A program made the translations under genes and the position numbers. From Pseudarthrobacter sp. BIM B-2242 (GTDB lineage Bacteria; Actinomycetota; Actinomycetes; Actinomycetales; Micrococcaceae), in assembly GCF_014764445.1 (NCBI RefSeq), contig NZ_CP061721.1, positions 4,030,001 through 4,094,000 of the forward strand: a stretch of 64,000 bases of DNA. Direction: 5' to 3'. This document shows positions 1 to 64,000 of this stretch, piece after piece (within the stretch, counting starts at the first letter, position 1; each line of letters opens with the position of its first letter). Below the pieces are notes generated by a model. That model made no database searches and was not told the DNA's origin. It saw nothing but the letters and a program-made list of their open reading frames with translations.

Positions 1-41
1 GTGTGTTGTCCGCCCTCGGCGCGGACTTCCCGGGCGGCTAA
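1..41 (+). CDS. 3' tail of a gene entering from the left edge (tentative)
   Basis: In frame 3 the first bases read as a short peptide tail ending in LSALGADFPGG and a TAA at 39-41. Every third codon position is G or C, as expected for coding DNA here, and the next gene is convergent and begins its stop codon at 64. Only about 13 codons are visible, so the product cannot be named and the call may be wrong. Confidence 0.3.
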   Translation, partial: VLSALGADFPGG

Positions 42-63
42 CCTGCCTGCCTGGAGCCGGGCG

Positions 64-1539
64 TTACTGGACCGTCGCGGTCAGCCGGGCCACGTTGTCG
101 ATGTAACGGGCCGCGAGGGGCCGGTTGACCCAGTCCTCAAGCAGGAGTTCCTGCGAGATGTCCCGGTAGGTGTTCTCCACTGCCCGCATATCGTTCACAA
201 TGTCCTCGCCGAGCAGCATGACCGAGACCTCCAGGTTCAGCGAGAAGGACCGCATGTCCATGTTGCTGGAGCCGAGAACGGCCACTTCGTCGTCAATGGT
301 GAAGTGCTTGGCGTGCAGGACATACGGCGCCTTGTAGAGGTAGATCCGGACGCCTGCCTCCAGCAGGGCCTCGTAGTACGAACGCTGGGCGTGATGGACC
401 AGGAACTGATCGCCCTTCTCGGAGACGAACAACTCCACGTCCACGCCGCGCTGGGCGGCAGTGGTGATGGCATAGAGCAGCGAGTCGTCCGGGACGAAGT
501 ACGGGCTGCAGATGGAAATCCGGTGCTGCGCGGAGTAGATCAGCGTGTTGAAGAGGCGCAGGTTGTTCTCGGTGATGAACCCGGGACCGCTGGGCACCAC
601 CTGGGCTGTGACGTTGCCCGGCTCCGGGTTGGCCGGAAGCTGCAGCTGGTGTTCGAGGTTCTCGTCCGTCTCGCTGAGCCAGTCGGTGGCAAAAACCACG
701 TTCAGGGTGGTGACGATCGGGCCCCTCAGGCGGGCCATCAGTTCCACCCATTCACGGCCGGCCTTGCGGTGTTTCGGGTTGTTGTAGGACGGCTCGATCA
801 GGTTCTGTGAACCCGTGAACGCGAGTTCGCCGTCCACCACCATGATCTTGCGGTGGTTCCTCAGGTCCGGGCGGCGCCACTGACCGTGGATCGGCAGCAG
901 GGGCAGCATGCGCTTCCACTGGATCTTGCTTGCCCTGAGCCGCCGGAGGAGGTTGCGGTAGCCCGTGACCCGCAGAGTGCCGATGTGGTCGAACAGGACC
1001 CGGACTTCCACGCCGCGCTCTGCAGCTTCTTCCATCGCCGTCAGCAGTTCGTCGGTGATGTGGTCCGTGCTCATGATGTAGAACTCGGCATTGACGAACT
1101 TCTTGGCTTTCCGCACCGCCTCGGTCATGGCAAAGATCGAGTCCGGGTAGCCGGGAATAAGGTCAACGGAGTTGCCGTCCACCATGGGCAGGGAGCCCAG
1201 CCTGCGGTTCAGTTCACCGGCGGACTTGACCCATTCCGGGCCCGGGTAGTCGCTTTCGACGTCAGCCAGGGACGAGATGCCCGCCCGCACCCGGGTGTTG
1301 ACAATCTCCTGCTGCTGGCGGCGGCGGCTGGAGAGCTTGAAGTTGCCGAACAGCAGGAACAGCGCCAGGCCCACGAACGGCACAAAGAAGATTCCCAACA
1401 GCCATGCCATGGCCGTGGTGGGACGCCTGTTGCCTGGAATGATGCCGACGGCGAGGACCCGGATCACCAGGTCCGCGATGCTCAGCACCACCACAATCCA
1501 CGTCGGCGCGGTACCGGCAAGCGAAACTGGCCACAACAC
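64..1539 (-). CDS. cls: Cardiolipin synthase / phospholipase D family protein
   Basis: A membrane phospholipid synthase that condenses phosphatidylglycerol with a second phospholipid to form cardiolipin. The protein has two hydrophobic N-terminal segments (around TWIVVVLSIADLVIRVLAVG and AWLLGIFFVPFVGLALFLLF), a basic loop, then two PLD catalytic HKD motifs: HRKIMVVD, followed by FTGSQN, and HAKHFTID, followed by GSSNMDMRSF. About 491 residues, normal for bacterial Cls. A GTG at 1539 has a G-rich stretch 8 nt upstream; a TTG at 1590 would add 17 residues and cannot be excluded. It is divergent from the pabC-like gene. Confidence 0.9.
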   Translation of the reverse strand: MLWPVSLAGTAPTWIVVVLSIADLVIRVLAVGIIPGNRRPTTAMAWLLGIFFVPFVGLALFLLFGNFKLSSRRRQQQEIVNTRVRAGISSLADVESDYPGPEWVKSAGELNRRLGSLPMVDGNSVDLIPGYPDSIFAMTEAVRKAKKFVNAEFYIMSTDHITDELLTAMEEAAERGVEVRVLFDHIGTLRVTGYRNLLRRLRASKIQWKRMLPLLPIHGQWRRPDLRNHRKIMVVDGELAFTGSQNLIEPSYNNPKHRKAGREWVELMARLRGPIVTTLNVVFATDWLSETDENLEHQLQLPANPEPGNVTAQVVPSGPGFITENNLRLFNTLIYSAQHRISICSPYFVPDDSLLYAITTAAQRGVDVELFVSEKGDQFLVHHAQRSYYEALLEAGVRIYLYKAPYVLHAKHFTIDDEVAVLGSSNMDMRSFSLNLEVSVMLLGEDIVNDMRAVENTYRDISQELLLEDWVNRPLAARYIDNVARLTATVQ

Positions 1540-1633
1540 TGGAAAAACCCCCGGGATATGCGCACCGGCGGACGGGTTCCGGCCGGGCAATGAACCACAG
1601 CTTAGCCGCGCCGGGCCCGACTAAGCTGGAGCC

Positions 1634-2572
1634 ATGACTTCTCCTGCTCCCGTGGTGCTCGTTTTCCTTGACCCTGCGGTCCCGGCCGGCCGGCTTGCCG
1701 ACGCTTCGCAGCCACAGCTGATGGCCACGGACCAGGGTGCCACCCGCGGTGACGGCATCTTCGAATCCATGCTCGCGGTGGGCGGTGACGTGCGGAAGCT
1801 GCAGGCCCACCTGGACCGGTTGGGCGGCTCCGCGAAGGCCCTTGACCTGGTGATCCCGGCGCAGGACCAATGGCGCGCGGCCATCGCCACAGGCGTGGCT
1901 GAGCACCGCAGCCAGCACCCGGCACCTTCCGCGGCCGAGGACGAAGTGGTGGTCAAGCTCGTGGCCACGCGCGGCCCCGAAGGTGCCGACTCCCCCACGT
2001 GCTGGGTCCAGGTTTCTCCGGTCGGCGCCCTGGGCCGGCGCCAGCGCGAGGCCGGCATCGACGTCATCCTGCTGGACCGCGGGTACGACAGTGACGCCGC
2101 CGAACGCGCACCGTGGCTGTTGCTCGGGGCGAAGACCCTGTCCTATGCGGTGAACATGGCCGCGCTCCGGCATGCACACAAGCAAGGGGCCGACGACGTC
2201 ATCTTCCTCTCCACCGACGGCCGCGTCCTGGAGGGCCCCACGTCAACGGTCCTGCTGGCCCACGTGGAAACGGTGGACGACGGCGCCGGCGCCCGCACCG
2301 TCCGCCGGCTCATTACACCCCAGCTGGACACCGGCATCCTCCCCGGCACCTCCCAGAATGCGCTCTTCAGCGCAGCGAAGGCGGCGGGATGGGAGCTGGG
2401 ATACGGCCCGCTGGAGCCGCAGGACCTGCTGGACGCCGATGCCGTATGGCTGATTTCCAGCATCCGGCTGCTGGCGCCCGTGAACCACATCGACGGCAAG
2501 GAAATCGGTACGCCGGCCCTGCAGAAACAGCTGACTGCCGAACTGAACGCGCTGTACGCAGGGATCCAGTAG
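1634..2572 (+). CDS. pabC: Class IV PLP aminotransferase, probably aminodeoxychorismate lyase
   Basis: A 312-residue fold-type IV PLP enzyme. The Schiff-base lysine is in LLGAKTLSYAVNMAA, and the downstream DGRVLEGPTSTVLL motif is the typical cofactor-binding region. The family includes aminodeoxychorismate lyase (p-aminobenzoate step of folate synthesis), branched-chain and D-amino acid aminotransferases; the lyase is the usual assignment for this actinobacterial type, but sequence alone does not fix the substrate. There is no normally spaced Shine-Dalgarno: TAAGCT at 1622-1627 lies 6 nt before the ATG, which suggests a leaderless mRNA. The NUDIX gene starts 6 nt after its stop. Confidence 0.8.
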   Translation: MTSPAPVVLVFLDPAVPAGRLADASQPQLMATDQGATRGDGIFESMLAVGGDVRKLQAHLDRLGGSAKALDLVIPAQDQWRAAIATGVAEHRSQHPAPSAAEDEVVVKLVATRGPEGADSPTCWVQVSPVGALGRRQREAGIDVILLDRGYDSDAAERAPWLLLGAKTLSYAVNMAALRHAHKQGADDVIFLSTDGRVLEGPTSTVLLAHVETVDDGAGARTVRRLITPQLDTGILPGTSQNALFSAAKAAGWELGYGPLEPQDLLDADAVWLISSIRLLAPVNHIDGKEIGTPALQKQLTAELNALYAGIQ

Positions 2573-2578
2573 GCCGCC

Positions 2579-3061
2579 GTGCCTGTTCGAAGCGCGGGCA
2601 TCCTGCTCTACCGGCACGGTGGGGCGGGCGGGCTGGAACTCTGGATAGCGCACATGGGCGGACCGTTCTGGGCCGGCAAGCAGGCCCACTCCTGGTCCCT
2701 CCCCAAAGGTGAGTACCAGCCCGACGAAGATCCGCTGGTGGCTGCCCGGCGGGAGTTCACCGAGGAAATCGGCACACCGCCACCTGCCGTTGAATACATT
2801 TCCCTGGGCGAGTTCCGGCAGCCGTCCGGGAAGCTCATCACGGTCTTCGCCGCTGAGACCGACTTTCAGCCCGGCAGGATTGTCAGCAACACGTTCCCCC
2901 TGGAATGGCCGAAAGGCTCGGGGACCATCCAGGATTTTCCGGAGATCGACGACGCCCGGTGGGTCAGTGAAGCGGAGGCCCGGAACAAGCTCGTCAAGGG
3001 CCAGCTTCCCATCCTTGACGCCCTCGTCAAGGCCCTGTTGCAAAGGCAGGATCATCCGTAA
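2579..3061 (+). CDS. NUDIX hydrolase
   Basis: A 160-residue NUDIX protein. The full Nudix box is visible: GEYQPDE followed by REFTEEIGT (pattern GX5EX7REUXEEXGU), which binds the metal and catalyses hydrolysis of a nucleoside diphosphate linked to another moiety. The N-terminal SAGILLYRHGGAGGLELWIAHMGGPFW and LPKGE resemble the DATP/AP4A pyrophosphohydrolase subgroup, but the substrate is not determined. The start is a GTG at 2579, six nucleotides after the pabC-like stop, so the two are probably co-transcribed. The PPOX gene follows after 10 nt. Confidence 0.88.
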   Translation: MPVRSAGILLYRHGGAGGLELWIAHMGGPFWAGKQAHSWSLPKGEYQPDEDPLVAARREFTEEIGTPPPAVEYISLGEFRQPSGKLITVFAAETDFQPGRIVSNTFPLEWPKGSGTIQDFPEIDDARWVSEAEARNKLVKGQLPILDALVKALLQRQDHP

Positions 3062-3071
3062 GGTGTGGTCC

Positions 3072-3536
3072 ATGAACTCGCACACGCAGCCCGCTGACAA
3101 CCTGACCTTCGACCAGTGCTGGGAATTGCTTGAAGACGACACTGTAGGGCGCCTGGCTCTTGTGGTGGACGGCCATCCCGAGATTTTTCCGGTGAATTAC
3201 GTTGTGCACCGCCGGAGCATCGTTTTCCGGACCGCAGGCGGCTCCAAGCTCTGGGGCGCCGAGGCGGCCCGCCCGGCCGCGCTGGAGATTGACGGCTACG
3301 ATCCCCACACCGAAGAGGCCTGGAGCGTTGTGGCACGCGGAGACACTGAGGTGATCGAGGATCAGGCCGACAAGGATGCCGTCGACGCCCTGAGCCTGGA
3401 ACCATGGCAGGCCGGCCCCAAGGACAACTACATCCGGCTGACCGTCAAAGCCCTGACCGGCCGGCGCTTCCAGGTCATCAAGCCTGACGTCTGGAACACC
3501 AGGCTGTCGGACCGCCGCCGCGCATCCTTCGAATAA
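3072..3536 (+). CDS. Pyridoxamine 5'-phosphate oxidase-family flavin-binding protein
   Basis: A 154-residue split-barrel protein of the PPOX/FMN-binding superfamily. Visible family features are the N-terminal CWELLEDDTVGRLALVVDGHPEIFPVNY strand block and the central IVFRTAGGSKL segment that contacts the flavin phosphate in relatives. Many actinobacterial members use F420 or bind FMN or haem; the sequence does not say which. An open frame extends upstream through the NUDIX gene, but the ATG at 3072 gives the conserved N-terminus. It is last in a likely three-gene unit and is followed by a strong terminator. Confidence 0.82.
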   Translation: MNSHTQPADNLTFDQCWELLEDDTVGRLALVVDGHPEIFPVNYVVHRRSIVFRTAGGSKLWGAEAARPAALEIDGYDPHTEEAWSVVARGDTEVIEDQADKDAVDALSLEPWQAGPKDNYIRLTVKALTGRRFQVIKPDVWNTRLSDRRRASFE

Positions 3537-3553
3537 CGAACAGCACAGGACAG

Positions 3554-3585
3554 CAGGAAGGGCCGGGTCACCCCGGCCCTTCCTG
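3554..3585. terminator. Bidirectional rho-independent-type hairpin
   Basis: A perfect 14-bp stem, CAGGAAGGGCCGGG at 3554-3567 and its complement at 3572-3585, encloses the 4-nt loop TCAC. It lies between the convergent ends of the PPOX gene and the RidA-like gene, so it can serve both. Confidence 0.85.
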
Positions 3586-3593
3586 TGCCCCGC

Positions 3594-4262
3594 CTACTTC
3601 CCTGAGGGGGCCGGGTAGGCTGCGTCCACCTCCACTTCAACCAGCCACCCGTTGACAGGCAGGTTCTCGATCTCCAGGGCGAACCGTGAGGGCCTCGCGG
3701 CGTTCACCACCAGGGGGTCCGCCGGAGCCGCCGACCCGAGCGGAACCTTCACCGGGGATCCATCGGCGAGGCTCGTGTTTGCGAAGTACTGCCGGTACGC
3801 ACGGTTCCAGCCGTCAAAGTCGGCTTTCTCCGTTCCGGCAGGGTTCTGGAGGAAGACGCGCATGGTGATGACGTCGTCGTAATCCAATCCTGCCTGCGCG
3901 AGGTTCTCGCCGATCCGGCGCAGGGCGTTGATCCCCTGCGCCTCGGTAATGGTGACCCCGGCGGGAAGCACACCGCCGGGGAAGACAGCCGTGTCGATGT
4001 ACCGCTGTTCGCTGCCGGCGGGCGCCGCGCTGTTCAATGCCGACGGGCCCAGGCCGCTGGTCTTGTAGATGGCGGTGTTGGCGCCGATGGCGACGCCCGA
4101 AGCGATCATCGGGTTGTCCTGGCCGGCCGGCAGGTTGGGGACTGTGGTTCCCGGTTTGGGCGCGGCGAGGTCCTCGAAAACGGCCGGTCCGGCGAAAGCG
4201 GCGGTGGCGGTGAGGCACAGGCCGGCAACGCCGGCTGCGATCAGGGAGGTGCGGCGGATCAT
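3594..4262 (-). CDS. Exported RidA/YjgF-family protein
   Basis: RidA proteins hydrolyse reactive enamine/imine intermediates to keto products and ammonia. This 222-residue version starts with a signal peptide (MIRRTSLIAAGVAGLCLTA, cleavage probable after TAAFA). The family core follows: GGVLPAGVTITEAQGINAL, MRVFLQNPAG, and RPSRFALEIENLPVNGWLVEVEVDA. The last holds the arginine and glutamate equivalent to the RidA active-site pair. An ATG at 4319 overlaps the amine oxidase stop as ATGA, but the ATG at 4262 has a GGAAAG site and gives a proper signal peptide, so I prefer it. The context suggests it removes imines made by the upstream amine oxidase. Confidence 0.8.
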   Translation of the reverse strand: MIRRTSLIAAGVAGLCLTATAAFAGPAVFEDLAAPKPGTTVPNLPAGQDNPMIASGVAIGANTAIYKTSGLGPSALNSAAPAGSEQRYIDTAVFPGGVLPAGVTITEAQGINALRRIGENLAQAGLDYDDVITMRVFLQNPAGTEKADFDGWNRAYRQYFANTSLADGSPVKVPLGSAAPADPLVVNAARPSRFALEIENLPVNGWLVEVEVDAAYPAPSGK

Positions 4263-4315
4263 GGGCTTCTTTCCGGGGGTCGGGGTTATGCTGTCGCGGT
4301 GTTCGGACGGGGCGC

Positions 4316-5920
4316 TCATCCGGCCACCGCCGCGGCCACGCGGGTGTGCAGCGCGGTGACTGCCGCCCTGGCGGAGGTCATGGCACCGTGCTGCCAGGCG
4401 ATGGCGTGGCTCAGGTGATCGCCGGCGAAGTAGATGTTGCCAGTGGGCTCCAGCAGCTTGGCGTACTTGGCATCCGTCTGCGACGGCCAGCCCACCCATG
4501 CTCCTTCGGAGAATTCGGTGCTGCCCCAGTCAACCGAGAACGACGCCGAGACGTCCTTTTTGTACACGTCGCCGTGGATGCGCGCGCCTTGGTCAAGGGC
4601 GCGGCTAAGGCGCTTTTCGGGTGACAGGGGCTGGTAGGCGCGGGCGCTGGCGCCCGTGTTGTAGTAGCCCACCATGGTGCCGCGCTGGCCATGAAAACCT
4701 GTGGACGGGTACCACATGTTGCCCAGGTCGATGTTGGTGTTGGTGATGCCGCCGTAGATGCGGTGGTCCTCTTCCCACCACCGTCGCGAGTACTCGATGC
4801 CGATCTTGCCCGCGTCGCTGGGTGTGGCGAATTTGAGGGCATCAAGCACGTCGGCGGGGAGGTTGCCGGGAATTTTGGCGGCGATGTGGGGCGGCAGTGT
4901 GTTGACTGCGAAGTCGGCTTCAAGGCTCTTGGTCTGGCCGCCGGGGTTGGTGTAGTCCACGGAGACCCCGGTGGCGGTGTTGTTCAGCGAGAGGACCCTG
5001 GCGCCGTACACAATCTTGTCCTTGCCGATGGCTGCTTCGAAGGCGTAGGGGATCTTGTCCATGCCGCCCACGGGCTGGAACATCATCATCGCCTGGTCCC
5101 AGCCGAATTCGAACGAGAAGTAGTTACCGACGCCGCTGGCGAAGACGTCGGACAAGGCATCCGGGGCCAGGGGTGTGCCGGCTTCCAGGCCCGCTCCGGG
5201 AGCCACGGAGTAGCCCTTCCGTCCGCTGCCCGAGTACTTGTAGCTCGCCGCCGCATTTCCGGGGACCTTGCCTCCGATGGCGCCGAAGTTGCCCAGGAAG
5301 GAGATGAGGTTTTCCTTGTCGGCCGGGCTGAGGTAGCTGTCCAGCGAACCCTGGTCCGTGGCTTTTGCGAGCAGTTCGGACACGTAGCCGTAGACGTCTG
5401 CCTTGGCGGCACGGTGGCGGACCGGAGTGTTGGAGAGCTTGGAGCTGCCCTCGCGGAAAAGGTAGCCGTCCGCGTTCTGGTTGGTGAAGGGCTCGATGGC
5501 GACGCCGAGTTCCTTGCAGTAGTCAAGGGTGATGTGGTGCTGCGGGATCCGGCCGGGCCCGGCATTCATGTACTGGTCTTTGGAGAAGGCTGCCCGTTGG
5601 GTGACCCCCTTCAGGTCGGTTTCCTCGGTGCCGCCCCGGACCGTCCAATTGCGGCCGCCCGGACGCATACGCGCTTCCAGGATGGTCACCTTGTAGCCGG
5701 CTTTGCCGAGCTCGTAGGCGGTGGTCAGGCCGGCGATGCCGCCGCCAAGCACCACCACGGACTTGCCCGCCCCGTTGACATCGCTCTTACGCGGGGCCGC
5801 AAACGCCGGCGTGGCCGAGTCAGGAGCGAGCCCCATGGCCTCCATGGTCTGGTACATCACCCCGGCGCCACCCACCATGCCCACATAGCGGAGGAAATTC
5901 CTGCGAGTCGCATCTGTCAA
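4316..5920 (-). CDS. Tat-exported flavin-dependent amine oxidase (monoamine/L-amino acid oxidase family)
   Basis: Oxidises an amine or amino acid to an imine with release of peroxide. The N-terminus TRRNFLRYVGMVGG is a twin-arginine signal. The FAD dinucleotide fold follows (VVVLGGGIAGLTTAYELGKAGYKV), then RMRPGGRNWTVRGG. Near the C-terminus GNIYFAGDHLSHAIAWQHGAMTSA is the second FAD-binding signature. About 534 residues, normal for the family. A TTG at 5920 is preceded by AAAGGGA at good spacing; a GTG at 5935 lacks a site. The RidA-like gene follows directly, pairing imine production with imine hydrolysis outside the cytoplasm. The substrate is unknown. Confidence 0.85.
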   Translation of the reverse strand: MTDATRRNFLRYVGMVGGAGVMYQTMEAMGLAPDSATPAFAAPRKSDVNGAGKSVVVLGGGIAGLTTAYELGKAGYKVTILEARMRPGGRNWTVRGGTEETDLKGVTQRAAFSKDQYMNAGPGRIPQHHITLDYCKELGVAIEPFTNQNADGYLFREGSSKLSNTPVRHRAAKADVYGYVSELLAKATDQGSLDSYLSPADKENLISFLGNFGAIGGKVPGNAAASYKYSGSGRKGYSVAPGAGLEAGTPLAPDALSDVFASGVGNYFSFEFGWDQAMMMFQPVGGMDKIPYAFEAAIGKDKIVYGARVLSLNNTATGVSVDYTNPGGQTKSLEADFAVNTLPPHIAAKIPGNLPADVLDALKFATPSDAGKIGIEYSRRWWEEDHRIYGGITNTNIDLGNMWYPSTGFHGQRGTMVGYYNTGASARAYQPLSPEKRLSRALDQGARIHGDVYKKDVSASFSVDWGSTEFSEGAWVGWPSQTDAKYAKLLEPTGNIYFAGDHLSHAIAWQHGAMTSARAAVTALHTRVAAAVAG

Positions 5921-6112
5921 TTTTTTCCCTTTCACCGAAGCGTTACAAAAGGGAGCGTAGAGGCAGAATGTTTCGTCAAAGGACGTGACAATTTCCGTGT
6001 TGTACCGTTCACATTTCCGGAAGATGAACGCGGTTCATGGACAGTTAAGAGCATGCCGGGACCTGCCATCCGTGGCATGCTGGCAGTAACGGCACTACCG
6101 AAAGGCACCACC

Positions 6113-7351
6113 ATGGGCAACGACGCCAAGGTTGATCCGTCCCCAGCAGCAGCCGGCGGCACCGCCGACCGCACCCCGGTCATCCTGGGCGGTGCCCGCA
6201 CTCCCTTCGGCCGGTTCCGCGGCGGCCTGGCCGGGCTGACGTCCACCGAACTTGGCGCCCACGCCATCCGCCATGCGCTGGACCGGACGGGCGTGGCGCC
6301 GGAGCAGGTCCAGGCCGTGATCGTGGGCCAGGTCATCCAGGCCGGCGCCGGCCAGGGACCCGCACGGCAGGCCAGCCTCGCCGCCGGAATCGGGTGGGAC
6401 GTGCCCGCCGTGACCATCAACAAACTGTGCCTGTCCGGGCTGACCGCCGTGATCGATGCCGCCCGGATGATCCGCGCCGGCGAGGCCGACTTCATTGTCG
6501 CAGCGGGCCAGGAATCCATGACCAACGCTCCGCACCTGCTGCCCCGGCTCCGGAGCGGCGTTGCCATCGGCGATGCGCCGCTGCTGGATGCGCTGAACTT
6601 TGACGGCCTGCAGGACCCCCGCACCGGCGAGCTGATGGGTTCCGCTACGGACGCCGTCAATGCACGCCTTGGCATCGGCCGCCAGGCCCAGGACGACGTC
6701 GCTGCCCGTTCCCATCAACGGGCCGAAGCCGCCCGGACGGCCGGGTACCTGGCCGAGGAGATCGCTCCGGTGGAGGTCCCGCAGCGCCGCGGCGCCGCCG
6801 TCGTGATTGATACAGACGAAGGGATCAGGCCGGGCACGACGCCCGAGACCCTCGCGGCGCTGAAACCCGCCTTCTCCACAGCGGACACCGCCACCATCAC
6901 CGCCGGGTCCTCCTCGCCGCTGTCCGACGGTGCAGCCGCCGTGGTGGTGGCCAGCAAGGCAGCGGCGGAAGCGGCCGGGCTCAGCTGGATCGCTGAGATC
7001 GGCAGCCACGGCCAGACTGCCGGACCAGACGGCTCCCTGCACTCCCAACCTTCCCGGGCCATCGGGCGCGCCCTGAAACTCGAGGGCCTGACCGTGGCAG
7101 ATCTGGACCTCATCGAGATCAATGAGGCCTTCGCCTCGGTGGTGGTGCAGTCTGCGAAGGACCTGGGGATCGACGCCGAAAGAATCAACGCCGACGGCGG
7201 GGCCATTGCCCTGGGACATCCGGTGGGCGCCTCCGGGGCCCGCCTCGTGCTGCATCAGGCCCTCGCCCTGAAACGCCGCGGCGGCGGCACCGGTGTTGTG
7301 GCCCTGTGCGGCGGCGGCGGCCAGGGCGAGGCCCTGATCCTTAAGGCCTGA
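6113..7351 (+). CDS. Thiolase (acetyl-CoA C-acetyltransferase)
   Basis: A 412-residue thiolase-superfamily enzyme for reversible condensation or cleavage of acyl-CoA and acetyl-CoA. The acylated cysteine is in VTINKLCLSGLTAVIDAARMI, the catalytic histidine in IALGHPVGASGARLVL, and the second cysteine in VVALCGGGGQGEALIL. The NEAFASVV motif is also present. An open frame continues far upstream, but the ATG at 6113 has a GAAAGG site and gives the family N-terminus. It is divergent from the amine oxidase, with 192 nt between the starts. Biosynthetic or degradative role cannot be told from sequence. Confidence 0.93.
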   Translation: MGNDAKVDPSPAAAGGTADRTPVILGGARTPFGRFRGGLAGLTSTELGAHAIRHALDRTGVAPEQVQAVIVGQVIQAGAGQGPARQASLAAGIGWDVPAVTINKLCLSGLTAVIDAARMIRAGEADFIVAAGQESMTNAPHLLPRLRSGVAIGDAPLLDALNFDGLQDPRTGELMGSATDAVNARLGIGRQAQDDVAARSHQRAEAARTAGYLAEEIAPVEVPQRRGAAVVIDTDEGIRPGTTPETLAALKPAFSTADTATITAGSSSPLSDGAAAVVVASKAAAEAAGLSWIAEIGSHGQTAGPDGSLHSQPSRAIGRALKLEGLTVADLDLIEINEAFASVVVQSAKDLGIDAERINADGGAIALGHPVGASGARLVLHQALALKRRGGGTGVVALCGGGGQGEALILKA

Positions 7352-7390
7352 CGCCCGGTCAGCGGGCTTAGGGGGTCAGCGGACAGCGGC

Positions 7391-9862
7391 TCAGGTGGGG
7401 ATGATGCCGAACAGGACCCGCTTCTTCACCATCACCCAGAGAAGCCCCAGGATGACCGCATAGGCGGCCGTATTGACCAGGATGTCGCCCTGCCGCAGTG
7501 CCGGGATGTTGGCGATCACGGCGATGAGCACAACGTGCATGATGAAGACGTACAGCGTGGCCTGCCCCAGCGGAATCAGGAACCAGCCCAGGGCCCGTTC
7601 CACCGGCTTCCAGTACGCGGTCAGGAATGCGTAGGCGGCCACCACCAGGACCAGGACGTTGAGGAGCCGGCCGGGGTCCAGGTAGGTGCGGGCAAAAAAG
7701 GCGTCGTACATGGCCCGGTAGGCGGTGTCCGGAATGACGGCCAGGCGCAGGTCGAACCCGTTGGCCAGGTAGGGGTTGCACCAGGACAGGAAGGCGAAAA
7801 CAAACGCCAGCACCGTGGACGCCACCACGACCCAATGATGCGCCGACAGCCAGGCGACGATGCGGCGCCGGTGGTAGCCCGCCACCAGGCCGACCACAAA
7901 CAGGACCTGCCAGACAAGGAGCGGGAAGGAGTCCTCGAACTGGGAGGGCAGCAGCCTGACCCGGGTGGCAGCACCCGCGGCGTAGATCCCCAGCGTGCCG
8001 CCCAGAACCCACAGGGCCTTGCCGCGGTTGAGCGCGGCAAGGATCAGGGGGCTGGCCAGCAGCAGCACCACATAGAGGCCCATCACGTTGAACTGCCAGG
8101 GACCGAACTGCAGGAGGACGATGGCGGGCAGGACCTGGGCGGGCACCGGGAACTGCAGGAGAGTTTCCATTCCTGCATACAGGTCATAGGTCCGGCCGGC
8201 GGCGTTGTGCCCCGCGCCGCCCGTGCCCTGGTCAACGTAGGTGGTCAGCGCGTCGGTCTGGAAGAAAGGCAGCAGCGAGAGCAGGAAGACACCGATGAGG
8301 ACCGCGAGGGCGGTGACGTACAGCTTTCCGGCCCGGCGGGACGTCAGATCCACCACCTTGCCGAAATCGTCCTTCACCCTCGGCCCGTACACCATCCCCA
8401 CCACCAAACCGGAGAACAGCACAAACAGCTCTGCGCCGGAAACGAACCCCACCGTCTCCTGGGTCAGCAGCTGGAAAAGCGATGTCATGCCCAGGTGGTT
8501 GACCACCACAAAAACAATGGCCAGGCCCCGGAGGAGGTCCACCCGGGAATCCCGCTTGGACGGGTCCCCGTAGCCCCAGCCGGAAATCACGCCTACGCGC
8601 CGTGGCAACTGCCACAAGGCAATCAGGAGGATCACCATGGCCGCCCCGACACTCCAGGCAGCAGGCCCGGCCAGGGAATTGGCCTGCGTAGCCTGCTGCC
8701 CTCCGCTCACAACAGTGACCGGGCCGGTGGTCAGGCCGGACGCGGCCAGACTGTCGCCGGCAGCCTGCGCGATGCCGGCGTTGCCGGTAATTCGCCAGTC
8801 GATGCTGACCACCCCGGTATCACGGGTGCTGGTCCGTTCGTCCCAGACGACGGCGGCGATCCGGTCGAATTCGTCCGCTGTGGCGGCCGCGAGGGTCTGG
8901 TCCCACCAGGCCCCCTTGATGTCCGCTTCCGCAGCACCGCCTGCAACAGGGCTGTAAAAGGCGGCCGTCTGCAGGAGCATAGGTTTGTCCCGGCCGGCGG
9001 CGTATGTGGCGTAGAAATTTTCGCTCCCTGCCTGCGTCACCATCGCGGTGAGCTCACCGCCGGCGGGGAGGGTATTGACGGCGGCCTTGCCGCCGGTGTC
9101 ATCGTGATAGGCCGTCAGCCCCACCCACTCCACCGCGTCATCGCCGGGGTAGTAGGGCGCGTATGCTGCGTCTGCACCGTTCCAGCTTCCGTCCCCGTTG
9201 GTGTCCAGCAGGGCGTATCCCTCGGACCCGGCGGCGGGGGCGTCCCGGTGGCGTTCAAACGGGTAGTCCCGCCCAAGGTACGGCTGCCACACCATCACGG
9301 TGCCGGCGTCGTCCGCGGTTTTGAACTCCGCAGCAATGGTGCGGAACGCTTCCTTGTAGGCGGCCGGCTGCTGACCCCACTCCACCCAGCTTGAGTTCAT
9401 ATCGGGGGCGAACCGGATCAGCAGCGTGCCCCGGAAAGCAGAGGCCAGCTCCTTAGCCTTGGCCGCGAAGGCCCCTGCGGCTGCGGCATCCACCTGGCCC
9501 AGCGCCATGGAGGGGCGCACGGTGAGCATGGCATGGGCGCCCTGCCCTGCAGCCTGGCCAAAGAAGTCCCGGACGTTCTGTTCCTCCCCGGACCGCACGG
9601 GCAGCGAGATCTCGTGGTCAAGCAGCGCGGGCGAAGCCCCCAGCCGCTCGGCAAATCCCGCCGCCGAGTCCTCGCCCCATTCAAGGACAGCTCCGAGCAG
9701 GGGTTTGCCCTCCTCCGGCTCAGGCCGGGCCGCGTGGACCGGGCCCGCGGAGAACAGGCTGATCAGGAGGAGCACGGCTGCAACAAGGGCGGCCGGCAAA
9801 GTGCTCCGTACGCCGGGCACGGCCGACGGCGGCACGCCCCTGTTTGCGAAGAGTGTTGGCAT
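7391..9862 (-). CDS. Degenerate GH26-like domain fused to OpgC-type membrane acyltransferase
   Basis: An 823-residue two-part protein. Residues 1-45 are a signal/anchor (LPAALVAAVLLLISLFSAGPVHA). Residues about 50-400 resemble GH26 mannanases. The acid/base motif HEMN reads PDMN (Asp154), and the place of the nucleophile reads PMLLQTA (Gln298), so hydrolysis is unlikely. One TM (AAMVILLIALWQL) leads to a C-terminal membrane domain beginning VDLLRGLAIVFVVVNHLG, the OpgC/acyltransferase signature, with about ten TM segments. OpgC proteins succinylate periplasmic glucans. I infer an envelope-glycan acyltransferase with an outward carbohydrate-binding domain. The ATG at 9862 is chosen over upstream alternatives because it gives the signal peptide. 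Confidence 0.75.
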   Translation of the reverse strand: MPTLFANRGVPPSAVPGVRSTLPAALVAAVLLLISLFSAGPVHAARPEPEEGKPLLGAVLEWGEDSAAGFAERLGASPALLDHEISLPVRSGEEQNVRDFFGQAAGQGAHAMLTVRPSMALGQVDAAAAGAFAAKAKELASAFRGTLLIRFAPDMNSSWVEWGQQPAAYKEAFRTIAAEFKTADDAGTVMVWQPYLGRDYPFERHRDAPAAGSEGYALLDTNGDGSWNGADAAYAPYYPGDDAVEWVGLTAYHDDTGGKAAVNTLPAGGELTAMVTQAGSENFYATYAAGRDKPMLLQTAAFYSPVAGGAAEADIKGAWWDQTLAAATADEFDRIAAVVWDERTSTRDTGVVSIDWRITGNAGIAQAAGDSLAASGLTTGPVTVVSGGQQATQANSLAGPAAWSVGAAMVILLIALWQLPRRVGVISGWGYGDPSKRDSRVDLLRGLAIVFVVVNHLGMTSLFQLLTQETVGFVSGAELFVLFSGLVVGMVYGPRVKDDFGKVVDLTSRRAGKLYVTALAVLIGVFLLSLLPFFQTDALTTYVDQGTGGAGHNAAGRTYDLYAGMETLLQFPVPAQVLPAIVLLQFGPWQFNVMGLYVVLLLASPLILAALNRGKALWVLGGTLGIYAAGAATRVRLLPSQFEDSFPLLVWQVLFVVGLVAGYHRRRIVAWLSAHHWVVVASTVLAFVFAFLSWCNPYLANGFDLRLAVIPDTAYRAMYDAFFARTYLDPGRLLNVLVLVVAAYAFLTAYWKPVERALGWFLIPLGQATLYVFIMHVVLIAVIANIPALRQGDILVNTAAYAVILGLLWVMVKKRVLFGIIPT

Positions 9863-10128
9863 AGCGGTGTGGACCCTCCCCCAGGACGGCTTTTGTGCTG
9901 ACGGCCGGTGCCGCCGCAGAAACTCTATCGGTCTTCGCAGGTGTGCCTGCTGATCGTCACCGCACCGCTGCCAAGTTCGGCGTGCCACGCTCCTGCCACA
10001 AGGTTCACGCCGTGTTCCCGATGCCTCGATTGTCCGGCCCCCTGGCCGGGGCTGGAGGCCCCGGATTGGTTACGGAACATGACGACGGCGGCGGTGCAGC
10101 CGGGTGCCCCGGATGTTACGTTTTTGGG
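9863..10128. other. Intergenic region upstream of the SAM-IV riboswitch
   Basis: The gap between the GH26-OpgC gene and the DUF1737 gene is 394 nt (9863-10256). The part beyond the riboswitch must carry the promoters of two divergent transcripts. I see no convincing ORF, repeat or other RNA structure here. Confidence 0.6.
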
Positions 10129-10240
10129 GAGTAATGAGAACCGGCGCCAAGCCCTGACTGGCCGGTCGGCAACCCTCCCTTTCGCGGCGGGGTGCCTCAG
10201 GTGAATACTCGGCATATCGACATTCGAGCTGCAAGCGTGA
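10129..10240 (+). promoter_or_regulatory. SAM-IV riboswitch
   Basis: S-adenosylmethionine-sensing leader of the metZ operon. The sequence follows the SAM-IV consensus: AATGAG, GCGCCAAGCCC, CGGCAACCCTCC, CGCGGCGGGGTGCC, GGTGA, then TGCAAGCG as the downstream pseudoknot strand. P1 is formed by GAGTA (10129-10133) with TACTC (10206-10210). The leader ends next to the Shine-Dalgarno GAGAAGGAGA at 10241-10250. This spacing suggests SAM binding blocks translation of the first gene. The exact 3' boundary is estimated. Confidence 0.92.
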
Positions 10241-10256
10241 GAGAAGGAGATCCGTC

Positions 10257-10532
10257 GTGTCTGACGCACCTGCCCCTGAAGAAAAACTGTCGTACCGGCT
10301 TGTGACCGGGCCGGATGACAGGTCCTTCTGTGAACGGATTTCCACGGCCCTGGCCGAAGGGTATGTCCTGCACGGCAGCCCGGCCGCGACGTCCAACGGC
10401 GGCCAGGTGATCGTCGCGCAGGCACTTATCCTCCCGTCGGCCATCGCCAGCGCGGATGCCGCCGTCGCCACCGCCGTGGATGACCTGTCCGCCAGCGAGG
10501 ACCTCGAGTTCGACGGCGAGGGCCACGCATGA
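10257..10532 (+). CDS. DUF1737-domain protein
   Basis: A 91-residue soluble protein with no known activity. The DUF1737 signature is in the first half: SYRLVTGPDDRSFCERISTALAEGYVLHGSPAATSNGG. The C-terminus is acidic and alanine-rich. The GTG start follows GAGAAGGAGA with six-nucleotide spacing directly after the SAM-IV riboswitch. Its stop overlaps the rhodanese start (ATGA), so it is translationally coupled and the first gene of a SAM-controlled operon with rhodanese and metZ. That placement suggests a role linked to sulfur amino acid synthesis, by inference only. Confidence 0.85.
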   Translation: MSDAPAPEEKLSYRLVTGPDDRSFCERISTALAEGYVLHGSPAATSNGGQVIVAQALILPSAIASADAAVATAVDDLSASEDLEFDGEGHA

Positions 10533-10939
10533 GCTACGCCGGAGACCTCACCCCGCACGAAGCGTGGGCCAAGCTGGAGCAGGGCGCCATTTTGGTGGAC
10601 GTCCGCACCGAAGGCGAATGGGCGCACATCGGCATTCCGGACACAAAGGCCACGGACAACGATCCCCTGTTCATTCCATGGACGTTCGCCGGCGGCATCC
10701 CCAACGCCGACTTCATCACCGACCTCACGCAGCAGGCCCCCGAGGACAGCGCAACGGAACTGCTGTTCATCTGCCGCTCGGGCCAGCGCTCCGTCGCCGC
10801 CGCCATTGCAGCGACGCAGGCAGGGTTCACGTCCTACAACGTCCTGGAGGGTTTTGAAGGTGTGCCGGACCGTTACGGCGAGCGCACCGTCAACGGCTGG
10901 AAGAACAGCGGCCTGCCCACCAACCTGGGAAGCCGCTAG
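10529..10939 (+). CDS. Rhodanese-like domain protein
   Basis: A 136-residue single rhodanese domain that would carry sulfane sulfur as a cysteine persulfide. Visible motifs are the N-terminal ILVDVRTEGEW (CH2A-like) and the active-site loop LLFICRSGQRS, whose cysteine is the sulfur acceptor. The ATG overlaps the DUF1737 stop by 4 nt, and metZ begins on the base after its TAG. Location between a SAM riboswitch and a sulfhydrylase makes sulfur delivery for homocysteine synthesis plausible, but this is not shown. Confidence 0.9.
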   Translation: MSYAGDLTPHEAWAKLEQGAILVDVRTEGEWAHIGIPDTKATDNDPLFIPWTFAGGIPNADFITDLTQQAPEDSATELLFICRSGQRSVAAAIAATQAGFTSYNVLEGFEGVPDRYGERTVNGWKNSGLPTNLGSR

Positions 10940-12148
10940 ATGACCTTCAACGAAGAGGCCGCCGGCTGGAGCGCCGACACGCAGGCAGTCCGCGGCGGCC
11001 TGGACCGCACCAACTTCCAGGAAACCACCGAGCCGGTCTTCCTGAACTCCGGCTTTGTCTACGAGTCCGCGGCCGCGGCCGAGCGCGCCTTCACCGGCGA
11101 AGACGAACGGTTTGTCTACTCCCGGTACGGCAACCCGTCAGTGGCCACCTTCCAGGAGCGCCTCCGCCTGCTTGAAGGCACCGAAGCGTGCTTCGCGACG
11201 GCGTCGGGCATGTCAGCGGTATTCACCGCCCTGGGTGCCCTGCTGGCTGCCGGGGACCGCGTGGTTGCTGCGCGTTCCCTGTTCGGCTCCTGCTTTGTGA
11301 TCCTGAACGAGATCCTGCCGCGCTGGGGTGTGGAGGCCGTGTTTGTGGACGGGCCCGACCTGGACCAGTGGCGCGAAGCCCTGTCGGAACCCACTACTGC
11401 CGTGTTCTTCGAATCGCCGTCCAACCCCATGCAGGAGATTGTGGACATCGCCGCGGTCAGCGAGCTGGCGCACGCCGCCGGGGCCACCGTCGTCGTCGAC
11501 AATGTCTTTGCCACTCCCCTGCTGCAGCGCTGCGGGCCGTTCGGCGCGGACGTGATTGTGTACTCCGGCACGAAGCACATCGACGGCCAGGGCAGGGTCC
11601 TGGGCGGCGCCATCCTGGGAACCAAGGAATTCATCGACGGCCCGGTCAAGCAGCTCATGCGTCACACCGGCCCGGCCCTCTCCGCGTTCAATGCCTGGGT
11701 GCTCACCAAGGGCCTGGAAACCATGTCGCTCCGCGTGAACCACTCCTCCGCCTCCGCGCTGCGGCTGGCCGAGTGGCTCGAACAGCAGCCGGCCGTCAGC
11801 TGGGTCAAGTACCCGCTGCTGAAATCACATCCCCAGTACGAGCTCGCGGCCAGGCAGATGAAGGCCGGCGGCACAGTGCTCACCCTCGAACTTGCCGCGA
11901 CGGGCGGCCGCTCGGGCAAGGATGCCGCCTTCGCGCTGCTGGACGCCCTGCGGATCATCGACATCTCCAACAACCTGGGCGACGCCAAGTCGCTCATCAC
12001 CCATCCGGCCACTACCACCCACCGCGCCATGGGCCCCGAAGGCCGTGCGGCCATCGGGCTCAGCGACGGTGTGGTGCGCCTGTCCGTGGGCCTGGAGGAT
12101 GTGGACGACCTCATCGGCGACCTCGAACAGGCGCTGAAGCAGGTCTAG
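10940..12148 (+). CDS. metZ: O-succinylhomoserine sulfhydrylase
   Basis: A 402-residue fold-type I PLP enzyme of the Cys/Met metabolism family, forming homocysteine from an O-acylated homoserine and sulfide. The PLP lysine is in VYSGTKHIDGQGRVLGGAI; the upstream VVVDNVFATPLLQ carries the ring-binding aspartate. The C-terminal SLITHPATTTH and RLSVGLEDVDDLIGDLEQAL are typical of the family. The start codon immediately follows the rhodanese stop, so it is the third gene of the SAM-IV riboswitch operon. MetZ rather than cystathionine gamma-synthase is preferred from overall motif style; the acyl donor (succinyl or acetyl) is not certain. Confidence 0.9.
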   Translation: MTFNEEAAGWSADTQAVRGGLDRTNFQETTEPVFLNSGFVYESAAAAERAFTGEDERFVYSRYGNPSVATFQERLRLLEGTEACFATASGMSAVFTALGALLAAGDRVVAARSLFGSCFVILNEILPRWGVEAVFVDGPDLDQWREALSEPTTAVFFESPSNPMQEIVDIAAVSELAHAAGATVVVDNVFATPLLQRCGPFGADVIVYSGTKHIDGQGRVLGGAILGTKEFIDGPVKQLMRHTGPALSAFNAWVLTKGLETMSLRVNHSSASALRLAEWLEQQPAVSWVKYPLLKSHPQYELAARQMKAGGTVLTLELAATGGRSGKDAAFALLDALRIIDISNNLGDAKSLITHPATTTHRAMGPEGRAAIGLSDGVVRLSVGLEDVDDLIGDLEQALKQV

Positions 12149-12261
12149 GGGCGGGCCGCGCCGGGTGGCTCACCGTCGCGCCGGATTTCGAGCCGCACGG
12201 CCACCCATCTCAGCCGTGACTTTGATCGAGCCAAAGCCTTTCCGGAACGCCGCCGCTCCCG

Positions 12262-12278
12262 GCCCGCCTATGGCGGGC
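12262..12278. terminator. Terminator-like hairpin between metZ and lysG
   Basis: GCCCGCC (12262-12268) pairs perfectly with GGCGGGC (12272-12278) over a TAT loop. It lies between convergent metZ and lysG, with no long T tract. Confidence 0.45.
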
Positions 12279-12301
12279 GTGTGGTGCTGCTGACCGGAGG
12301 C

Positions 12302-13198
12302 TCAGGGTTGGCGGAGCTGCGTGGATGCCGTCTCACGCACGGCGCCGGTCAGCTGGTTGAGCACCGGAGAGTCGATCTTCCAGCGTTGCCAGTAGAGCGC
12401 AACATCAACCGGTTTCCCGGGCGCAAGCTCCACGAGGCCCCCCTTCCCGACGTCGGCCATGCACTGCTGCTCCGGCAGCAGCCCCCACCCCAGACCCAGC
12501 CGGATGGCCTGCGCGAACTCGCCCGACGACGGCACATAGTGCCGCGGCGCTGCCAGGTCCGCGCCCGTCAGGCTACGGAAGAAACCGGTCTGCAGATCGT
12601 CCTTGCGGTCGAAGTCCACCACCGGCGCCCGGCTGCCGGCTGCCAGCCCGGGGCCGCCCGGCCACCAGCGCCGCACATAGCCCGGGCTCGCCACCGCCCG
12701 GTAGCGCAGGGCGCCCAGCGGCTGGACGCTGCAACCCTGGACGGGCTCCGGCGTTGCGGTGACGGCAGCCATCACCGCTCCGGTGCGCAACAGCCGTGCT
12801 GAATGCTGTTCGTCTTCCCGGTGGAGTTCAAAGCAGGTGCCGAGGTCGGGGGGAAGGCTGGCCAGCGCCTGCAGGAACCAGGTGGATAAGGAGTCGGCGT
12901 TGACCACCAGCGGGATGGGCGAGCCGGGTGTGGCCACGGTGCCGTCGAGCTCCTGCCGGGCATCCCATTCCAGCTGCCGCACCTGCCGGGCAAACCGCAG
13001 CACGGCCTCGCCGGCGGTGGTGGGGCGGACCGGGCTGGTGCGCTGCAGGAGGATCTGGCCGGCTGCATCCTCCATCGCCTTCAGCCGCTGCGAGACGGCC
13101 GACGGCGTGACGTACAGGCTGCGGGCGGCCGCTTCCAGGGTGCCTTCTTCCACCACCGCGGCGAACGTCCGAAGCTGCTCCAGCTGAAAGGACTTCAT
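12302..13198 (-). CDS. lysG: LysR-family regulator of the ArgP/LysG type
   Basis: A 298-residue LysR regulator. The winged-HTH occupies the first 60 residues (FQLEQLRTFAAVVEEGTLEAAARSLYVTPSAVSQRLKAMED); the rest is the periplasmic-binding-like effector domain. It is divergent from a LysE exporter, the arrangement of Corynebacterium lysG/lysE, where the regulator senses basic amino acids and activates export. The ATG at 13198 is chosen because AAGGA lies six nucleotides upstream; an ATG at 13204 would add two residues. Confidence 0.9.
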   Translation of the reverse strand: MKSFQLEQLRTFAAVVEEGTLEAAARSLYVTPSAVSQRLKAMEDAAGQILLQRTSPVRPTTAGEAVLRFARQVRQLEWDARQELDGTVATPGSPIPLVVNADSLSTWFLQALASLPPDLGTCFELHREDEQHSARLLRTGAVMAAVTATPEPVQGCSVQPLGALRYRAVASPGYVRRWWPGGPGLAAGSRAPVVDFDRKDDLQTGFFRSLTGADLAAPRHYVPSSGEFAQAIRLGLGWGLLPEQQCMADVGKGGLVELAPGKPVDVALYWQRWKIDSPVLNQLTGAVRETASTQLRQP

Positions 13199-13267
13199 TA
13201 GCATTCCTTAATAGAAGTAAGAATATTTAGCTGGTCTAATTCTATGCCCCGCCCTAAATTGGAGGAC
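13199..13267. promoter_or_regulatory. lysG-lysE divergent control region
   Basis: This short AT-rich gap holds both divergent promoters. On the + strand TAAATT (13255-13260) stands 7 nt before the lysE ATG, a leaderless arrangement. A TCTAAT at 13233-13238 precedes an alternative in-frame ATG at 13244. LysG is expected to bind here, by analogy with Corynebacterium. Confidence 0.5.
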
Positions 13268-13891
13268 ATGGACTTCGCAGGACTGCTGGCACCGGCCGCG
13301 CTCGGCTTCGGCACAGGGCTCGCCCTCATTGTTGCCATCGGCAGCCAGAACGCCTTTGTGTTGCGGCAGGGTATCCGCGGCGAGCATGTGGCCGCCGTCG
13401 TCATCGTCTGCGGCGTTTCCGATGCGGTCCTCATCGCCGCGGGCATCGCCGGGGTAGGGGCATTGCTGCAGGCCAACCCGGTCATCGTGGATGTGGTCCG
13501 GTTCGCCGGAGCCGCGTTCCTGGTGGCGTACGGCGTCATGGCCGCACGCCGGGCAGTGCGTCCGGGCACCCTCACGGCATCAGGACGGCAGACCGCCGTC
13601 GGCCTTGGCACTGCCCTGAGCACGGTGCTGGCCCTGACCTGGCTCAACCCCCACGTTTATTTGGACACGGTCCTGCTGCTGGGATCGGTGGCCAACCAGC
13701 AGGCGCAGGACCTGCGCTGGTGGTTCGGCGCGGGCGCAATCGCCGCCAGCCTTGCCTGGTTCAGCGCCCTGGGATTCGGGGCCCGAATCCTGCGGCCCTT
13801 CTTTGCGAAGCCTTCCTCGTGGCGCGTCCTCGACGGCTTCGTCGCGGTGGTAATGCTCACGCTGGGGATCCGGCTGGCGGTAGGCGCCTGA
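13268..13891 (+). CDS. lysE: LysE-family basic amino acid exporter
   Basis: A 207-residue inner-membrane exporter with about six hydrophobic segments. The family signature AIGSQNAFVLRQGIRGEH is near the N-terminus, and LTWLNPHVYLDTVLLLGSVA is the conserved second-half motif. Relatives expel lysine or arginine when intracellular levels are high. The ATG at 13268 gives a family-length N-terminus; GGAGG sits only 2 nt before it, too near for a normal ribosome site, so the -10-like TAAATT 7 nt upstream suggests a leaderless mRNA. An ATG at 13244 would add eight residues. Confidence 0.92.
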   Translation: MDFAGLLAPAALGFGTGLALIVAIGSQNAFVLRQGIRGEHVAAVVIVCGVSDAVLIAAGIAGVGALLQANPVIVDVVRFAGAAFLVAYGVMAARRAVRPGTLTASGRQTAVGLGTALSTVLALTWLNPHVYLDTVLLLGSVANQQAQDLRWWFGAGAIAASLAWFSALGFGARILRPFFAKPSSWRVLDGFVAVVMLTLGIRLAVGA

Positions 13892-13926
13892 GCGGCTCGG
13901 CTGGCTGCGGGCGGCTGGCTGCGCGG

Positions 13927-15132
13927 CTACCGCCGGGCGGCCAGCGCCGCGGCGAGAGCCGAGGCTGAGGCGGGGCTGCTGTCAATCCGCCAGTCCGTCT
14001 CCTTGGTGAAGTTGAACCAGACAAACCCGGTGACATCCGGCTGCGAGCGCAAGTATGAAACCAGGGCCGTGTTCCAGTCCGGCTTGTTCCCGCCGGCCTC
14101 AGCGCTAGCCGTCTCCGTAATAATGATCGGCTTGCCCGGTGCGATGGTGCGGAGCTGTGCCAGGTGCGGTCCGAACAGGGAAGACGGCATTTGCCAGGAA
14201 CTCCAGGCCTGCGTGGTCCCCCAGTTGTAGGCGTCCAGGCCCACCGTATCCACGAAGGCATTCCCGGGGTAAAGCAGCGCGGGGTCCACGGATCCGCCGC
14301 CGTTGGGTGCCCATACCCAGTTGACGTTGGCGGCGCCGCCCGCTGTGACCAGGCCGTGGACATGCCGCCAAGCCCTGACGTAATCGCCGGGCTGGTTTCC
14401 GTTCACGGCCTCGCACCACGGATACCAGTCGCCGTTCATTTCGTGGGCGAACCGGATCATGAGCGGCCTGCCCCAGGCAGCAAGGGCGGTTCCCCACTGG
14501 CTGATGTAGGGGTCGAAGTCGCCGGCAGCGATCCGGGCCAACGAGTAGGCAGGCTGGGACACCCCGCTCCCTGCGATCCAGGGCTCCCACGTGACCAGCG
14601 GCGTCGCACCCCGGCTCACCACCGAGTCCAGTTCCGCCACGGGAGGAGGTTGGCGGAAATCTTTGTAGGACAGGACAATGCCAGGGCTTTCACCAACCAG
14701 GTCCGCGACGGCGTCAAGCTCCGCCCCCGCCGCCGCTCCACCGGGAGTGGCGACGCCGAAGCGGAGCAGCGGTGTGCCGGCAGCAGGGGCGCCGGCGAGG
14801 ACAACGAAGGAAGTGGTCACCGCAGTCCTGCCAACAGCGACGCTCAGGCCGGCCTGGCCTTGGGCTGTTGCCGCGATGGTGGCCTGTGCACTGAAGGCCC
14901 CGGATTTTGTGGTCTGGAAGGTGACGGTCGCTGCGCCGCCGGTGACGGTTCCGGCGGCGGACTTGGGGAATCCTGATCCTGCCAAGGCAACCCTGGTGCC
15001 GGCCGGACCCGACGCCGGCGTGAGGCTGACGGCAGGAATTGGGGCTGCGGAGGCGCTTGCCGCGCTGAACCCGGCGTGGACAGCCGCCAGCCCAAATCCC
15101 AGCATGGCGCCGCGGCGCGTCAGATGTTCCAT
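13927..15132 (-). CDS. Secreted GH26-family glycoside hydrolase with N-terminal Ig-like domain
   Basis: A 401-residue exported beta-mannanase-like enzyme. The N-terminus LTRRGAMLGFGLAAVHAG is a Tat-type signal. Residues about 35-112 form a bacterial Ig/IPT-like domain (SLTPASGPAGTRVALAGSGFP). The catalytic domain follows. The acid/base glutamate is in RFAHEMNGDWYPW (Glu231) and the nucleophile in PIIITETASAE (Glu340); WVWAPNGGG and VDTVGLDAYNWG are further GH26 motifs. The ATG at 15132 follows an AAGGGGGA site. Substrate could be mannan or another beta-linked polymer. It is the intact counterpart of the degenerate GH26 domain at 7391-9862. Confidence 0.88.
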   Translation of the reverse strand: MEHLTRRGAMLGFGLAAVHAGFSAASASAAPIPAVSLTPASGPAGTRVALAGSGFPKSAAGTVTGGAATVTFQTTKSGAFSAQATIAATAQGQAGLSVAVGRTAVTTSFVVLAGAPAAGTPLLRFGVATPGGAAAGAELDAVADLVGESPGIVLSYKDFRQPPPVAELDSVVSRGATPLVTWEPWIAGSGVSQPAYSLARIAAGDFDPYISQWGTALAAWGRPLMIRFAHEMNGDWYPWCEAVNGNQPGDYVRAWRHVHGLVTAGGAANVNWVWAPNGGGSVDPALLYPGNAFVDTVGLDAYNWGTTQAWSSWQMPSSLFGPHLAQLRTIAPGKPIIITETASAEAGGNKPDWNTALVSYLRSQPDVTGFVWFNFTKETDWRIDSSPASASALAAALAARR

Positions 15133-15252
15133 GGTCCCCCTTGTCATTCCGTGCGCAAATGGTGTTCCGTGCGCACAGTGACGCGCCGTTGGCCAATAGT
15201 AGCCAGCAGGCGGATCCATTGGGAATGGGCAGCGACGATTCGAACGGACAGG

Positions 15253-16476
15253 TCAGACCTGGCGTACCCGCAGCAAATCCGGTGCCTCATCAACGTCCGG
15301 AAGGCCGGAGGTTTCCCGCATCGTGATACCCACGGCGTGGGCAACGACGGCACCCAGCCCGCCGTCGTCGGGCGCTGATTCCAAGGCGGCGTCCCGGACC
15401 CGGCGCTGCTCGGCGGAGCCGGTGCCCCGCGAAATAATGTCCTCCACGCCTTGGCGGGCCAGCGACAGCTCGCCCTGCTCGGCAAGGACGGGCGCCAGGT
15501 AGTCCACGAGGGACCGGACCACGTCCGCCGCGGGGGCAGGCCGGAAGGTGCCAAAGTCCAGCAGTTCGCCGCCCATGCCGCTGCTGCTCGCCTGCCAGGC
15601 CGCCATCCGCAGCAGCACGGTGGGCACCGGCGCGGGTTCCACCCCCTCCCGCCATTCCCGGCTGGCCGACTCCACCAAAGCCCGCACCAGGACGGCGATC
15701 AGGGCCGCGTCCTCGGCCCGGAGGCAGACGTCGGCCACGCGGACCTCAACGGTGGGGTGGTTCCGGGACAGCCGGGCGTCGAAGTAGATCATGCCTTCGT
15801 CCAGCATCACGCCGCTGTCCAGCAGGCGCCTCACCACCCGCCGGTACTGGGAGTACGTGCCGAAAATGGCGGACGGCCCCGAGGTGGGCCACCGGTTCCA
15901 GGCCTGGGTGCGGTAACTCTCGAACCCCGTGGACAGCCCCATCCAGAACGGCGAGTTGGCGCTCAGGGCGGTGAGGACGGCCAGCTTGTCCCTGATCCTG
16001 TCCAGGACGGCAACGCCCTCGTCTTCGGACTCGATGTAGGTGTGGACGTGGAAGCCGCAGGTCAGCTGCTCCTGCGCGGTCAGGCCAAACCTCTCCAGCA
16101 TGCGGGCGTACCGGGGGTCCGGGGTGGTGTGGCTCGCCAAACCAAACGGGGAGGTGGCCAGTGCGGCCACCCGGGCGCCGTACTTCCGGGCCGCCTGGTC
16201 TGCGAGCAGGCGGCCCGCACGGATCTGCGGCAGCAGATCGGAGTACTCAAGGCACGGCCGCGTCTGGGTCTCGATCTGCTCAAGCTTCAGTTCGGCGCTC
16301 AAGCCCATTTCGTCGTCGTAGGTGGCCTTGTTCCGGGTTTCCAGCGTTTGCTGGTCTGCCGGGGCGTCGTCGGCCGCCAGTCGATGCTCCGCGAGCAGGG
16401 CATCCGCCAACGCAAGCGGCAGCCCCGACTCTGGATCAACGATCAGGAGTTCTTCCTCGACGCCGAATGTTCGCAT
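15253..16476 (-). CDS. Carboxylate-amine ligase, YbdK / glutamate-cysteine ligase 2 family
   Basis: A 407-residue ATP-dependent ligase of the GCS2 superfamily, which joins the gamma-carboxylate of glutamate to an amine. Conserved parts visible are the N-terminal [59 protein letters not shown] and [18 protein letters not shown]. Members are annotated as weak glutamate-cysteine ligases; mycothiol-producing actinobacteria usually lack glutathione, so the true amine is uncertain. A GTG at 16494 would add six residues, but homologues typically begin at the MRTFG methionine. Confidence 0.85.
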
Positions 16477-16554
16477 GTCTATATTGTGCGTCACGCGGCC
16501 AAGGCTGCGGCAGACCGGCCAGGGACGGGCCGCGCCCCTGGCCGGTCCCGGAAC

Positions 16555-18078
16555 TTAGTCCTGGAAGTACTCCACCTTGGCGCCAATGGTGTTGAGCCGT
16601 TCGGCCAGGTCTTCGTAGCCGCGTTCGATGACGTAGATGTTTCGCAGCTCCGACACACCCCGCGCGGCCAGCATGGCCAGCAACAGGCAGGCGGCGGGTC
16701 GAAGGGCGGGCGGGCAGCCCACCTCAGCGGCACGCCACTTGGTGGGACCGTTGACGTAGATCCTGTGCGGGTCCAGCAGCTGCACCTGCGCGCCGAGCCG
16801 GTTCAGCTCGGTGAGGTAGATGGCACGGTTCTCGTAGACCCAGTCGTGGATCATGGTCTGGCCGTTGGCGTTGGCGGCGATGACCGCGAAAAACGGCAGG
16901 TTGTCAATGTTCAGCCCCGGAAACGGCATGGGATGGATCTTGTCCTCCGGCGCCCGCAGCTCGGAGGGCTTGGTGGTTACATCCACCAGCCGGGTGCGGC
17001 CGTTCCGCGCCATGTACTCCCCGGAAATCTCCAGCTGCTGGCCCATCTGCCCAAGCGTGGCCAATTCAATCTCCATGAATTCGATGGGAACGCGGCGGAT
17101 GGTCACTTCGGAGTTTGTGACGATGCCGGCCGTGATCAGGCTCATCGCTTCGATGGGATCCTCGGACGGGAAGTATTCAATGTCGGCATCGACCACCGGC
17201 CGCCCTGTGATCTTCAGCGTGGTGGTACCCACGCCATCGATCTGCACGCCGAGCATTTCCAGGTAGAAGCAGAGGTCCTGGACCATGTAGTTCGGACTCG
17301 CGTTGCGGATCACGGTGGTTCCCTCGCGGTGCGCGGCGGCCATGATCGCGTTCTCCGTAACGGTGTCCCCGCGCTCCGTCAGCACGAAGGAGCGGTGCCG
17401 GGCGTCCGGCTTCGGAGCCTGCACCGTGTAGTAACCGGCGGTTGCCTCCACAGACAACCCGAACTGGCGCAGTGCCTGCATGTGCGGCTCCACAGTGCGG
17501 GTGCCCAGATCGCAGCCTCCGGCGTACGGCAGGCGGTATTCAGAAGACTCATCCAGGAGCGGGCCGAGGAGCATGATCACGCTGCGCGTACGGCGGGCGG
17601 CGTCCACGTCCATGGCGGCAAGGTCCAGAACGGCAGGGCGGCGCAGCCGGAGGTCCGTGTCGTTGAGCCAGGTGCATTCAACGCCGATGCTTGTCAGCAC
17701 CTCCACGATCCGGTTGACCTCTTCGATCCGGGCGAGGCGGCGCAGCACGGTGGTGCCGCGGTTAATCAGGCTGGCGCAGAGCAGGGCGACGCCGGCATTC
17801 TTGCTGCTGTTGACATCCACGGCTCCGGACAGTGTGCGGCCACCCTCGATCCGCAGGTGGGTCATCTGGGGTTTGCCCACCTTGACGATGCTCCTTTCGA
17901 AGATCGTCTCGAGCCGCTGGATCATCTTGAGGCTGAGGTTCTGCTTGCCCTGCTCCATCCGTGCGATGGCGCTTTGGCTGGTTCCAAGCGCCTCGGCGAG
18001 CTGGCCCTGGGTCCAGTTTTTTTCCATGCGGGCGTCTTTGAGCGTGGCAGCAATGTGCTCGGCGGTTTCCTGACTCAT
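16555..18078 (-). CDS. XRE-type HTH fused to MurA-like UDP-GlcNAc enolpyruvyl transferase
   Basis: A 507-residue fusion. Residues 8-64 are an XRE helix-turn-helix (MEKNWTQGQLAEALGTSQSAIARMEQG). Residues 72-507 are a full MurA-type enolpyruvyl transferase. Key positions are kept: SSKN (Lys93/Asn94), GGCDLGTR with the PEP-binding Cys189, the SEDPIEAMSLITAG aspartate, ENRAIYLTELNRLGA, and the C-terminal ALRPAACLLLAMLAARG arginine. MurA transfers enolpyruvate from PEP to UDP-GlcNAc to begin peptidoglycan synthesis. The domain looks active, so this may be a DNA-binding enzyme or a self-regulated second MurA. An inverted repeat lies 44 nt upstream of the start. Confidence 0.88.
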   Translation of the reverse strand: MSQETAEHIAATLKDARMEKNWTQGQLAEALGTSQSAIARMEQGKQNLSLKMIQRLETIFERSIVKVGKPQMTHLRIEGGRTLSGAVDVNSSKNAGVALLCASLINRGTTVLRRLARIEEVNRIVEVLTSIGVECTWLNDTDLRLRRPAVLDLAAMDVDAARRTRSVIMLLGPLLDESSEYRLPYAGGCDLGTRTVEPHMQALRQFGLSVEATAGYYTVQAPKPDARHRSFVLTERGDTVTENAIMAAAHREGTTVIRNASPNYMVQDLCFYLEMLGVQIDGVGTTTLKITGRPVVDADIEYFPSEDPIEAMSLITAGIVTNSEVTIRRVPIEFMEIELATLGQMGQQLEISGEYMARNGRTRLVDVTTKPSELRAPEDKIHPMPFPGLNIDNLPFFAVIAANANGQTMIHDWVYENRAIYLTELNRLGAQVQLLDPHRIYVNGPTKWRAAEVGCPPALRPAACLLLAMLAARGVSELRNIYVIERGYEDLAERLNTIGAKVEYFQD

Positions 18079-18121
18079 GGCTAGAAAATATCACAAATGA
18101 GCTATTAGCGCCGGAAAGCTA

Positions 18122-18143
18122 TCCCTAAGGCATCGATTAGGGA
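18122..18143. promoter_or_regulatory. Inverted repeat, candidate operator
   Basis: TCCCTAA at 18122-18128 and TTAGGGA at 18137-18143 form a perfect 7-bp inverted repeat with 8-nt spacing. It sits upstream of the HTH-MurA start (18078, minus strand). It could be the target of the XRE domain, or a small hairpin; not proven. Confidence 0.4.
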
Positions 18144-18296
18144 CCCATCTACCCGCTTCATGCGATACCCGTCACCCGGCGGCAGCGTTTCGCCGGCGTC
18201 GGCGAGGGCAACGCGTCGCCATCCGCAGTCCAAGCAACACTTCCTTCACGAACCCGCCGGATTTTGCGAACAGGGCCGAGTCCACCTATCTTGAAC

Positions 18297-18315
18297 CAAA
18301 GTAAGCCTTACCTAA
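18297..18315 (+). promoter_or_regulatory. Iron box (DtxR/IdeR-type operator)
   Basis: CAAAGTAAGCCTTACCTAA matches the 19-bp actinobacterial iron-box consensus TWAGGTTAGSCTAACCTWA at about 14 positions, with the right half best conserved. It lies 22 nt before the acylase-acetyltransferase start, where an iron-loaded DtxR/IdeR/DmdR repressor would block transcription. Confidence 0.7.
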
Positions 18316-18337
18316 CCTTTGAAAGTAGCCCGCGACG

Positions 18338-21286
18338 ATGCCGCAATCCCCGACGCACGGCCCCGCTCCCGCAGGCGGCGCCGGAACGTACCGCGACCGG
18401 TGGGGAATTCCGCACTTGTGGGCAGAGTCCGCCAACCAGCTCGCCCGCCTTCAGGGCATGAATGCGGCGGCGGACCGCTCGTGGCAGATCGAGCTCGAAC
18501 GCTGGCGCTCGGAAGGCCGCACCGCTGAAATGATGGGCGCGGACGGCCTCCACTGGGACCGCTTCGCCAGGCAGGCCAGGCTGGATGACACGGCGCGCCG
18601 CTGCTTCGAAGGACTCGACGACGGCACCAGACGGTGGTGCGAAAGCTACGTGGCAGGCATCAACCAGGCACTGGAAGACGGGCTGCGCGGCGGGCCCGAG
18701 TTCGAGGAATCGGGTACGGCGCCTACGCCGTGGCACGCGTGGACGCCGCTTGGCATCTTCCTGGTCCAGCACATCCTGTTCTCCACGTTCCCCAACAAAC
18801 TCTTCCGTGCGCACGTGGCCAAAACACTGGGTCCCGATGCCGTGGGCCTGTTCAGCATCGAGGCCCCGGTCTGGTCCGGCAGCAACGCGTGGGCGGTCCA
18901 CGGTTCCGCGACGGCAAGCGGCAGGCCACTTATCGCCGGCGACCCCCACCGCCTGCTGGAACTGCCTGGCGTGTACCAGCAGGTGCGGCTCGCGTGCCCG
19001 GAGTTCGACGCCATCGGGTTCGCCTTCCCCGGCGTGCCCGGGCTGCCGCACTTCGGCCACACCGGACACACGGCCTGGGCCATCACCAACGCCATGGCCG
19101 ACTACCAGGACCTCTTCGAGGAGGAACTGCGGCGCGTCTCGGCGGGCACTGCGCCTGCGGGCACTGAGCCCGCCGCTTCGAGGCCCGCGGGCATCGAAGC
19201 GCGAGGCCCGCTCGGTTGGGAGCCCGCCGTCGTCAGCACGGAAACCATCCGCGTCCGCGGCGGCCGCCCCGTGGAGGTGGAGATTATCGAGACTGCCCGG
19301 GGTCCGGTCATTGCCGGAGGGCCCGACGGCGGCGCCCTGAGTCTGCGGTTTCCGGCGCGGGTGGAAGGGCGGCTGGGTTTCGAAGCCCTCCTGCCGCTGC
19401 TGCGGAGCCGTTCGGTGGCGGACCTGGAAGGGGCGCTGGCGGCATGGGTGGAACCGGTCAACAGCGTGGTCGCGGCCGACGCCTCCGGCACTGTCAGGCA
19501 CTTCGTGGCAGGGCTGGTACCGGAGCGGAACCACGCTAACCGCCGGACACCCGTACCGGCACGGAACTCTGCATATTCCTGGACAGGCATATGTGCGCCG
19601 CTGCCCAGCTTTGACGTGACACACACTGCCGTGAGTGCGAACGACCGAGATGCCGGCGGCGGGGATGCGGTTGCCATGGAGTTCGCGCCGGCCCACCGCG
19701 CCCGGCGCATCCGCCAGCTCCTTGAAGCCCGAACGGGGCCGCACACGGCGGACAGCATGCAGGCGATCCATTCAGATACGTTGCTTGGACCCTGGCCCCA
19801 ATACCGGGCTCTGCTCGGAACCCTCGATGGCGGTTCGCTGAGTCCCGCCGCGGTCCGGCTCCGCGCGCAGCTTCTGGCGTGGGACGGGCGCATGGACGCC
19901 GGCAGTACGGATGCGGCAGTCTTCGCAACGTGGCGCGGCCTCCTGGTCCGCGAGATTGCCCGGCACCCCGCCCTGGCCCCGCTCGCAGGACCCACGGGCT
20001 ACGCGCCGGTGTTCGGGCCATGGCTGTCGGCGGCTTCGCGGGTGGGATTCGCCCTCGAAACCCTGCTTGTGCGGGGGTCCGAGCTCGGCATCAGCCCGGA
20101 CGCCGCAGCAGCTGCGGCATTGGAGGAGGCTGCGGCATTGGAGGAGGCTGCAGCACTGGAGGAAGCTGCAGCACTGGAGGAAGCTGCAGCATTGGAGGAA
20201 GCTGTCCTGGGAGAAGCCGCGCGGGACGTTGCTGGCACACAGGGAAAAGGCTGGGGCAGGCGCCACCGGCTGCTGGCCGTGCACGAGCTCCCCGGCACGC
20301 TGGCCAACGCAGCGCCCACCGTGCCGCTGTCCGGCGACACCGGGTGTGTGCTGTCCACCGAAAGCCTGCCCGGAGTGGAAGACCGAAGCTTCCGCGGGCC
20401 GGTTGCCCGTTATGTGTGGGACCTGGCCGACCGGCAGCAGAGCCGCTGGGTTGTTCCTTTCGGCGCCGCGGGCACCCCGGGGCACCCCCATTTCGCGGAC
20501 CAGCTACCGCTGTGGGCAGCAGGGGAATTGCTTCCCGTGGTCACGGACTGGACGCTGCTCACTCTTGATTCCGTGCCAGCCCCGGGCACCCCGCCCGGCC
20601 CGGGCTCCCCCGCAACTACCCGTCCTACGAAGCAACCCATGCCCACGAAGGAACCTATGCCTGCAAAGGAAATCATGACCGCCCCCACCCAGGACTTCGC
20701 CGTGCGGACAACTGTCTACGCCGAAGAGTTCGAAGGCCGGAAGGAGCTCCGGATCCTCCCTCTGGTTCCGGCAGAGGACATCGATCTCATCCATGGGTGG
20801 GTCAGCCAGCCCCGGGCCAGGTTCTGGGGCATGACCGGGCACTCCCGCGAGGACGTGCTCGAAATCTACGAGTTCCTCGACTCACTGGACACACACCATG
20901 CCTTCCTGGTCCTGCTCGACGGCGAACCAACGGCACTTTTCCAGACCTACGAGCCACTGCACGATCCCGTCGGCGAGGCATACCCTGCCCGTGAAGAAGA
21001 CATCGGCATGCATCTGCTGCTGGCTCCGGCCACCCGGCCCGTCGCAAACTTCACGCCGCGGCTGGGCGCATCGCTCATCCGCTATATGTTCTCGACGCCC
21101 GGCAAGGACAGGATCGTTGTGGAGCCCGATGCCCGCAACGCCAAGGCCCGGCGCCGGCTCGAGGCCACTTGCTTTGAGCTCGGACCCGTGGTCCGGTTGG
21201 CGGAAAAGGAAGCCCAGCTGGCGTTCCTGACCCGTGCCGGTTTCGACCGGTCCGAGCCGCTGCGGTCCCGCTCAGGGCGCGGCTGA
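18338..21286 (+). CDS. Penicillin-acylase-family Ntn hydrolase fused to siderophore-type N-acetyltransferase
   Basis: A 982-residue fusion. Residues 15 to about 760 are an S45 penicillin acylase: alpha-chain part (GTYRDRWGIPHLWAESANQLARLQGMNAAADR), then the self-cleavage and nucleophile site WSG-SNAWAV (Ser182), LIAGDPHRLL and the FGHTGHTAWAITN oxyanion region. No signal peptide is evident. Residues 592-621 are five AAALEE-type repeats. After a Pro/Lys-rich linker, residues 780-975 are an IucB/RhbD-type GNAT domain (LIHGWVSQPRARFWGM, LFQTYEPLHDPVGEAYPAREEDIGMHLLL). An AAGGA precedes the Met780 codon (20675), so the second domain may also be made separately. The iron box argues for a siderophore role. 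Acyl substrates are unknown. Confidence 0.85.
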   Translation: MPQSPTHGPAPAGGAGTYRDRWGIPHLWAESANQLARLQGMNAAADRSWQIELERWRSEGRTAEMMGADGLHWDRFARQARLDDTARRCFEGLDDGTRRWCESYVAGINQALEDGLRGGPEFEESGTAPTPWHAWTPLGIFLVQHILFSTFPNKLFRAHVAKTLGPDAVGLFSIEAPVWSGSNAWAVHGSATASGRPLIAGDPHRLLELPGVYQQVRLACPEFDAIGFAFPGVPGLPHFGHTGHTAWAITNAMADYQDLFEEELRRVSAGTAPAGTEPAASRPAGIEARGPLGWEPAVVSTETIRVRGGRPVEVEIIETARGPVIAGGPDGGALSLRFPARVEGRLGFEALLPLLRSRSVADLEGALAAWVEPVNSVVAADASGTVRHFVAGLVPERNHANRRTPVPARNSAYSWTGICAPLPSFDVTHTAVSANDRDAGGGDAVAMEFAPAHRARRIRQLLEARTGPHTADSMQAIHSDTLLGPWPQYRALLGTLDGGSLSPAAVRLRAQLLAWDGRMDAGSTDAAVFATWRGLLVREIARHPALAPLAGPTGYAPVFGPWLSAASRVGFALETLLVRGSELGISPDAAAAAALEEAAALEEAAALEEAAALEEAAALEEAVLGEAARDVAGTQGKGWGRRHRLLAVHELPGTLANAAPTVPLSGDTGCVLSTESLPGVEDRSFRGPVARYVWDLADRQQSRWVVPFGAAGTPGHPHFADQLPLWAAGELLPVVTDWTLLTLDSVPAPGTPPGPGSPATTRPTKQPMPTKEPMPAKEIMTAPTQDFAVRTTVYAEEFEGRKELRILPLVPAEDIDLIHGWVSQPRARFWGMTGHSREDVLEIYEFLDSLDTHHAFLVLLDGEPTALFQTYEPLHDPVGEAYPAREEDIGMHLLLAPATRPVANFTPRLGASLIRYMFSTPGKDRIVVEPDARNAKARRRLEATCFELGPVVRLAEKEAQLAFLTRAGFDRSEPLRSRSGRG
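20111..20200 (+). repeat. Five tandem 18-bp in-frame repeats
   Basis: Five units of 18 bp, typified by GCTGCGGCATTGGAGGAG, run without interruption inside the acylase domain and encode AAALEE repeats. Units differ only at a few third positions, so copy number may vary between strains. Confidence 0.9.
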
Positions 21287-21314
21287 CCCGCTAAACCAGC
21301 CCGCCGTCGACCCG

Positions 21315-22109
21315 CTAACGCCAGACGAAGTTCCAGGTCCCCATTCCGGCCGCGGCAACCACAGCGGCCGCAGCGATCAGCACGCCGCCCAGCACTACCC
21401 AGACGTCCAGCAGCGAGTAGGTCGATTCACGGGCCCACGTCCGCTGGCCGGTGCCGAAGCCGCGCGCTTCCATCGTGACGGCAAGCCGGGAGGCCCGGCG
21501 GATGGCCTGCACCAGCAGCCCGAAGCTCTGGCCGAGGGTGGCCCGCAGCCGCTGCAGCGGGCTGCCATGGGAGCCCACGCCGCGGGCCCGCCGGGCCATG
21601 CCGATGGTCTGCCATTCCTCGGCCAGGAGTCCAACGAGCCGCATGGCGGCCAGGGTGCCCAGGACAAAGCGGTGCGGCAGCCGGGCCTTCTGCGCCAGGG
21701 CGTCGGCAAGGTCGGTGGGATCCGTGCAGGTCATCAGCAGGATCGCGGGCAGCGCAATAGCGAGTCCGCGGAGCATAAACCCGAGCCCCAGCTGAAGCGA
21801 ACCTTCGCTGATGGACCAGATCCCGACGTCGAGCAGTACAGCGCCGCTGTCCGCCGCGACGATCGCCGTGCTCCACCCGCCTACCGCTGCCGCCAGGATC
21901 AGCGGCCAGCCACGCTGCCAGAGCAGGCGCAGCGTGAGCCCGGCGAGCGGGAACAGCGCCAGCTCAGCCGCGAGCGCCACCGAGGCGGACACCCAGTCGA
22001 TGGAGAGTGCCAGCACCAGGGTGATCAGGAACACCGAGCCGAACTTGGCCAGCGGGTTGGCCCGCGTCAGCAGCGCCTGGTTGCCGCGGAGGGTCAGGGT
22101 GTCCCTCAT
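21315..22109 (-). CDS. ykoC: ECF transporter transmembrane T component (YkoC-like)
   Basis: A 264-residue EcfT protein with about five membrane spans that couples the S component to the ATPases. Family motifs are the N-terminal RANPLAKFGSVFLITLVLALS and the paired coupling-helix motifs MARRARG and TMEARGFG. Its ATG overlaps the stop of the ATPase gene by 4 nt. It is the third gene of the operon that begins at the TPP riboswitch, so it belongs to a thiamine-precursor uptake system. Confidence 0.92.
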   Translation of the reverse strand: MRDTLTLRGNQALLTRANPLAKFGSVFLITLVLALSIDWVSASVALAAELALFPLAGLTLRLLWQRGWPLILAAAVGGWSTAIVAADSGAVLLDVGIWSISEGSLQLGLGFMLRGLAIALPAILLMTCTDPTDLADALAQKARLPHRFVLGTLAAMRLVGLLAEEWQTIGMARRARGVGSHGSPLQRLRATLGQSFGLLVQAIRRASRLAVTMEARGFGTGQRTWARESTYSLLDVWVVLGGVLIAAAAVVAAAGMGTWNFVWR

Positions 22110-23716
22110 GCCGCCTCTGCTTCCTGGCGGGCGCCGCCGCGCAAGGCCGGGCCCAGACGCAGTTCGGCGCCGCCCAGGACGGCACTGAATTCTTCGTCGT
22201 GGGTCATCGAGACCACGGACGTCCCGGCGTCGAGCAGTTCAGACAGGAAGGAGGCGAGTTCTGCCCAGGTGTTGGCGTCCTGGCCGAACGTGGGCTCGTC
22301 GAGCACCAGCACCCGCGGGTGGGCAGCGAGGACCGTCGCCACCGACAGCCGCCGCTTTTCGCCGCCGGACAGCGTATACGGGTTGGCGTCCACAAGGTGC
22401 GTGAGGCGGAGCCGCTCCAACAGTTCGTCCACCCGTTCCTCGCCATGCCCCAGATGCCGCGGACCAAACATCAGCTCGTCCAGGACGCGCCCGGTGACGA
22501 ACTGGTGCTCGGGCTCCTGGAACACCGTGCCGATGCGGGATATCAGCTGCTTCGCCTTCCACCTGAAGGGATCGATTCCGGCGCCTTCGGACAGTTCGAC
22601 GGCGGCTGACACCTTCCCTGCCACCGGCGCCAGCAGTCCGGCGAGCGTCAGGGCGAACGTGGACTTGCCGGCGCCGTTGGGGCCGGTAACCGTGAGTGCC
22701 TGGCCGGCACGGACCTGCGCGGTGATGCCCGTTTGCACCGGCACCGGCGCGATGGTGCGGAAGCCGCGGCGGCGGGGCCGCTCGCGGGAGACTGCGACGT
22801 TCTCTGCGGCCAGCAGCAGCTGCCCGGCAACGGCGGAACCCCCGGCGGAAATGCCGCGCCGGGGACGGGTGGACGGAACATAGCCCGGCACCCACACTCC
22901 GGCACCGATCAGCATGTCCCGCGCCTCAGCGAGCACCCGGTCCGGCGGACCGTCCAGCAGCACGCCCGACGAACTGCCGGGAGCGCCGGAGGCCGCTGCC
23001 GAGCCCGGCTGCAGCACCACAATCCGGTCCACCACGTCTTTCCAGACGGACACCCTGTGTTCAACAACCACCATCGTGGCACCCGTCTTGTCGAGGCAAC
23101 GGCCCACCGCGTCCCGCACCTCAAGGACGCCTGCGGGGTCGAGGTTGGCTGTCGGCTCATCCAGCAGGATCAGTCCCGGCCGCATGGCCAGGATGCCCGC
23201 CAGCGCCAGCCGCTGCTTCTGCCCGCCGGACAGGGCCGACGTCGGGTGGTCCAGCGGGAGCCGGGCGGCACCCGGGGATCCGACGGCACTGCGCAGCCCG
23301 ACGTCGTCGAGCGCCTCGTGGACCCGCTTCCAGATCTCGTCCCGCGGAACAGCCAGGTTTTCGGCGCCAAAGGCGACGTCGTCGCCCAGCCGCGAGAGGA
23401 CCACCTGCGTTTCAGGATCCTGCTGCATCAGCCCTGCACGGCCGCGCCGGCTCCGCGGCGCAACGCCGTCGATCAGCAGCGAACCGGTCTCGTCGGCGTC
23501 GTCCCCTTCATCCCCCAGCACCCCGGCGAGGGCGTGCAGCAGCGTCGATTTGCCTGCGCCGGAAGGGCCCAAAAGCAGCACCCGCTCACCAGGGGCGATG
23601 TCGAGGTCCAGCCCCTGGACGGCGGGGGCGGCACGGCCGGCGTGCCGCCAGCCCCAGCCACGGGCTGATACCGCAGCGGGGCGCACCGCGGAAGCGCCGG
23701 CGTCGAAAGCGGTCAT
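22106..23716 (-). CDS. ykoD: ECF transporter dual ATP-binding protein (YkoD-like)
   Basis: A 536-residue protein with two complete ABC ATPase domains in one chain. The first has Walker A GPSGAGKSTLLHALAG, signature LSGGQKQRLALAGIL and Walker B LILLDEPTANLDP. The second has GPNGAGKSTFALTLAG, LSGGEKRRLSVATVL and VLVLDEPTFGQDA. Such a pair drives an energy-coupling-factor importer. It shares one base with the S-component stop (TGATG) and overlaps the T-component start, so all three are translationally coupled under the TPP riboswitch. Confidence 0.94.
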   Translation of the reverse strand: MTAFDAGASAVRPAAVSARGWGWRHAGRAAPAVQGLDLDIAPGERVLLLGPSGAGKSTLLHALAGVLGDEGDDADETGSLLIDGVAPRSRRGRAGLMQQDPETQVVLSRLGDDVAFGAENLAVPRDEIWKRVHEALDDVGLRSAVGSPGAARLPLDHPTSALSGGQKQRLALAGILAMRPGLILLDEPTANLDPAGVLEVRDAVGRCLDKTGATMVVVEHRVSVWKDVVDRIVVLQPGSAAASGAPGSSSGVLLDGPPDRVLAEARDMLIGAGVWVPGYVPSTRPRRGISAGGSAVAGQLLLAAENVAVSRERPRRRGFRTIAPVPVQTGITAQVRAGQALTVTGPNGAGKSTFALTLAGLLAPVAGKVSAAVELSEGAGIDPFRWKAKQLISRIGTVFQEPEHQFVTGRVLDELMFGPRHLGHGEERVDELLERLRLTHLVDANPYTLSGGEKRRLSVATVLAAHPRVLVLDEPTFGQDANTWAELASFLSELLDAGTSVVSMTHDEEFSAVLGGAELRLGPALRGGARQEAEAA

Positions 23717-24336
23717 CAGTTGAAGACGGGTTCCGAGAAGGCCTTCCGGGACGCGAAGGAGCTCAGGACGCCGGTTTTGGCGAGGCCGCGGGTGGCGATC
23801 CAGGACACGGCGCCGGCAATGACGGCACCGGAGATGGCGCAGAACAGAATGTACGCGGCCTTGTCGCCGGCCTCGTAGGCGATGTTCCAGCCCCAGGGCG
23901 CGAAGGAATCGTTCAGGCCGCAGAACAGTCCGGCGCCGGCGCCGGCGAGCAGGGCCACGGGCAGGTTGAACTTCCTGTAGGCGAAGGCGGCGAACACCAG
24001 TTCGGCGCCGAGGCCCTGCAGGATGCCGGAGATCAGCACGGTGGTGCCGTACTGGGAACCCATCATGAGCTCACCGGTCGCGGCCACGGCCTCACAGAAC
24101 AGCGCTGCGCCCGGTTTGCGGATGATGAGCATGCCCAGCACGGCCGGAATCATCCAGCCGCCCGCGATCAGGCCTGTGAGGGGCGGGTAGGTGGCGTTCA
24201 TCGGCGCGGACACCAGCGCTGCGCCCTGGGACCAGGCCCAGAAAATGACGCCGCCGGCGATGGCGATCAAAGCCGCCACCACAATGTCCACAACGCGCCA
24301 GGAATAGCTGGCCTTCTTGAGTCCTGCTGTTGTCAT
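23716..24336 (-). CDS. ykoE: ECF transporter S component, YkoE family (HMP/thiamine)
   Basis: A 206-residue integral membrane substrate-binding component with about five to six spans. SWRVVDIVVAALIAIAGGVIFWAWSQG at the N-terminus and PGAALFCEAVAATGELMMGSQYG are typical of the YkoE family, linked in other bacteria to hydroxymethylpyrimidine or thiamine uptake. The ATG at 24336 follows a strong AGGAGG. A TPP riboswitch fills the leader, which supports this substrate. Confidence 0.93.
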   Translation of the reverse strand: MTTAGLKKASYSWRVVDIVVAALIAIAGGVIFWAWSQGAALVSAPMNATYPPLTGLIAGGWMIPAVLGMLIIRKPGAALFCEAVAATGELMMGSQYGTTVLISGILQGLGAELVFAAFAYRKFNLPVALLAGAGAGLFCGLNDSFAPWGWNIAYEAGDKAAYILFCAISGAVIAGAVSWIATRGLAKTGVLSSFASRKAFSEPVFN

Positions 24337-24423
24337 TTCTGCCTCCTGAGGTACAGGAGGGGAGAGTATTCGCGGTTTCGGCCCGGCCTGCGCCGCCCGG
24401 TTCCGGACACTCTGAGAAGCTCG

Positions 24424-24540
24424 ACTCCCTTGCGCCGGTACTAACCGGATCAGGTTCGAGGGTCTGCGGCTGTCCGCACTCTCAGCGCCCATCCACCGGC
24501 TGCATCCCTGCAGTGCCCGACGGCGGCGCTCCCCTGTCGT
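24424..24540 (-). promoter_or_regulatory. TPP riboswitch (THI element)
   Basis: Read on the minus strand, the leader has the thi-box core: GGGGAGCGCC near its 5' end, GCTGAGAGTGCGG, ACCCTCGAACCTGATC (24448-24463), CCGGTTAGTACCGGCG and AAGGGAG at its 3' end. Thiamine pyrophosphate binding would turn off the ykoEDC transporter genes downstream. Ends are approximate. Confidence 0.95.
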
Positions 24541-24602
24541 AAATAAATCTGCCCTGATGGGCGTGACCCAGTTTACACCGCAGGAGCGGTAGATTGTGGG
24601 CC

Positions 24603-25145
24603 ATGACTGCCGACGCCTCGAATGTGACCGTGTTCGATCCCGACTCCGGCGAAGCCCAGCCGCCAGGCTCGCTCGAGGCTCTGATCGCGCGGATAGAGGC
24701 TGAGGTCAGCGAGCTGCAGTTCCCCCGGTTTACCAAGGACGACGCCCTCAACCTTGGGCTGCTGCTGGTGGAGCTGGGCAAATCCCGGAAGCTGCCCATC
24801 GCCATCGACATCACCAAGGGTGAACAGGTCCTTTTCCATGTGGCCCTGGACGGCGCCACGCCCGACAACGGGCACTGGATCCGGGCGAAGCAGCGCACGG
24901 CCGCGCGCTACGACGTCCCGTCCCTGCTGGTGGGCCTGCGCGGAAGGCTGGGCGGCGGCCGGATCGAGGACCAGGGCTGGTACGACGAATCGACCTACGC
25001 GGCCCACGGCGGCTGCTTCCCGGTCTACGTCACGGGAGTCGGGGCGGTGGCGACGGTGGCTGTCTCCGGACTCCCGCAGATGCAGGACCACAACCTCGTG
25101 GTGGAGGCGGTGCGGGAAATACTGGCCTCCATGGGGCAGCCCTAG
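24603..25145 (+). CDS. UPF0303 / haem-degrading-domain family protein
   Basis: A 180-residue soluble protein of the UPF0303 family (HbpS-like fold; some relatives bind or degrade haem). Characteristic segments are KLPIAIDITKGEQVLFHVALDG, DNGHWIRAKQRTAARY, YAAHGGCFPVYVTGVGAVATVAVSGLPQMQDHNLVVEAV. Function is not established. TAGATT at 24590-24595 is 7 nt before the ATG at 24603, suggesting a leaderless transcript; a TTG at 24594 with AGGAG 7 nt upstream is the alternative and would add three residues. Confidence 0.82.
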   Translation: MTADASNVTVFDPDSGEAQPPGSLEALIARIEAEVSELQFPRFTKDDALNLGLLLVELGKSRKLPIAIDITKGEQVLFHVALDGATPDNGHWIRAKQRTAARYDVPSLLVGLRGRLGGGRIEDQGWYDESTYAAHGGCFPVYVTGVGAVATVAVSGLPQMQDHNLVVEAVREILASMGQP

Positions 25146-25213
25146 GTGCTGACCGCCGGCCTGATCACGTTAGGCTAAAGGCAGTCCCCGATCCGCCACA
25201 AGGAGTTCAACCC

Positions 25214-25477
25214 ATGAACCTGTTCATCAAGCTGCTCGGCACAGGAATCAGCCTCGCCGCCGGGTTTGTCGGCACCAAGGTGGTTAATACCGTGTGGGAA
25301 AAGTCCACCGGCCGTAAGCCCCCCACAGGCAAGGACGAAGACACCCCCACAAGCCTGCGCTCGGCGTTGACGTTTGCGCTCATTTCAGCCTCGGTCAGCA
25401 CCATCATCCAGGTCCTCGCCAACCGCGGCACGCAGCGGGCCATCACGCGTTTCGCCAAGAGCCAGGACATCGTCTAG
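25214..25477 (+). CDS. DUF4235 small membrane protein
   Basis: An 87-residue actinobacterial protein with two hydrophobic segments (LFIKLLGTGISLAAGFVGTKVV and TFALISASVSTIIQVLANRG) joined by a charged linker containing WEKSTGRKPP. This matches DUF4235. No function is known. AAGGAG lies nine nucleotides before the ATG. It is convergent with mnhG; GTCCCGGCCGGGA just after its stop may act as a short terminator. Confidence 0.85.
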   Translation: MNLFIKLLGTGISLAAGFVGTKVVNTVWEKSTGRKPPTGKDEDTPTSLRSALTFALISASVSTIIQVLANRGTQRAITRFAKSQDIV

Positions 25478-25490
25478 TCCCGGCCGGGAA

Positions 25491-25898
25491 TCAGTCCCGG
25501 CCGCCAGCGTCGGACGCGTTATCCCTGGACGACTGCGCGGCCTTCTCCACCACGGCATCCAGGTCATCGGAGCTGAGCAGCTCGCGGTGCAGGTGCTTGG
25601 TGCGGTAGCCGGAGCGGCCCACCATATGGGCGGACACCGGCACCGTCAGTAACTGGAAAATCCACGCCACCAGCAGCACCGGCCATACCCACAGCGTCCG
25701 CATCTGCAGACCGATGGCGGCAAGCAGCAGGAAAAGGCCCAGCACCTGCGGCTTGGTGGCCGCGTGCATCCGGCTCAGCAGGTCCGGGAAGCGCAGCAGG
25801 CCGACGGCGGCGGCCAGGGACATCAGCGCACCCACCACCAGGAAAACCGCCGTCAGGGTATCGATGATGCCATCCACCACGTTCGGTTCAGGACTCAT
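25491..25898 (-). CDS. mnhG: Mrp-type Na+/H+ antiporter subunit G
   Basis: A 135-residue subunit with three membrane spans; the family core is VGALMSLAAAVGLLRFPDLLSRMHAATKPQVLGL and the third span is WVWPVLLVAWIFQLLTVPVSAHM. A charged C-terminal tail follows. Its start lies inside the end of mnhF (11-nt overlap). It is the last gene of the mnhA-G operon. The Mrp complex exchanges Na+ (or K+/Li+) for protons and all seven subunits are normally needed. Confidence 0.93.
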   Translation of the reverse strand: MSPEPNVVDGIIDTLTAVFLVVGALMSLAAAVGLLRFPDLLSRMHAATKPQVLGLFLLLAAIGLQMRTLWVWPVLLVAWIFQLLTVPVSAHMVGRSGYRTKHLHRELLSSDDLDAVVEKAAQSSRDNASDAGGRD

Positions 25899-26166
25899 GG
25901 GTCTGCTCCCGCCGGTCGGCCACAAAGCGTGCCACTGTGACCGAGCCGATGAAACCGACAACGGAAAGCGCCACGAGCAGCATCAGGTTGTTCAGGTGCC
26001 TGTTGACGGCCATGTCAACGCACAGTGCCGCGCCGAGGATGGCGAGCAGGACGTCGGAGGCCAGCACGCGGTCCAGCAGCGACGGGCCGCGGGCGATCCG
26101 GATGATGGCTCCCGCCGCAGCCAGCGAAAGAATGACTGCGGTGACAGTCAGGACGGTCTGCATCAT
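25888..26166 (-). CDS. mnhF: Mrp-type antiporter subunit F
   Basis: A 92-residue subunit with three membrane spans, recognised by RIARGPSLLDRVLASDVLLAILGAALCVDMA and the third span LLVALSVVGFIGSVTVARFV. The start overlaps the mnhE stop by 4 nt and its end overlaps mnhG by 11 nt, indicating translational coupling. Confidence 0.93.
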   Translation of the reverse strand: MMQTVLTVTAVILSLAAAGAIIRIARGPSLLDRVLASDVLLAILGAALCVDMAVNRHLNNLMLLVALSVVGFIGSVTVARFVADRREQTHES

Positions 26167-26708
26167 GCTGCGGCCTCCTGCCGGACGAGTTCGAGTTCTT
26201 CCGGGCTGCCCATGATCCTGATCAGGCGGGCTTCGATGGAACGGACTTCGCTGCGCAGGTTCTCTGCGTCCTCTGGTGTGCTGACATTAAGCGCGTGCAG
26301 GTACAGGGTGGACGTTGACCGGTCCACTTCCACCACCAGGGATCCGGGGATCAGCGAGATCACGTGCCCCACGGCGGTGACGATCAGGTCCTGGTGGCTT
26401 CGCAGCCGGACAGCCACGACGGCGTTGATCACCTTCGGTCCGCGGATGGCCGCCAGGTACATCACCTCGATGCTCGCTGCCGCCACCCGCCACAGGAACT
26501 GCAGGGCGAAGGGCACGGCGTAGAGGATATTGAAGCGGCCGCTGAGTTCCACCGGGGGGAGGTAGAACATGCGTGCCACCAGCACGGACAGCAGCGCGCC
26601 AAAGAGCAGGTTGCCGGGGCTGAAGTCCTGCCACAGCGCACCCCAGACAATCACCAGCCAGACCAGGAGCGGAAGTTCCTGGCGCAGGGAAATCCGGCGG
26701 CGGCTCAT
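26163..26708 (-). CDS. mnhE: Mrp-type antiporter subunit E
   Basis: A 181-residue subunit. The family features are an N-terminal membrane hairpin (LPLLVWLVIVWGALWQDFSPGNLLFGALLSVLVA), YAVPFALQFLWRVAAASIEVMYLA, and a soluble C-terminus with ISLIPGSLVVEVDRSTSTLYLHAL. Four-base overlaps link it to mnhD and mnhF. Confidence 0.93.
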   Translation of the reverse strand: MSRRRISLRQELPLLVWLVIVWGALWQDFSPGNLLFGALLSVLVARMFYLPPVELSGRFNILYAVPFALQFLWRVAAASIEVMYLAAIRGPKVINAVVAVRLRSHQDLIVTAVGHVISLIPGSLVVEVDRSTSTLYLHALNVSTPEDAENLRSEVRSIEARLIRIMGSPEELELVRQEAAA

Positions 26709-28312
26709 TTGCCGCCTCCCGGCTTCAGCGCCAGCGGCGGAACCTCGGTGTCTTCACCCAGCACGGCCTGGATGTAGGAGGACCTGTCAAGCATTTCCTC
26801 GGCAGCCTGGTCCGAGACCCGGAACAGCGGCCCGGCGAAAACCGTGAGGGCCACGCCAAGGATCACCAGGCCGAAGGTGGAGCCCACCATGGTCCGCGGC
26901 AGCAGCGTGACGTTGTTGCGGCCCGCCCGACGGCCGGTGTCAGAATCCTCGGGTACGGCCAGCAGGACCGGATCCGGGTGTTCGGCGTCCGAGGGCTTGC
27001 GCCAGAAGGCACGGTTCCACACCCTCGCGACGGCCAGGAGCGTCAGCAGGCTGGTGACCACGCCGCCGATCACCAGGGCGTAGGCCAGCGGAGTGCCCAG
27101 TCCGATCCCGGCCTGGATCAGGCCCACCTTGCCCAGGAACCCGGAGAAGGGCGGAATGCCGGCCAGGTTCATCGCCGGCACAAAGAAGAGCAGGGCAAGC
27201 ATGGGCGAGAGCTTGGCCAGGCCTGCCAGCCGGTCCACCGAGGAGCTGCCGCCACGCCGTTCGATCAGGCCCGTGACAAGAAAGAGGCTGGTCTGGATGG
27301 TGATGTGGTGCGCCACGTAGAACACGGCAGCACCCAGGCCGGCCACGGAAGACATGGCCAGGCCGAACACCATGTAGCCGATGTGGCTGACCAGGGTGAA
27401 GGACAGGAGACGTTTGATGTCGCTCTGGGCCAGGGCACCAAGGATCCCCACCACCATGGTCAGCAACGCCGCCACCATCAACGGAGTGTTCAGGCTGTCG
27501 CCGGGAAAGAGCAGCGTTTCTGTCCGGACCATCGCATACACACCCACCTTGGTCAGCAGGCCGGCGAACACCGCAGTGACCGGCGCCGGCGCGGTGGGGT
27601 ACGAGTCAGGCAGCCAGAAGGAAAGCGGGAAAACAGCCGCTTTGATCCCGAAGGCCACCAGGAGCATCACGTGCAGCAGTGTCTGCGTTCCCTCATCCAG
27701 GTCCGCAAGCTTGACGGCGAGGTCCGCCATGTTCACAGTTCCGGTGGCCCCGTAGACCATCGCGATGGAGATCAGGAACAGGACGGAGGACACCACGGAC
27801 ACCACCACGTAGGTGACGCCCGCACGGATCCGGGGGCCGGTACCGCCCAGGGTCATCAGCACGTAGCTTGCGGTCAGGAGGATTTCGAAGCCGACGTAGA
27901 GGTTGAACAGGTCCCCGGACAGAAACGCGTTCGACACACCCGCCACGAGGATCAGGAAGGTCGGGTGGAAGATCGATACCGGGGCGTCCTGGTCGCCGTC
28001 GGCCATGCCCTGGCCGGTGGCGTAGATCAGCACCGCGAGGCTGACGGCGGAGGAGACCACCAGCATCAGGGACGAGAACTGATCCACCACCATGGTGATG
28101 CCCCAGGGCGGCAGCCACCCGCCGATGTTCACCGCAGCGGTCCCGCCGTCCCAGACCGACGCAAGCAGGAAGCACTCCAGCAGAAGCGTCAGGGACAGTA
28201 CAGCGATGCTCACGGCCCGCTGCGCACGGGAGTGCCGGAACAGCAGGAAGGCCAGTGCGGCGCCGAGGATGGGAAGCAGGACGGCGAGCGGGGCAAAGCT
28301 TGCGATGTTCAC
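26705..28312 (-). CDS. mnhD: Mrp-type antiporter subunit D
   Basis: A 535-residue polytopic protein related to complex I NuoM/N, with about 14 membrane spans. Conserved segments include YVGFEILLTASYVLMTLGGTG (with the functional glutamate), the lysine in LVAFGIKAAVFPLSFWLPDSYPTAPAPVTAVFAGLLTKVGVYA, and DIKRLLSFTLVSHIGYMVFG. It forms part of the proton path of the antiporter. Overlaps of 4 nt on both sides join it to mnhC and mnhE. Confidence 0.95.
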   Translation of the reverse strand: MNIASFAPLAVLLPILGAALAFLLFRHSRAQRAVSIAVLSLTLLLECFLLASVWDGGTAAVNIGGWLPPWGITMVVDQFSSLMLVVSSAVSLAVLIYATGQGMADGDQDAPVSIFHPTFLILVAGVSNAFLSGDLFNLYVGFEILLTASYVLMTLGGTGPRIRAGVTYVVVSVVSSVLFLISIAMVYGATGTVNMADLAVKLADLDEGTQTLLHVMLLVAFGIKAAVFPLSFWLPDSYPTAPAPVTAVFAGLLTKVGVYAMVRTETLLFPGDSLNTPLMVAALLTMVVGILGALAQSDIKRLLSFTLVSHIGYMVFGLAMSSVAGLGAAVFYVAHHITIQTSLFLVTGLIERRGGSSSVDRLAGLAKLSPMLALLFFVPAMNLAGIPPFSGFLGKVGLIQAGIGLGTPLAYALVIGGVVTSLLTLLAVARVWNRAFWRKPSDAEHPDPVLLAVPEDSDTGRRAGRNNVTLLPRTMVGSTFGLVILGVALTVFAGPLFRVSDQAAEEMLDRSSYIQAVLGEDTEVPPLALKPGGGK

Positions 28313-28911
28313 TTCACACCTCCTTCGGGGCCAGGGGTCACGTTCCGTGAACCGGGTTGCTCTTCTGCGGCGGCATCTGCGGCCGGCATCTTCTTGGCGC
28401 CGGCCGAAATTTCTTTGCCGGACTCGGCGTCCCCGGAGTCGGGGCGGCCTGAGCCTGCATGGTCGGAGATGCTGCTGCCGTCGCTGCCAAGCATGGTCAG
28501 GGGGAATTCCGATGTTTCGGCCGGAATCGGGGCGTCGTCCTCGGCGTCGAACCGCGGCGTCTCGGCGACCCTGAGGTCCTCGATGTCATCCTGGATCTCA
28601 TCCTGGCGGGCAAGGACCCACGTGCGGTAGATGATGCCGAGCATAAACGCTGTCACCGCAAACGAGATCACGATCGAGGTCAGGATCAGGGCCTGCGGAA
28701 GGGGGTCGGCATATTCGTTGGCACCGGTGTCCTTGTTGAAGAACGGCGCCAGGCCGGCGTAGCCACCCGTGGCCAAAATCAGCAGGTTGGTGGCGTTGGC
28801 CAGGAGCATCAGCCCCAGCAGCACGCGGGTGAGGCTGCGTTCCAGGATCAGGTAGATGCCGCACGCATACAGGGCACCCATCACAATCAGCAGGGTCAGG
28901 TTGACACTCAT
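28309..28911 (-). CDS. mnhC: Mrp-type antiporter subunit C
   Basis: A NuoK-like subunit with three membrane spans in the first 110 residues (LTLLIVMGALYACGIYLILERSLTRVLLGLMLLANATNLLILATGG and DPLPQALILTSIVISFAVTAFML). The protein is 200 residues, longer than the usual 110-140, because of an acidic, low-complexity C-terminal tail of roughly 85 residues that is probably cytoplasmic. Coupled by 4-nt overlaps to mnhA and mnhD. Confidence 0.93.
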   Translation of the reverse strand: MSVNLTLLIVMGALYACGIYLILERSLTRVLLGLMLLANATNLLILATGGYAGLAPFFNKDTGANEYADPLPQALILTSIVISFAVTAFMLGIIYRTWVLARQDEIQDDIEDLRVAETPRFDAEDDAPIPAETSEFPLTMLGSDGSSISDHAGSGRPDSGDAESGKEISAGAKKMPAADAAAEEQPGSRNVTPGPEGGVK

Positions 28912-31900
28912 CCGTGGCCCTTCGCTGTGGTTTCGGTGGACATGGCCACGGGCTCGTGGCCTTCGGCGGGCCCCGCGGCGGCCAGCACGTCGCCGGCCAG
29001 GGCGTCCTCCGCGAGTGCTTCCTCGGCTGGTGCTTCCTCGGCGGGCCCGGACGTTTGTTCGTCAAAGTGTTCGTCGATCTCGGAGCCCAGGCTGCGCAGG
29101 ACGTCCAGGACCAGGCCCACCACCACGATGTACACCCCGATATCGAAGAGGGTGGAGGTGACGAACTTGATGTCGCCGAATACCGGCAGCCAGATCTCAA
29201 TGATGGCGGTCTGGAACACCTGGCCGCCCAGGAGCAGCGGCACCACACCCGATGAGGCCGCCGTCGCGAGCCCGATCCCCAGGAGCGTACCCGCACCCAC
29301 CGGTGTGGCCTCCCGCAGTTCAAACCGGCCGCCCGCCAGGTAACGGATGGCGAGGGCAAGGCCGGCTGTCAGACCGCCGGCGAATCCGCCGCCCGGCAGG
29401 TTGTGCCCGGCCAGGAGGAGGTACAGGGAGAAAATGATCAGGGAGTGGAAGATCAGCCGGGTCACTACTTCAAAGATGATGGAACGGCGTTCCGGTGCTA
29501 GGGTCCGGCCTGCCACGATCCAGGCGTCCCGGGTCGACGCTGCAAACTTCCTGCTGATGGCCAGCGCCGCGGCCTCCCGCGACCCCGGATCCGCCGCGGC
29601 CCGCCGGCCTACGCTGCCCTCGGCAACGGTGGCGGAGAGCAGGTTCCGGTCGCCGCGGCCGCGGACGAAGATGAGGCTGGCGACGCCGGTGGCGGCGAGG
29701 GCCAGGACGGAAATTTCGCCGAACGTATCCCAGGCGCGGATGTCCACCAGCGTCACGTTGACGATGTTCAGTCCGCCGCCGCCTTCATACGCCAGGCGCG
29801 GGAACTCCAGTGACACAGGTGTCGCCACCCGTGCGTCCATGGCGAAGATGGCGGCGAAGACCATGGTGACGCCGAACGCCGCCCCGATGATCACGCGGAC
29901 CACCCGGTACCGGCCGCCTGTCCGGTCCCGGAGTTCGGCCGGGAGGCTCCGCATCGCCAGCACAAAGGCCACCAGAATGATGGTTTCCACCAGCATCTGG
30001 GTCAGCGCAAGATCCGGCGCGCCCTGGAGGGCGAACATCAGGGCGATCCCGTATCCGGTCACCGACACCATCAGCACGGCGAGGAAGCGCCTGTTGGCCT
30101 TGACCGCGGCCAGGGCACCGATCACAATCGCCGCGCCCACCACGGGCTGGAGCGGCGAGTAGGGGTCGATGAAGTACAGGTTTTCCGGGATCGGCTTGCC
30201 CGCTACGAGCATGACAGTCAGCGGCAGTGCGAACGCCATGGACAGGATGACAGAGAGGTAGAAGTACAGCGAACCACGCTGCGTGCGGCCCGTGATCCAG
30301 ACCGCGACGTCGTCCAGCGCGCCGATGGTGAGCTGGTACATGCGGTCGCCGTCGATCCAGCCGGGTACCCGGGACTGCGCACGGTCCACCAGCCTCCGGC
30401 CGAAGTGCATGGCCAGGCCCAGGGCGAACGTCAGCGCGGTGAGCCCAAGCGCCGGGTTGATCCCGTGCCACAGCGCAAGGTGCCCTGCCTGCTCGGCCGG
30501 GGTTCCGGCGTCGGGCGCGGTGGAGGCGAAGAGTGCCGCGTACGGCTGGATCCAGGCGTCCACCGGGGCAGGCCACAGGCCGTACACGATGCTGAGGAGG
30601 CTGAGAAGGGCGGGAGCGGCGAGGAAGGAAGGCTTGACCGCCTTGAACGGCGTGGGTTCCACCCCGGGTTTGACGGCGAACGCGCCCCACATAAAGCGGG
30701 CGCTGTAGGCGAAGGTGAGGATGGAGCCCAGCACGATGCCGGCAAGGACCACCATGCTCCAGGGCTCCCCGCCGTCGGCATGGTGGAGGAAGGCTTCCAG
30801 GACCGATTCCTTGGCCACAAAGCCTGCCAGCAGCGGGACGCCGGCCATGGACGCGGCGCCGATGCCGGCCACAATGCCGAGCGCGCGCGAGGAGCGGAAC
30901 ACGCCGGAGAGCTGGCGGACATCGCGGGTTCCGGACTGGTGGTCGATGATTCCCACCACCAGGAACAGGGTGGCCTTGAACAGGCCGTGTGCCAGCAGCA
31001 TGGCGAGGCCGGCGAGGGCCGCGTCCGGCGTGCCCAGGCCCACCACCATGGTCAGGAAGCCCAGCTGGCTCACCGTTCCGTACGCCAGGATGAGCTTGAT
31101 GTCCGTCTGGCGCAGCGCCCGGTAGCCGCCCACCAGCATGGTGGCCAGGCCCAGCCCAAGCACTATCGGCTGCCAGTACGCCACCTCCGAAAAGCCCGGG
31201 GCAAGCCTGGCGACCAAGTAGATGCCGGCCTTCACCATCGCGGCAGCATGCAGGTAGGCGCTGACGGGGGTGGGTGCCGCCATCGCTCCGGGCAGCCAGA
31301 AGTGGAAGGGAACCAGTGCGGACTTGCTGATGGCGCCCACAAGGATCAGGACGACGGCGGCAGCCACGATCGCGCTGCCTGGCCCGGTTGTGAGCGTGGG
31401 AGCCTGGGCGAGGATCTCCGAGATGCGGTACGTTCCGGCGGTGTGGCCCAGCATGATCAGGCCTACCAGCATGGCCAACCCGCCGGCGGTGGTGACCATC
31501 AGGGCTTGGAGCGCGGACCGCCTGGCCGCCAGCCTGGTGCGGGCAAAACCGATCAGCAGGTAGGACAGGATGGTGGTGAGTTCCCAGAAGATGAACAGCA
31601 GGAGAAGATCGTCCGCCACCACCAGGCCGAACATGGCGCCGGCGAAGGCGAGCAGCTGCGCCCCGAAGCCGCCCAGGTCCTGGTCCTTTGTGCCGAAATA
31701 CCGGGCACAGTAGACAAGCACCAGGGCCCCGACGCCGAGGACAAGAAGGGACATCACCCAGGCCAGGGGGTCCAGCAGGAACGCGAATTCCAGTTTCAGT
31801 CCGGGGATCCACGGGTTGACCTCGGAGACAGCTCCGGCAGCCGAATACACCGCGCCGTGCTGGAAAAGCAGCCAGACAAAGGACGCAGCGGGCACAGCAG

Positions 31901-31991
31901 CCAGCGCATAAAAGGCGTTGCGGCCCCAGGCCCTGAACAGAAGGGGAGCCACAGCAGCCACCGTAAAGTGCACGGCAAGGACTGTGATCAC
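28908..31991 (-). CDS. mnhA: Mrp-type antiporter subunit A with fused MnhB domain
   Basis: A 1027-residue subunit, the largest of the complex. The first two thirds are NuoL-like (WELTTILSYLLIGFARTRLAARRSALQALM, SALVPFHFWLPGAMAAPTPVSAYLHAAAMVKAGIYLVARL, GFVAKESVLEAFLHH). Residues about 835-970 are the MnhB domain (HSLIIFSLYLLLAGHNLPGGGFAGGLTAG), so no separate mnhB is needed; this fusion is common in actinobacteria. An Ala/Glu-rich tail of about 50 residues ends the protein. The GTG start has GGAGA six nucleotides upstream. It is the first gene of the operon, 192 nt from the divergent MFS gene. Confidence 0.95.
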   Translation of the reverse strand: MITVLAVHFTVAAVAPLLFRAWGRNAFYALAAVPAASFVWLLFQHGAVYSAAGAVSEVNPWIPGLKLEFAFLLDPLAWVMSLLVLGVGALVLVYCARYFGTKDQDLGGFGAQLLAFAGAMFGLVVADDLLLLFIFWELTTILSYLLIGFARTRLAARRSALQALMVTTAGGLAMLVGLIMLGHTAGTYRISEILAQAPTLTTGPGSAIVAAAVVLILVGAISKSALVPFHFWLPGAMAAPTPVSAYLHAAAMVKAGIYLVARLAPGFSEVAYWQPIVLGLGLATMLVGGYRALRQTDIKLILAYGTVSQLGFLTMVVGLGTPDAALAGLAMLLAHGLFKATLFLVVGIIDHQSGTRDVRQLSGVFRSSRALGIVAGIGAASMAGVPLLAGFVAKESVLEAFLHHADGGEPWSMVVLAGIVLGSILTFAYSARFMWGAFAVKPGVEPTPFKAVKPSFLAAPALLSLLSIVYGLWPAPVDAWIQPYAALFASTAPDAGTPAEQAGHLALWHGINPALGLTALTFALGLAMHFGRRLVDRAQSRVPGWIDGDRMYQLTIGALDDVAVWITGRTQRGSLYFYLSVILSMAFALPLTVMLVAGKPIPENLYFIDPYSPLQPVVGAAIVIGALAAVKANRRFLAVLMVSVTGYGIALMFALQGAPDLALTQMLVETIILVAFVLAMRSLPAELRDRTGGRYRVVRVIIGAAFGVTMVFAAIFAMDARVATPVSLEFPRLAYEGGGGLNIVNVTLVDIRAWDTFGEISVLALAATGVASLIFVRGRGDRNLLSATVAEGSVGRRAAADPGSREAAALAISRKFAASTRDAWIVAGRTLAPERRSIIFEVVTRLIFHSLIIFSLYLLLAGHNLPGGGFAGGLTAGLALAIRYLAGGRFELREATPVGAGTLLGIGLATAASSGVVPLLLGGQVFQTAIIEIWLPVFGDIKFVTSTLFDIGVYIVVVGLVLDVLRSLGSEIDEHFDEQTSGPAEEAPAEEALAEDALAGDVLAAAGPAEGHEPVAMSTETTAKGHG

Positions 31992-32183
31992 TGTTTATCT
32001 CCGCAACGTCAGGGATTCGAATGTCAAAAAGTTAGGGCAGGCGGTCAGTCGTTAGGTTCGGTGGCCAGTTTACCAAGTGGTTTCAGGCTTTTTCCCCGCG
32101 CGGAAGGGCTGGCGGCTCGATTTTGCCGGGTGTCCGGCGTACCATGCCCGGCTTGTTCGCCACGGGCGGATACCATTCAGCCT

Positions 32184-33590
32184 ATGAACACCGCCAGCGC
32201 CCCTCCTGAGGCCACGCAGCCGCCGTCGGAACTCGCGTCCGGAAACCAGCCGGCCGGTAAGGGCCGGGTGTTGGCCTGGGCCGCCTGGGACTGGGGTTCG
32301 GCGGCCTTCAACGCGGTCATGACCACCTTCGTCTTCACCGTCTACCTCACCTCCAATGCCTTCGGCGGCGAGGATCAGGCCTCGGCCGTGCTTGGCGGCG
32401 CCCTGGCCATCGCCGGCCTCGCCATCGCCCTGCTCGCTCCCGTGACAGGGCAACGCTCGGATAACGGCGGGCGGCGCAAACTATGGCTGGGCGTCAACAC
32501 CGTGGCGGTGGCCGTCCTGACCGGGCTGTGCTTCTTTGTGTTTCCACGGCCCGAGTTCCTGCTCCTGGGCGTCGCCCTGATTGCCTTGGGGAACGTGTTT
32601 TTTGAGTTCGCGGGCGTCAACTACAACGCCATGCTGGCCCAGGTCTCCACACCGACGAACATCGGCAAGGTCAGTGGATTTGGCTGGGGCATGGGCTACC
32701 TCGGCGGCATTGTGGCCCTGCTGGTAGTGCTGCAGCTCTTTGTGCAGCCGAGCTTTGACTGGTTCGGCTCCTCCACGGAGGACAGCCTGAACATCCGGCT
32801 GGTGGCGGTGTTCTCCGCCCTGTGGTTCTTCATCTTCGCCCTCCCTGTCCTGTTCGCAGTGCCGGAACTCCCGCGGCCGGCGCGCGCCAGACCGCTGGGC
32901 TTCCTGGCCTCCTACGGCCTGCTCCTCCGCCGGATCAAAGCCATCTACGCCACCAGCCCGCACACCATCTATTTCCTCCTCGCCAGTGCCGTCTTCCGTG
33001 ACGGCCTCGCCGCCGTCTTCACGTTCGGCGGCATCATTGCGGCCGGCACGTTCGGTTTTGAACTGTCCCAGGTCATTTTCTTCGCCATCTTCGGAAACGT
33101 GGTGGCTGCAGTGGGCGCCATCGCCGGCGGCTACCTGGATGACCGGGTGGGACCCAAGGCCGTGATCATGGGCTCCCTGGTGGGTTTGCTGCTCGCCGGC
33201 ACCATGATCCTGGTTCTTGGCAACGGCGATTACGTCTTCTTCGGCACAGCGTGGGCCGGCAGCACCACCTTCTGGGTTTTCGGCCTGTTCCTCTGCCTCT
33301 TTGTGGGTCCGGCCCAGTCCTCATCGCGCGCCTACCTGGCCCGGCTGGCCCCCACCGGCGAGACCGGCGAACTGTTCGGCCTGTACGCCACCACCGGCCG
33401 GGCCGTCAGCTTTTTGGCGCCGGCGCTGTTCACCCTGTGCATCACGCTGGCCACACCGCTGGTTGCTCCCGGCGAGGCCCAACGCTGGGGCATCCTGGGC
33501 ATTATGGTGGTGCTGCTCGCCGGCCTGCTGGTCCTCCTGCCGGTGAAGCCGCCGAACAAGACCTCCATCGCCCTGGTCCCTGCGTCCTGA
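32184..33590 (+). CDS. MFS transporter, UMF1/Atg22-like family
   Basis: A 468-residue, about 12-span transporter. VLAWAAWDWGSAAFNAVMTTFVFTVYLT is the family N-terminal signature (WAxYDWA-like); GNVFFEFAGVNYNAMLAQVSTPTNIGKVSGFGWGMGYLGG and the C-terminal VGPAQSSSRAYLARLAPTGETGELFGLYATTGRAVSFLAP are also conserved. Relatives include vacuolar amino acid effluxers; the substrate here is unknown. TACCAT at 32171-32176 lies 7 nt before the ATG and no ribosome site is seen, suggesting a leaderless message. Confidence 0.85.
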   Translation: MNTASAPPEATQPPSELASGNQPAGKGRVLAWAAWDWGSAAFNAVMTTFVFTVYLTSNAFGGEDQASAVLGGALAIAGLAIALLAPVTGQRSDNGGRRKLWLGVNTVAVAVLTGLCFFVFPRPEFLLLGVALIALGNVFFEFAGVNYNAMLAQVSTPTNIGKVSGFGWGMGYLGGIVALLVVLQLFVQPSFDWFGSSTEDSLNIRLVAVFSALWFFIFALPVLFAVPELPRPARARPLGFLASYGLLLRRIKAIYATSPHTIYFLLASAVFRDGLAAVFTFGGIIAAGTFGFELSQVIFFAIFGNVVAAVGAIAGGYLDDRVGPKAVIMGSLVGLLLAGTMILVLGNGDYVFFGTAWAGSTTFWVFGLFLCLFVGPAQSSSRAYLARLAPTGETGELFGLYATTGRAVSFLAPALFTLCITLATPLVAPGEAQRWGILGIMVVLLAGLLVLLPVKPPNKTSIALVPAS

Positions 33591-33671
33591 CGTGCGGCCA
33601 TGCCCCGCGCCTGCCTGTTCTTCGTCCCGGCACGCCGCCCGAAAACTGCGTGCGAAGACTAGGCTGGAGGT

Positions 33672-34154
33672 ATGAACGTGGACGAGACCGATCTCCCTGG
33701 CCTGGGCCGGCGGAAGGATTTCATGACGGCTTCCGGCCGCCGCATTGGCGTTGTGGAGCTGCGGGAGGGCCAGACGGAACTTATCGTTTCCACTTGGGAC
33801 GATCCCGATACCTGTCAGGCCTCCATTCCCCTGACCGGGGATGAGGCAGCCACCTTGGGCAACCTCCTGGGCGGGCAGCACCTGGCCATGAAGCTGACCG
33901 AGGAGCACCGCGACGTTCCCGGCATCGTGACGCGGCAATTCTCCATTGCCCCGGATTCCCCGTTCCAGAACCAGCCCATGGGGAAGGCATGCATCCGCAC
34001 CCGCTGCGGGGTCTCCATTGTGGCCATCATGCGCGAAGGCGAGGTGGTCCCGTCGCCCGGACCCGACGTTGTCCTCCATTCCGGTGACCTGCTCGTTGCA
34101 GTGGGAACGCAAGAAGGCCTCGATCTGGCGGCCGATATCCTCCGCAACGGCTGA
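33672..34154 (+). CDS. KhtT-like TrkA-C domain regulator of a K+/H+ antiporter
   Basis: A 160-residue cytoplasmic protein. Residues about 75-155 are a TrkA-C (RCK-C) ligand-binding domain (GKACIRTRCGVSIVAIMREGEVVPSPGPDVVLHSGDLLVAVGTQEGL). In Bacillus, KhtT gates the KhtU antiporter. The antiporter gene follows after 5 nt, supporting the same pairing. GGAGG is only 1 nt from the ATG, whereas TAGGCT at 33660-33665 is 6 nt upstream, as in a leaderless start. Confidence 0.88.
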   Translation: MNVDETDLPGLGRRKDFMTASGRRIGVVELREGQTELIVSTWDDPDTCQASIPLTGDEAATLGNLLGGQHLAMKLTEEHRDVPGIVTRQFSIAPDSPFQNQPMGKACIRTRCGVSIVAIMREGEVVPSPGPDVVLHSGDLLVAVGTQEGLDLAADILRNG

Positions 34155-34159
34155 ACGCC

Positions 34160-35341
34160 ATGGACCCTCTGGCCCTGACCCTCATTGAACTGGGGGCCGT
34201 TGTGTTCTGCCTTGGCCTGTTGGCCAGGCTGGCCGGACGGATCGGAATGTCACCCATCCCCCTCTATCTCGTGGGCGGACTCGCCTTCGGTGCGGGCGGG
34301 GTGGTCAAGCTTGATGGCATGCACGAATTCGCACATTTGTCGGGCGAAATCGGCGTGATCCTGCTTTTGCTTATGCTCGGATTGGAATATACGGCTGCCG
34401 AGCTTTTCACCGGTCTGCGCAGGTCCTGGCAGGCCGGTGTTCTTGACCTGGTGCTCAATTTCCTGCCGGGTGCCGGGATCGCCGTTCTCTTGGGATGGGG
34501 CCCGGTGGGCGCCATGGTTATGGGCGGCGTGACGTACATATCGTCCTCCGGCATCGCCGCGAAGGTCATCACGGACCTGGGCCGGCTTGGCAACCGCGAA
34601 ACACCGGTGGTCCTCTCCATCCTTGTGTTCGAGGACCTGGCCATGGCCGTGTACCTGCCCATCCTCACTGCCACCCTCGCGGGCGTGAGCTTCCTGGGCG
34701 GGCTGACCACGGTAGCCATTTCACTGGCTGTGGTCACCGTTGTCCTGATGGTGGCGCTGCGGCACGGCCACCGCGTGTCCAAGGCGGTCCACAGCGAGAA
34801 CTCCGAGGTGTTCCTCCTCAACCTGCTGGGCGCGGCCTTGCTGGTGGCCGGCCTGGCATCGGCCATGCAGGTCTCGGCGGCGGTGGGTGCGTTTATGCTC
34901 GGCATCGCCATCTCCGGGGCAACAGCCCACAGCGCCACCCGCATCCTTGAGCCCCTGCGGGACCTGTTCGCCGCTATCTTCTTTGTCGCGTTCGGGCTCA
35001 ACACGGACCCTGCGTCCATCCCGCCGGTCCTGGGCTGGGCGCTCATCCTGGCCGTCATCACGGCGGCCACCAAGATGCTGACCGGCATTTGGGCGGCCAA
35101 GCAGGCAGGCATTGCCCGCCCCGGCCGGTTCCGCGCAGGCGCGGCCCTGATCGCCCGCGGCGAGTTCTCCATTGTCATCGCCGGCCTGGCCGTGGCCTCC
35201 GGTGTTGTCCCGGACGAACTCGCGGCACTTGCCACGGCCTACGTCCTGCTCATGGCCATCTTCGGTCCACTGGCCGCCCGCTACGTGGAGCCCGTGGTCA
35301 AGGCCTTCCGGCCCCCGGCCACAGAACCGGCCCGCGCATAG
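34160..35341 (+). CDS. CPA2-family cation:proton antiporter (KhtU/KefB-like membrane subunit)
   Basis: A 393-residue antiporter with about 12 spans. Family marks are LYLVGGLAFGAGG, the unwound-helix segment GVTYISSSGIAAKVITDLGRLGNRETPVVLSILVFEDLAMAVYLPIL, and GAALIARGEFSIVIAGLAVASG. It lacks the RCK domains of KefB/C, consistent with regulation by the separate TrkA-C protein encoded just upstream. Probable role: K+ (or Na+) efflux in exchange for protons. It follows the Mrp operon region, so this part of the chromosome is rich in cation/pH homeostasis genes. Confidence 0.9.
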   Translation: MDPLALTLIELGAVVFCLGLLARLAGRIGMSPIPLYLVGGLAFGAGGVVKLDGMHEFAHLSGEIGVILLLLMLGLEYTAAELFTGLRRSWQAGVLDLVLNFLPGAGIAVLLGWGPVGAMVMGGVTYISSSGIAAKVITDLGRLGNRETPVVLSILVFEDLAMAVYLPILTATLAGVSFLGGLTTVAISLAVVTVVLMVALRHGHRVSKAVHSENSEVFLLNLLGAALLVAGLASAMQVSAAVGAFMLGIAISGATAHSATRILEPLRDLFAAIFFVAFGLNTDPASIPPVLGWALILAVITAATKMLTGIWAAKQAGIARPGRFRAGAALIARGEFSIVIAGLAVASGVVPDELAALATAYVLLMAIFGPLAARYVEPVVKAFRPPATEPARA

Positions 35342-35353
35342 CTCCCCTCATCA

Positions 35354-36346
35354 TCATCGAAAGGCGACCTCTCGCCGCTGAGACCGGCGCTTAGCGCCGG
35401 GATCTCCCCGCTCGATCCGCCACCCTGCGCGAACCATGGCATCCAGCACGCGGTGCGCACACCCGTCGAAGCCCCAGGTCCGCACGTGACCTGCCGTTAC
35501 GGTCACGGACTGCCAGCCGGCTGCGGCGATCGACTCGTCCCGGCGGATGTCGGATTCGCGTTGCCGCGCCTCGAGGTGGTGCCGGCCGTCGTAATTGACG
35601 GCCACCTTGAATTTCGGAAACGCCATGTCCGGCCAGGCCAGTTCCCCGCCCGTCGGGTCAAGCACCACATAGCTCAGGGCCGGTTCCGGCAGGCCCACCC
35701 GGCCAAGAGCCAGGCGCAGGCGGGTCTCGGGTGCTGAATCGGCCCCTACCCGGCACAGTTCCAACGCCAGCCGCGCCTTCCTGATCCCCCGGACGCCCGG
35801 AGTAACAACCACCTGTTCCCGCAAATCATCGAGGGAACAGAACGCCTCTTTCCTGGGACCGAAGCTCCTCGCCTGGCTGCAGATGAAGTAGTCTCCCGCC
35901 GCCACCAGCGACTCAAAGTCCATGACCGCGGCCAGGTCCAGCCATGTCCGCGCAGGCGAGGTGACCGGGACGCCGTCGAGCATTGCCACATCCTGCGGGC
36001 GCAGGGACAGCCGGTGGCCCGCCACTCCCTTGCGCACGGGACGGGTCCGGCCGCCCGCCTTTGCCAGATGGACTGTCAGGTCATTTTGGAGGGGCAAAGG
36101 CAGCGGGCAGCCCCATAGCTGCGCGGCGGTGGCGAGGCAGCAGACTCCGCCCGGGGTCAGCGCGGACAACAGCGTGCAGGTGTGGTGAAGTGGTTGTTCC
36201 CGGCCCCAGGGGACGCGCACGCCCCGGCTGGCCACCCGGAGATCGCTCCGCCACGCACGCCCTGCCGGGACGCCGGCCTGGACTTGTTGTGCCAGGGTGA
36301 AGGAGCGTCCCGCAAGGTGGTCCGGGAGGGCTGAGGGCTGCCGCAT
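35354..36346 (-). CDS. DUF559 (VSR-like endonuclease fold) protein
   Basis: A 330-residue protein. The N-terminal two thirds resemble the winged-helix/AbiEi-like region common in actinobacterial DUF559 proteins (PSALPDHLAGRSFTLAQQVQAGV; VTSPARTWLDLAAVMDFESLVAAGD). The C-terminal third is a PD-(D/E)XK-like DUF559 domain (ELAWPDMAFPKFKVAVNYDGRHHLEARQRESDIRRDESIAAAGW). The last ~18 residues, after RAGWRIERG, are encoded by DNA that is part of a repeat also found upstream of the gene. The ATG at 36346 gives the usual N-terminus; a GTG at 36424 would add 26 residues. Function is unproven; nuclease or toxin-like roles are guesses. Confidence 0.72.
   Translation of the reverse strand: MRQPSALPDHLAGRSFTLAQQVQAGVPAGRAWRSDLRVASRGVRVPWGREQPLHHTCTLLSALTPGGVCCLATAAQLWGCPLPLPLQNDLTVHLAKAGGRTRPVRKGVAGHRLSLRPQDVAMLDGVPVTSPARTWLDLAAVMDFESLVAAGDYFICSQARSFGPRKEAFCSLDDLREQVVVTPGVRGIRKARLALELCRVGADSAPETRLRLALGRVGLPEPALSYVVLDPTGGELAWPDMAFPKFKVAVNYDGRHHLEARQRESDIRRDESIAAAGWQSVTVTAGHVRTWGFDGCAHRVLDAMVRAGWRIERGDPGAKRRSQRREVAFR
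35357..35400 (-). repeat. Inverted repeat copy at the 3' end of the DUF559 gene
   Basis: 35357-35374 read on the minus strand is CGAGAGGTCGCCTTTCGA, which differs at three positions from CGAGACGTCGCCCCTCGA found twice on the other side of the gene. Next to it 35384-35400 is a perfect palindrome, CCGGCGCTTAGCGCCGG. Both lie within the last codons of the DUF559 gene, and the palindrome may also end transcription of the convergent genes. Confidence 0.75.
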
Positions 36347-36439
36347 GACCCATTGTTGGCACAGCCGCGGCGGGACCCTGCGGTTATCCACAGTGTGGAG
36401 GAGCAGTGCAGGGTTCGCCGCCACATCGACCGGCTAGAT

Positions 36440-36508
36440 CTCGGCACTAAACCGGGGCTTTAGCGCCGAGACGTCGCCCCTCGAGGCACCCGAGACGTCG
36501 CCCCTCGA
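36440..36508 (+). repeat. Hairpin and two direct repeats upstream of the DUF559 gene
   Basis: 36440-36472 forms a long hairpin: TCTCGGCACTAAA pairs with TTTAGCGCCGAGA with one mismatch. CGAGACGTCGCCCCTCGA follows at 36467-36484 and again at 36491-36508, a 24-nt period. The same motif sits in inverted orientation at 35357-35374. Confidence 0.8.
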
Positions 36509-36533
36509 CGTAGAAGTCCCCGAAGGAGCCCGG

Positions 36534-37109
36534 CTAAATCTCCGTGCGGTGGAAGTTCAGGTGGCTCCGGCTGGCGGTCGGACCGCGCTGGCCCTGGTAG
36601 CGGTTGCCGTAGTCGCCCGAGCCGTAGGGGTGCTCGGCAGCAGAGGTCAGGCGGAAGAAGCACAGCTGGCCGATCTTCATGCCCGGCCACAGCTTGATGG
36701 GCAGGGTGGCCATGTTGGACAGCTCCAGCGTGACGTGGCCGGAAAATCCGGGGTCGATGAACCCGGCAGTGGAGTGAGTCAGCAGGCCCAGGCGGCCCAG
36801 GGATGACTTTCCCTCAAGCCGCGCGGCGATATCCACCGGCAAGGTGACGGTCTCGTAGGTGGAGCCCAGGACAAATTCGCCGGGGTGCAGGATGAATGCC
36901 TCACCGCGTTCAACTTCCACCAGCCGGGTCAGCTCAGGCTGCTCTTCCGCGGGGTCGATATGGGCGTACTTGTGGTTGTCGAAAAGCCGGAAAAACCGGT
37001 CGATCCGTACGTCCACCGACGATGGCTGGACCATCGCGGAATCGTAAGGTTCGAGGACAATCCGTTGGGAGTCTATTTCGGCACGAATATCGCGGTCACT
37101 GATCAGCAC
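36534..37109 (-). CDS. dcd: dCTP deaminase
   Basis: A 191-residue trimeric enzyme that deaminates dCTP to dUTP (or directly to dUMP in the bifunctional form known in mycobacteria). The active-site region [30 protein letters not shown] contains the catalytic glutamate, and [14 protein letters not shown] and [12 protein letters not shown] are conserved. The GTG at 37109 gives the family N-terminus ([11 protein letters not shown]). GGGAGG is only 1 nt from it, but TAATTT (37117-37122) stands 7 nt upstream, as expected for a leaderless message. Confidence 0.95.
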
Positions 37110-37252
37110 GCCTCCCAAATTACTATGCGTTGTCCACAGGGCACATTCTTTCGTTGTTGCTGTCGCCTAGTGGGGCTAATGTTGCCTCAGAATGACAGCC
37201 GCCGGATGGTCTCCCGGCCGGTACAACTGAACTGAACTGATCTGGGGTTGGT

Positions 37253-38971
37253 TTGAGAAAATTTGCGGCGCCTGCCGTTGTGGCAATGCTGTGCGCCCTC
37301 GCTCTGGTGTCCCCTGCCGCGGGCCTGTATCACGGCCCGCCCGGGCACCAGCCGTCAGCCGCTGCAGTCAGCGCAACAGGGCCGCGAAGCGTGACCCTGG
37401 GTGCTGCAGGAACGGCCGACGACGCCGGCTCACCCGGAGCGGACACCGGCACCGGATCCCCGCTCGCCCCTGCCGTGGAACCTGTGATCACGCGGGCGTC
37501 GCCCGCGGGGGACCAAACCCCGGCCGGCACAACAGCGGCACAATCGGCCGAAGTGACAGCCCCGGTGACCACATCCTCCGAACCCCTGCCGCCCGAGGCG
37601 CCTTCCATCCCGCCGCTCTGGGCCCCCGAGGACGAGCTGGCACAGAACAACACCCTGGTTCCCGCCCCGCAGACCTTCGCCGCAGAGTCCCCCGCCTCCG
37701 AGGGACTTGCCACCGAAGCGCTGGTCCCGGACAGCAACGCGGCCGCCATCCTGACAGTCTTCAACAAAATCAATGAGTACCGGGTGGCAAACAAGCTGGC
37801 GCCGGTCAAGTACCACCCCACGGTGGCAGGGCTGGCGCAGGAGTGGTCCAACAGCATCGCCTCCCGCGACGTCATCGAGCACCGCGCGAGTTTCTGGACC
37901 GACGCCCGTGCCATGAGTCCGAGCAGCGCGGGCGAGGTGATCGCCATCCGCACAGACCGCGATGCAGCGCTGCTGGTGGAGTGGTGGAAGGGATCACCGG
38001 GCCACAACGCCATGTTGCTCGATCCGCGGTTCAACGTCATGGGCGCGGGAATCTCCTACACGGACAGCCTGTACAGGATCTGGGGCGTGGTGAACTTCTT
38101 CGGCTACACCACGCTCCCGGCCGGTACCGTGTCCTCGCCCGGCGGCAGCACCAGCGGCACAGTCTTCCCTCCAGCCACGCCGACCATGTGCGATCCGACC
38201 GTCAAGCACATGCCGCCAACACTGGATCTGAGCAGCGCGGCAATCACCAGCGCCGCCGACCTCGTCTCCGTGAATACAGGCGGCGAGCTCATCAACCGCC
38301 CCTCCACCGGGAACAGGACGTACGGCCCCGCAAAGGTCATCGACTCCTTCTTCAGCAACGTCAAGGAAGTCTTCGTCACCGACTGGGACCGTAACGGTAC
38401 CTACGACATCCTCGCCCAGTGGAACGACGGCCGGCTGACGCTTCATCCCGGGTATGCGGGCGGCGGCTTCGGCGCTGCGGTCACTCTCGGCCAGTCCGGC
38501 TGGGCCGGCCTGACCCTCGCCGTCGGGGGCTGGTGCGCCAACAACCGCCTACCGCAACTCGTCGCCCTGGACACGTCAGGCAACCTGTGGCTCTACCCGA
38601 ACGCCGGCATGGGAGACATGTCCTCCCGCACGCTGATGGCCGGCGCGGTAGCGGCCACCAGGCTGGCGATGGTGGACTACGACGCCGACGGTTTCCAGGA
38701 CATCCTGGCAAGAAGGTCCGACGGCGTGGTGCAGCTTTACCGCGGCGCCGGAACACCGGCGCCGCGCGCCGAAGCCCGGCCCACGGTCGCCACCGGGTGG
38801 GGGGATGTTACCGGCATCCGGCCACTGCGGGACGTCACCGGCCTGAACTCGACCGGGGTGGCGCTGCGCCGCGCGAATGACGTGGTGCAGTACTGGGACC
38901 TGACCGGCGGAACCCTTGCATCGCCGTCGAACATTCCTGGAACCTGGGCGGGCCAGCGGCTGGCGCAGTAG
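37253..38971 (+). CDS. Secreted CAP-domain protein with FG-GAP/VCBS-type repeats
   Basis: A 572-residue exported protein. Residues 1-25 are a signal peptide (RKFAAPAVVAMLCALALVSPAAG). A Pro/Thr/Ala-rich stretch to about residue 155 is likely an extended linker. Residues about 165-285 are a CAP/SCP domain (ILTVFNKINEYRVANKLAPVKYHPTVAGLAQEWSNSIA; GEVIAIRTDRDAALLVEWWKGSPGHNAMLLDPRFNVMGAGI). The C-terminal third has FG-GAP-like repeats with Asp-rich loops (DWDRNGTYDILAQW; DYDADGFQDILARR). The start is a TTG at 37253 without a clear ribosome site. Function unknown; cell-surface role inferred. Confidence 0.82.
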   Translation: MRKFAAPAVVAMLCALALVSPAAGLYHGPPGHQPSAAAVSATGPRSVTLGAAGTADDAGSPGADTGTGSPLAPAVEPVITRASPAGDQTPAGTTAAQSAEVTAPVTTSSEPLPPEAPSIPPLWAPEDELAQNNTLVPAPQTFAAESPASEGLATEALVPDSNAAAILTVFNKINEYRVANKLAPVKYHPTVAGLAQEWSNSIASRDVIEHRASFWTDARAMSPSSAGEVIAIRTDRDAALLVEWWKGSPGHNAMLLDPRFNVMGAGISYTDSLYRIWGVVNFFGYTTLPAGTVSSPGGSTSGTVFPPATPTMCDPTVKHMPPTLDLSSAAITSAADLVSVNTGGELINRPSTGNRTYGPAKVIDSFFSNVKEVFVTDWDRNGTYDILAQWNDGRLTLHPGYAGGGFGAAVTLGQSGWAGLTLAVGGWCANNRLPQLVALDTSGNLWLYPNAGMGDMSSRTLMAGAVAATRLAMVDYDADGFQDILARRSDGVVQLYRGAGTPAPRAEARPTVATGWGDVTGIRPLRDVTGLNSTGVALRRANDVVQYWDLTGGTLASPSNIPGTWAGQRLAQ

Positions 38972-39026
38972 TTGCCGGGCACCGGCTGGCCAGCGAACGG
39001 TGCCGGAAGCCGGAGAAAGCGGGAAA

Positions 39027-39060
39027 CTAGGCGGCTGAGCGGACTAGGCGGCTGAGCGGA
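39027..39060. repeat. 17-bp tandem duplication
   Basis: CTAGGCGGCTGAGCGGA occurs twice without a gap (39027-39043 and 39044-39060). The second copy contains the stop codon and last codons of the SRPBCC gene. It looks like a recent slippage event. Confidence 0.9.
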
Positions 39061-39487
39061 CTGCCAGCACGTCCTTGAGACGCTCCAGCTGGACCACCTC
39101 AGCCTTCATGGCCCGCTGGATGCCTGTGTTAATCAGGCCGAGGAGGCCCTTGGGCTGGTAGTCGAGGGCGAACCGCACGCGGGTTCCTGCCGGTTCAGTG
39201 CTCAGGTAATACCCGCCGGAGGGTCGCGACTGCCCGGCGATGGTCTGGAAGCGGATTTCTGCACCGGGCCTGGCCTCGGTGATTTCGAAGTCGGCCGCAA
39301 CCGTGAGCCCGGCCCGGCCCGCCACGGTCTGGCGATACACCGCACCCTTGGTCTGTGCAGGGCCGGATGCCAGGCTGATGCTGCGGATGCCGGTGCGCCA
39401 CTGCGGCAGGTTCATGCCGTCGATCAGGAAGCTGTAGACGTCCATGGCGTCACGCGGAATGAGTACCTCGTGTTCTGCAAATGCCAT
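39044..39487 (-). CDS. SRPBCC-family protein
   Basis: A 147-residue START/SRPBCC-fold protein, a hydrophobic-ligand-binding scaffold. The pattern HEVLIPRDAMDVYSFLIDGMNLPQWRTGIRSISLASG, then YYLSTEPAGTRVRFALDYQPKGLLGLI, and a long C-terminal helix is typical of the polyketide-cyclase-like subgroup. The ligand is unknown. AAGGA lies 8 nt before the ATG. A second, shorter SRPBCC protein lies on the other side of the tRNA gene. Confidence 0.82.
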   Translation of the reverse strand: MAFAEHEVLIPRDAMDVYSFLIDGMNLPQWRTGIRSISLASGPAQTKGAVYRQTVAGRAGLTVAADFEITEARPGAEIRFQTIAGQSRPSGGYYLSTEPAGTRVRFALDYQPKGLLGLINTGIQRAMKAEVVQLERLKDVLAVRSAA

Positions 39488-39741
39488 GGGAAAGATCCTT
39501 TGGGTAGCGTCGGGCCAGCGGTGATAGCCCGCCCCACCCCCATGACACTGCAGCTAACGGGTTCACAGTAGCCAGTGGCTTTGGCCCGCACGCGGCAACG
39601 GGCGGGGCCGTTATTGAAGAGTTACTGGATGACGCCGCGCGGCAGGATCTAAGGCAGACACGGTCCGCCCCTCGGGCACCGTTGCCGGCTCAGGGACGCA
39701 ACTGCGCTAAGCTAAGTTCTGCCCCGCGCACACGGGGCCAC
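39488..39741. other. Intergenic region upstream of tRNA-Gly
   Basis: 254 nt between the SRPBCC gene and the tRNA. It must hold the divergent promoters. CCCCGCG and ACGGGGCCACGCGG just before the tRNA are GC-rich, but I see no clear ORF or other conserved RNA. Confidence 0.5.
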
Positions 39742-39815
39742 GCGGCTGTAGCTCAATGGTAGAGCGCTAGCTTCCCAAGCTTGATACGCGGGTTCGATTC
39801 CCGTCAGCCGCTCCA
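39742..39815 (+). tRNA. tRNA-Gly (anticodon CCC)
   Basis: A complete cloverleaf with encoded CCA. The acceptor stem GCGGCTG pairs with CAGCCGC; D-arm GCTC...GAGC; anticodon loop TTCCCAA with anticodon CCC, reading GGG; T-stem GCGGG/CCCGT with loop TTCGATT. The anticodon stem CTAGC/GCTTG has one T-T mismatch. The final CCA is at 39813-39815. Confidence 0.96.
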
Positions 39816-39838
39816 ATGACAGGCAGATTCCGCCGTCT

Positions 39839-40216
39839 TCAGACGTTCTTCGCCTTCCTGACCGCACGCTCCACAGCCTTCTTCAGCGCCGCCAACCGGG
39901 CCGCCTCCTGCTTCCGATAGGCACCCTCCTTGGCCGCGGAAAACATCCGGCCCAGCCCCTTTGGGGTGTACTGCGCGGTGACAGTCAGCCGCGTGCTGTC
40001 TGCAACCGGGTACACCACGCACGTGCACGTCATCGTCTCAGCGCGGGTCTCATGGGTCTCGGTCCAGGAGCGGTCCTGCACCTCGTCCTGGACGTGCACG
40101 GGAACCCCCTCCTGCCCGGGAACGGCGGCGCGCGCCTCACCGTCCACGCAAAACGCGTAGACCTCCTGCCGTCCACAGGGGATAAGGACGGTACTTTCGA
40201 TCGTGATGGATCCCAT
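39839..40216 (-). CDS. SRPBCC-like small protein
   Basis: A 125-residue protein that looks like a short SRPBCC/START-fold member: N-terminal IESTVLIPCGRQEVYAFCVDG, a central beta-rich part (TCTCVVYPVADSTRLTVTAQYTPKGLGRMFSAA) and a basic C-terminal helix (RLAALKKAVERAVRKAKNV). It resembles the first SRPBCC protein at 39044-39487 in its TPKGL segment, suggesting distant relatedness. No ligand or activity can be assigned. Confidence 0.68.
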   Translation of the reverse strand: MGSITIESTVLIPCGRQEVYAFCVDGEARAAVPGQEGVPVHVQDEVQDRSWTETHETRAETMTCTCVVYPVADSTRLTVTAQYTPKGLGRMFSAAKEGAYRKQEAARLAALKKAVERAVRKAKNV

Positions 40217-40441
40217 GGTGCTGTTCCCGTAATTCCGCAGGGTCTGCCCGGCGCAGAGCCCAGAGCGTCATTTTCACACCGGCAACGCCACGGCACAATT
40301 ACCGACGCGCCCCTCGCCTCCGGGCGGCGCGCCGCCTCCGGGCAGGGCCCGCCACTGCGCAGATTGCGCAACCGGTGCGTTAGGTCCCCACGTGTATCGT
40401 CAGAAGTCAGGAACCTCTTCGGTTCCGCTACAGGAGCAATC

Positions 40442-41587
40442 ATGGCTGACAAGCTGACCCTGGGCGTACTGGCATCAACCCGGAAACCGGACGAACGCCG
40501 CCTCCCCATCCATCCCCTGCACTTCGAACGCATCGCCCCGGAACTGCGCCGGCACATCATCCTGGAGCAGGGCTACGGCGAGCGCTTCGGCGTCTCGGAT
40601 GACCACCTCTCCACCCTCGTCGGCAGAGTGGACACCAAGGAAGCGCTGCTGGCGGAGGCCGACGTCGTGCTCCTGCCCAAACCGCAGCCGGAAGACCTTG
40701 CCGAACTGCGCGACGGCCAGGTCCTCTGGGGCTGGCCGCACTGCGTCCAGGACCGCGCCATCACCCAGCTTGCCATCGACAAAAAGCTCACCCTCGTTGC
40801 CTTTGAGGCCATGAACCACTGGGCGAGCGACGGCGGTTTCGGCCTGCACGTGTTCCACAAGAACAACGAACTCGCCGGGTACTGTTCGGTGCTGCATGCC
40901 CTCTCGCTGACGGGCTCAACCGGGGATTACGGGCGCCGTCTCAGTGCCGTGGTGATCGGTTTCGGTGCCACTGCCCGCGGTGCTGTGACCGCGCTGAACG
41001 CGCACGGCATCCATGACGTCCAGGTGCTGACCAACCGCGGAGTCGCCGCGGTGGGTGCCCCCATCCACTCGGTCAACATCGTGCAGTTTGATCACGACGA
41101 CGAGGCCCCCTTCCTGAGCCAGGTCATCACCGAACGGGGCCGGGTTCCGCTCGCGCCGTTCCTGGCCGAAAGCGACATTGTGGTCAACTGCACGCTGCAG
41201 GATCCGAACAATCCGCTGACGTACCTGCGGACCGAGGACCTGGCGGCATTTGCTCCGGGCAGCCTGATCGTGGACGTTTCGTGCGATGAGGGCATGGGCT
41301 TCAGCTGGGCGCGCTCCACCACGTTCGCCGAGCCCATGTTCACCATCGGCGACCACATCAACTACTACGCCGTGGACCATAGCCCGTCCTACCTGTGGAA
41401 TTCGGCCACCTGGGAGATCAGCCAGGCGCTCCTGCCCTTCCTGGAGACGGTCATCAGCGGACCCGATGCCTGGGACGGAAACGAGACCATCGCCCGGGCC
41501 ATCGAAATCCGCGAAGGTGTAGTCCTGAACAAGGACGTGCTGGAGTTCCAGCAGCGCCAGGCCGAGTACCCGCACCTGCCTGCTTAG
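40442..41587 (+). CDS. N5-(carboxyethyl)ornithine synthase-like dehydrogenase
   Basis: A 381-residue enzyme related to alanine dehydrogenase and saccharopine dehydrogenase, matching N5-(carboxyethyl)ornithine synthase, which reductively joins pyruvate and ornithine using NADPH. Segments include ASTRKPDERRLPIHPLHFERI, LEQGYGERFGVSD, the Rossmann stretch SAVVIGFGATARGAVTALNAHGI, and DVSCDEGMGFSWARSTTFAEPMF. CAGGAG lies six nucleotides before the ATG. The NmrA-like gene follows after 16 nt and may be co-transcribed. Physiological substrate is not established for actinobacteria. Confidence 0.82.
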   Translation: MADKLTLGVLASTRKPDERRLPIHPLHFERIAPELRRHIILEQGYGERFGVSDDHLSTLVGRVDTKEALLAEADVVLLPKPQPEDLAELRDGQVLWGWPHCVQDRAITQLAIDKKLTLVAFEAMNHWASDGGFGLHVFHKNNELAGYCSVLHALSLTGSTGDYGRRLSAVVIGFGATARGAVTALNAHGIHDVQVLTNRGVAAVGAPIHSVNIVQFDHDDEAPFLSQVITERGRVPLAPFLAESDIVVNCTLQDPNNPLTYLRTEDLAAFAPGSLIVDVSCDEGMGFSWARSTTFAEPMFTIGDHINYYAVDHSPSYLWNSATWEISQALLPFLETVISGPDAWDGNETIARAIEIREGVVLNKDVLEFQQRQAEYPHLPA

Positions 41588-41603
41588 CCGAAAGGGTCCG
41601 GCC

Positions 41604-42485
41604 GTGATTCTGCTGGCAGGCGGTACCGGGACCCTCGGCGGCGTCCTGGTCCACACCCTGCGGGACGCCAACATGCCGTTCCGGGTCCTCACCCGGAGCA
41701 GCCACCGCGCCGCGTCACTCAAGGTGGCCGGACTCGACGTTGTCATTGGGGATGCCGCGAACCCTGCGGACCTGACCCGCGCGCTCAGCGGCTGCACCGC
41801 CGTCGTGTCCGCCATCAGTGGCTTCGGCCCGCAGTCCGGAAGCACGCCCCCGGCCGTGGACCGCGACGCCAACATCAACCTGATGGAGTCCGCCGAGCGG
41901 GCCGGCGTCAGGCAGTTTATCCATTTCTCCATGCACGGGGCGTCGCCGTCCCACCCCCTGGAAGTGGCGCGGATGAAATACGCGGCGGAGCAACGGCTCA
42001 TGGCCGGGAGACTGGACTGGGCCGTCATCCGGCCCACCACCATCCTGGAAACGTACACGGCGATCATGGGTGATTCGCTGCGGAAAAGCGGGGTTGCCGT
42101 GGTCTTCGGACACGGGGACAACCCGGTCAATTTCGTCAGTGCCCTGGACCTGGCCGGCGCGGTGGTGCTCGCCCTTCGAGGCGGCCTGGGAAACCAGGCG
42201 GTGGACGTCGGCGGGCCGGACAACATGCCGCTGAACGAACTTGCGGCCCTCCTCATCGAACGCAACGGCCGCGGGCGGGCCGTCCATATTCCGCTGCCGC
42301 TGCTCCGGGCCGCCGCGGAAGGGGCACGGCTGGTGGCACCGTCCTGGGGCCGGGTCCTGGGTGGAGCCGTCCATCTGGGCGCCGCCGACATGACCTTCGA
42401 CGCGGCCCCCGAACGGATCAGGCTGCCCGGCGTCCCGTTCACCCCGGTCCGCGAGGCGCTGGCCGTTGCGGACCGGCCCGCCTAG
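41604..42485 (+). CDS. NmrA-like NAD(P)-binding protein (atypical SDR)
   Basis: A 293-residue Rossmann-fold protein of the atypical short-chain dehydrogenase/NmrA group. The dinucleotide-binding motif ILLAGGTGTLGGVLVHTL starts at the N-terminus; VVIGDAANPADLTRALSGCTAVVSAISGFGP is the following nucleotide-proximal strand; FIHFSMHGASPSHPLEVARMKYAAEQ replaces the classical catalytic YxxxK. Such proteins act as redox sensors or sugar/quinone reductases. The GTG start has AAAGGG upstream. Confidence 0.82.
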   Translation: MILLAGGTGTLGGVLVHTLRDANMPFRVLTRSSHRAASLKVAGLDVVIGDAANPADLTRALSGCTAVVSAISGFGPQSGSTPPAVDRDANINLMESAERAGVRQFIHFSMHGASPSHPLEVARMKYAAEQRLMAGRLDWAVIRPTTILETYTAIMGDSLRKSGVAVVFGHGDNPVNFVSALDLAGAVVLALRGGLGNQAVDVGGPDNMPLNELAALLIERNGRGRAVHIPLPLLRAAAEGARLVAPSWGRVLGGAVHLGAADMTFDAAPERIRLPGVPFTPVREALAVADRPA

Positions 42486-42538
42486 GTTTCCGCATCCGCG
42501 GATGGTCCGGTCGGCGGAGAGGCCAGGCCAGGGAGCGG

Positions 42539-43930
42539 CTAGGCCGGGGCTACCCGGCTGACAATCCGCACCGGATGGCGCCGGTCCTTCAGGTCAAGCC
42601 GGAGCTTCAGCGCACCTTTCCGGGCAAGCACGACGCCGACAGTCACCGCCGCGAGCGCCGGAACGCCGCCGGACACCAGCAGCGCAACGTGCGGATCAAT
42701 GTGCTCTGCAATCCAGCCGAGCATGGGCCCGCCGATGGCCTGCCCGCCGATCAGCACCATGATGTACAGGCTCATCACGCGTCCGCGGATCCCCATGTTC
42801 GAACTGATCTGGACCAGCTGGTTGGAGCCGGTCAGGAACATCAGGCACCAGAACCCGGACAGCACCATGACCGCTCCGAACCAGATCATGGACGGCGCCA
42901 GCGCGGCCAGGCACAGCATCAGGCCGTACATTCCGGCGCAGAACACCACGGAGCGCAGCCGCAGCTGCCGCCGGCGGGTTGACGCGACGGCGCCGGCGAG
43001 GGCGCCGAGCGCCACCAGCGCGTTGAGCAGTCCGTAGCCGCCTGCACCGACGTCGAACACGTGGTCCGCGAAAGCAGCGAGCAGCACCGGAAGGCTCATG
43101 GCGAACACGGCGATGAACCCGGCCATCAGCCACGGCCAGTAAATGGTGGGCTTGCTCAGCGCGTACCTCAGTCCTTCGCGCAGCATGCCCTTCTTCTTCG
43201 GAGCCGGCGCACTGATGAACAGCTGGTCCTTCCGCAGGAGCAGCAGCATGGTCACGGTGGAGCAGCACGCCAGGGCGTTGGCGGCGAAGGCCCAGCCGGC
43301 GCCCACGGCGGTGAGCAGCAGACCGGCAAGCGCCGGGCCGATCAGCCCGCCCAGCTGGAACGTGGTGGAGTTGACGCTGATCGCATTGCGCAGGTACGCG
43401 GGGCCTACCAGTTCGTTGACGAAGACCTGGCGGGCGGGCTGGTCCAGCACTGTGACCAGGCCCAGCACCAGCGCGATGACGTACACGTGCCACACCTGGA
43501 TGGCGCCGGTGAGGGACAGCGCCGCGAGGGCTGCGGCGAGGATACCGGCCATGCCCTGGCACAGCATCAGGATCTTCCGCTTGGCGAACCTGTCGGCCAT
43601 CATGCCGCCCCACGGCCCCAGAAAGAGCGACGGCATAAACTGCAGCGCGACGGTGATGCCCACTGCCGTGACAGAGCCGGACAGTTCCAGCACCAGCCAG
43701 TCCTGCGCGATCCGCTGCATCCACAGGGCCACCACGGCCACGAAGTGGCCGATGGCGAAGATGCGGAAGTTGGGGACCTTCAGCGAGATAAAGGTCTGCC
43801 GCCAGGGAAGATGTTCGCTGACGACGCCGACGGGCTGGGTCTGGGGGGAAGCGGAGGTGGCAGAAACTGCGCTGGCGGAATCGATGACGGGCTGGCTGAC
43901 GGTTGCCGACGTTGGCGGTGGGGGTGCCAC
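42539..43930 (-). CDS. MFS transporter (MFS_3 / EntS-like)
   Basis: A 463-residue, 12-span transporter with a Pro/Ser/Thr-rich N-terminal extension of about 40 residues. FRIFAIGHFVAVVALWMQRIAQDWLVLELSGSVTAVGITVALQFMPSLFLGPWGGMMADRFAKRKIL is the family N-terminal block, including the loop 2-3 signature. The group includes drug, macrolide and enterobactin exporters. The GTG start follows GAGGA by 7 nt. It is divergent from a LysR regulator, which is likely to control it. Confidence 0.85.
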   Translation of the reverse strand: MAPPPPTSATVSQPVIDSASAVSATSASPQTQPVGVVSEHLPWRQTFISLKVPNFRIFAIGHFVAVVALWMQRIAQDWLVLELSGSVTAVGITVALQFMPSLFLGPWGGMMADRFAKRKILMLCQGMAGILAAALAALSLTGAIQVWHVYVIALVLGLVTVLDQPARQVFVNELVGPAYLRNAISVNSTTFQLGGLIGPALAGLLLTAVGAGWAFAANALACCSTVTMLLLLRKDQLFISAPAPKKKGMLREGLRYALSKPTIYWPWLMAGFIAVFAMSLPVLLAAFADHVFDVGAGGYGLLNALVALGALAGAVASTRRRQLRLRSVVFCAGMYGLMLCLAALAPSMIWFGAVMVLSGFWCLMFLTGSNQLVQISSNMGIRGRVMSLYIMVLIGGQAIGGPMLGWIAEHIDPHVALLVSGGVPALAAVTVGVVLARKGALKLRLDLKDRRHPVRIVSRVAPA

Positions 43931-43995
43931 GGATGTGTCCTCAAGAAAGCGGTGGTTGGGATGCTCCCACGCTAGGCTGGCACACAGTGATTATG

Positions 43996-44012
43996 TAGAC
44001 CTATTGGGCCTA
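43996..44012. promoter_or_regulatory. Candidate LysR binding site
   Basis: TAGACCTATTGGGCCTA is an interrupted dyad (TAGACC, 5-nt spacer, GGCCTA) in the gap between the MFS gene and the divergent LysR gene. It is AT-rich compared with its surroundings and fits the LysR T-N11-A pattern. Confidence 0.5.
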
Positions 44013-44088
44013 TAACTAGTATTACAAAGCATAATGACGCCGGTTCCGGACCTGCGAAAACAGGCAAGCCGGGCCACAGGAGGCCACC

Positions 44089-44943
44089 GTGTTCGAACCT
44101 GCCCAGCTCCGTTCCTTCCTTGCCGTGGCCGAGACCCTGAGCTTCACCAAGGCTGCCGAGCGTCTGGGTCTTGCCCAGCCAACGGTCAGCCAGCACGTCC
44201 GGAAGCTGGAGACTGCCGCGAAACGCATCCTGGTCACCCGGGATACCCGCGATGTCCGCCTGACCGATAACGGCGACGCCATGGCAGGCTTCGCCCGCAG
44301 CATCCTGTCGGCCCACGATGCCGCCACCCGATACTTCTCCGGCTCGGCCATGCGCGGGCGGCTGCGTTTCGGCACGGCCGATGACCTGGCCATCACCGGG
44401 CTCCCGCGGATCCTGCGCGAGTTCCGGCAGGTCTACCCCCAGATCAACCTTGAACTGACAGTGGGCCAGAGTGATCAGCTGTACAAGAAGCTCAACGCCG
44501 GCCAGCTGGACCTCGTTTTTGTGAAATGGGTGGCGGGGGTCAAGGACGGCACGGTGGTCCAGCACGACACGTTCTCCTGGGTGGGGCTGGAACAAACGGT
44601 CCTCACGCCCGGGGAAACCGTGCCGCTGATTGCCTACCCCTCCCCCAGCCTCAGCCGGAAGCTGGCCATTGACGCGCTCGAATCCCGCGGGCGCACCTGG
44701 CGGATCACCTGCACCACCCGCCAGATCAGCGGCGTCCTGGCGGCACTCCGGGCCGGCATCGGCGTTGCCGTGATGCCAACGTCACTGGTCCCGGACGACC
44801 TGAAGATCATCACGCGCACCTTTGACCTGCCGCCTGTTGGCGACGTCGATTTCACCCTGATCCGCAACCCGCTGGCCAATGCCGAGGTGATCGATGCCCT
44901 GACGCAGGCCATTGTAGGCCGGACGCTCAAGAAGTCCGCCTGA
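44089..44943 (+). CDS. LysR-family transcriptional regulator
   Basis: A 284-residue LysR regulator. The HTH is FEPAQLRSFLAVAETLSFTKAAERLGLAQPTVSQHVRKLE (residues 2-41), followed by an effector-binding domain with YPQINLELTVGQSDQLYKKLNAGQLDLVFVKW and the GVAVMPTSLV segment near the end. The GTG start follows AGGAGG. It is divergent from the MFS gene with a dyad between them, so it probably regulates that transporter and itself. Confidence 0.9.
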   Translation: MFEPAQLRSFLAVAETLSFTKAAERLGLAQPTVSQHVRKLETAAKRILVTRDTRDVRLTDNGDAMAGFARSILSAHDAATRYFSGSAMRGRLRFGTADDLAITGLPRILREFRQVYPQINLELTVGQSDQLYKKLNAGQLDLVFVKWVAGVKDGTVVQHDTFSWVGLEQTVLTPGETVPLIAYPSPSLSRKLAIDALESRGRTWRITCTTRQISGVLAALRAGIGVAVMPTSLVPDDLKIITRTFDLPPVGDVDFTLIRNPLANAEVIDALTQAIVGRTLKKSA

Positions 44944-45088
44944 CCACACCCGTGTTTCCTAAAAACCATTGAGAAAAAACCCGGCCTCCATTATGCTGGA
45001 TTCCTCCATGGGGTCAAGCAGTGGCCGGTTCAACACTACGAGTGCGCCCCGCGGCCCATGGGGCGGCCGTACTCGGGATAGGCAGCCA

Positions 45089-45403
45089 ATGACGACAGCC
45101 GAGAACACCCATTTACACACCGCATTTGCTCCCCGACATAGCACCGTGCGCCCGCTGGTCACGCACCACTCCAGTTACGGCACCGGCATCACCCACGCCG
45201 CAGAGTACGTAGGCAAGCCCACGTGCGACAAATGCGGCACGGACGAATTTATCTACCTTGAGTCATATGTCCCTCCGGTTTACCGGCGTGACGGGGCGGT
45301 CAGGACACTAGGTGAAGTCGCCTACACCTGCACCCGTTGCGAAGATTTCTCCGCCCACAGCGTTCCGACGTCGTGGACTCCCCCGGGCTGGTACCTGGGC
45401 TAA
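45089..45403 (+). CDS. Conserved small protein with two CxxC pairs
   Basis: A 104-residue protein of unknown function. TCDKCGTDEF and YTCTRCEDFSAHSVP supply two CxxC pairs about 45 residues apart, compatible with a zinc ribbon. The ATG at 45089 is preferred; the frame stays open to 44969 but that upstream part has no ribosome site. A strong bidirectional terminator follows. I recognise no named domain. Confidence 0.7.
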   Translation: MTTAENTHLHTAFAPRHSTVRPLVTHHSSYGTGITHAAEYVGKPTCDKCGTDEFIYLESYVPPVYRRDGAVRTLGEVAYTCTRCEDFSAHSVPTSWTPPGWYLG

Positions 45404-45453
45404 CTTCCAACGGTCTCAGCCCGCGGCATAAAACGCGGCCAACCAACAACAAC

Positions 45454-45492
45454 GAAAGTCCCGGCAGCCACCACGTGGCTGCCGGGACTTTC
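45454..45492. terminator. Strong bidirectional terminator
   Basis: A perfect 17-bp stem, GAAAGTCCCGGCAGCCA at 45454-45470 and its complement at 45476-45492, with loop CCACG. It lies between the convergent small CxxC gene and putA and has A/T runs at both edges. Confidence 0.9.
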
Positions 45493-45515
45493 CCTTTGTG
45501 GTGCGTAGCGGAGTC

Positions 45516-48500
45516 CTAGATCAGGGAATCCGAAAGGTGGTTCGGCGTGCCGAACCGGTGGGCGGTGATGCTGATGGCCTGCTCATGCAGGAACGGCAGC
45601 AGCTCCACGCGGCCTGCTTCAGTGACGGGGTGGGCGTAGACCGCCACGTCGGGGCGCCCGTCGGTGGCCTCCGCGAGCGCGGTGGCATCGCCGCCGATCA
45701 GGCGGATCCGCGCGCCGGACAGTTTGCCCGCCTTGGCGAGGCGCGACGCCGATGCCAGCCACTCGGCGTCGGACTCCACCGTGACGGTGATGTCCAGGCC
45801 GGTGAGCACGGAGCGCAGCTGTGCGGGGAGTTCGACGGCGGTGGACACGGTGAGTGCCGAACCTGCCTGGACGCCGGCGGCGACGGTCCGCGCCAGGTGC
45901 ACCAGCGGGGCGCCTTCGGAGAGGCGGATGGTGACGGGCAGCGGCCGGTACCGGAAGATGTTCCGCTCGGCGGTCAGGCCGGACACGTCCTTGGCCGTGC
46001 CGAATTCGTCGGCCCACGCCTGCGCGTCCGAGGCCAGGGCACGCTGCAGGGATCCGAGTTCACCGGGCTGCAGGGCTCCTGCGGCCGCGGCTGAGATCCG
46101 GCGGACGCCCGCGTTGGTGATCGGGGCGTCGGCGGTGCCGGCCTTGCTGGTCCAGTCGCCGAGGCCGGCCAGGTAGTTGGGTCCGCCTGCCTTGGTTCCG
46201 GCGCCCACTGCGGACTTCTTCCAGCCGCCGAAGGGCTGGCGCTGCACGATGGCTCCGGTGATGCCGCGGTTCACGTACAGGTTGCCGGCCTGGATCGAGT
46301 CCAGCCAGGTGCCGAGCTCGTCCGGGTTCAGCGAGTGCAGGCCGGCCGTGAGGCCGTACTCAATCTGGTTCTGGATGGCGATGGCCTCTTCGAGGGTTTC
46401 GGCGGTCATCACGCCGAGGACCGGTCCGAAGAATTCGGTGAGGTGGAAGTAGGACCCGCGGCGGACGCCGTAGCGGACGCCCGGGCTCCAGAGCCGGCCG
46501 GTCTCATCGAGCTTGCGCGGTTCCACGGCCCAGGATTCCCCTTCGCCCAGGGTGGTCAGGGCGTTGAGGAGCTTGCCGCTCGCGGGCTCGATGATGGGGC
46601 CCATCTGGCTGGTGGGATCCTGCGGGTAGCCGACCTTCAGTGAGGTCACAGCGTCAACCAGCTGGTTGTGGAACCGACGGGACTTGGCGACTGAGCCCAC
46701 CAGGATCACCAGTGAGGCGGCGGAGCACTTCTGGCCGGCGTGGCCGAAGGCGGAGTACGCCACGTCCTTCGCGGCGAGGTCCAGGTCCGCACTGGGTGTG
46801 ACGATGATGGCGTTCTTGCCGCTGGTTTCGGCCAGGAGCGGCAGGTCCTTGCGGAAGGACCGGAACAGTTCTGCGGTTTCGTAGCCGCCGGTGAGGATCA
46901 CGCGGTCCACGGCCGGGTGGGAGATCAGCTGCTGGCCGAGTTCACGCTCACCCAGCTGCACCATGGTGAGCACGTCCTTCGGCACGCCTGCTTCCCAGAG
47001 GGCCTCGATCATGACGGCGCCGCTGCGGCGTGCCTGCTTGGCGGGTTTAATCACGACGGCGGAGCCGGCGGCGAGTGCCGCAAGGGTGGACCCTGCCGGG
47101 ATGGCCACCGGGAAGTTCCAGGGCGGGGTCACCACGGTGAGCTTGGCCGGGACGAACGTGGCGCCGTCGACCTTGTCCAGCTTCCGGGCGGACTCGGCGT
47201 AGTAGTGGGCAAAGTCCACTGCTTCGCTGACCTCTGGATCACCCTGGTCGATGGTCTTCCCGGTCTCGCTGGCCATCACCTCGAGGAGGTCGGCGCGGCG
47301 GGCTTCGAGGACGTCGCCGGCGCGGTGCAGGATCTCGGCCCGCTCGTCGCCGGACAGTGCGCCCCAGGTCTTGCCCTTCTCAACGGCGGTGCTGATGACC
47401 CGGTTCAGGGTGTCGGCGTCCGTGATGGTGGCGGCCTCCACGGCGGCGTTTCCCAGGGTGGAGGACGGGACGCGCTGCAGGATGGCACGGCCCCAGTCAC
47501 GGTTGGCCGGCAGCGACGGGTCGGTGTCCGGGGTGTCCTTGAACGAGTCGTGCGGCAGGGGCTCCGGCGGGAGGCTGCGGTTCTGCTGCCTGTTGGGCGG
47601 GGGGACGGCGTCGTCGAGCTTGTCCAGGGAAGCGAGGAAGCGCTGCTTCTCGCGCTCGAACAGCGATTCGTTCTCGCTGAGTTCGAACACGGCGGACATG
47701 AAGTTGTCCTGGCTGGCGCCCTCTTCGAGACGGCGGATCAGGTAGGCGATGGCGACGTCGAACTCGGCCGGGTGCACCACGGGGGTGTAGAGCAGGAGCG
47801 AGCCGACGTCCTTCTTGACGGCTTCAGCCTGGCCCTGCGCCATGCCCAGCAGCATCTCGAACTCGATGCCCGCTTCGATGCCTCTCTTCTTGGCCAGGAG
47901 CCACGCGAAGGCGATATCAAAGAGGTTGTGGCCGGCCACGCCGATGCGGATGTTGTTGATCCGGTCCGGATGCAGGGCGTAGTTGATGACGCGCTTGTAG
48001 TTGGTGTCCGAGTCCTGCTTGGTGTGCCACGTGGCCAGCGGCCAGTCGTGGAGGGAGGCTTCCACCTGTTCCATCGGCAGGTTGGCACCCTTGACCACGC
48101 GGACCTTGATGGCGGCGCCGCCGTTGGCACGGCGCTCCGCGGCCCAGTCCTGGAGGCGGATCATGGCAGCGAGCGCGTCCGGGAGGTAGGCCTGGAGCAC
48201 GATGCCGGCCTCGAGGTTCTTGAACCCGGGCTTGTCCAGGATCCGGGTGAACACCGCGATGGTCATGTCCAGGTCCTTGTATTCCTCCATGTCCAGGTTG
48301 ATGAACTTGGCCTTGTTGCCTCCGTGCGCGAAGGAGGCTGCGCGCTCGAACAGCGGGGTGAGCTTCTCCACGACGTGCTCCACGGCTTCGTCGAAGGCCC
48401 AGGCGGAGTGCGGGGCGACCGTGGAGGAAACCTTAATGGAGACGTAGTCAACGTCCGGGCGGGCCAGCAGAGTGTGCGTTCCTTCAAGCCGGCGGGAGGC

Positions 48501-48995
48501 CTCGTGCTCGCCCAGGACGGCCTCGCCGAGGAGGTTGACGTTGAGCTTGATGCCGTCCTTGCGGATCTTGGCGATGGCCGGGCCCAGCTTGGCGTCGGTG
48601 GCATCCACGATCAGGTGACCCACCATCTCGCGGAGCACGCGGCGGGCGATCGGGATGACAACCCGAGGCAGGACCGGTGCCATGGTGCCGCCGAGGGCTA
48701 CGGCGCTGCGCATGTACCAGGGCAGGAAGGCCGGGACCTTGGGGGCGAGGGCGGCAAGGTTACGGGCGGCGACGTTCAGGTCCTCGGGGCGGACCACGCC
48801 GTCGACGAATCCCACTGTGAAGTCCAGGCCGTTCGGGTCCTTCAGCACACCGGCGAGCTGCTCGGCCGACGCGTCAACAGGAACTTTCGAAGCCTCGGTG
48901 AGCCAGCGGCGTACCAAAGTGATGGTTTCCGCCGCGAGGGCACGGGCTTCCGGGACGTCGGTTCGCCCGGAGATTTCCGTTGCAGTGTGAGTCAT
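45516..48995 (-). CDS. putA: Bifunctional proline dehydrogenase / L-glutamate-gamma-semialdehyde dehydrogenase
   Basis: A 1159-residue PutA that converts proline to glutamate in two steps. Residues 1 to about 470 are the FAD-dependent proline dehydrogenase barrel (GEAVLGEHEASRRLEGTHTLLARPDVDYVSIKVS; NLDMEEYKDLDMTIAVFTRIL; KVRVVKGANLPME). Residues about 520-1020 are the aldehyde dehydrogenase (VTPPWNFPVAIPAGSTLAALAAGSAVVIKPAKQA; catalytic cysteine in FGHAGQKCSAASL near residue 756). No N-terminal DNA-binding domain is present, so it is not self-regulating. Its promoter block matches that of the neighbouring permease. Confidence 0.95.
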   Translation of the reverse strand: MTHTATEISGRTDVPEARALAAETITLVRRWLTEASKVPVDASAEQLAGVLKDPNGLDFTVGFVDGVVRPEDLNVAARNLAALAPKVPAFLPWYMRSAVALGGTMAPVLPRVVIPIARRVLREMVGHLIVDATDAKLGPAIAKIRKDGIKLNVNLLGEAVLGEHEASRRLEGTHTLLARPDVDYVSIKVSSTVAPHSAWAFDEAVEHVVEKLTPLFERAASFAHGGNKAKFINLDMEEYKDLDMTIAVFTRILDKPGFKNLEAGIVLQAYLPDALAAMIRLQDWAAERRANGGAAIKVRVVKGANLPMEQVEASLHDWPLATWHTKQDSDTNYKRVINYALHPDRINNIRIGVAGHNLFDIAFAWLLAKKRGIEAGIEFEMLLGMAQGQAEAVKKDVGSLLLYTPVVHPAEFDVAIAYLIRRLEEGASQDNFMSAVFELSENESLFEREKQRFLASLDKLDDAVPPPNRQQNRSLPPEPLPHDSFKDTPDTDPSLPANRDWGRAILQRVPSSTLGNAAVEAATITDADTLNRVISTAVEKGKTWGALSGDERAEILHRAGDVLEARRADLLEVMASETGKTIDQGDPEVSEAVDFAHYYAESARKLDKVDGATFVPAKLTVVTPPWNFPVAIPAGSTLAALAAGSAVVIKPAKQARRSGAVMIEALWEAGVPKDVLTMVQLGERELGQQLISHPAVDRVILTGGYETAELFRSFRKDLPLLAETSGKNAIIVTPSADLDLAAKDVAYSAFGHAGQKCSAASLVILVGSVAKSRRFHNQLVDAVTSLKVGYPQDPTSQMGPIIEPASGKLLNALTTLGEGESWAVEPRKLDETGRLWSPGVRYGVRRGSYFHLTEFFGPVLGVMTAETLEEAIAIQNQIEYGLTAGLHSLNPDELGTWLDSIQAGNLYVNRGITGAIVQRQPFGGWKKSAVGAGTKAGGPNYLAGLGDWTSKAGTADAPITNAGVRRISAAAAGALQPGELGSLQRALASDAQAWADEFGTAKDVSGLTAERNIFRYRPLPVTIRLSEGAPLVHLARTVAAGVQAGSALTVSTAVELPAQLRSVLTGLDITVTVESDAEWLASASRLAKAGKLSGARIRLIGGDATALAEATDGRPDVAVYAHPVTEAGRVELLPFLHEQAISITAHRFGTPNHLSDSLI

Positions 48996-49037
48996 GATCG
49001 CTCGTTCTTTCCGTGGTGTGAGGGGCTCTTATCCATC

Positions 49038-49086
49038 AGTATGAGCTTCCAATCACTTAAGATAAAGCGATGTTTTCTAAGCAATA
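49038..49086 (-). promoter_or_regulatory. putA promoter and activator-site block
   Basis: On the minus strand: TATTGCTTAGAA, 8 nt, TTTATC (-35-like), a 17-nt spacer, CATACT (-10-like), about 43 nt before the putA ATG. The same elements with the same spacing precede the amino acid permease at 50809-50857, so a common regulator is likely. Confidence 0.65.
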
Positions 49087-49126
49087 CAGGTTGGAAATCC
49101 CAATGCTTTGTCCCCCACCCATCCCC

Positions 49127-49231
49127 GGACGCTCTCTCACTTAACGCAAGAAAAACGGAAACGCTCTCTCACTTTCCTGAAGAAAGTGAGAGAGCGTTTC
49201 GGGAAAACCCACATTAAGTGAGAGAGCGTCC
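49127..49231. repeat. 105-bp nested palindrome between putA and the permease
   Basis: Two inverted repeats share one centre (49179). The outer arms, GGACGCTCTCTCACTTAA at 49127-49144 and its complement at 49214-49231, are perfect (18 bp). The inner arms, GAAACGCTCTCTCACTTTC at 49158-49176 and its complement at 49182-49200, are perfect (19 bp) with loop CTGAA. The arms themselves are direct repeats of ACGCTCTCTCACTT. It may end permease transcription, or be a dispersed palindromic element. Confidence 0.9.
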
Positions 49232-49265
49232 CAGGGGGTTGGGTAGGGGGTAGGGGGATGCGCGG

Positions 49266-50729
49266 TCAGGCGAGGGGGCGGTGCATCTCCACGGCCTCCT
49301 CGTGGCGCGGGCTGTTCGGGTTCATCAGCGAGTGCTTCTTGCCGTAGAAGAAGTAGATGGCGAGCCCCACAACCAGCCACACCCCGAACCGCAGCCAGGT
49401 CTCCCAGTGCAGCTGCAGCATCAGGAATCCTGATGCCAGGACACCGAAAGCCGGAATCACCGGCATAAACGGCAGGCGGAAGGTGCGCGGGGCGTCCGGC
49501 TTCTTGTAGCGGAACACGATCACGGCGAAACAGACAACAACGAACGCGGCAAGGATGCCGATGTTCGTGAGGTCCGCAACAGCCTTGATGGGAAACACAC
49601 CGGCCAGCAGGGCCGAAGCGACGCCGGCAATCCAGGTGACCCGCTGCGGGGTGCCGTGCCGGTCCGTCTTGGCGAACCAGCCAGGCAGGAGGCCGTCGCG
49701 GCTCATGGAGAACCAGACGCGGGTGACGCCCAGGAGGAACGTCAGCATCACGGTGAGGATGGACAGCACGGCGAAGACGGAAATGATGGTGGCAATGACA
49801 GGCAGGCCCACCCCGGTGAAGGCGGACGCGAAGCCTGCCGTGGGGTTGATGTCCTTGTAGTTCTGCATGCCGGTCAGCACCAGCGTGGCGGCAACGTAGA
49901 GCAGCATGGCGATGATCAGGGACAGGATGATGGCCTTCGGCATGTGCTTCTTGCCGTCCGTAGCCTCTTCCGCTGCGGTACTCATGGCGTCGTAGCCGAA
50001 CACCGCGAAGAAGACGGTGGCAGCGCCGGCCAGGACGGGTCCGAACCCACTGGGCATAAACGGGTTGTAGTTGTTGGTGTCGATGTAGAAAATGCCGAGG
50101 CCGATGATGAACAGGATCAGGATGACCTTGACGGCAACGGCCACCAGCTCGAACCGGCCAAAGGCCTTGGTCCCGCGGGAGAGGATCCAGGTCACGATCA
50201 GGCAGACAACGATCGCGGGGATGTTGACGATGCCGCCCTTGCCCTCATCCGGCGTCGAGGTCATCCAGACCGGCATCTGGACACCGATGCCCGAAAGGAA
50301 CGCATCAAAGTAGCCCGAGATGCCGATGGCCACCACGGCCACAATCGCAATGTATTCGAGCAGCAGGTCCCAGCCGATGAACCAGCCGATCACCTCGCCC
50401 AGCGCCACGTAGCCGTACGTATAGGCAGAACCCGCGCGGGGAATCATGCCTGCAAACTCGGCGTAGGACAGGGCGGCCGCCGCGGACGCCAGGCCTGCGA
50501 TCAGGAAGGAGAACAGCACAGCGGGGCCGACACCGGGTTCGGATTCGCTGCCGTGGGCCACCAGCCCGGCGAGGGAAAAGATTCCGACGCCGATGATGCC
50601 GCCGACGCCGATGGCCGTCAGCTGCCAGAGTCCGAGGGATTTGAACAGGCCGCTGTGTTTGTTTTCTTCTTCGATATCGTCGATGGGCTTGCGCCGCATG
50701 ATCGACTGGGACATATCTCTAGTGCTCAT
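49266..50729 (-). CDS. APC-superfamily amino acid permease (cationic amino acid transporter type)
   Basis: A 487-residue transporter with about 12-14 spans. SLGLWQLTAIGVGGIIGVGIFSLAG is the APC substrate-site signature in the first span; SYAEFAGMIPRAGSAYTYGYVALGEVIGWFIGWDLLLEY and FGYDAMSTAAEEATDGKKHMPKAI are typical of the CAT/YfnA group. Substrate is not fixed by sequence; the shared promoter block with putA suggests proline or a related amino acid. AGGAG precedes the ATG by 6 nt. It is divergent from a LysR gene. Confidence 0.9.
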   Translation of the reverse strand: MSTRDMSQSIMRRKPIDDIEEENKHSGLFKSLGLWQLTAIGVGGIIGVGIFSLAGLVAHGSESEPGVGPAVLFSFLIAGLASAAAALSYAEFAGMIPRAGSAYTYGYVALGEVIGWFIGWDLLLEYIAIVAVVAIGISGYFDAFLSGIGVQMPVWMTSTPDEGKGGIVNIPAIVVCLIVTWILSRGTKAFGRFELVAVAVKVILILFIIGLGIFYIDTNNYNPFMPSGFGPVLAGAATVFFAVFGYDAMSTAAEEATDGKKHMPKAIILSLIIAMLLYVAATLVLTGMQNYKDINPTAGFASAFTGVGLPVIATIISVFAVLSILTVMLTFLLGVTRVWFSMSRDGLLPGWFAKTDRHGTPQRVTWIAGVASALLAGVFPIKAVADLTNIGILAAFVVVCFAVIVFRYKKPDAPRTFRLPFMPVIPAFGVLASGFLMLQLHWETWLRFGVWLVVGLAIYFFYGKKHSLMNPNSPRHEEAVEMHRPLA

Positions 50730-50808
50730 GAGGAACTCCTGCGTGGGGGTGCGGCCCCATCGCGGCGCCTGTCAAAACCGGCTGTGACGGGGGTAACTCA
50801 GGTACACC

Positions 50809-50857
50809 AGTATGCAAGTGCAATTGCATTAGATAAAGTGACTACTTCTAACCAATA
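50809..50857 (-). promoter_or_regulatory. Permease promoter and activator-site block
   Basis: On the minus strand: TATTGGTTAGAA, 8 nt, TTTATC, 17-nt spacer, CATACT. This is the same architecture as 49038-49086. The perfect palindrome TGCAATTGCA lies in the spacer region. The block is 29 nt from the divergent LysR start. Confidence 0.65.
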
Positions 50858-50885
50858 TTCATTAGATTCGTCAAGGAATGTGGCC

Positions 50886-51800
50886 ATGCTCGATGTCCGG
50901 CGCCTCAGACTGCTCCGTGAACTGAAGATCCGGGGGACGCTGGCGGAGGTGGCGGAGGCACTGCAGTACAGCCCGTCGTCGGTATCGCAGCAACTCGCAC
51001 TGCTCGAAAAAGAGGTGGGCGTGGAGCTGCTCCGGAAGACCGGGCGCAGGGTTCAGCTGACACCGCAGGCCGAAGTATTGGTGGCGCATACTGCCCAACT
51101 CCTCGAGACCCTGGAACAGGCCGAGGCAGACCTCGCGGCATCGCTGACAACGGTCACCGGAACGGTGCGGATCGCCGTCTTCCAGTCCGCGGCCCTTGCC
51201 CTCATGCCGGGAACCCTCACGCGCATGCGGAAGGCCTACCCCGAGGTGCGGATCGAAATGACCCAGCGTGAACCGGAAACCGCACTGCACGAAACCTGGG
51301 CCCGCGACTTCGACCTGGTGATTGCCGAACAGTATCCGGGCCACGCCGCCCCGCGTTACCCGGAACTGGACCGCGTCAAGCTGACCACCGACGCCATCCG
51401 GCTCGCCGTTCCGCCAGCGTCCGACGGCGGTCCCGCCGTCCGTGCGCTCGAGGACACCGCGACGCTCCCGTGGGTCATGGAGCCCCGCGGTGCGGCCTCC
51501 AGGCATTGGGCAGAGCAGGCCTGCCGGAGCGCCGGGTTCGAGCCCGATGTAAGGTTCGAAACGGCTGACCTGCAGGCCCAGATCAGGCTGATTGAGTCCG
51601 GCAATGCCGTGGCCCTGATGCCTGACCTGGTCTGGACCGGCCGCGACACCACCGCCCGGCTGCTGGAGCTGCCCGGCAATCCGCACCGCACCGTGTTCAC
51701 CTCGGTGCGCCGCTCCAGCGCGCAGCGGCCCGCCATCCTGGCTGCCCGCGAGACGCTTGCCGCGACGGCCGCGTCCATAGCAACCGCGGGGACGTCATAG
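50886..51800 (+). CDS. LysR-family transcriptional regulator, likely for the permease and putA
   Basis: A 304-residue LysR regulator. The HTH is LDVRRLRLLRELKIRGTLAEVAEALQYSPSSVSQQLALLE, then a linker helix (VAHTAQLLETLEQAEADLAASL) and an effector domain (TGTVRIAVFQSAALALMPGTLTRMRKAYPEVRIEMTQREPE; LIESGNAVALMPDLV). AAGGA precedes the ATG by 8 nt. It is divergent from the amino acid permease. Conserved blocks upstream of both the permease and putA are plausible targets. Confidence 0.9.
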   Translation: MLDVRRLRLLRELKIRGTLAEVAEALQYSPSSVSQQLALLEKEVGVELLRKTGRRVQLTPQAEVLVAHTAQLLETLEQAEADLAASLTTVTGTVRIAVFQSAALALMPGTLTRMRKAYPEVRIEMTQREPETALHETWARDFDLVIAEQYPGHAAPRYPELDRVKLTTDAIRLAVPPASDGGPAVRALEDTATLPWVMEPRGAASRHWAEQACRSAGFEPDVRFETADLQAQIRLIESGNAVALMPDLVWTGRDTTARLLELPGNPHRTVFTSVRRSSAQRPAILAARETLAATAASIATAGTS

Positions 51801-51852
51801 TGTTCAGTGCGTCACAGCGCGATTCCGGGGCCGACGCTAGACTGGGCTGGTT

Positions 51853-52278
51853 ATGAATCGCACAATGTTCAAGTCCAAAATCCACCGGGCCACCGTCACG
51901 CACGCTGACCTTCACTACGTAGGTTCGGTCACTGTTGACCTGGACCTCCTCGAGGCTGCCGACATTCTTCCCGGCGAGCTCGTGGCCATCGTGGACGTGA
52001 CCAACGGTGCGCGACTGGAAACCTACACCATCGCCGGCGAGCGCGGCTCGGGCGTGATCGGCATCAACGGAGCCGCCGCGCACCTGATGCACGAGAACGA
52101 CATCGTCATCCTGATCACGTACGCCCAGATGACCACCGAAGAGGCCGCGGCCTATGACCCGAAGGTTGTCCACGTGGATAAGGACAACAAGATTGTCCAG
52201 ATCGGCAACGATCCGGCGGAGGGCCACACACCGGGCCTGATGCGCCCGCCGTTCGCACTCAATAACGCCACCGTCTAG
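51853..52278 (+). CDS. panD: Aspartate 1-decarboxylase
   Basis: Makes beta-alanine for pantothenate and coenzyme A. The 141-residue proenzyme cleaves itself between Gly24 and Ser25 in [21 protein letters not shown] to create the pyruvoyl cofactor. [23 protein letters not shown] and [16 protein letters not shown] are conserved. The C-terminal ~25 residues are an extension seen in actinobacterial forms. TAGACT (51838-51843) lies 9 nt before the ATG, so the leader is very short or absent. Confidence 0.95.
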
Positions 52279-52329
52279 CCGGAGCGTGAATCCCGGCACA
52301 CCCAGCCTCCGCATCCCCGGAGGCATCTC

Positions 52330-53256
52330 TTGGTAGGCGTGCTGCAGGGCTTTTTTGTGGTCTGGGCCATCATCATGGTGGGCTGGTTTGTGGGCCGCCA
52401 GCGGATTCTGGGTGACAACGCCCGGCAGGTCCTCAGCGCCCTCACCTTCTTCGTCGCCAGCCCGGCCCTTCTGTTTGAGACCCTGAGCAAGGCCGAACTG
52501 CGGGAAGTCTTCGCCGAACCCCTCCTGGTCACCGCGGTGGCGGCCATCGCCAGCGCCCTGATGTTCTTCAGCATCGTGAAGTTCATCCTGAAGCGTGCCT
52601 TGCCGGAAGCCCTGATGTCTTCCATGGCCGCTTCCCTGGCCAACTCCGCCAACCTGGGTATCCCCATCGCGGTCTACGTCCTGGGCGACGCCAGTTACGT
52701 GGCACCGCTGCTGATCTTCCAGCTGGCGTTTTTCACCCCCCTGTTCCTCATGATCCTGGACGCCAGTACCAGCACCCACCGCACCACGCCCGCGGGCTTT
52801 ATCCTCATGATCCTCCGGAATCCGATGATCGTGGGCTCCGCACTCGGCCTGCTGGTGGCCGGACTCGACTGGCAGGTACCGGCCATTGTCCTGGAACCGA
52901 TCCACCTGATCGGCGGGGCGGCCATCCCGGCCATGCTGATCGCGTTCGGCATGAGCCTCAATGGCAGCAAACCGCTGCAGGCCGCTACCGCCAGACGGCT
53001 GGACACGCTCCTGGCCAGTGCCTTTAAGCTGGTGATCCAGCCGGGCATTGCCTACCTTTTTGCCCGCTTTGCCCTGGGCATGGAGGGCCAGTCCCTGTTC
53101 GCGGTGGTGGTGGTTTCATCCCTCCCCACGGCGCAGAACGTTTTTGTTGCCGCCAGCCGCTATTCCACCGGCCTCGCGGTGGCCAAGGACACCGTGCTGA
53201 TTACCACCGTGGTGGCCGTACCGGCCATGATCGGAGTTGCCCTGCTGCTGAGCTGA
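52330..53256 (+). CDS. AEC-family (auxin efflux carrier-like) transporter
   Basis: A 308-residue membrane protein with about ten spans in the two-repeat arrangement of the AEC/BART superfamily. FFVVWAIIMVGWFVGRQRILGDNARQVLSALTFFVASPALLF is the N-terminal signature; SLANSANLGIPIAVYVLGDASYVAPLL and SSLPTAQNVFVAASRYSTGLAVAKDTVLITTVVAVPAM are the crossing helices. Bacterial relatives export malonate or other small carboxylates; the substrate is unknown. A TTG start at 52330 is supported by GGAGG six nucleotides upstream. The sarcosine-oxidase-like gene follows after 13 nt. Confidence 0.87.
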   Translation: MVGVLQGFFVVWAIIMVGWFVGRQRILGDNARQVLSALTFFVASPALLFETLSKAELREVFAEPLLVTAVAAIASALMFFSIVKFILKRALPEALMSSMAASLANSANLGIPIAVYVLGDASYVAPLLIFQLAFFTPLFLMILDASTSTHRTTPAGFILMILRNPMIVGSALGLLVAGLDWQVPAIVLEPIHLIGGAAIPAMLIAFGMSLNGSKPLQAATARRLDTLLASAFKLVIQPGIAYLFARFALGMEGQSLFAVVVVSSLPTAQNVFVAASRYSTGLAVAKDTVLITTVVAVPAMIGVALLLS

Positions 53257-53269
53257 CCGAAGGAGTGAC

Positions 53270-54448
53270 ATGGGAACAATCCTGGACACTGTTGTGATCG
53301 GCGGCGGGGCCATGGGCTCCGCTGCTGCCTGGGCTTTGGCCCGCCGCGGCCGGCAGGTCACGCTTCTGGAGCAGTTCGGGCCGGGCCACCATATCGGCGC
53401 GTCCCACGGCACCACCAGGAACCTGAATCCCGGGTACCACCGGCCGGAGTACGTTGCGATGCTGGCCGAGGCATTGGCCCTCTGGGAGGAACTCGAGGTG
53501 GACAGCGGCGAGCGGCTGCTCACCCGCACGGGCATCGTCAACCACGGTCCCGATCCGCACTTCACGCTGGTACAGGCCGCGCTCACCGAAGCAGGCCTCC
53601 GGGCAGAGTTTCTGCGCCCTGACGAGGCCGCGGAGCGCTGGCGCGGCATCCGGTTCGACCAGCAGGTCCTGTACATGCCCGACGGCGGCCAGCTGAACCC
53701 TGAGGCCGCACTGCCCGCCTTCCAGCGGCTCGCCGCGGCCCGCGGCGCCGAGATCCGGCACCACACCAAAGTGGTGGCCCTGGAAGTAATGGACGACGGC
53801 GTCCGTCTCACCGTGGAATCGGGCGGCGTGGAATCCGGCGGGGCCTCCGGCGGCGCTGGCGGGACCGAGGTGCTCACCGCAGCGCAGGCAGTGGTAACCG
53901 CCGGGGGCTGGACGGAGAAGCTTCTGTCCGGCGCGGCCGGCCGCGACACAGGGACCGGGAAGCTGAGGATTCCCCGGCTCAGGGTCACGCAGGAACAGCC
54001 GGCGCACTTCGGTGTTGCCGACGAAGGCGCCGTGTGGCCGGGCTTCAACCACATGCCCGGAACCGGCCCGGAATACAAAAAATGGTATTCACCGGTCTAC
54101 GGAATGCAGACGCCCGGCGAAGGAATCAAGGCAGGCTGGCACGGCGTTGGCCCGCAAGTGGACCCGGACCGGCGGTCCTTCCTCCCGGAGCCCGTCCAGC
54201 TCGCGGCGCTGCAGGATTACGCCCGGACCTGGCTGCCTGGCGTTGATGCTGACTCCTTCGAGCCGATTAGCTGCACGTACACCACTACCCCGGACGAGGA
54301 CTTTATCCTTGACCGGATCGGCCCCCTCGTTATCGGCGCCGGATTCTCCGGGCACGGCTTTAAGTTCACGCCCGTCGTGGGGCGGATCCTGGCCGACCTG
54401 GCCACCGGCACCCGCGAGGCGCCGGCGATTTTCTCAGCATCCCGGTAG
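53270..54448 (+). CDS. Monomeric sarcosine oxidase / N-methyltryptophan oxidase family flavoenzyme
   Basis: A 392-residue FAD enzyme that oxidatively demethylates an N-methyl amino acid. DTVVIGGGAMGSAAAWALARRGRQVTLLEQF is the FAD fold; GASHGTTRNLNPGYH is the second flavin motif. The covalent flavin cysteine of MSOX/SolA is present in SCTYTTTPDEDFILDRIG (Cys335). GAGFSGHGFKFTPVVGRILADL closes the FAD domain. GAAGGAG precedes the ATG. It may be co-transcribed with the AEC gene, suggesting linked use or export of a small amine or acid. Confidence 0.88.
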   Translation: MGTILDTVVIGGGAMGSAAAWALARRGRQVTLLEQFGPGHHIGASHGTTRNLNPGYHRPEYVAMLAEALALWEELEVDSGERLLTRTGIVNHGPDPHFTLVQAALTEAGLRAEFLRPDEAAERWRGIRFDQQVLYMPDGGQLNPEAALPAFQRLAAARGAEIRHHTKVVALEVMDDGVRLTVESGGVESGGASGGAGGTEVLTAAQAVVTAGGWTEKLLSGAAGRDTGTGKLRIPRLRVTQEQPAHFGVADEGAVWPGFNHMPGTGPEYKKWYSPVYGMQTPGEGIKAGWHGVGPQVDPDRRSFLPEPVQLAALQDYARTWLPGVDADSFEPISCTYTTTPDEDFILDRIGPLVIGAGFSGHGFKFTPVVGRILADLATGTREAPAIFSASR

Positions 54449-54531
54449 CCCCGGACGTGCCCGGTCCCGGGTCCCGGTCCCAGCAGCCCGCCAGCCCGAG
54501 GCCCGGCAGTCCCTCCGCTGGTTTCGAAACG

Positions 54532-57171
54532 TTACTGGGCCTTCACCTCCGGCCTGTGCAGGTCCAGGAGCCGGGCGCAGCGGATGAAGCCAAGGTGGGA
54601 GTAGGCCTGCGGATGGTTCCCCAGATGGGTTTCCGTGCTGGGATCGTACTCCTCCGGCAGCAGGCCTGTGGGTCCGAACAGGTTCACCAGCTGGTCGAAC
54701 AGGTCCCAGGCTTCCTCGATCCGGCCCACTGCAACGTACGCCTCAATAAGCCAGGTAGTGCAGATGTGGAAGCCGCCCTCCAAACCCGGCAGGCCGTCGT
54801 CGTACCGGTACCTGAAGACCGTGGGCCCCACGCGGAGTTCACGTTCCACGGCCGTGACCGTGTCCAGGAACCGCTGGTCGCGGACGTCCAGCAGGCCGGA
54901 CAGCCCGATGTGCAGGACGGCAGCATCCAGGTCGGGGCTGTCGTAGGCAACGGTGTAGGACTTCGCCGAGTCATCCCAGCCCTCACGCAGGACTTCGTCA
55001 CGGATGGTGCCGGCGGTGGTTTCCCACGCGGGGTCCGGGGTCCGGCCGTGCCGGGCGGCCGTCCGGAGTGCCCGGTCCAGCGTCACCCAGCACATCACCT
55101 TGCTGTACACGTGGTGCCGGGGCGGCCGCCGGGCTTCCCAGATGCCGTGGTCCGCTTCGTGCCAGCGGGCCAGCACGGCGGAGGCCATCTCCACCATCAG
55201 GTGCCAGTGGTCATCGGCCAGGTCGCCGTTCCGTTCGCTGAGCGCATCGATCAGCTCGGCCACCGGCCCAAAGACGTCCAGCTGGACCTGATGGTCGGCG
55301 GCGTTTCCGATCCGCACCGGACGCGAGCCGGCATATCCGGGCAGGCTGTCAATCACGGCTTCGGTGGATAGCTGGGCGCCCGTGACCGAGTACAGCGGGT
55401 GCAGCCACTCCGGGCCCGGCGCATGCTCCAGGATCCTGCCCAGCCAGGCCAGGAACCCGAACGCCTCGGCCGTGGAGCCCAGATCCACCAGCGCGTGCAC
55501 TGTCATGGAACCGTCCCGCAGCCAGCAGTACCGGTAGTCCCAGTTCCTCGTCCCGCCGATCCCCTCAGGCAATGAGGTGGTGGGGGCAGCCAGGACAGCA
55601 CCGGTTGGCTCGTGAACCAAGGCGCGCAGCACCAGGGCGGAACGGCGGACCAGCGAGGGCTTCACCGCCGGCAGGTCCAGGTCCTGTACCCAGCGGCGGG
55701 AGTGCAGGGCCACGCCGGAACGCCGGTCCACTTCGCCGTCCGGATCCGCACATTGCGGTTCGGTGTCCCCGCAGCGCAGGTTAAGGACCGCGGGGCCGTC
55801 CTGCAGGTTCACCGTGGCGGTGGCCGTAGCGTGCCGGCCGTCGGAGGTAATGACGAACGTGACACCCGGCGCGAAGAGAACGACGGGGTCCGACGTGCCC
55901 ACAATGTGCAGTTCGTCGCCGCGGGCCTCCATGCTGAAGGGCACGTTGGCGTAGTCCGGCCGTGGCGCAAAAACAATCCTTGCGGCGCCGGTCCCGGAGA
56001 GTACCCGGACCAGGCTGGTGATGCCTTCCGGCGCGGGTTCGAGGTAGTCAGTGACGGTGACGTCCGCCCACCGGGTTTCCACAATCATGGTGCTGTCGAC
56101 GTACCTCTGGCCCAGCACCTGCGAGCTCTTCAGCGGTTCCACGGAGAAGTGCCCGGCGGCGTCGCCGCCGAGGATGTGGGCAAACAGCGACCCTGAATCC
56201 GGCAGCGGGTGGCTCATCCAGCAGACTTTGGCGTCCGGGGTGAGCAGCGCGGTGGAGGAACCGTTCCCGATCAGGGTGTGCCGTTCGAGTCCCACGGCGT
56301 CCTCACCGAAGAGCCAGGCGCGCCGGAGCTCAAAGAGGATGGCCAGGACCCGGGCAAACGATTCAGGGTCCCGCAGCCGGTGCGCGGCGCGGGTATCCCC
56401 CGGCCCAACGTGCAGGCCAAGGTCCGGACCGCGGAGGGTGGCGGTGGCCAGTTCGTCGCTGTAGGCATCACCGGCGTAGAGGGCGGCACTGGCACCGAGC
56501 CGGGACCGGAGGTTCTCCAGTGCGTCGGCCTTGGACGGTTCCACCACAGAGAGGTCCAGCACGGACCCGTCCACGATGAAGAACAGTCCGTGGGCCCGGG
56601 CGATCCCGCGGGCAGTCTCTGTCACGGACTCCACAACATTCGGCGCTGCCGGACGGGTGTGCACCGACACCGCAACTGGCTTGCGCTCAATCCAGATACC
56701 TTCCTGGAAGCCCACGGCCTCGGACAGCGCGGTGCTGACTTTCTGGAGGATCACCTCTGTGGCCAGCGGCTGGACGTGCGCGTACTGCATGTCCGATTCG
56801 GCGCCGTGCGAGCCGACGAGGTGGACTTCTGCAGGCAGCCGGGAGACGGCGGCGAGGTCACGCAGGGAGCGCCCTGAGATGACGGCGGCATGGGTGTTGG
56901 GCAGGGCGGCCAGGGCACGGAGTGCGATCGCCGCGCTGCCCAGGGGCAGGGTTTCGGTGGAAATACCCTCGGCGTCGCATAGGGTTCCGCCGTAGTTGCA
57001 GGCAACCAGCAGCCCGGGGACGCGGGCCAGGACTTTGAGTTCGGCCAGCAAAGTCGGGGTGAACCCTTCATCTGCGCCATCCGACTGGACGAACGCCCGC
57101 AGCAGGCCCAGTGGGAGTGACTTGGTCAGGAGGGCGGAATCCGCCACGCTCTGGTTTAACGGAGTAGGCAT
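54532..57171 (-). CDS. GH15 trehalase-like hydrolase with inactivated OtsB (trehalose-phosphatase) domain
   Basis: An 879-residue fusion. Residues about 35-275 are a HAD/OtsB-like domain. The catalytic DxDGT motif reads NYGGT (Asn59, Gly61), so the nucleophile and acid aspartates are both lost; other HAD motifs remain (ISGRSLRDLA; SKADAL; YAGDAYSDELA). Residues about 285-870 are a GH15 glucoamylase/trehalase domain with GGTRNWDYRYCWLRDGSMT and GLLPEEYDPSTETHLGNHPQAYSHLGFI, which hold the catalytic acid and base. I infer a GH15 enzyme with a regulatory or sugar-phosphate-binding pseudo-phosphatase. The ATG at 57171 is 8 nt after GGAAAGG. It follows a LacI/sugar-binding pair. Confidence 0.88.
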   Translation of the reverse strand: MPTPLNQSVADSALLTKSLPLGLLRAFVQSDGADEGFTPTLLAELKVLARVPGLLVACNYGGTLCDAEGISTETLPLGSAAIALRALAALPNTHAAVISGRSLRDLAAVSRLPAEVHLVGSHGAESDMQYAHVQPLATEVILQKVSTALSEAVGFQEGIWIERKPVAVSVHTRPAAPNVVESVTETARGIARAHGLFFIVDGSVLDLSVVEPSKADALENLRSRLGASAALYAGDAYSDELATATLRGPDLGLHVGPGDTRAAHRLRDPESFARVLAILFELRRAWLFGEDAVGLERHTLIGNGSSTALLTPDAKVCWMSHPLPDSGSLFAHILGGDAAGHFSVEPLKSSQVLGQRYVDSTMIVETRWADVTVTDYLEPAPEGITSLVRVLSGTGAARIVFAPRPDYANVPFSMEARGDELHIVGTSDPVVLFAPGVTFVITSDGRHATATATVNLQDGPAVLNLRCGDTEPQCADPDGEVDRRSGVALHSRRWVQDLDLPAVKPSLVRRSALVLRALVHEPTGAVLAAPTTSLPEGIGGTRNWDYRYCWLRDGSMTVHALVDLGSTAEAFGFLAWLGRILEHAPGPEWLHPLYSVTGAQLSTEAVIDSLPGYAGSRPVRIGNAADHQVQLDVFGPVAELIDALSERNGDLADDHWHLMVEMASAVLARWHEADHGIWEARRPPRHHVYSKVMCWVTLDRALRTAARHGRTPDPAWETTAGTIRDEVLREGWDDSAKSYTVAYDSPDLDAAVLHIGLSGLLDVRDQRFLDTVTAVERELRVGPTVFRYRYDDGLPGLEGGFHICTTWLIEAYVAVGRIEEAWDLFDQLVNLFGPTGLLPEEYDPSTETHLGNHPQAYSHLGFIRCARLLDLHRPEVKAQ

Positions 57172-57326
57172 TTGCATAACCTTTCCAGCGGAAAACGGCC
57201 CGGCACGGCAGCCGCTTCTCTCATTCTCCGGCGCTGTAGTTTCCCCCAAAAGTCTCCATTGTTGCGTTTTCGTAAAGTCCGACGACGGGCCTGCCTCAGA
57301 CGCGGTCCAGTGTGGCCACGCAGACG

Positions 57327-58631
57327 CTACTTCCCGGCTACCAGTTGGTTGATCTTGTCCGCCGCGTCCTTGAACGTGGTGTCGATGCTCTCGTTGCCGA
57401 AGATGACCGCCTTGGAATAGGCGGTCCGGAAGGTCTGCCAGACTTCAACCGAGTTGGCGATGTTGGGGACCTCCACGGTCCGCGCTGCCTGCTCGGCGAA
57501 CTGCGTGTACGCCGGGTTCTTGGCGAAGTAGTCCGCGTAAACCGTGGGGAGGTCCTGGCGCATCGGCATCTGGCCGGTCTCGGTCAGCAGCTTGCCGTCC
57601 TGCTCCTGGCTGGTGGCGAACTTCATGACTTCCCAGGCGGTGCCCTGGTTCTCGCACGCGGAGTACATGGCCACGTTCTTGGCGTCGGAGAAGGTTGACG
57701 TCCCGGCCTTGGCCTGGGCTGCCGGGACCGGAACCGCGCCCCAGTTCACCTTGTCCTTGTAGGCCGCGATGGCCCACGGACCGGCCATGGACATGGCTGC
57801 CTTGCCCTCGGCAAAGGAGTCGCCCTGGTAGACCTCCTTGGACGCCAGGTTCTCCTTATAGAGGGTCTGGAACATGGTGGCCACCTGCTTGCCCTGCTCG
57901 CTGTCGAAGGTGGCCTTGCCGTCCTTCACCAGCGGAGTGCCATCAGAATTGGCCGCGTAGTAGGAGTAGAAGTCGAACCAGGACTGGAAGAAGTCGCTGG
58001 CAGGCGAGGGCCAGATGGCTGTGGTGGCCGCCCCCGAGGACACCAGGGTGCGGGCAGTGTCCAGCAGTTCCTGGTGGCTCCCCAGTTTGGGGTTCTCCGG
58101 GTCCAGGCCGGCCTTGGCGAAGATGTCCTTGTTGTAGAAGAGGACCACAGGGTTCGACTTCCAGGGCAGCTGGTACATCTTGCCGTCACTGGACTTGTAC
58201 TGGTCCGCGAGGTCACCTGTGCGGTCCTTGATGTACCGGGCGCCGTCCGGGAACTCGTCCAGGGCCACCAGCCCGCCCTGCTTCTGGAATTGGGGAACGG
58301 CAACGGGTGCCGTGTTGAAGACCAGGCAGGGGGCGTTGCCGGCGGTGATCGCGGCGCCGATGACTTCCTCGGAGCTTTTGCCTGCCGGGATCTCCTGGGC
58401 GTCGATCTTCTCCTCCGGGTGTGCGGCGTTCCAGGATTCCACCATGGATTTGCCCCATTTCACCTCGAACTCGTTGTTGGAGTACCAAATTTTGATGGGG
58501 CCCTTGGCCTCCGTGGCGGGGCCGGAACCGCCGCCGGTACCGCCGCCGCTGCCGCAGGCCGCCAGGGCCGCCCCCATGACGGTCAGGGCGGCCACTGACA
58601 ATATTCGCGTGGCTTGGGTAAAGCGCTTCAT
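57327..58631 (-). CDS. Sugar ABC transporter substrate-binding lipoprotein
   Basis: A 434-residue family 1 extracellular solute-binding protein. The lipobox ALAAC places the lipidated Cys at residue 26. Family segments include PIKIWYSNNEFEVKWGKSMVESWNAAHPE, YQLPWKSNPVVLFYNKDIFAKAGLDPENP and EGKAAMSMAGPWAIAAYK. AAGGAG precedes the ATG. No permease or ATPase gene for it lies in this window, so it must work with components encoded elsewhere. Between a LacI regulator and a GH15 trehalase-like gene, a glucose-disaccharide such as trehalose or maltose is a reasonable guess. Confidence 0.9.
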   Translation of the reverse strand: MKRFTQATRILSVAALTVMGAALAACGSGGGTGGGSGPATEAKGPIKIWYSNNEFEVKWGKSMVESWNAAHPEEKIDAQEIPAGKSSEEVIGAAITAGNAPCLVFNTAPVAVPQFQKQGGLVALDEFPDGARYIKDRTGDLADQYKSSDGKMYQLPWKSNPVVLFYNKDIFAKAGLDPENPKLGSHQELLDTARTLVSSGAATTAIWPSPASDFFQSWFDFYSYYAANSDGTPLVKDGKATFDSEQGKQVATMFQTLYKENLASKEVYQGDSFAEGKAAMSMAGPWAIAAYKDKVNWGAVPVPAAQAKAGTSTFSDAKNVAMYSACENQGTAWEVMKFATSQEQDGKLLTETGQMPMRQDLPTVYADYFAKNPAYTQFAEQAARTVEVPNIANSVEVWQTFRTAYSKAVIFGNESIDTTFKDAADKINQLVAGK

Positions 58632-58692
58632 TGCGACTCCTTGGTACGGATCCCGGTAGGGATTTTCGACTGGATGGTGTGCTTGGTGGTTC

Positions 58693-59736
58693 TTACGGGG
58701 AGCTGGTGTGCGGAATTGAGGTTGCCGGGGCGGGCCCGGTGGACGCGCGGACCAGCAGGGCGGGTGCCTGCAGTACGGTGTCCTCCCCTGAATGGGTGCC
58801 GTTGAGCTGGTCCAGGAGTGCCTGTGCGGCCACACTGCCCCAACGCATCGCGTCGGTGGAGATGGTGGTCAGGGGCGGGTTCAGGTACTGGGTGAACTCG
58901 GCGTTGTCATAACCGGTGACCGACAGATCGCCGGGGACATTCAGGCCCTGCGTTTGCGCGTACGACTGGCCGGAGGTTGCCATCAGGTCGTTGGCGTAGA
59001 CAATCGCGGTGGGCGGGTCCGTGCGGCCCAGCAGTTCAGCGGTGGCGGCCACTCCCCCGGGCGCAGTGAAGTCCGCCTCGGCGAACAGGTCCGCAGCCAG
59101 TCCGGCGCGGGTCATGGCTGACTCCCAGGCCTCGCGGCGGCTGCGGCCGTGGATGTATTCCTGGGCGCCGCCCACATGCCCGATCCTCCTGTGGCCCAGC
59201 GAGATCAAATGTTCGACGGCGGCCGTGATGCCGTCCGTGTCGTCCATGCACACTGCGGGGAAGGGCGAGTCCGGGTCCGGCCGGTTGAGCGTCACCGCAG
59301 GCAGGCTGAGTTCCCGCAGGAGTCCGATCCGCGAGTCGTTGTGCCGCACATCGGTGAGGATGACGCCGTCCACGCGGCCGCCGTCGGCCAGCTTGCGGTA
59401 GGCACGTTCCTCGGCGCCGGCTGCGGTGGCCACACTCAGGACCAGGGTGTAATCATGCTCCGCCAGGGTGGTTTCGATGCCTGCGATGAAGGCGGGGAAG
59501 AAGGGATCCGTACCCAGGAGTTTGGGGTCCCGGGCCACCACCAGGCCCAGCGCGTAGGCTTTGGCGGAGGAGAGGCCCTTGGCGCGGAGGCTCGGCTTCC
59601 AGCCCAGGTCTTTCGCCACCCGGAGAATCCGCTCCCGGGTTGCGTCGCTGACGCCCGGCTGGCCGTTGAGAGCATAGGAGACAGCACCTTTGCTGACGCC
59701 GGCCGCGTGGGCGACGTCGCTGATGGTTACTGCCAT
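58693..59736 (-). CDS. LacI-family transcriptional repressor
   Basis: A 347-residue LacI regulator. The HTH and hinge are clear (VTISDVAHAAGVSKGAVSYALNGQPGVSDATRERILRVAKDLGWKPSLRAKGLSS), followed by a sugar-binding core (GLVVARDPKLLGTDPFFPAFIAGIETTLAEHDYTLVLS; VEHLISLGHRRIGHVGG; SVTGYDNAEFTQYLNPPLTTI). Two near-identical palindromic operators sit 42-80 nt upstream of its start, implying autoregulation and control of the sugar-binding protein gene 61 nt downstream. Confidence 0.93.
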   Translation of the reverse strand: MAVTISDVAHAAGVSKGAVSYALNGQPGVSDATRERILRVAKDLGWKPSLRAKGLSSAKAYALGLVVARDPKLLGTDPFFPAFIAGIETTLAEHDYTLVLSVATAAGAEERAYRKLADGGRVDGVILTDVRHNDSRIGLLRELSLPAVTLNRPDPDSPFPAVCMDDTDGITAAVEHLISLGHRRIGHVGGAQEYIHGRSRREAWESAMTRAGLAADLFAEADFTAPGGVAATAELLGRTDPPTAIVYANDLMATSGQSYAQTQGLNVPGDLSVTGYDNAEFTQYLNPPLTTISTDAMRWGSVAAQALLDQLNGTHSGEDTVLQAPALLVRASTGPAPATSIPHTSSP

Positions 59737-59777
59737 GGTGCGGGGCCCTTAGAAGTCAACGTTCCGTGACATGCATC

Positions 59778-59816
59778 ACTGAACCGGTTCAGTAGATTCA
59801 ACTAAACCGGTTCAGT
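59778..59816. promoter_or_regulatory. Twin LacI-type operators
   Basis: ACTGAACCGGTTCAGT (59778-59793) is a perfect 16-bp palindrome. ACTAAACCGGTTCAGT (59801-59816) is a second copy with one change. Both have the central CCGG typical of LacI-family sites, and their centres are 23 bp apart, about two helical turns, so two dimers could bind on the same face. Confidence 0.88.
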
Positions 59817-60022
59817 TAGTGAGTGTCAAGGTCCTGCCGACGCTCGTGAGGGCGTTCCGCACCCCGGTCCCGCGGGGTTTGGTCACTTAGGACGCCACAT
59901 TTCGGGTAACCGGCATTCTCGACGGGCTGCCAGCCGCCATAGACTCGGAGCATGCCAATCACGCGCCAAGACAGAGCCATCCGCCTCCAACTGCCCGCCC
60001 CCAAGCCGTCCGGAGACGAGCT

Positions 60023-61048
60023 GTGAGCGGCGGTCTCGTTGCCCTGCTGGACGACGTCGCAGCACTTGCCCGGATAGCGGCCGCCTCTGTGGACGACGTC
60101 GCAGCCGGAGCTGCCAAAGCGGGGGCCAAGGCCGCCGGCGTGGTGATCGACGACGCCGCCGTCACCCCGCAGTACGTGTCCGGGCGGGACCCGTCCCGCG
60201 AACTTCCCATGATCAAGAAGATTTTCTGGGGCTCACTGCGGAACAAACTGCTGATCATCCTGCCGGCGCTGCTGCTCATCAGCGCCTTCATTCCGGGGGC
60301 CATCCCGTTCATCCTCATGGCGGGCGGCACCTACCTCTGCTACGAGGGAGCCGAGAAAGTCTGGCACAAGTTCCGCGGCCACCACGAGGCCGAGGAAGAC
60401 GCGCCGGCCGTCGACCGGGGCCCGGAGGCCGAGGCCAAGGTCACCAAGGGCGCCATCACCACAGACTTCATCCTGTCCTGCGAGATCATGGTCATCTCGA
60501 TGAACGAGGTGGCCGCCGAGTCCCTGCTGGTCCGCGCGTTCATCCTGGTGCTCGTGGCCCTCGTGATCACGGTGCTTGTGTACGGAGCCGTCGCCCTCAT
60601 CGTCAAGATGGACGACATCGGCCTGCACCTGGCCGCCAAGGACTCCGCGGGTTCCCAGCGCTTCGGTGAGCTGCTCGTCAAGGGCATGCCCGCCGTGCTG
60701 GCCGGCATCACCCTGATCGGGACCGTCGCCATGCTGTGGGTCGGTGGCCACATCATGCTGCAGGGGGCGTACGACCTCGGCTGGCACGCGCCGTACGACC
60801 TGGTCCATGTCCTCGAGCACCCTGTAGAGGGCATCGCGGTAGTGGGCGCCTCGCTGGCCTGGCTCGTCAACACCCTGTGCTCGGCCGTTCTGGGGCTCGC
60901 CTGGGGCCTTGTGGTCATGGCCGTCGTGGGCCCGCTGCTCAAGGCACTGCCGTTCGGCAAGAAGAAGGCCGGCCACGAAGAGGGCGGCACCGGCGCAGCA
61001 GCCACCGGCCACCCGCCGGCGCCGCACAAGGCCGATCCCCCCGCTTAG
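60023..61048 (+). CDS. DUF808 membrane protein (YedI-like)
   Basis: A 341-residue integral membrane protein of the DUF808 family, no established function. The N-terminus [50 protein letters not shown] is diagnostic, followed by [42 protein letters not shown] and several spans. The His/Lys-rich C-terminus is probably cytoplasmic. The GTG start follows GGAGA. Its 3' end overlaps the convergent LLM-flavoprotein gene by 4 nt. Confidence 0.9.
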
Positions 61049-62097
61049 CTCCCAGCCGAATTAGCCCCTACCCGGGCCAGCCCGGCAATCTCGGCGAGCA
61101 GTTCCACGGAGCGGATCCGGGCCTCGGTGCCGGTGTTCTGGTGGGCCACAATGAGTTCGTCGGCGTCGGAATGCTTGGCGAACCCGTCCAGGTAATCAAT
61201 CACCGCGTCCGGCGTGCCCACAGCTGAATACGTCATCATCTGTGAAACATGCTGGCCCTGCGGTGAGTCCAGGACCATGTCCGCTTCGTCATCGGTGAAC
61301 TCGCGGCCACCGCCGAAGAACAGCCCCACCCTGGCGCGCAGTGTTGCCCGGAAGGCTGCCTGCGCTTCGGCGGCGGTGTCGGCCGCAATTACGTTGACGC
61401 CGGCGATCACGTGCGGGGCATCGAGCTGGGAGGACGGCTTGAATTCGCGGCGATACAGAGCCACGGCGTCCTGCAGGGCGTTGGGGGCGAAGTGCGAAGC
61501 GAAGGCGTAGGGCAGGCCCAGCTGGGCCGCGAGGCGCGCGCCAAACAGCGAGGATCCCAGGATGTACAGCGGCACGTTGGTGCCCTTGCCAGGGGTGGCC
61601 TCGACGCCCTGGATCCGGGTGGGGCCGGTGAGGTAGCCCTGCAGTTCCAGGACGTCCTGCGGGAAGCTGTCGGCGGACATCGGGTCCCGGCGCAGTGCGC
61701 GCAGAGTGTTCTGGTCGCTGCCGGGAGCACGGCCCAGGCCAAGGTCGATCCGGCCCGGGTGGAGCGTTTCCAGGGTGCCGAACTGCTCGGCGATGGTCAG
61801 CGGTGAGTGGTTGGGCAGCATGATGCCGCCGGCACCAAGCCTGATGGTGCTGGTGTGCGCCGCAACGTGGGCAATGAGCACGCTGGTGGCGGAGGACGCG
61901 ATGGCGGACATGTTGTGATGCTCGGCGTACCAGATCCGCCGGTAGCCAAGCTCCTCCGCCCGCTGCGCCATGGCGACGCTCCCTGCGAAGCTCTCCGCCG
62001 CCGTTTGGCCTTTGCCGATGGTTGCCAGGTCAAGGATGGAGAGGGGAAGCGTCACGTCGGTGCCGGCCTTTCGAATGCGTTGCGTAGTTGTGGGCAC
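61045..62097 (-). CDS. LLM-class (luciferase-like) flavin-dependent oxidoreductase
   Basis: A 350-residue TIM-barrel flavoprotein of the bacterial luciferase-like group. [89 protein letters not shown] and [27 protein letters not shown] are characteristic of the group usually annotated as MsnO8/alkanal monooxygenase-like. The oxidised substrate is unknown. GTG starts at 62097 and 62055 are both possible; neither has a strong ribosome site. Confidence 0.88.
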
Positions 62098-62197
62098 GCC
62101 GGGTCACGGCGCGCTCACTGTGGACAACCGCCGCGGGCGCCGGGATATTTCTGCCCTGCACGTTTGCCCGGTCACGTCCGGCAGCCCCGACGCGAGA

Positions 62198-62240
62198 GAG
62201 GGGCCCGGCCTGGTGGACTGATCCACCGGCCGGGCCCCTC
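62198..62240. terminator. Strong GC-rich terminator
   Basis: GAGGGGCCCGGCC at 62198-62210 pairs perfectly with 62228-62240; after one unpaired T, GGTGGA (62212-62217) pairs with TCCACC (62222-62227) over a CTGA loop. Nineteen base pairs in total. It lies just downstream of the coiled-coil gene. Confidence 0.9.
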
Positions 62241-62287
62241 CCTTCCTGACGCCCTCCATCGCGCGCCGGGATGCAGGTTGAATCAGG

Positions 62288-64000
62288 TCAGGCGACGCAG
62301 CCGCCCAACAGGATTGAACCGTCAATGGCCTTGATCTGGTTCTGGACGTCCGCCATCTTGGACTGGAGGTCGGCTACGACGTCCTTCTGCACCTTGATCG
62401 GCCCGCTGTTGTTCCCCTTCTTCGCCTGCAGAACCCGGAGAGTGTCCTGGGCTGCTGTAACCTGCCCGTCCATTGTGGTGAGCTGCGCCTGTAGGGACTT
62501 GAGGGCGGCGTCTGCTGCATCGATCTCTCCGTTGATCTTCGTCAGCTGGTCCAGAAGCGGCGCCACCCTGGTCTGCAGGTCCAGGACTTCGGCTTCCTTG
62601 GCCGTGATCTTTGCGTTGAGGCCGGCGAGGTTCTCTGCAAGAGCCCCTCCAAGCGTGTTCAGCGAGTTAACTTCGGTGGCCTGCTGTGTGACGGCGTCGT
62701 CGGCTGCGGTCAGAGCTGCCTGGAGTGCCGGCAATTGTTCCCGCAGGGAGTCGAGGTCGGCGATCCTGTCCGCGACAGCTTTGTCTGCGGCCGCCTGTGC
62801 GTCCAGTGCCTGGGTGAGGGCAGCATTGAGGCTTTTCAGGGTTTCCTTCTGAGTGGCGATTGCCGCGTTCGCCGCCTCCACGCCCTCCCTGAGGGTCGGC
62901 AGTTCCGCTTCGAGGTCTGCTACGACTTTCTCCTGGGCTGCCACGGCGCTGGCGGCAGTTGCGACGGCGTCCTCCAGGCCGGGCAGCTGATGGTGAAGGT
63001 CGATCAATTCGTCCTGTTTGTCCTCAACTGCGCTGTATGCCTCCCTCGCGGCTGTTTGGAGCGCTGGCACTTGCAGTTTCAGTGCTGCGATCGCCGTTTC
63101 CTTGGACGTGACTGCGGCGTTCGCTGCATCCAGCGCCGCCTGCAGGGGCACCGTCTGCAGTTGGAGGGCGCTGCTTTCTGACTGCTTGTTCTGGAGCTGC
63201 GTGTTCAGTGTGGCGACTTGGCTGCTCAATACGGTCAGGTCGCCGCTCAGGCCCGCGATCAGGGCTTCCTTGTCCGAAATTTCCCGGTTCGCAGTGGCCA
63301 GCTGGGCATCCTTTAGGTCGCGCAGGTCCTCAAGGTCGCGTTTGGCCTTCGAGTTGCCCTTGATCGCATCGATCCGGACCGTCAGGGCGGCGATCTCCGC
63401 TACCAGCGTGGTCTTCGCAGTGGTTAGAGTGGCCAACTCCGCCTGGGCCTGGGTGAGCTCCGCCTGCTTGGCGGTGACTGCGGCGTTAGCGGTATTAATC
63501 TGACCCTGGAGAGTGGTGATGGCAGCCTGGGCCGTCGCTAACTGGTCAGCGTTGGCTTTCACAGCCGCGGCTGCGGCTGCCGCCTTTACCTGCAGAGCCT
63601 TCAGTTCTTCCTGGGCTGCCCCGATCGTGGTGTTCTGGTTGTCGAGGGCCGCGTCGGCATCGTTTGCCGTTGCCACAAGGATGGCCAACTGACCCTCCGC
63701 AGTGCTGATCTCCGCCTTCTTGTTCGTCACGGCTTCGTCCGCCTCTGCGGCAGCTCCCTGGAGGCTGGTGAGTAGTGCGCGGGCCTCGGCTACCCTGTCC
63801 AGCTGCTCGTCCAGTTCTGTCTGGGCGGTTGTGCCAGCCTGTTCCAGGCGGGTCAGCGTCGCCTCCCCGTCGCTCACGGCCGTGGCAGCAGTGTCGGCGG
63901 CGGCAGCCGCCTGCTGCGCCTGCGTCACCAGCGTCTCGAGCTGGCCCTCTGCAGCCAGGATCTCGGCTTCTTTGACGGACAGGTCATTGCTGGCCTGAGT
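62288..64000 (-). CDS. Long repeat-rich coiled-coil protein, N-terminal part beyond the window
   Basis: The visible 570 residues are almost entirely predicted coiled coil. Heptad-like units recur, for example ANAAVTSKETAIAALKLQVPALQ and AAKVADRIADLDSLREQLPALQ-type stretches, with loosely repeated AAxxAVxxxExxIxxL segments every 35-45 residues. There is no catalytic domain or membrane span in the visible part, and the C-terminus ends ...GSILLGGCVA. The frame stays open to base 64000, so the start and any signal or anchor domain are missing. Composition is Ala, Leu, Gln, Glu and Asp rich. Likely structural or surface role, not established. Confidence 0.85.
   Translation of the reverse strand, partial: TQASNDLSVKEAEILAAEGQLETLVTQAQQAAAAADTAATAVSDGEATLTRLEQAGTTAQTELDEQLDRVAEARALLTSLQGAAAEADEAVTNKKAEISTAEGQLAILVATANDADAALDNQNTTIGAAQEELKALQVKAAAAAAAVKANADQLATAQAAITTLQGQINTANAAVTAKQAELTQAQAELATLTTAKTTLVAEIAALTVRIDAIKGNSKAKRDLEDLRDLKDAQLATANREISDKEALIAGLSGDLTVLSSQVATLNTQLQNKQSESSALQLQTVPLQAALDAANAAVTSKETAIAALKLQVPALQTAAREAYSAVEDKQDELIDLHHQLPGLEDAVATAASAVAAQEKVVADLEAELPTLREGVEAANAAIATQKETLKSLNAALTQALDAQAAADKAVADRIADLDSLREQLPALQAALTAADDAVTQQATEVNSLNTLGGALAENLAGLNAKITAKEAEVLDLQTRVAPLLDQLTKINGEIDAADAALKSLQAQLTTMDGQVTAAQDTLRVLQAKKGNNSGPIKVQKDVVADLQSKMADVQNQIKAIDGSILLGGCVA

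Follow-up and report, generated by a model that had tools for sequence, protein, structure and literature searches.

Results and Discussion

The desGH Locus

The window, that is, the whole 64,000-nucleotide stretch of Pseudarthrobacter sp. BIM B-2242 DNA analysed here, contains a plus-strand gene in which a penicillin-amidase-family (S45) acylase and a siderophore-type acetyltransferase are encoded in one reading frame, preceded by a predicted iron box. The following features were assigned (window coordinates, strand in brackets).

18297–18315 (-): predicted DtxR/DmdR-type iron box TTAGGTAAGGCTTACTTTG, 22 nt before the ATG (pattern scan and shuffles)
18338–21286 (+): desGH fusion gene, 982 amino acids, ATG start (open reading frame call, Pfam)
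18389–20554 (+): DesG part, S45/penicillin-amidase Ntn hydrolase domain, residues 18–739 (PF01804, fold matches)
18881–18883 (+): codon of Ser182, the predicted nucleophile, which would become the N-terminus of the beta chain upon putative self-cleavage between G181 and S182 (from the family)
20110–20204 (+): 5.3 tandem copies of an 18-bp unit that keeps the frame (AALEEA), within an acylase helix of variable length (repeat scan, alignment, model)
20564–20689 (+): linker between the two enzymes, residues 743–784, predicted disordered (pLDDT under 50)
20648–20677 (+): relic of a desH ribosome-binding site and start, AAGG with in-frame ATGs at 20657 and 20675 (putative initiation)
20768–21193 (+): DesH part, IucB/RhbD-type GNAT acetyltransferase domain, residues 811–952 (PF13523; DfoC and NcdE matches)

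The flanking genes on both sides lie on the minus strand, and desGH therefore appears to stand alone. Upstream and divergent from it is a gene (16555–18078) for an EPSP-synthase/MurA-type enzyme with an N-terminal helix-turn-helix domain, and downstream a gene for a CbiQ-type transport protein. A Pfam scan of 30 other window proteins, a part of those encoded there, found no siderophore family among them, in agreement with the initial annotation, which had noted desGH as the window's sole siderophore gene.

Domain Organization and Predicted Active Site of DesGH

The initial annotation had described the 982-residue frame as a complete S45 acylase joined to an IucB/RhbD-type GNAT domain and had proposed a domain search. 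The Pfam scan placed PF01804 at residues 18–739 (E 7.7e-150) and PF13523 at residues 811–952 (E 1.6e-44) and, together with the alignment at the cleavage site, bears this description out. The cleavage site reads V-W-S-G followed by S182, the Ntn serine, which aligned with residue 1 of the solved beta chains. An alignment of 28 proteins showed G181-S182-N183-A184-W185, D202-P203-H204-R205 and N375 to be invariant. Ser182, His204 and Asn375 presumably have the active-site roles known for the family, and from the family we infer that the DesG half self-cleaves between G181 and S182.

An AlphaFold2 model of moderate quality (28 sequences, mean pLDDT 75, pTM 0.67) contained two folded parts and the disordered linker 743–784. 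Judged by eye, the N-terminus has no hydrophobic stretch, consistent with a cytoplasmic enzyme that can draw on acetyl-CoA. An almost identical protein (P0008) carries a frameshift inside the AALEEA repeat and ends at 726 aa, which may be real variation or an assembly fault.

The GNAT half matched DfoC and NcdE, and thus has the siderophore-type relatives on which the original reading depended. With the separately encoded DesH proteins from three genomes of the genus it shared 77–79% identity, versus 37% with the DesC encoded in its own genome, and it is accordingly a PF13523 domain fused with DesG and distinct from DesC. An aminoglycoside acetyltransferase was rejected, the NCBIfam AAC(6') matches scoring 17–25 bits against cut-offs of 260–415.

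PvdQ, an Ntn S45 acylase of siderophore maturation with a fatty-acyl substrate and a periplasmic site, had been taken as a model at the outset. Both proteins are Ntn S45 acylases, but DesGH scored 15.8 bits with the NCBIfam PvdQ model, far below the family cut-off of 950, PvdQ appeared in the fold search from rank 38, and the N-terminus without a hydrophobic stretch likewise speaks against the comparison; PvdQ-like maturation was therefore rejected.

The Acyl Group Probably Removed by the DesG Half

According to the available excerpt of PMC12161575, a paper of 2025, the S. coelicolor operon desJGH encodes a penicillin-amidase-family protein, DesG (SCO4049), and a DesC-like acetyltransferase, DesH (SCO4050), with DmdR1 as regulator, and these separate, iron-regulated genes are needed for normal production of desferrioxamine B (DFOB). 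They correspond to the separate Streptomyces penicillin-amidase-like and acyltransferase genes that the initial annotation had mentioned. In the same excerpt, inactivation of desG lowered DFOB about 1000-fold and that of desH 16-fold, DFOE going up, and the proposed route has DesG take the succinyl group off N-hydroxy-N-succinylcadaverine and DesH acetylate what remains; DesC acetylates N-hydroxycadaverine itself in vitro. Both genes were lowered by salt in S. coelicolor (PMC13011467, excerpt). The window gene resembles this pair in its domain families, in the upstream regulator site and in lying away from desABCD, and differs in being fused and in having no desJ neighbour.

The fold search, whose ranking is independent of PMC12161575, gave D-succinylase at ranks 1–3 and 5, class III cephalosporin (glutaryl) acylase at ranks 4 and 6, and further glutaryl/cephalosporin acylases at ranks 7–12; the N-acylhomoserine lactone acylase MacQ occupied ranks 13–16, and penicillin G acylases came after it. 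The best PDB sequence match was 35sz, named "penicillin acylase family protein", followed by glutaryl acylases and D-succinylase. D-succinylase (7eby) and the glutaryl-7-ACA/cephalosporin acylases (4hsr) are like DesGH in fold and in the position of the Ntn nucleophile, but were matched without a GNAT domain and at 24–32% identity in the fold search. The ranking fits removal of a succinyl group by the DesG half but is no proof of it.

An acylase half acting on aryl or fatty acyl groups would instead lead to arylated or long-chain-capped desferrioxamines. Phenylacetic-acid-capped forms were the products first proposed for DesG, and some strains have aryl or fatty-acyl caps (PMC12161575, excerpt); penicillin G acylases and MacQ are, moreover, among the relatives listed above. 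We regard this reading as improbable, since the top structural matches are named for succinyl or glutaryl removal and the S. coelicolor desG mutant loses acetyl-capped DFOB according to the same excerpt.

Predicted Iron Box and the desABCD Genes

The site TTAGGTAAGGCTTACTTTG has two mismatches to the pattern TTAGGTWAGGCTWACCTWA, a pattern with W positions that was used because an earlier one missed desGH's own site. It was the sole match in the window at up to three mismatches, and none of 100 shuffles of the window gave one. At the same limit the whole genome of 4.78 Mb contained three distinct sites. The second (L184, C1:749307–749325) directly adjoins the start of a gene for a siderophore-interacting protein that may be a counterpart of DesF/DesJ, and the third is located 85 nt in front of a gene for a solute-binding protein. 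The DtxR-type box noted initially 22 nt before the start is thus one of three predicted sites genome-wide, and the iron-controlled siderophore link drawn from it is supported; iron regulation of desG and desH is reported for S. coelicolor (PMC12161575, excerpt).

The absence of other siderophore genes holds for the window proteins scanned and not for the genome. Besides desGH, the genome has one other PF13523 gene, which lies beside its single PF04183 gene, and the two belong to a complete desABCD set in the order PF00282, PF13434, PF13523, PF04183. These genes are about 3.7 Mb from desGH along a contig of 4.36 Mb, or about 0.65 Mb if the contig is circular. An iron-box-like site, CTAAGTAAGTCTTACCTTG, precedes the desA reading frame by 28 nt; with five mismatches to the consensus used it falls beyond the three-mismatch limit of the genome-wide scan and was found by a looser one. 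A stand-alone enzyme without a pathway was ruled out by the finding of desABCD.

A box within three mismatches was present near the DesG start at 75 of 96 relative loci, against 0 of 1920 resampled upstream regions. Judged by eye, its occurrence followed the position of the NIS synthetase gene. Eight of the 16 phylum-sample loci had a box with at most two mismatches and an NIS synthetase gene far off or on another contig, and the other eight (best site at least five mismatches) had one within about 10 kb. Among 17 family loci, the seven without a box were all near an NIS synthetase gene and nine of the ten with a box (up to three mismatches) were far from one, the exception (G043) having it about 4 kb away. 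This distribution of predicted sites is roughly what would be expected if genes that stand alone need an operator of their own.

Distribution of DesG-Type Acylases

In a family sample of 197 genomes, a DesG-type acylase with DesH was found in 19 of the 80 genomes with PF04183 and in none of the 117 without it (Fisher p 9e-9, which overstates independence, as do the other co-occurrence p-values, the sampled genomes being related). Six of these 117 had weaker acylase matches (30–33% identity) that were classed, without a tree, as ordinary S45 acylases. The 19 loci comprised ten fused and nine separate ones, a fused one (G185) being split over two contigs. In a phylum sample of 396 genomes, 33 had an acylase match at E 1e-40. 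Seventeen of these, the window included, were of DesG type, all in genomes with PF04183 (17 of 31, versus 0 of 365 without); four were fused, ten separate, and three had no adjacent DesH. The remaining 16 were S45 acylases of lower identity, one of them in a PF04183 genome, and the link was kept when all 33 were counted (18/31 versus 15/365, p 2e-14, again among related genomes). Up to four candidates per genome were scored in the family and up to two in the phylum searches, so that some genes may have been missed.

Both Pfam domains were present in 22 of the best 120 of 4329 homologous proteins. Among the named loci, a set biased towards fusions by the fused query, 51 of the 79 classified were fused (Streptomyces, Micromonospora, Kribbella, Dactylosporangium and others); L083, with no GNAT nearby, was never classified. 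The survey for the same fusion and for nearby NIS synthetase genes suggested in the initial annotation thus yielded further fusions, some of them near such a gene: in several distant family genomes the fusion lies near the NIS synthetase gene, unlike that of the window, which is far from it.

Some loci depart from these arrangements. In L173, L175 and L177, DesG lies within about 10 kb of an NIS synthetase gene with no adjacent DesH, an arrangement described for Gordonia rubripertincta CWB2 (PMC12161575, excerpt). The desG frame of L042 (G190) is broken into two. The same-genus genome G106 has a DesH-like gene (L052, about 57% identical), and a DesG search run without a positive control gave no match in G106, G009, G164 or G086.

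Removal of acyl groups from foreign hydroxamate siderophores, either for recycling or for scavenging as the initial annotation had also envisaged, would be compatible with the predicted iron box and with the distance from desABCD. Given an N-terminus with no export features by eye, DesG-type genes that track NIS synthetases, and separate homologues that are biosynthetic in S. coelicolor (PMC12161575, excerpt), such a role is very unlikely.

Fused and Separate Forms on the DesG Tree

DesG-type proteins grouped apart from other S45 acylases on one branch (SH-aLRT 100), in a tree to which the phylum sample contributed 13 of its 16 other S45 acylases and which did not include SCO4049. A first tree of fused and separate forms (105 rows) gave four changes of state and was biased to fusions, because a fused query had supplied its 80 named loci as top matches. 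For the second tree, 16 phylum-sample loci were added, and L042 (broken desG), L043 (long branch), 20 near relatives, P0004 and P0098 were omitted. On the DesG tree of 98 rows the state changes 12 times, nine of the changes being forced by well-supported branches; this many switches between the fused and the separate form is a new detail.

These counts give no direction, for which local nesting was used. The window protein and six other fused proteins formed one clade (96/85) inside a Micrococcaceae clade of 37 rows (100/100), 30 of which have separate genes. As the window fusion nests among mostly separate genes, its origin from separate genes is favoured here, and it was probably a separate event from the published fusions. 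The latter are those stated for S. atratus and for Micrococcus spp. CH3 and CH7 (PMC12161575, excerpt); the fusion of S. atratus (L116) has the same desG-desH order as that of the window. A desGH fusion being already in print for other bacteria, the novelty is lower than had been thought when the gene was initially called unusual; literature searches found no further paper on desGH fusion among the best-matching titles.

The Linker and the Probable Origin of the Fusion

In the desGH linker the former ribosome-binding site and start codon of desH recur as an 18-bp near-repeat, two copies of which have AAGG five bases before an in-frame ATG, and stops are present in both other frames. In two same-genus genomes (G152 and G137), desG and desH are separate genes that share a frame and are parted by a single TGA and a short gap, and in a third (G063) they are separate and in different frames. 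Measured between a conserved Asp-Trp and the former desH start, the window gene is about 21–23 codons longer than G152 and G137 and has no stop. On this comparison, the window fusion apparently came about when the stop separating desG from desH was lost.

Seven proteins from other sources, 69–81% identical to DesGH, have the same two-domain layout, which makes a sequencing artefact unlikely, and a protein-level comparison revealed a KE(T/A)M relic in six of the seven. A base-calling artefact joining two adjacent genes, for which the single TGA in two of the three same-genus relatives, the tandem repeat within the gene and the frameshifted P0008 might be cited, is scarcely credible in view of the longer, stop-free linker, these fused relatives with their relic, and the clade that six of the seven form with the window protein.

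Proposed Function

Taken together, the domains, the active-site blocks, the predicted iron box, desABCD, the co-occurrence with NIS synthetases and the nesting among separate genes make it highly probable that the gene is a desGH fusion supplying the acetyl-capped monomer for desferrioxamine B. The same combination, PF01804 with PF13523, is the published search rule for desGH (PMC12161575, excerpt). The reaction specificity and the expression of desGH in this strain are those we infer from this evidence. At low iron a DtxR-family repressor would leave the box at 18297–18315, allowing desGH transcription. The self-cleaved acylase half, in the cytoplasm, would strip succinate from N-hydroxy-N-succinylcadaverine, the product of DesABC, and the tethered GNAT half would use acetyl-CoA to convert the freed N-hydroxycadaverine into the acetylated monomer. 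DesD, encoded elsewhere in the genome, would then couple acetylated and succinylated monomers to DFOB and not only to cyclic DFOE. The fusion may exploit a high local concentration of the intermediate, as suggested by the authors of PMC12161575 (excerpt).

Gene presence may not predict the product, since of two strains of S. globisporus whose des clusters are identical, one yields DFOE and the other DFOB (PMC12525621, excerpt). A fused desGH is present in another S. globisporus strain (L093); in this species desGH is a candidate cause of the difference, or else its presence does not fix the product.

Because the linker still carries, in frame, the ribosome-binding site and start that once served desH, free DesH might be produced beside tethered DesGH. 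This retained, possible internal start is a second new detail. A broader and rather doubtful extension is that desGH is a dual-output gene giving both free DesH and DesGH, in which translation would set the balance of acetylation to desuccinylation and thus DFOB versus DFOE; the repeated changes between the two gene arrangements in Actinomycetota would then tune that balance.

DFOB is a drug against iron overload. The preference for DFOB over DFOE has recently been tied to DesG and DesH (PMC12161575, excerpt). The desGH gene of the window is a clear and well-supported new example of a known fusion. Standing alone and fused, it would be a compact subject for studying the deacylation-reacetylation model and the effect of tethering, for which the many interchanges of both forms on the tree offer natural fused and separate pairs for comparison.
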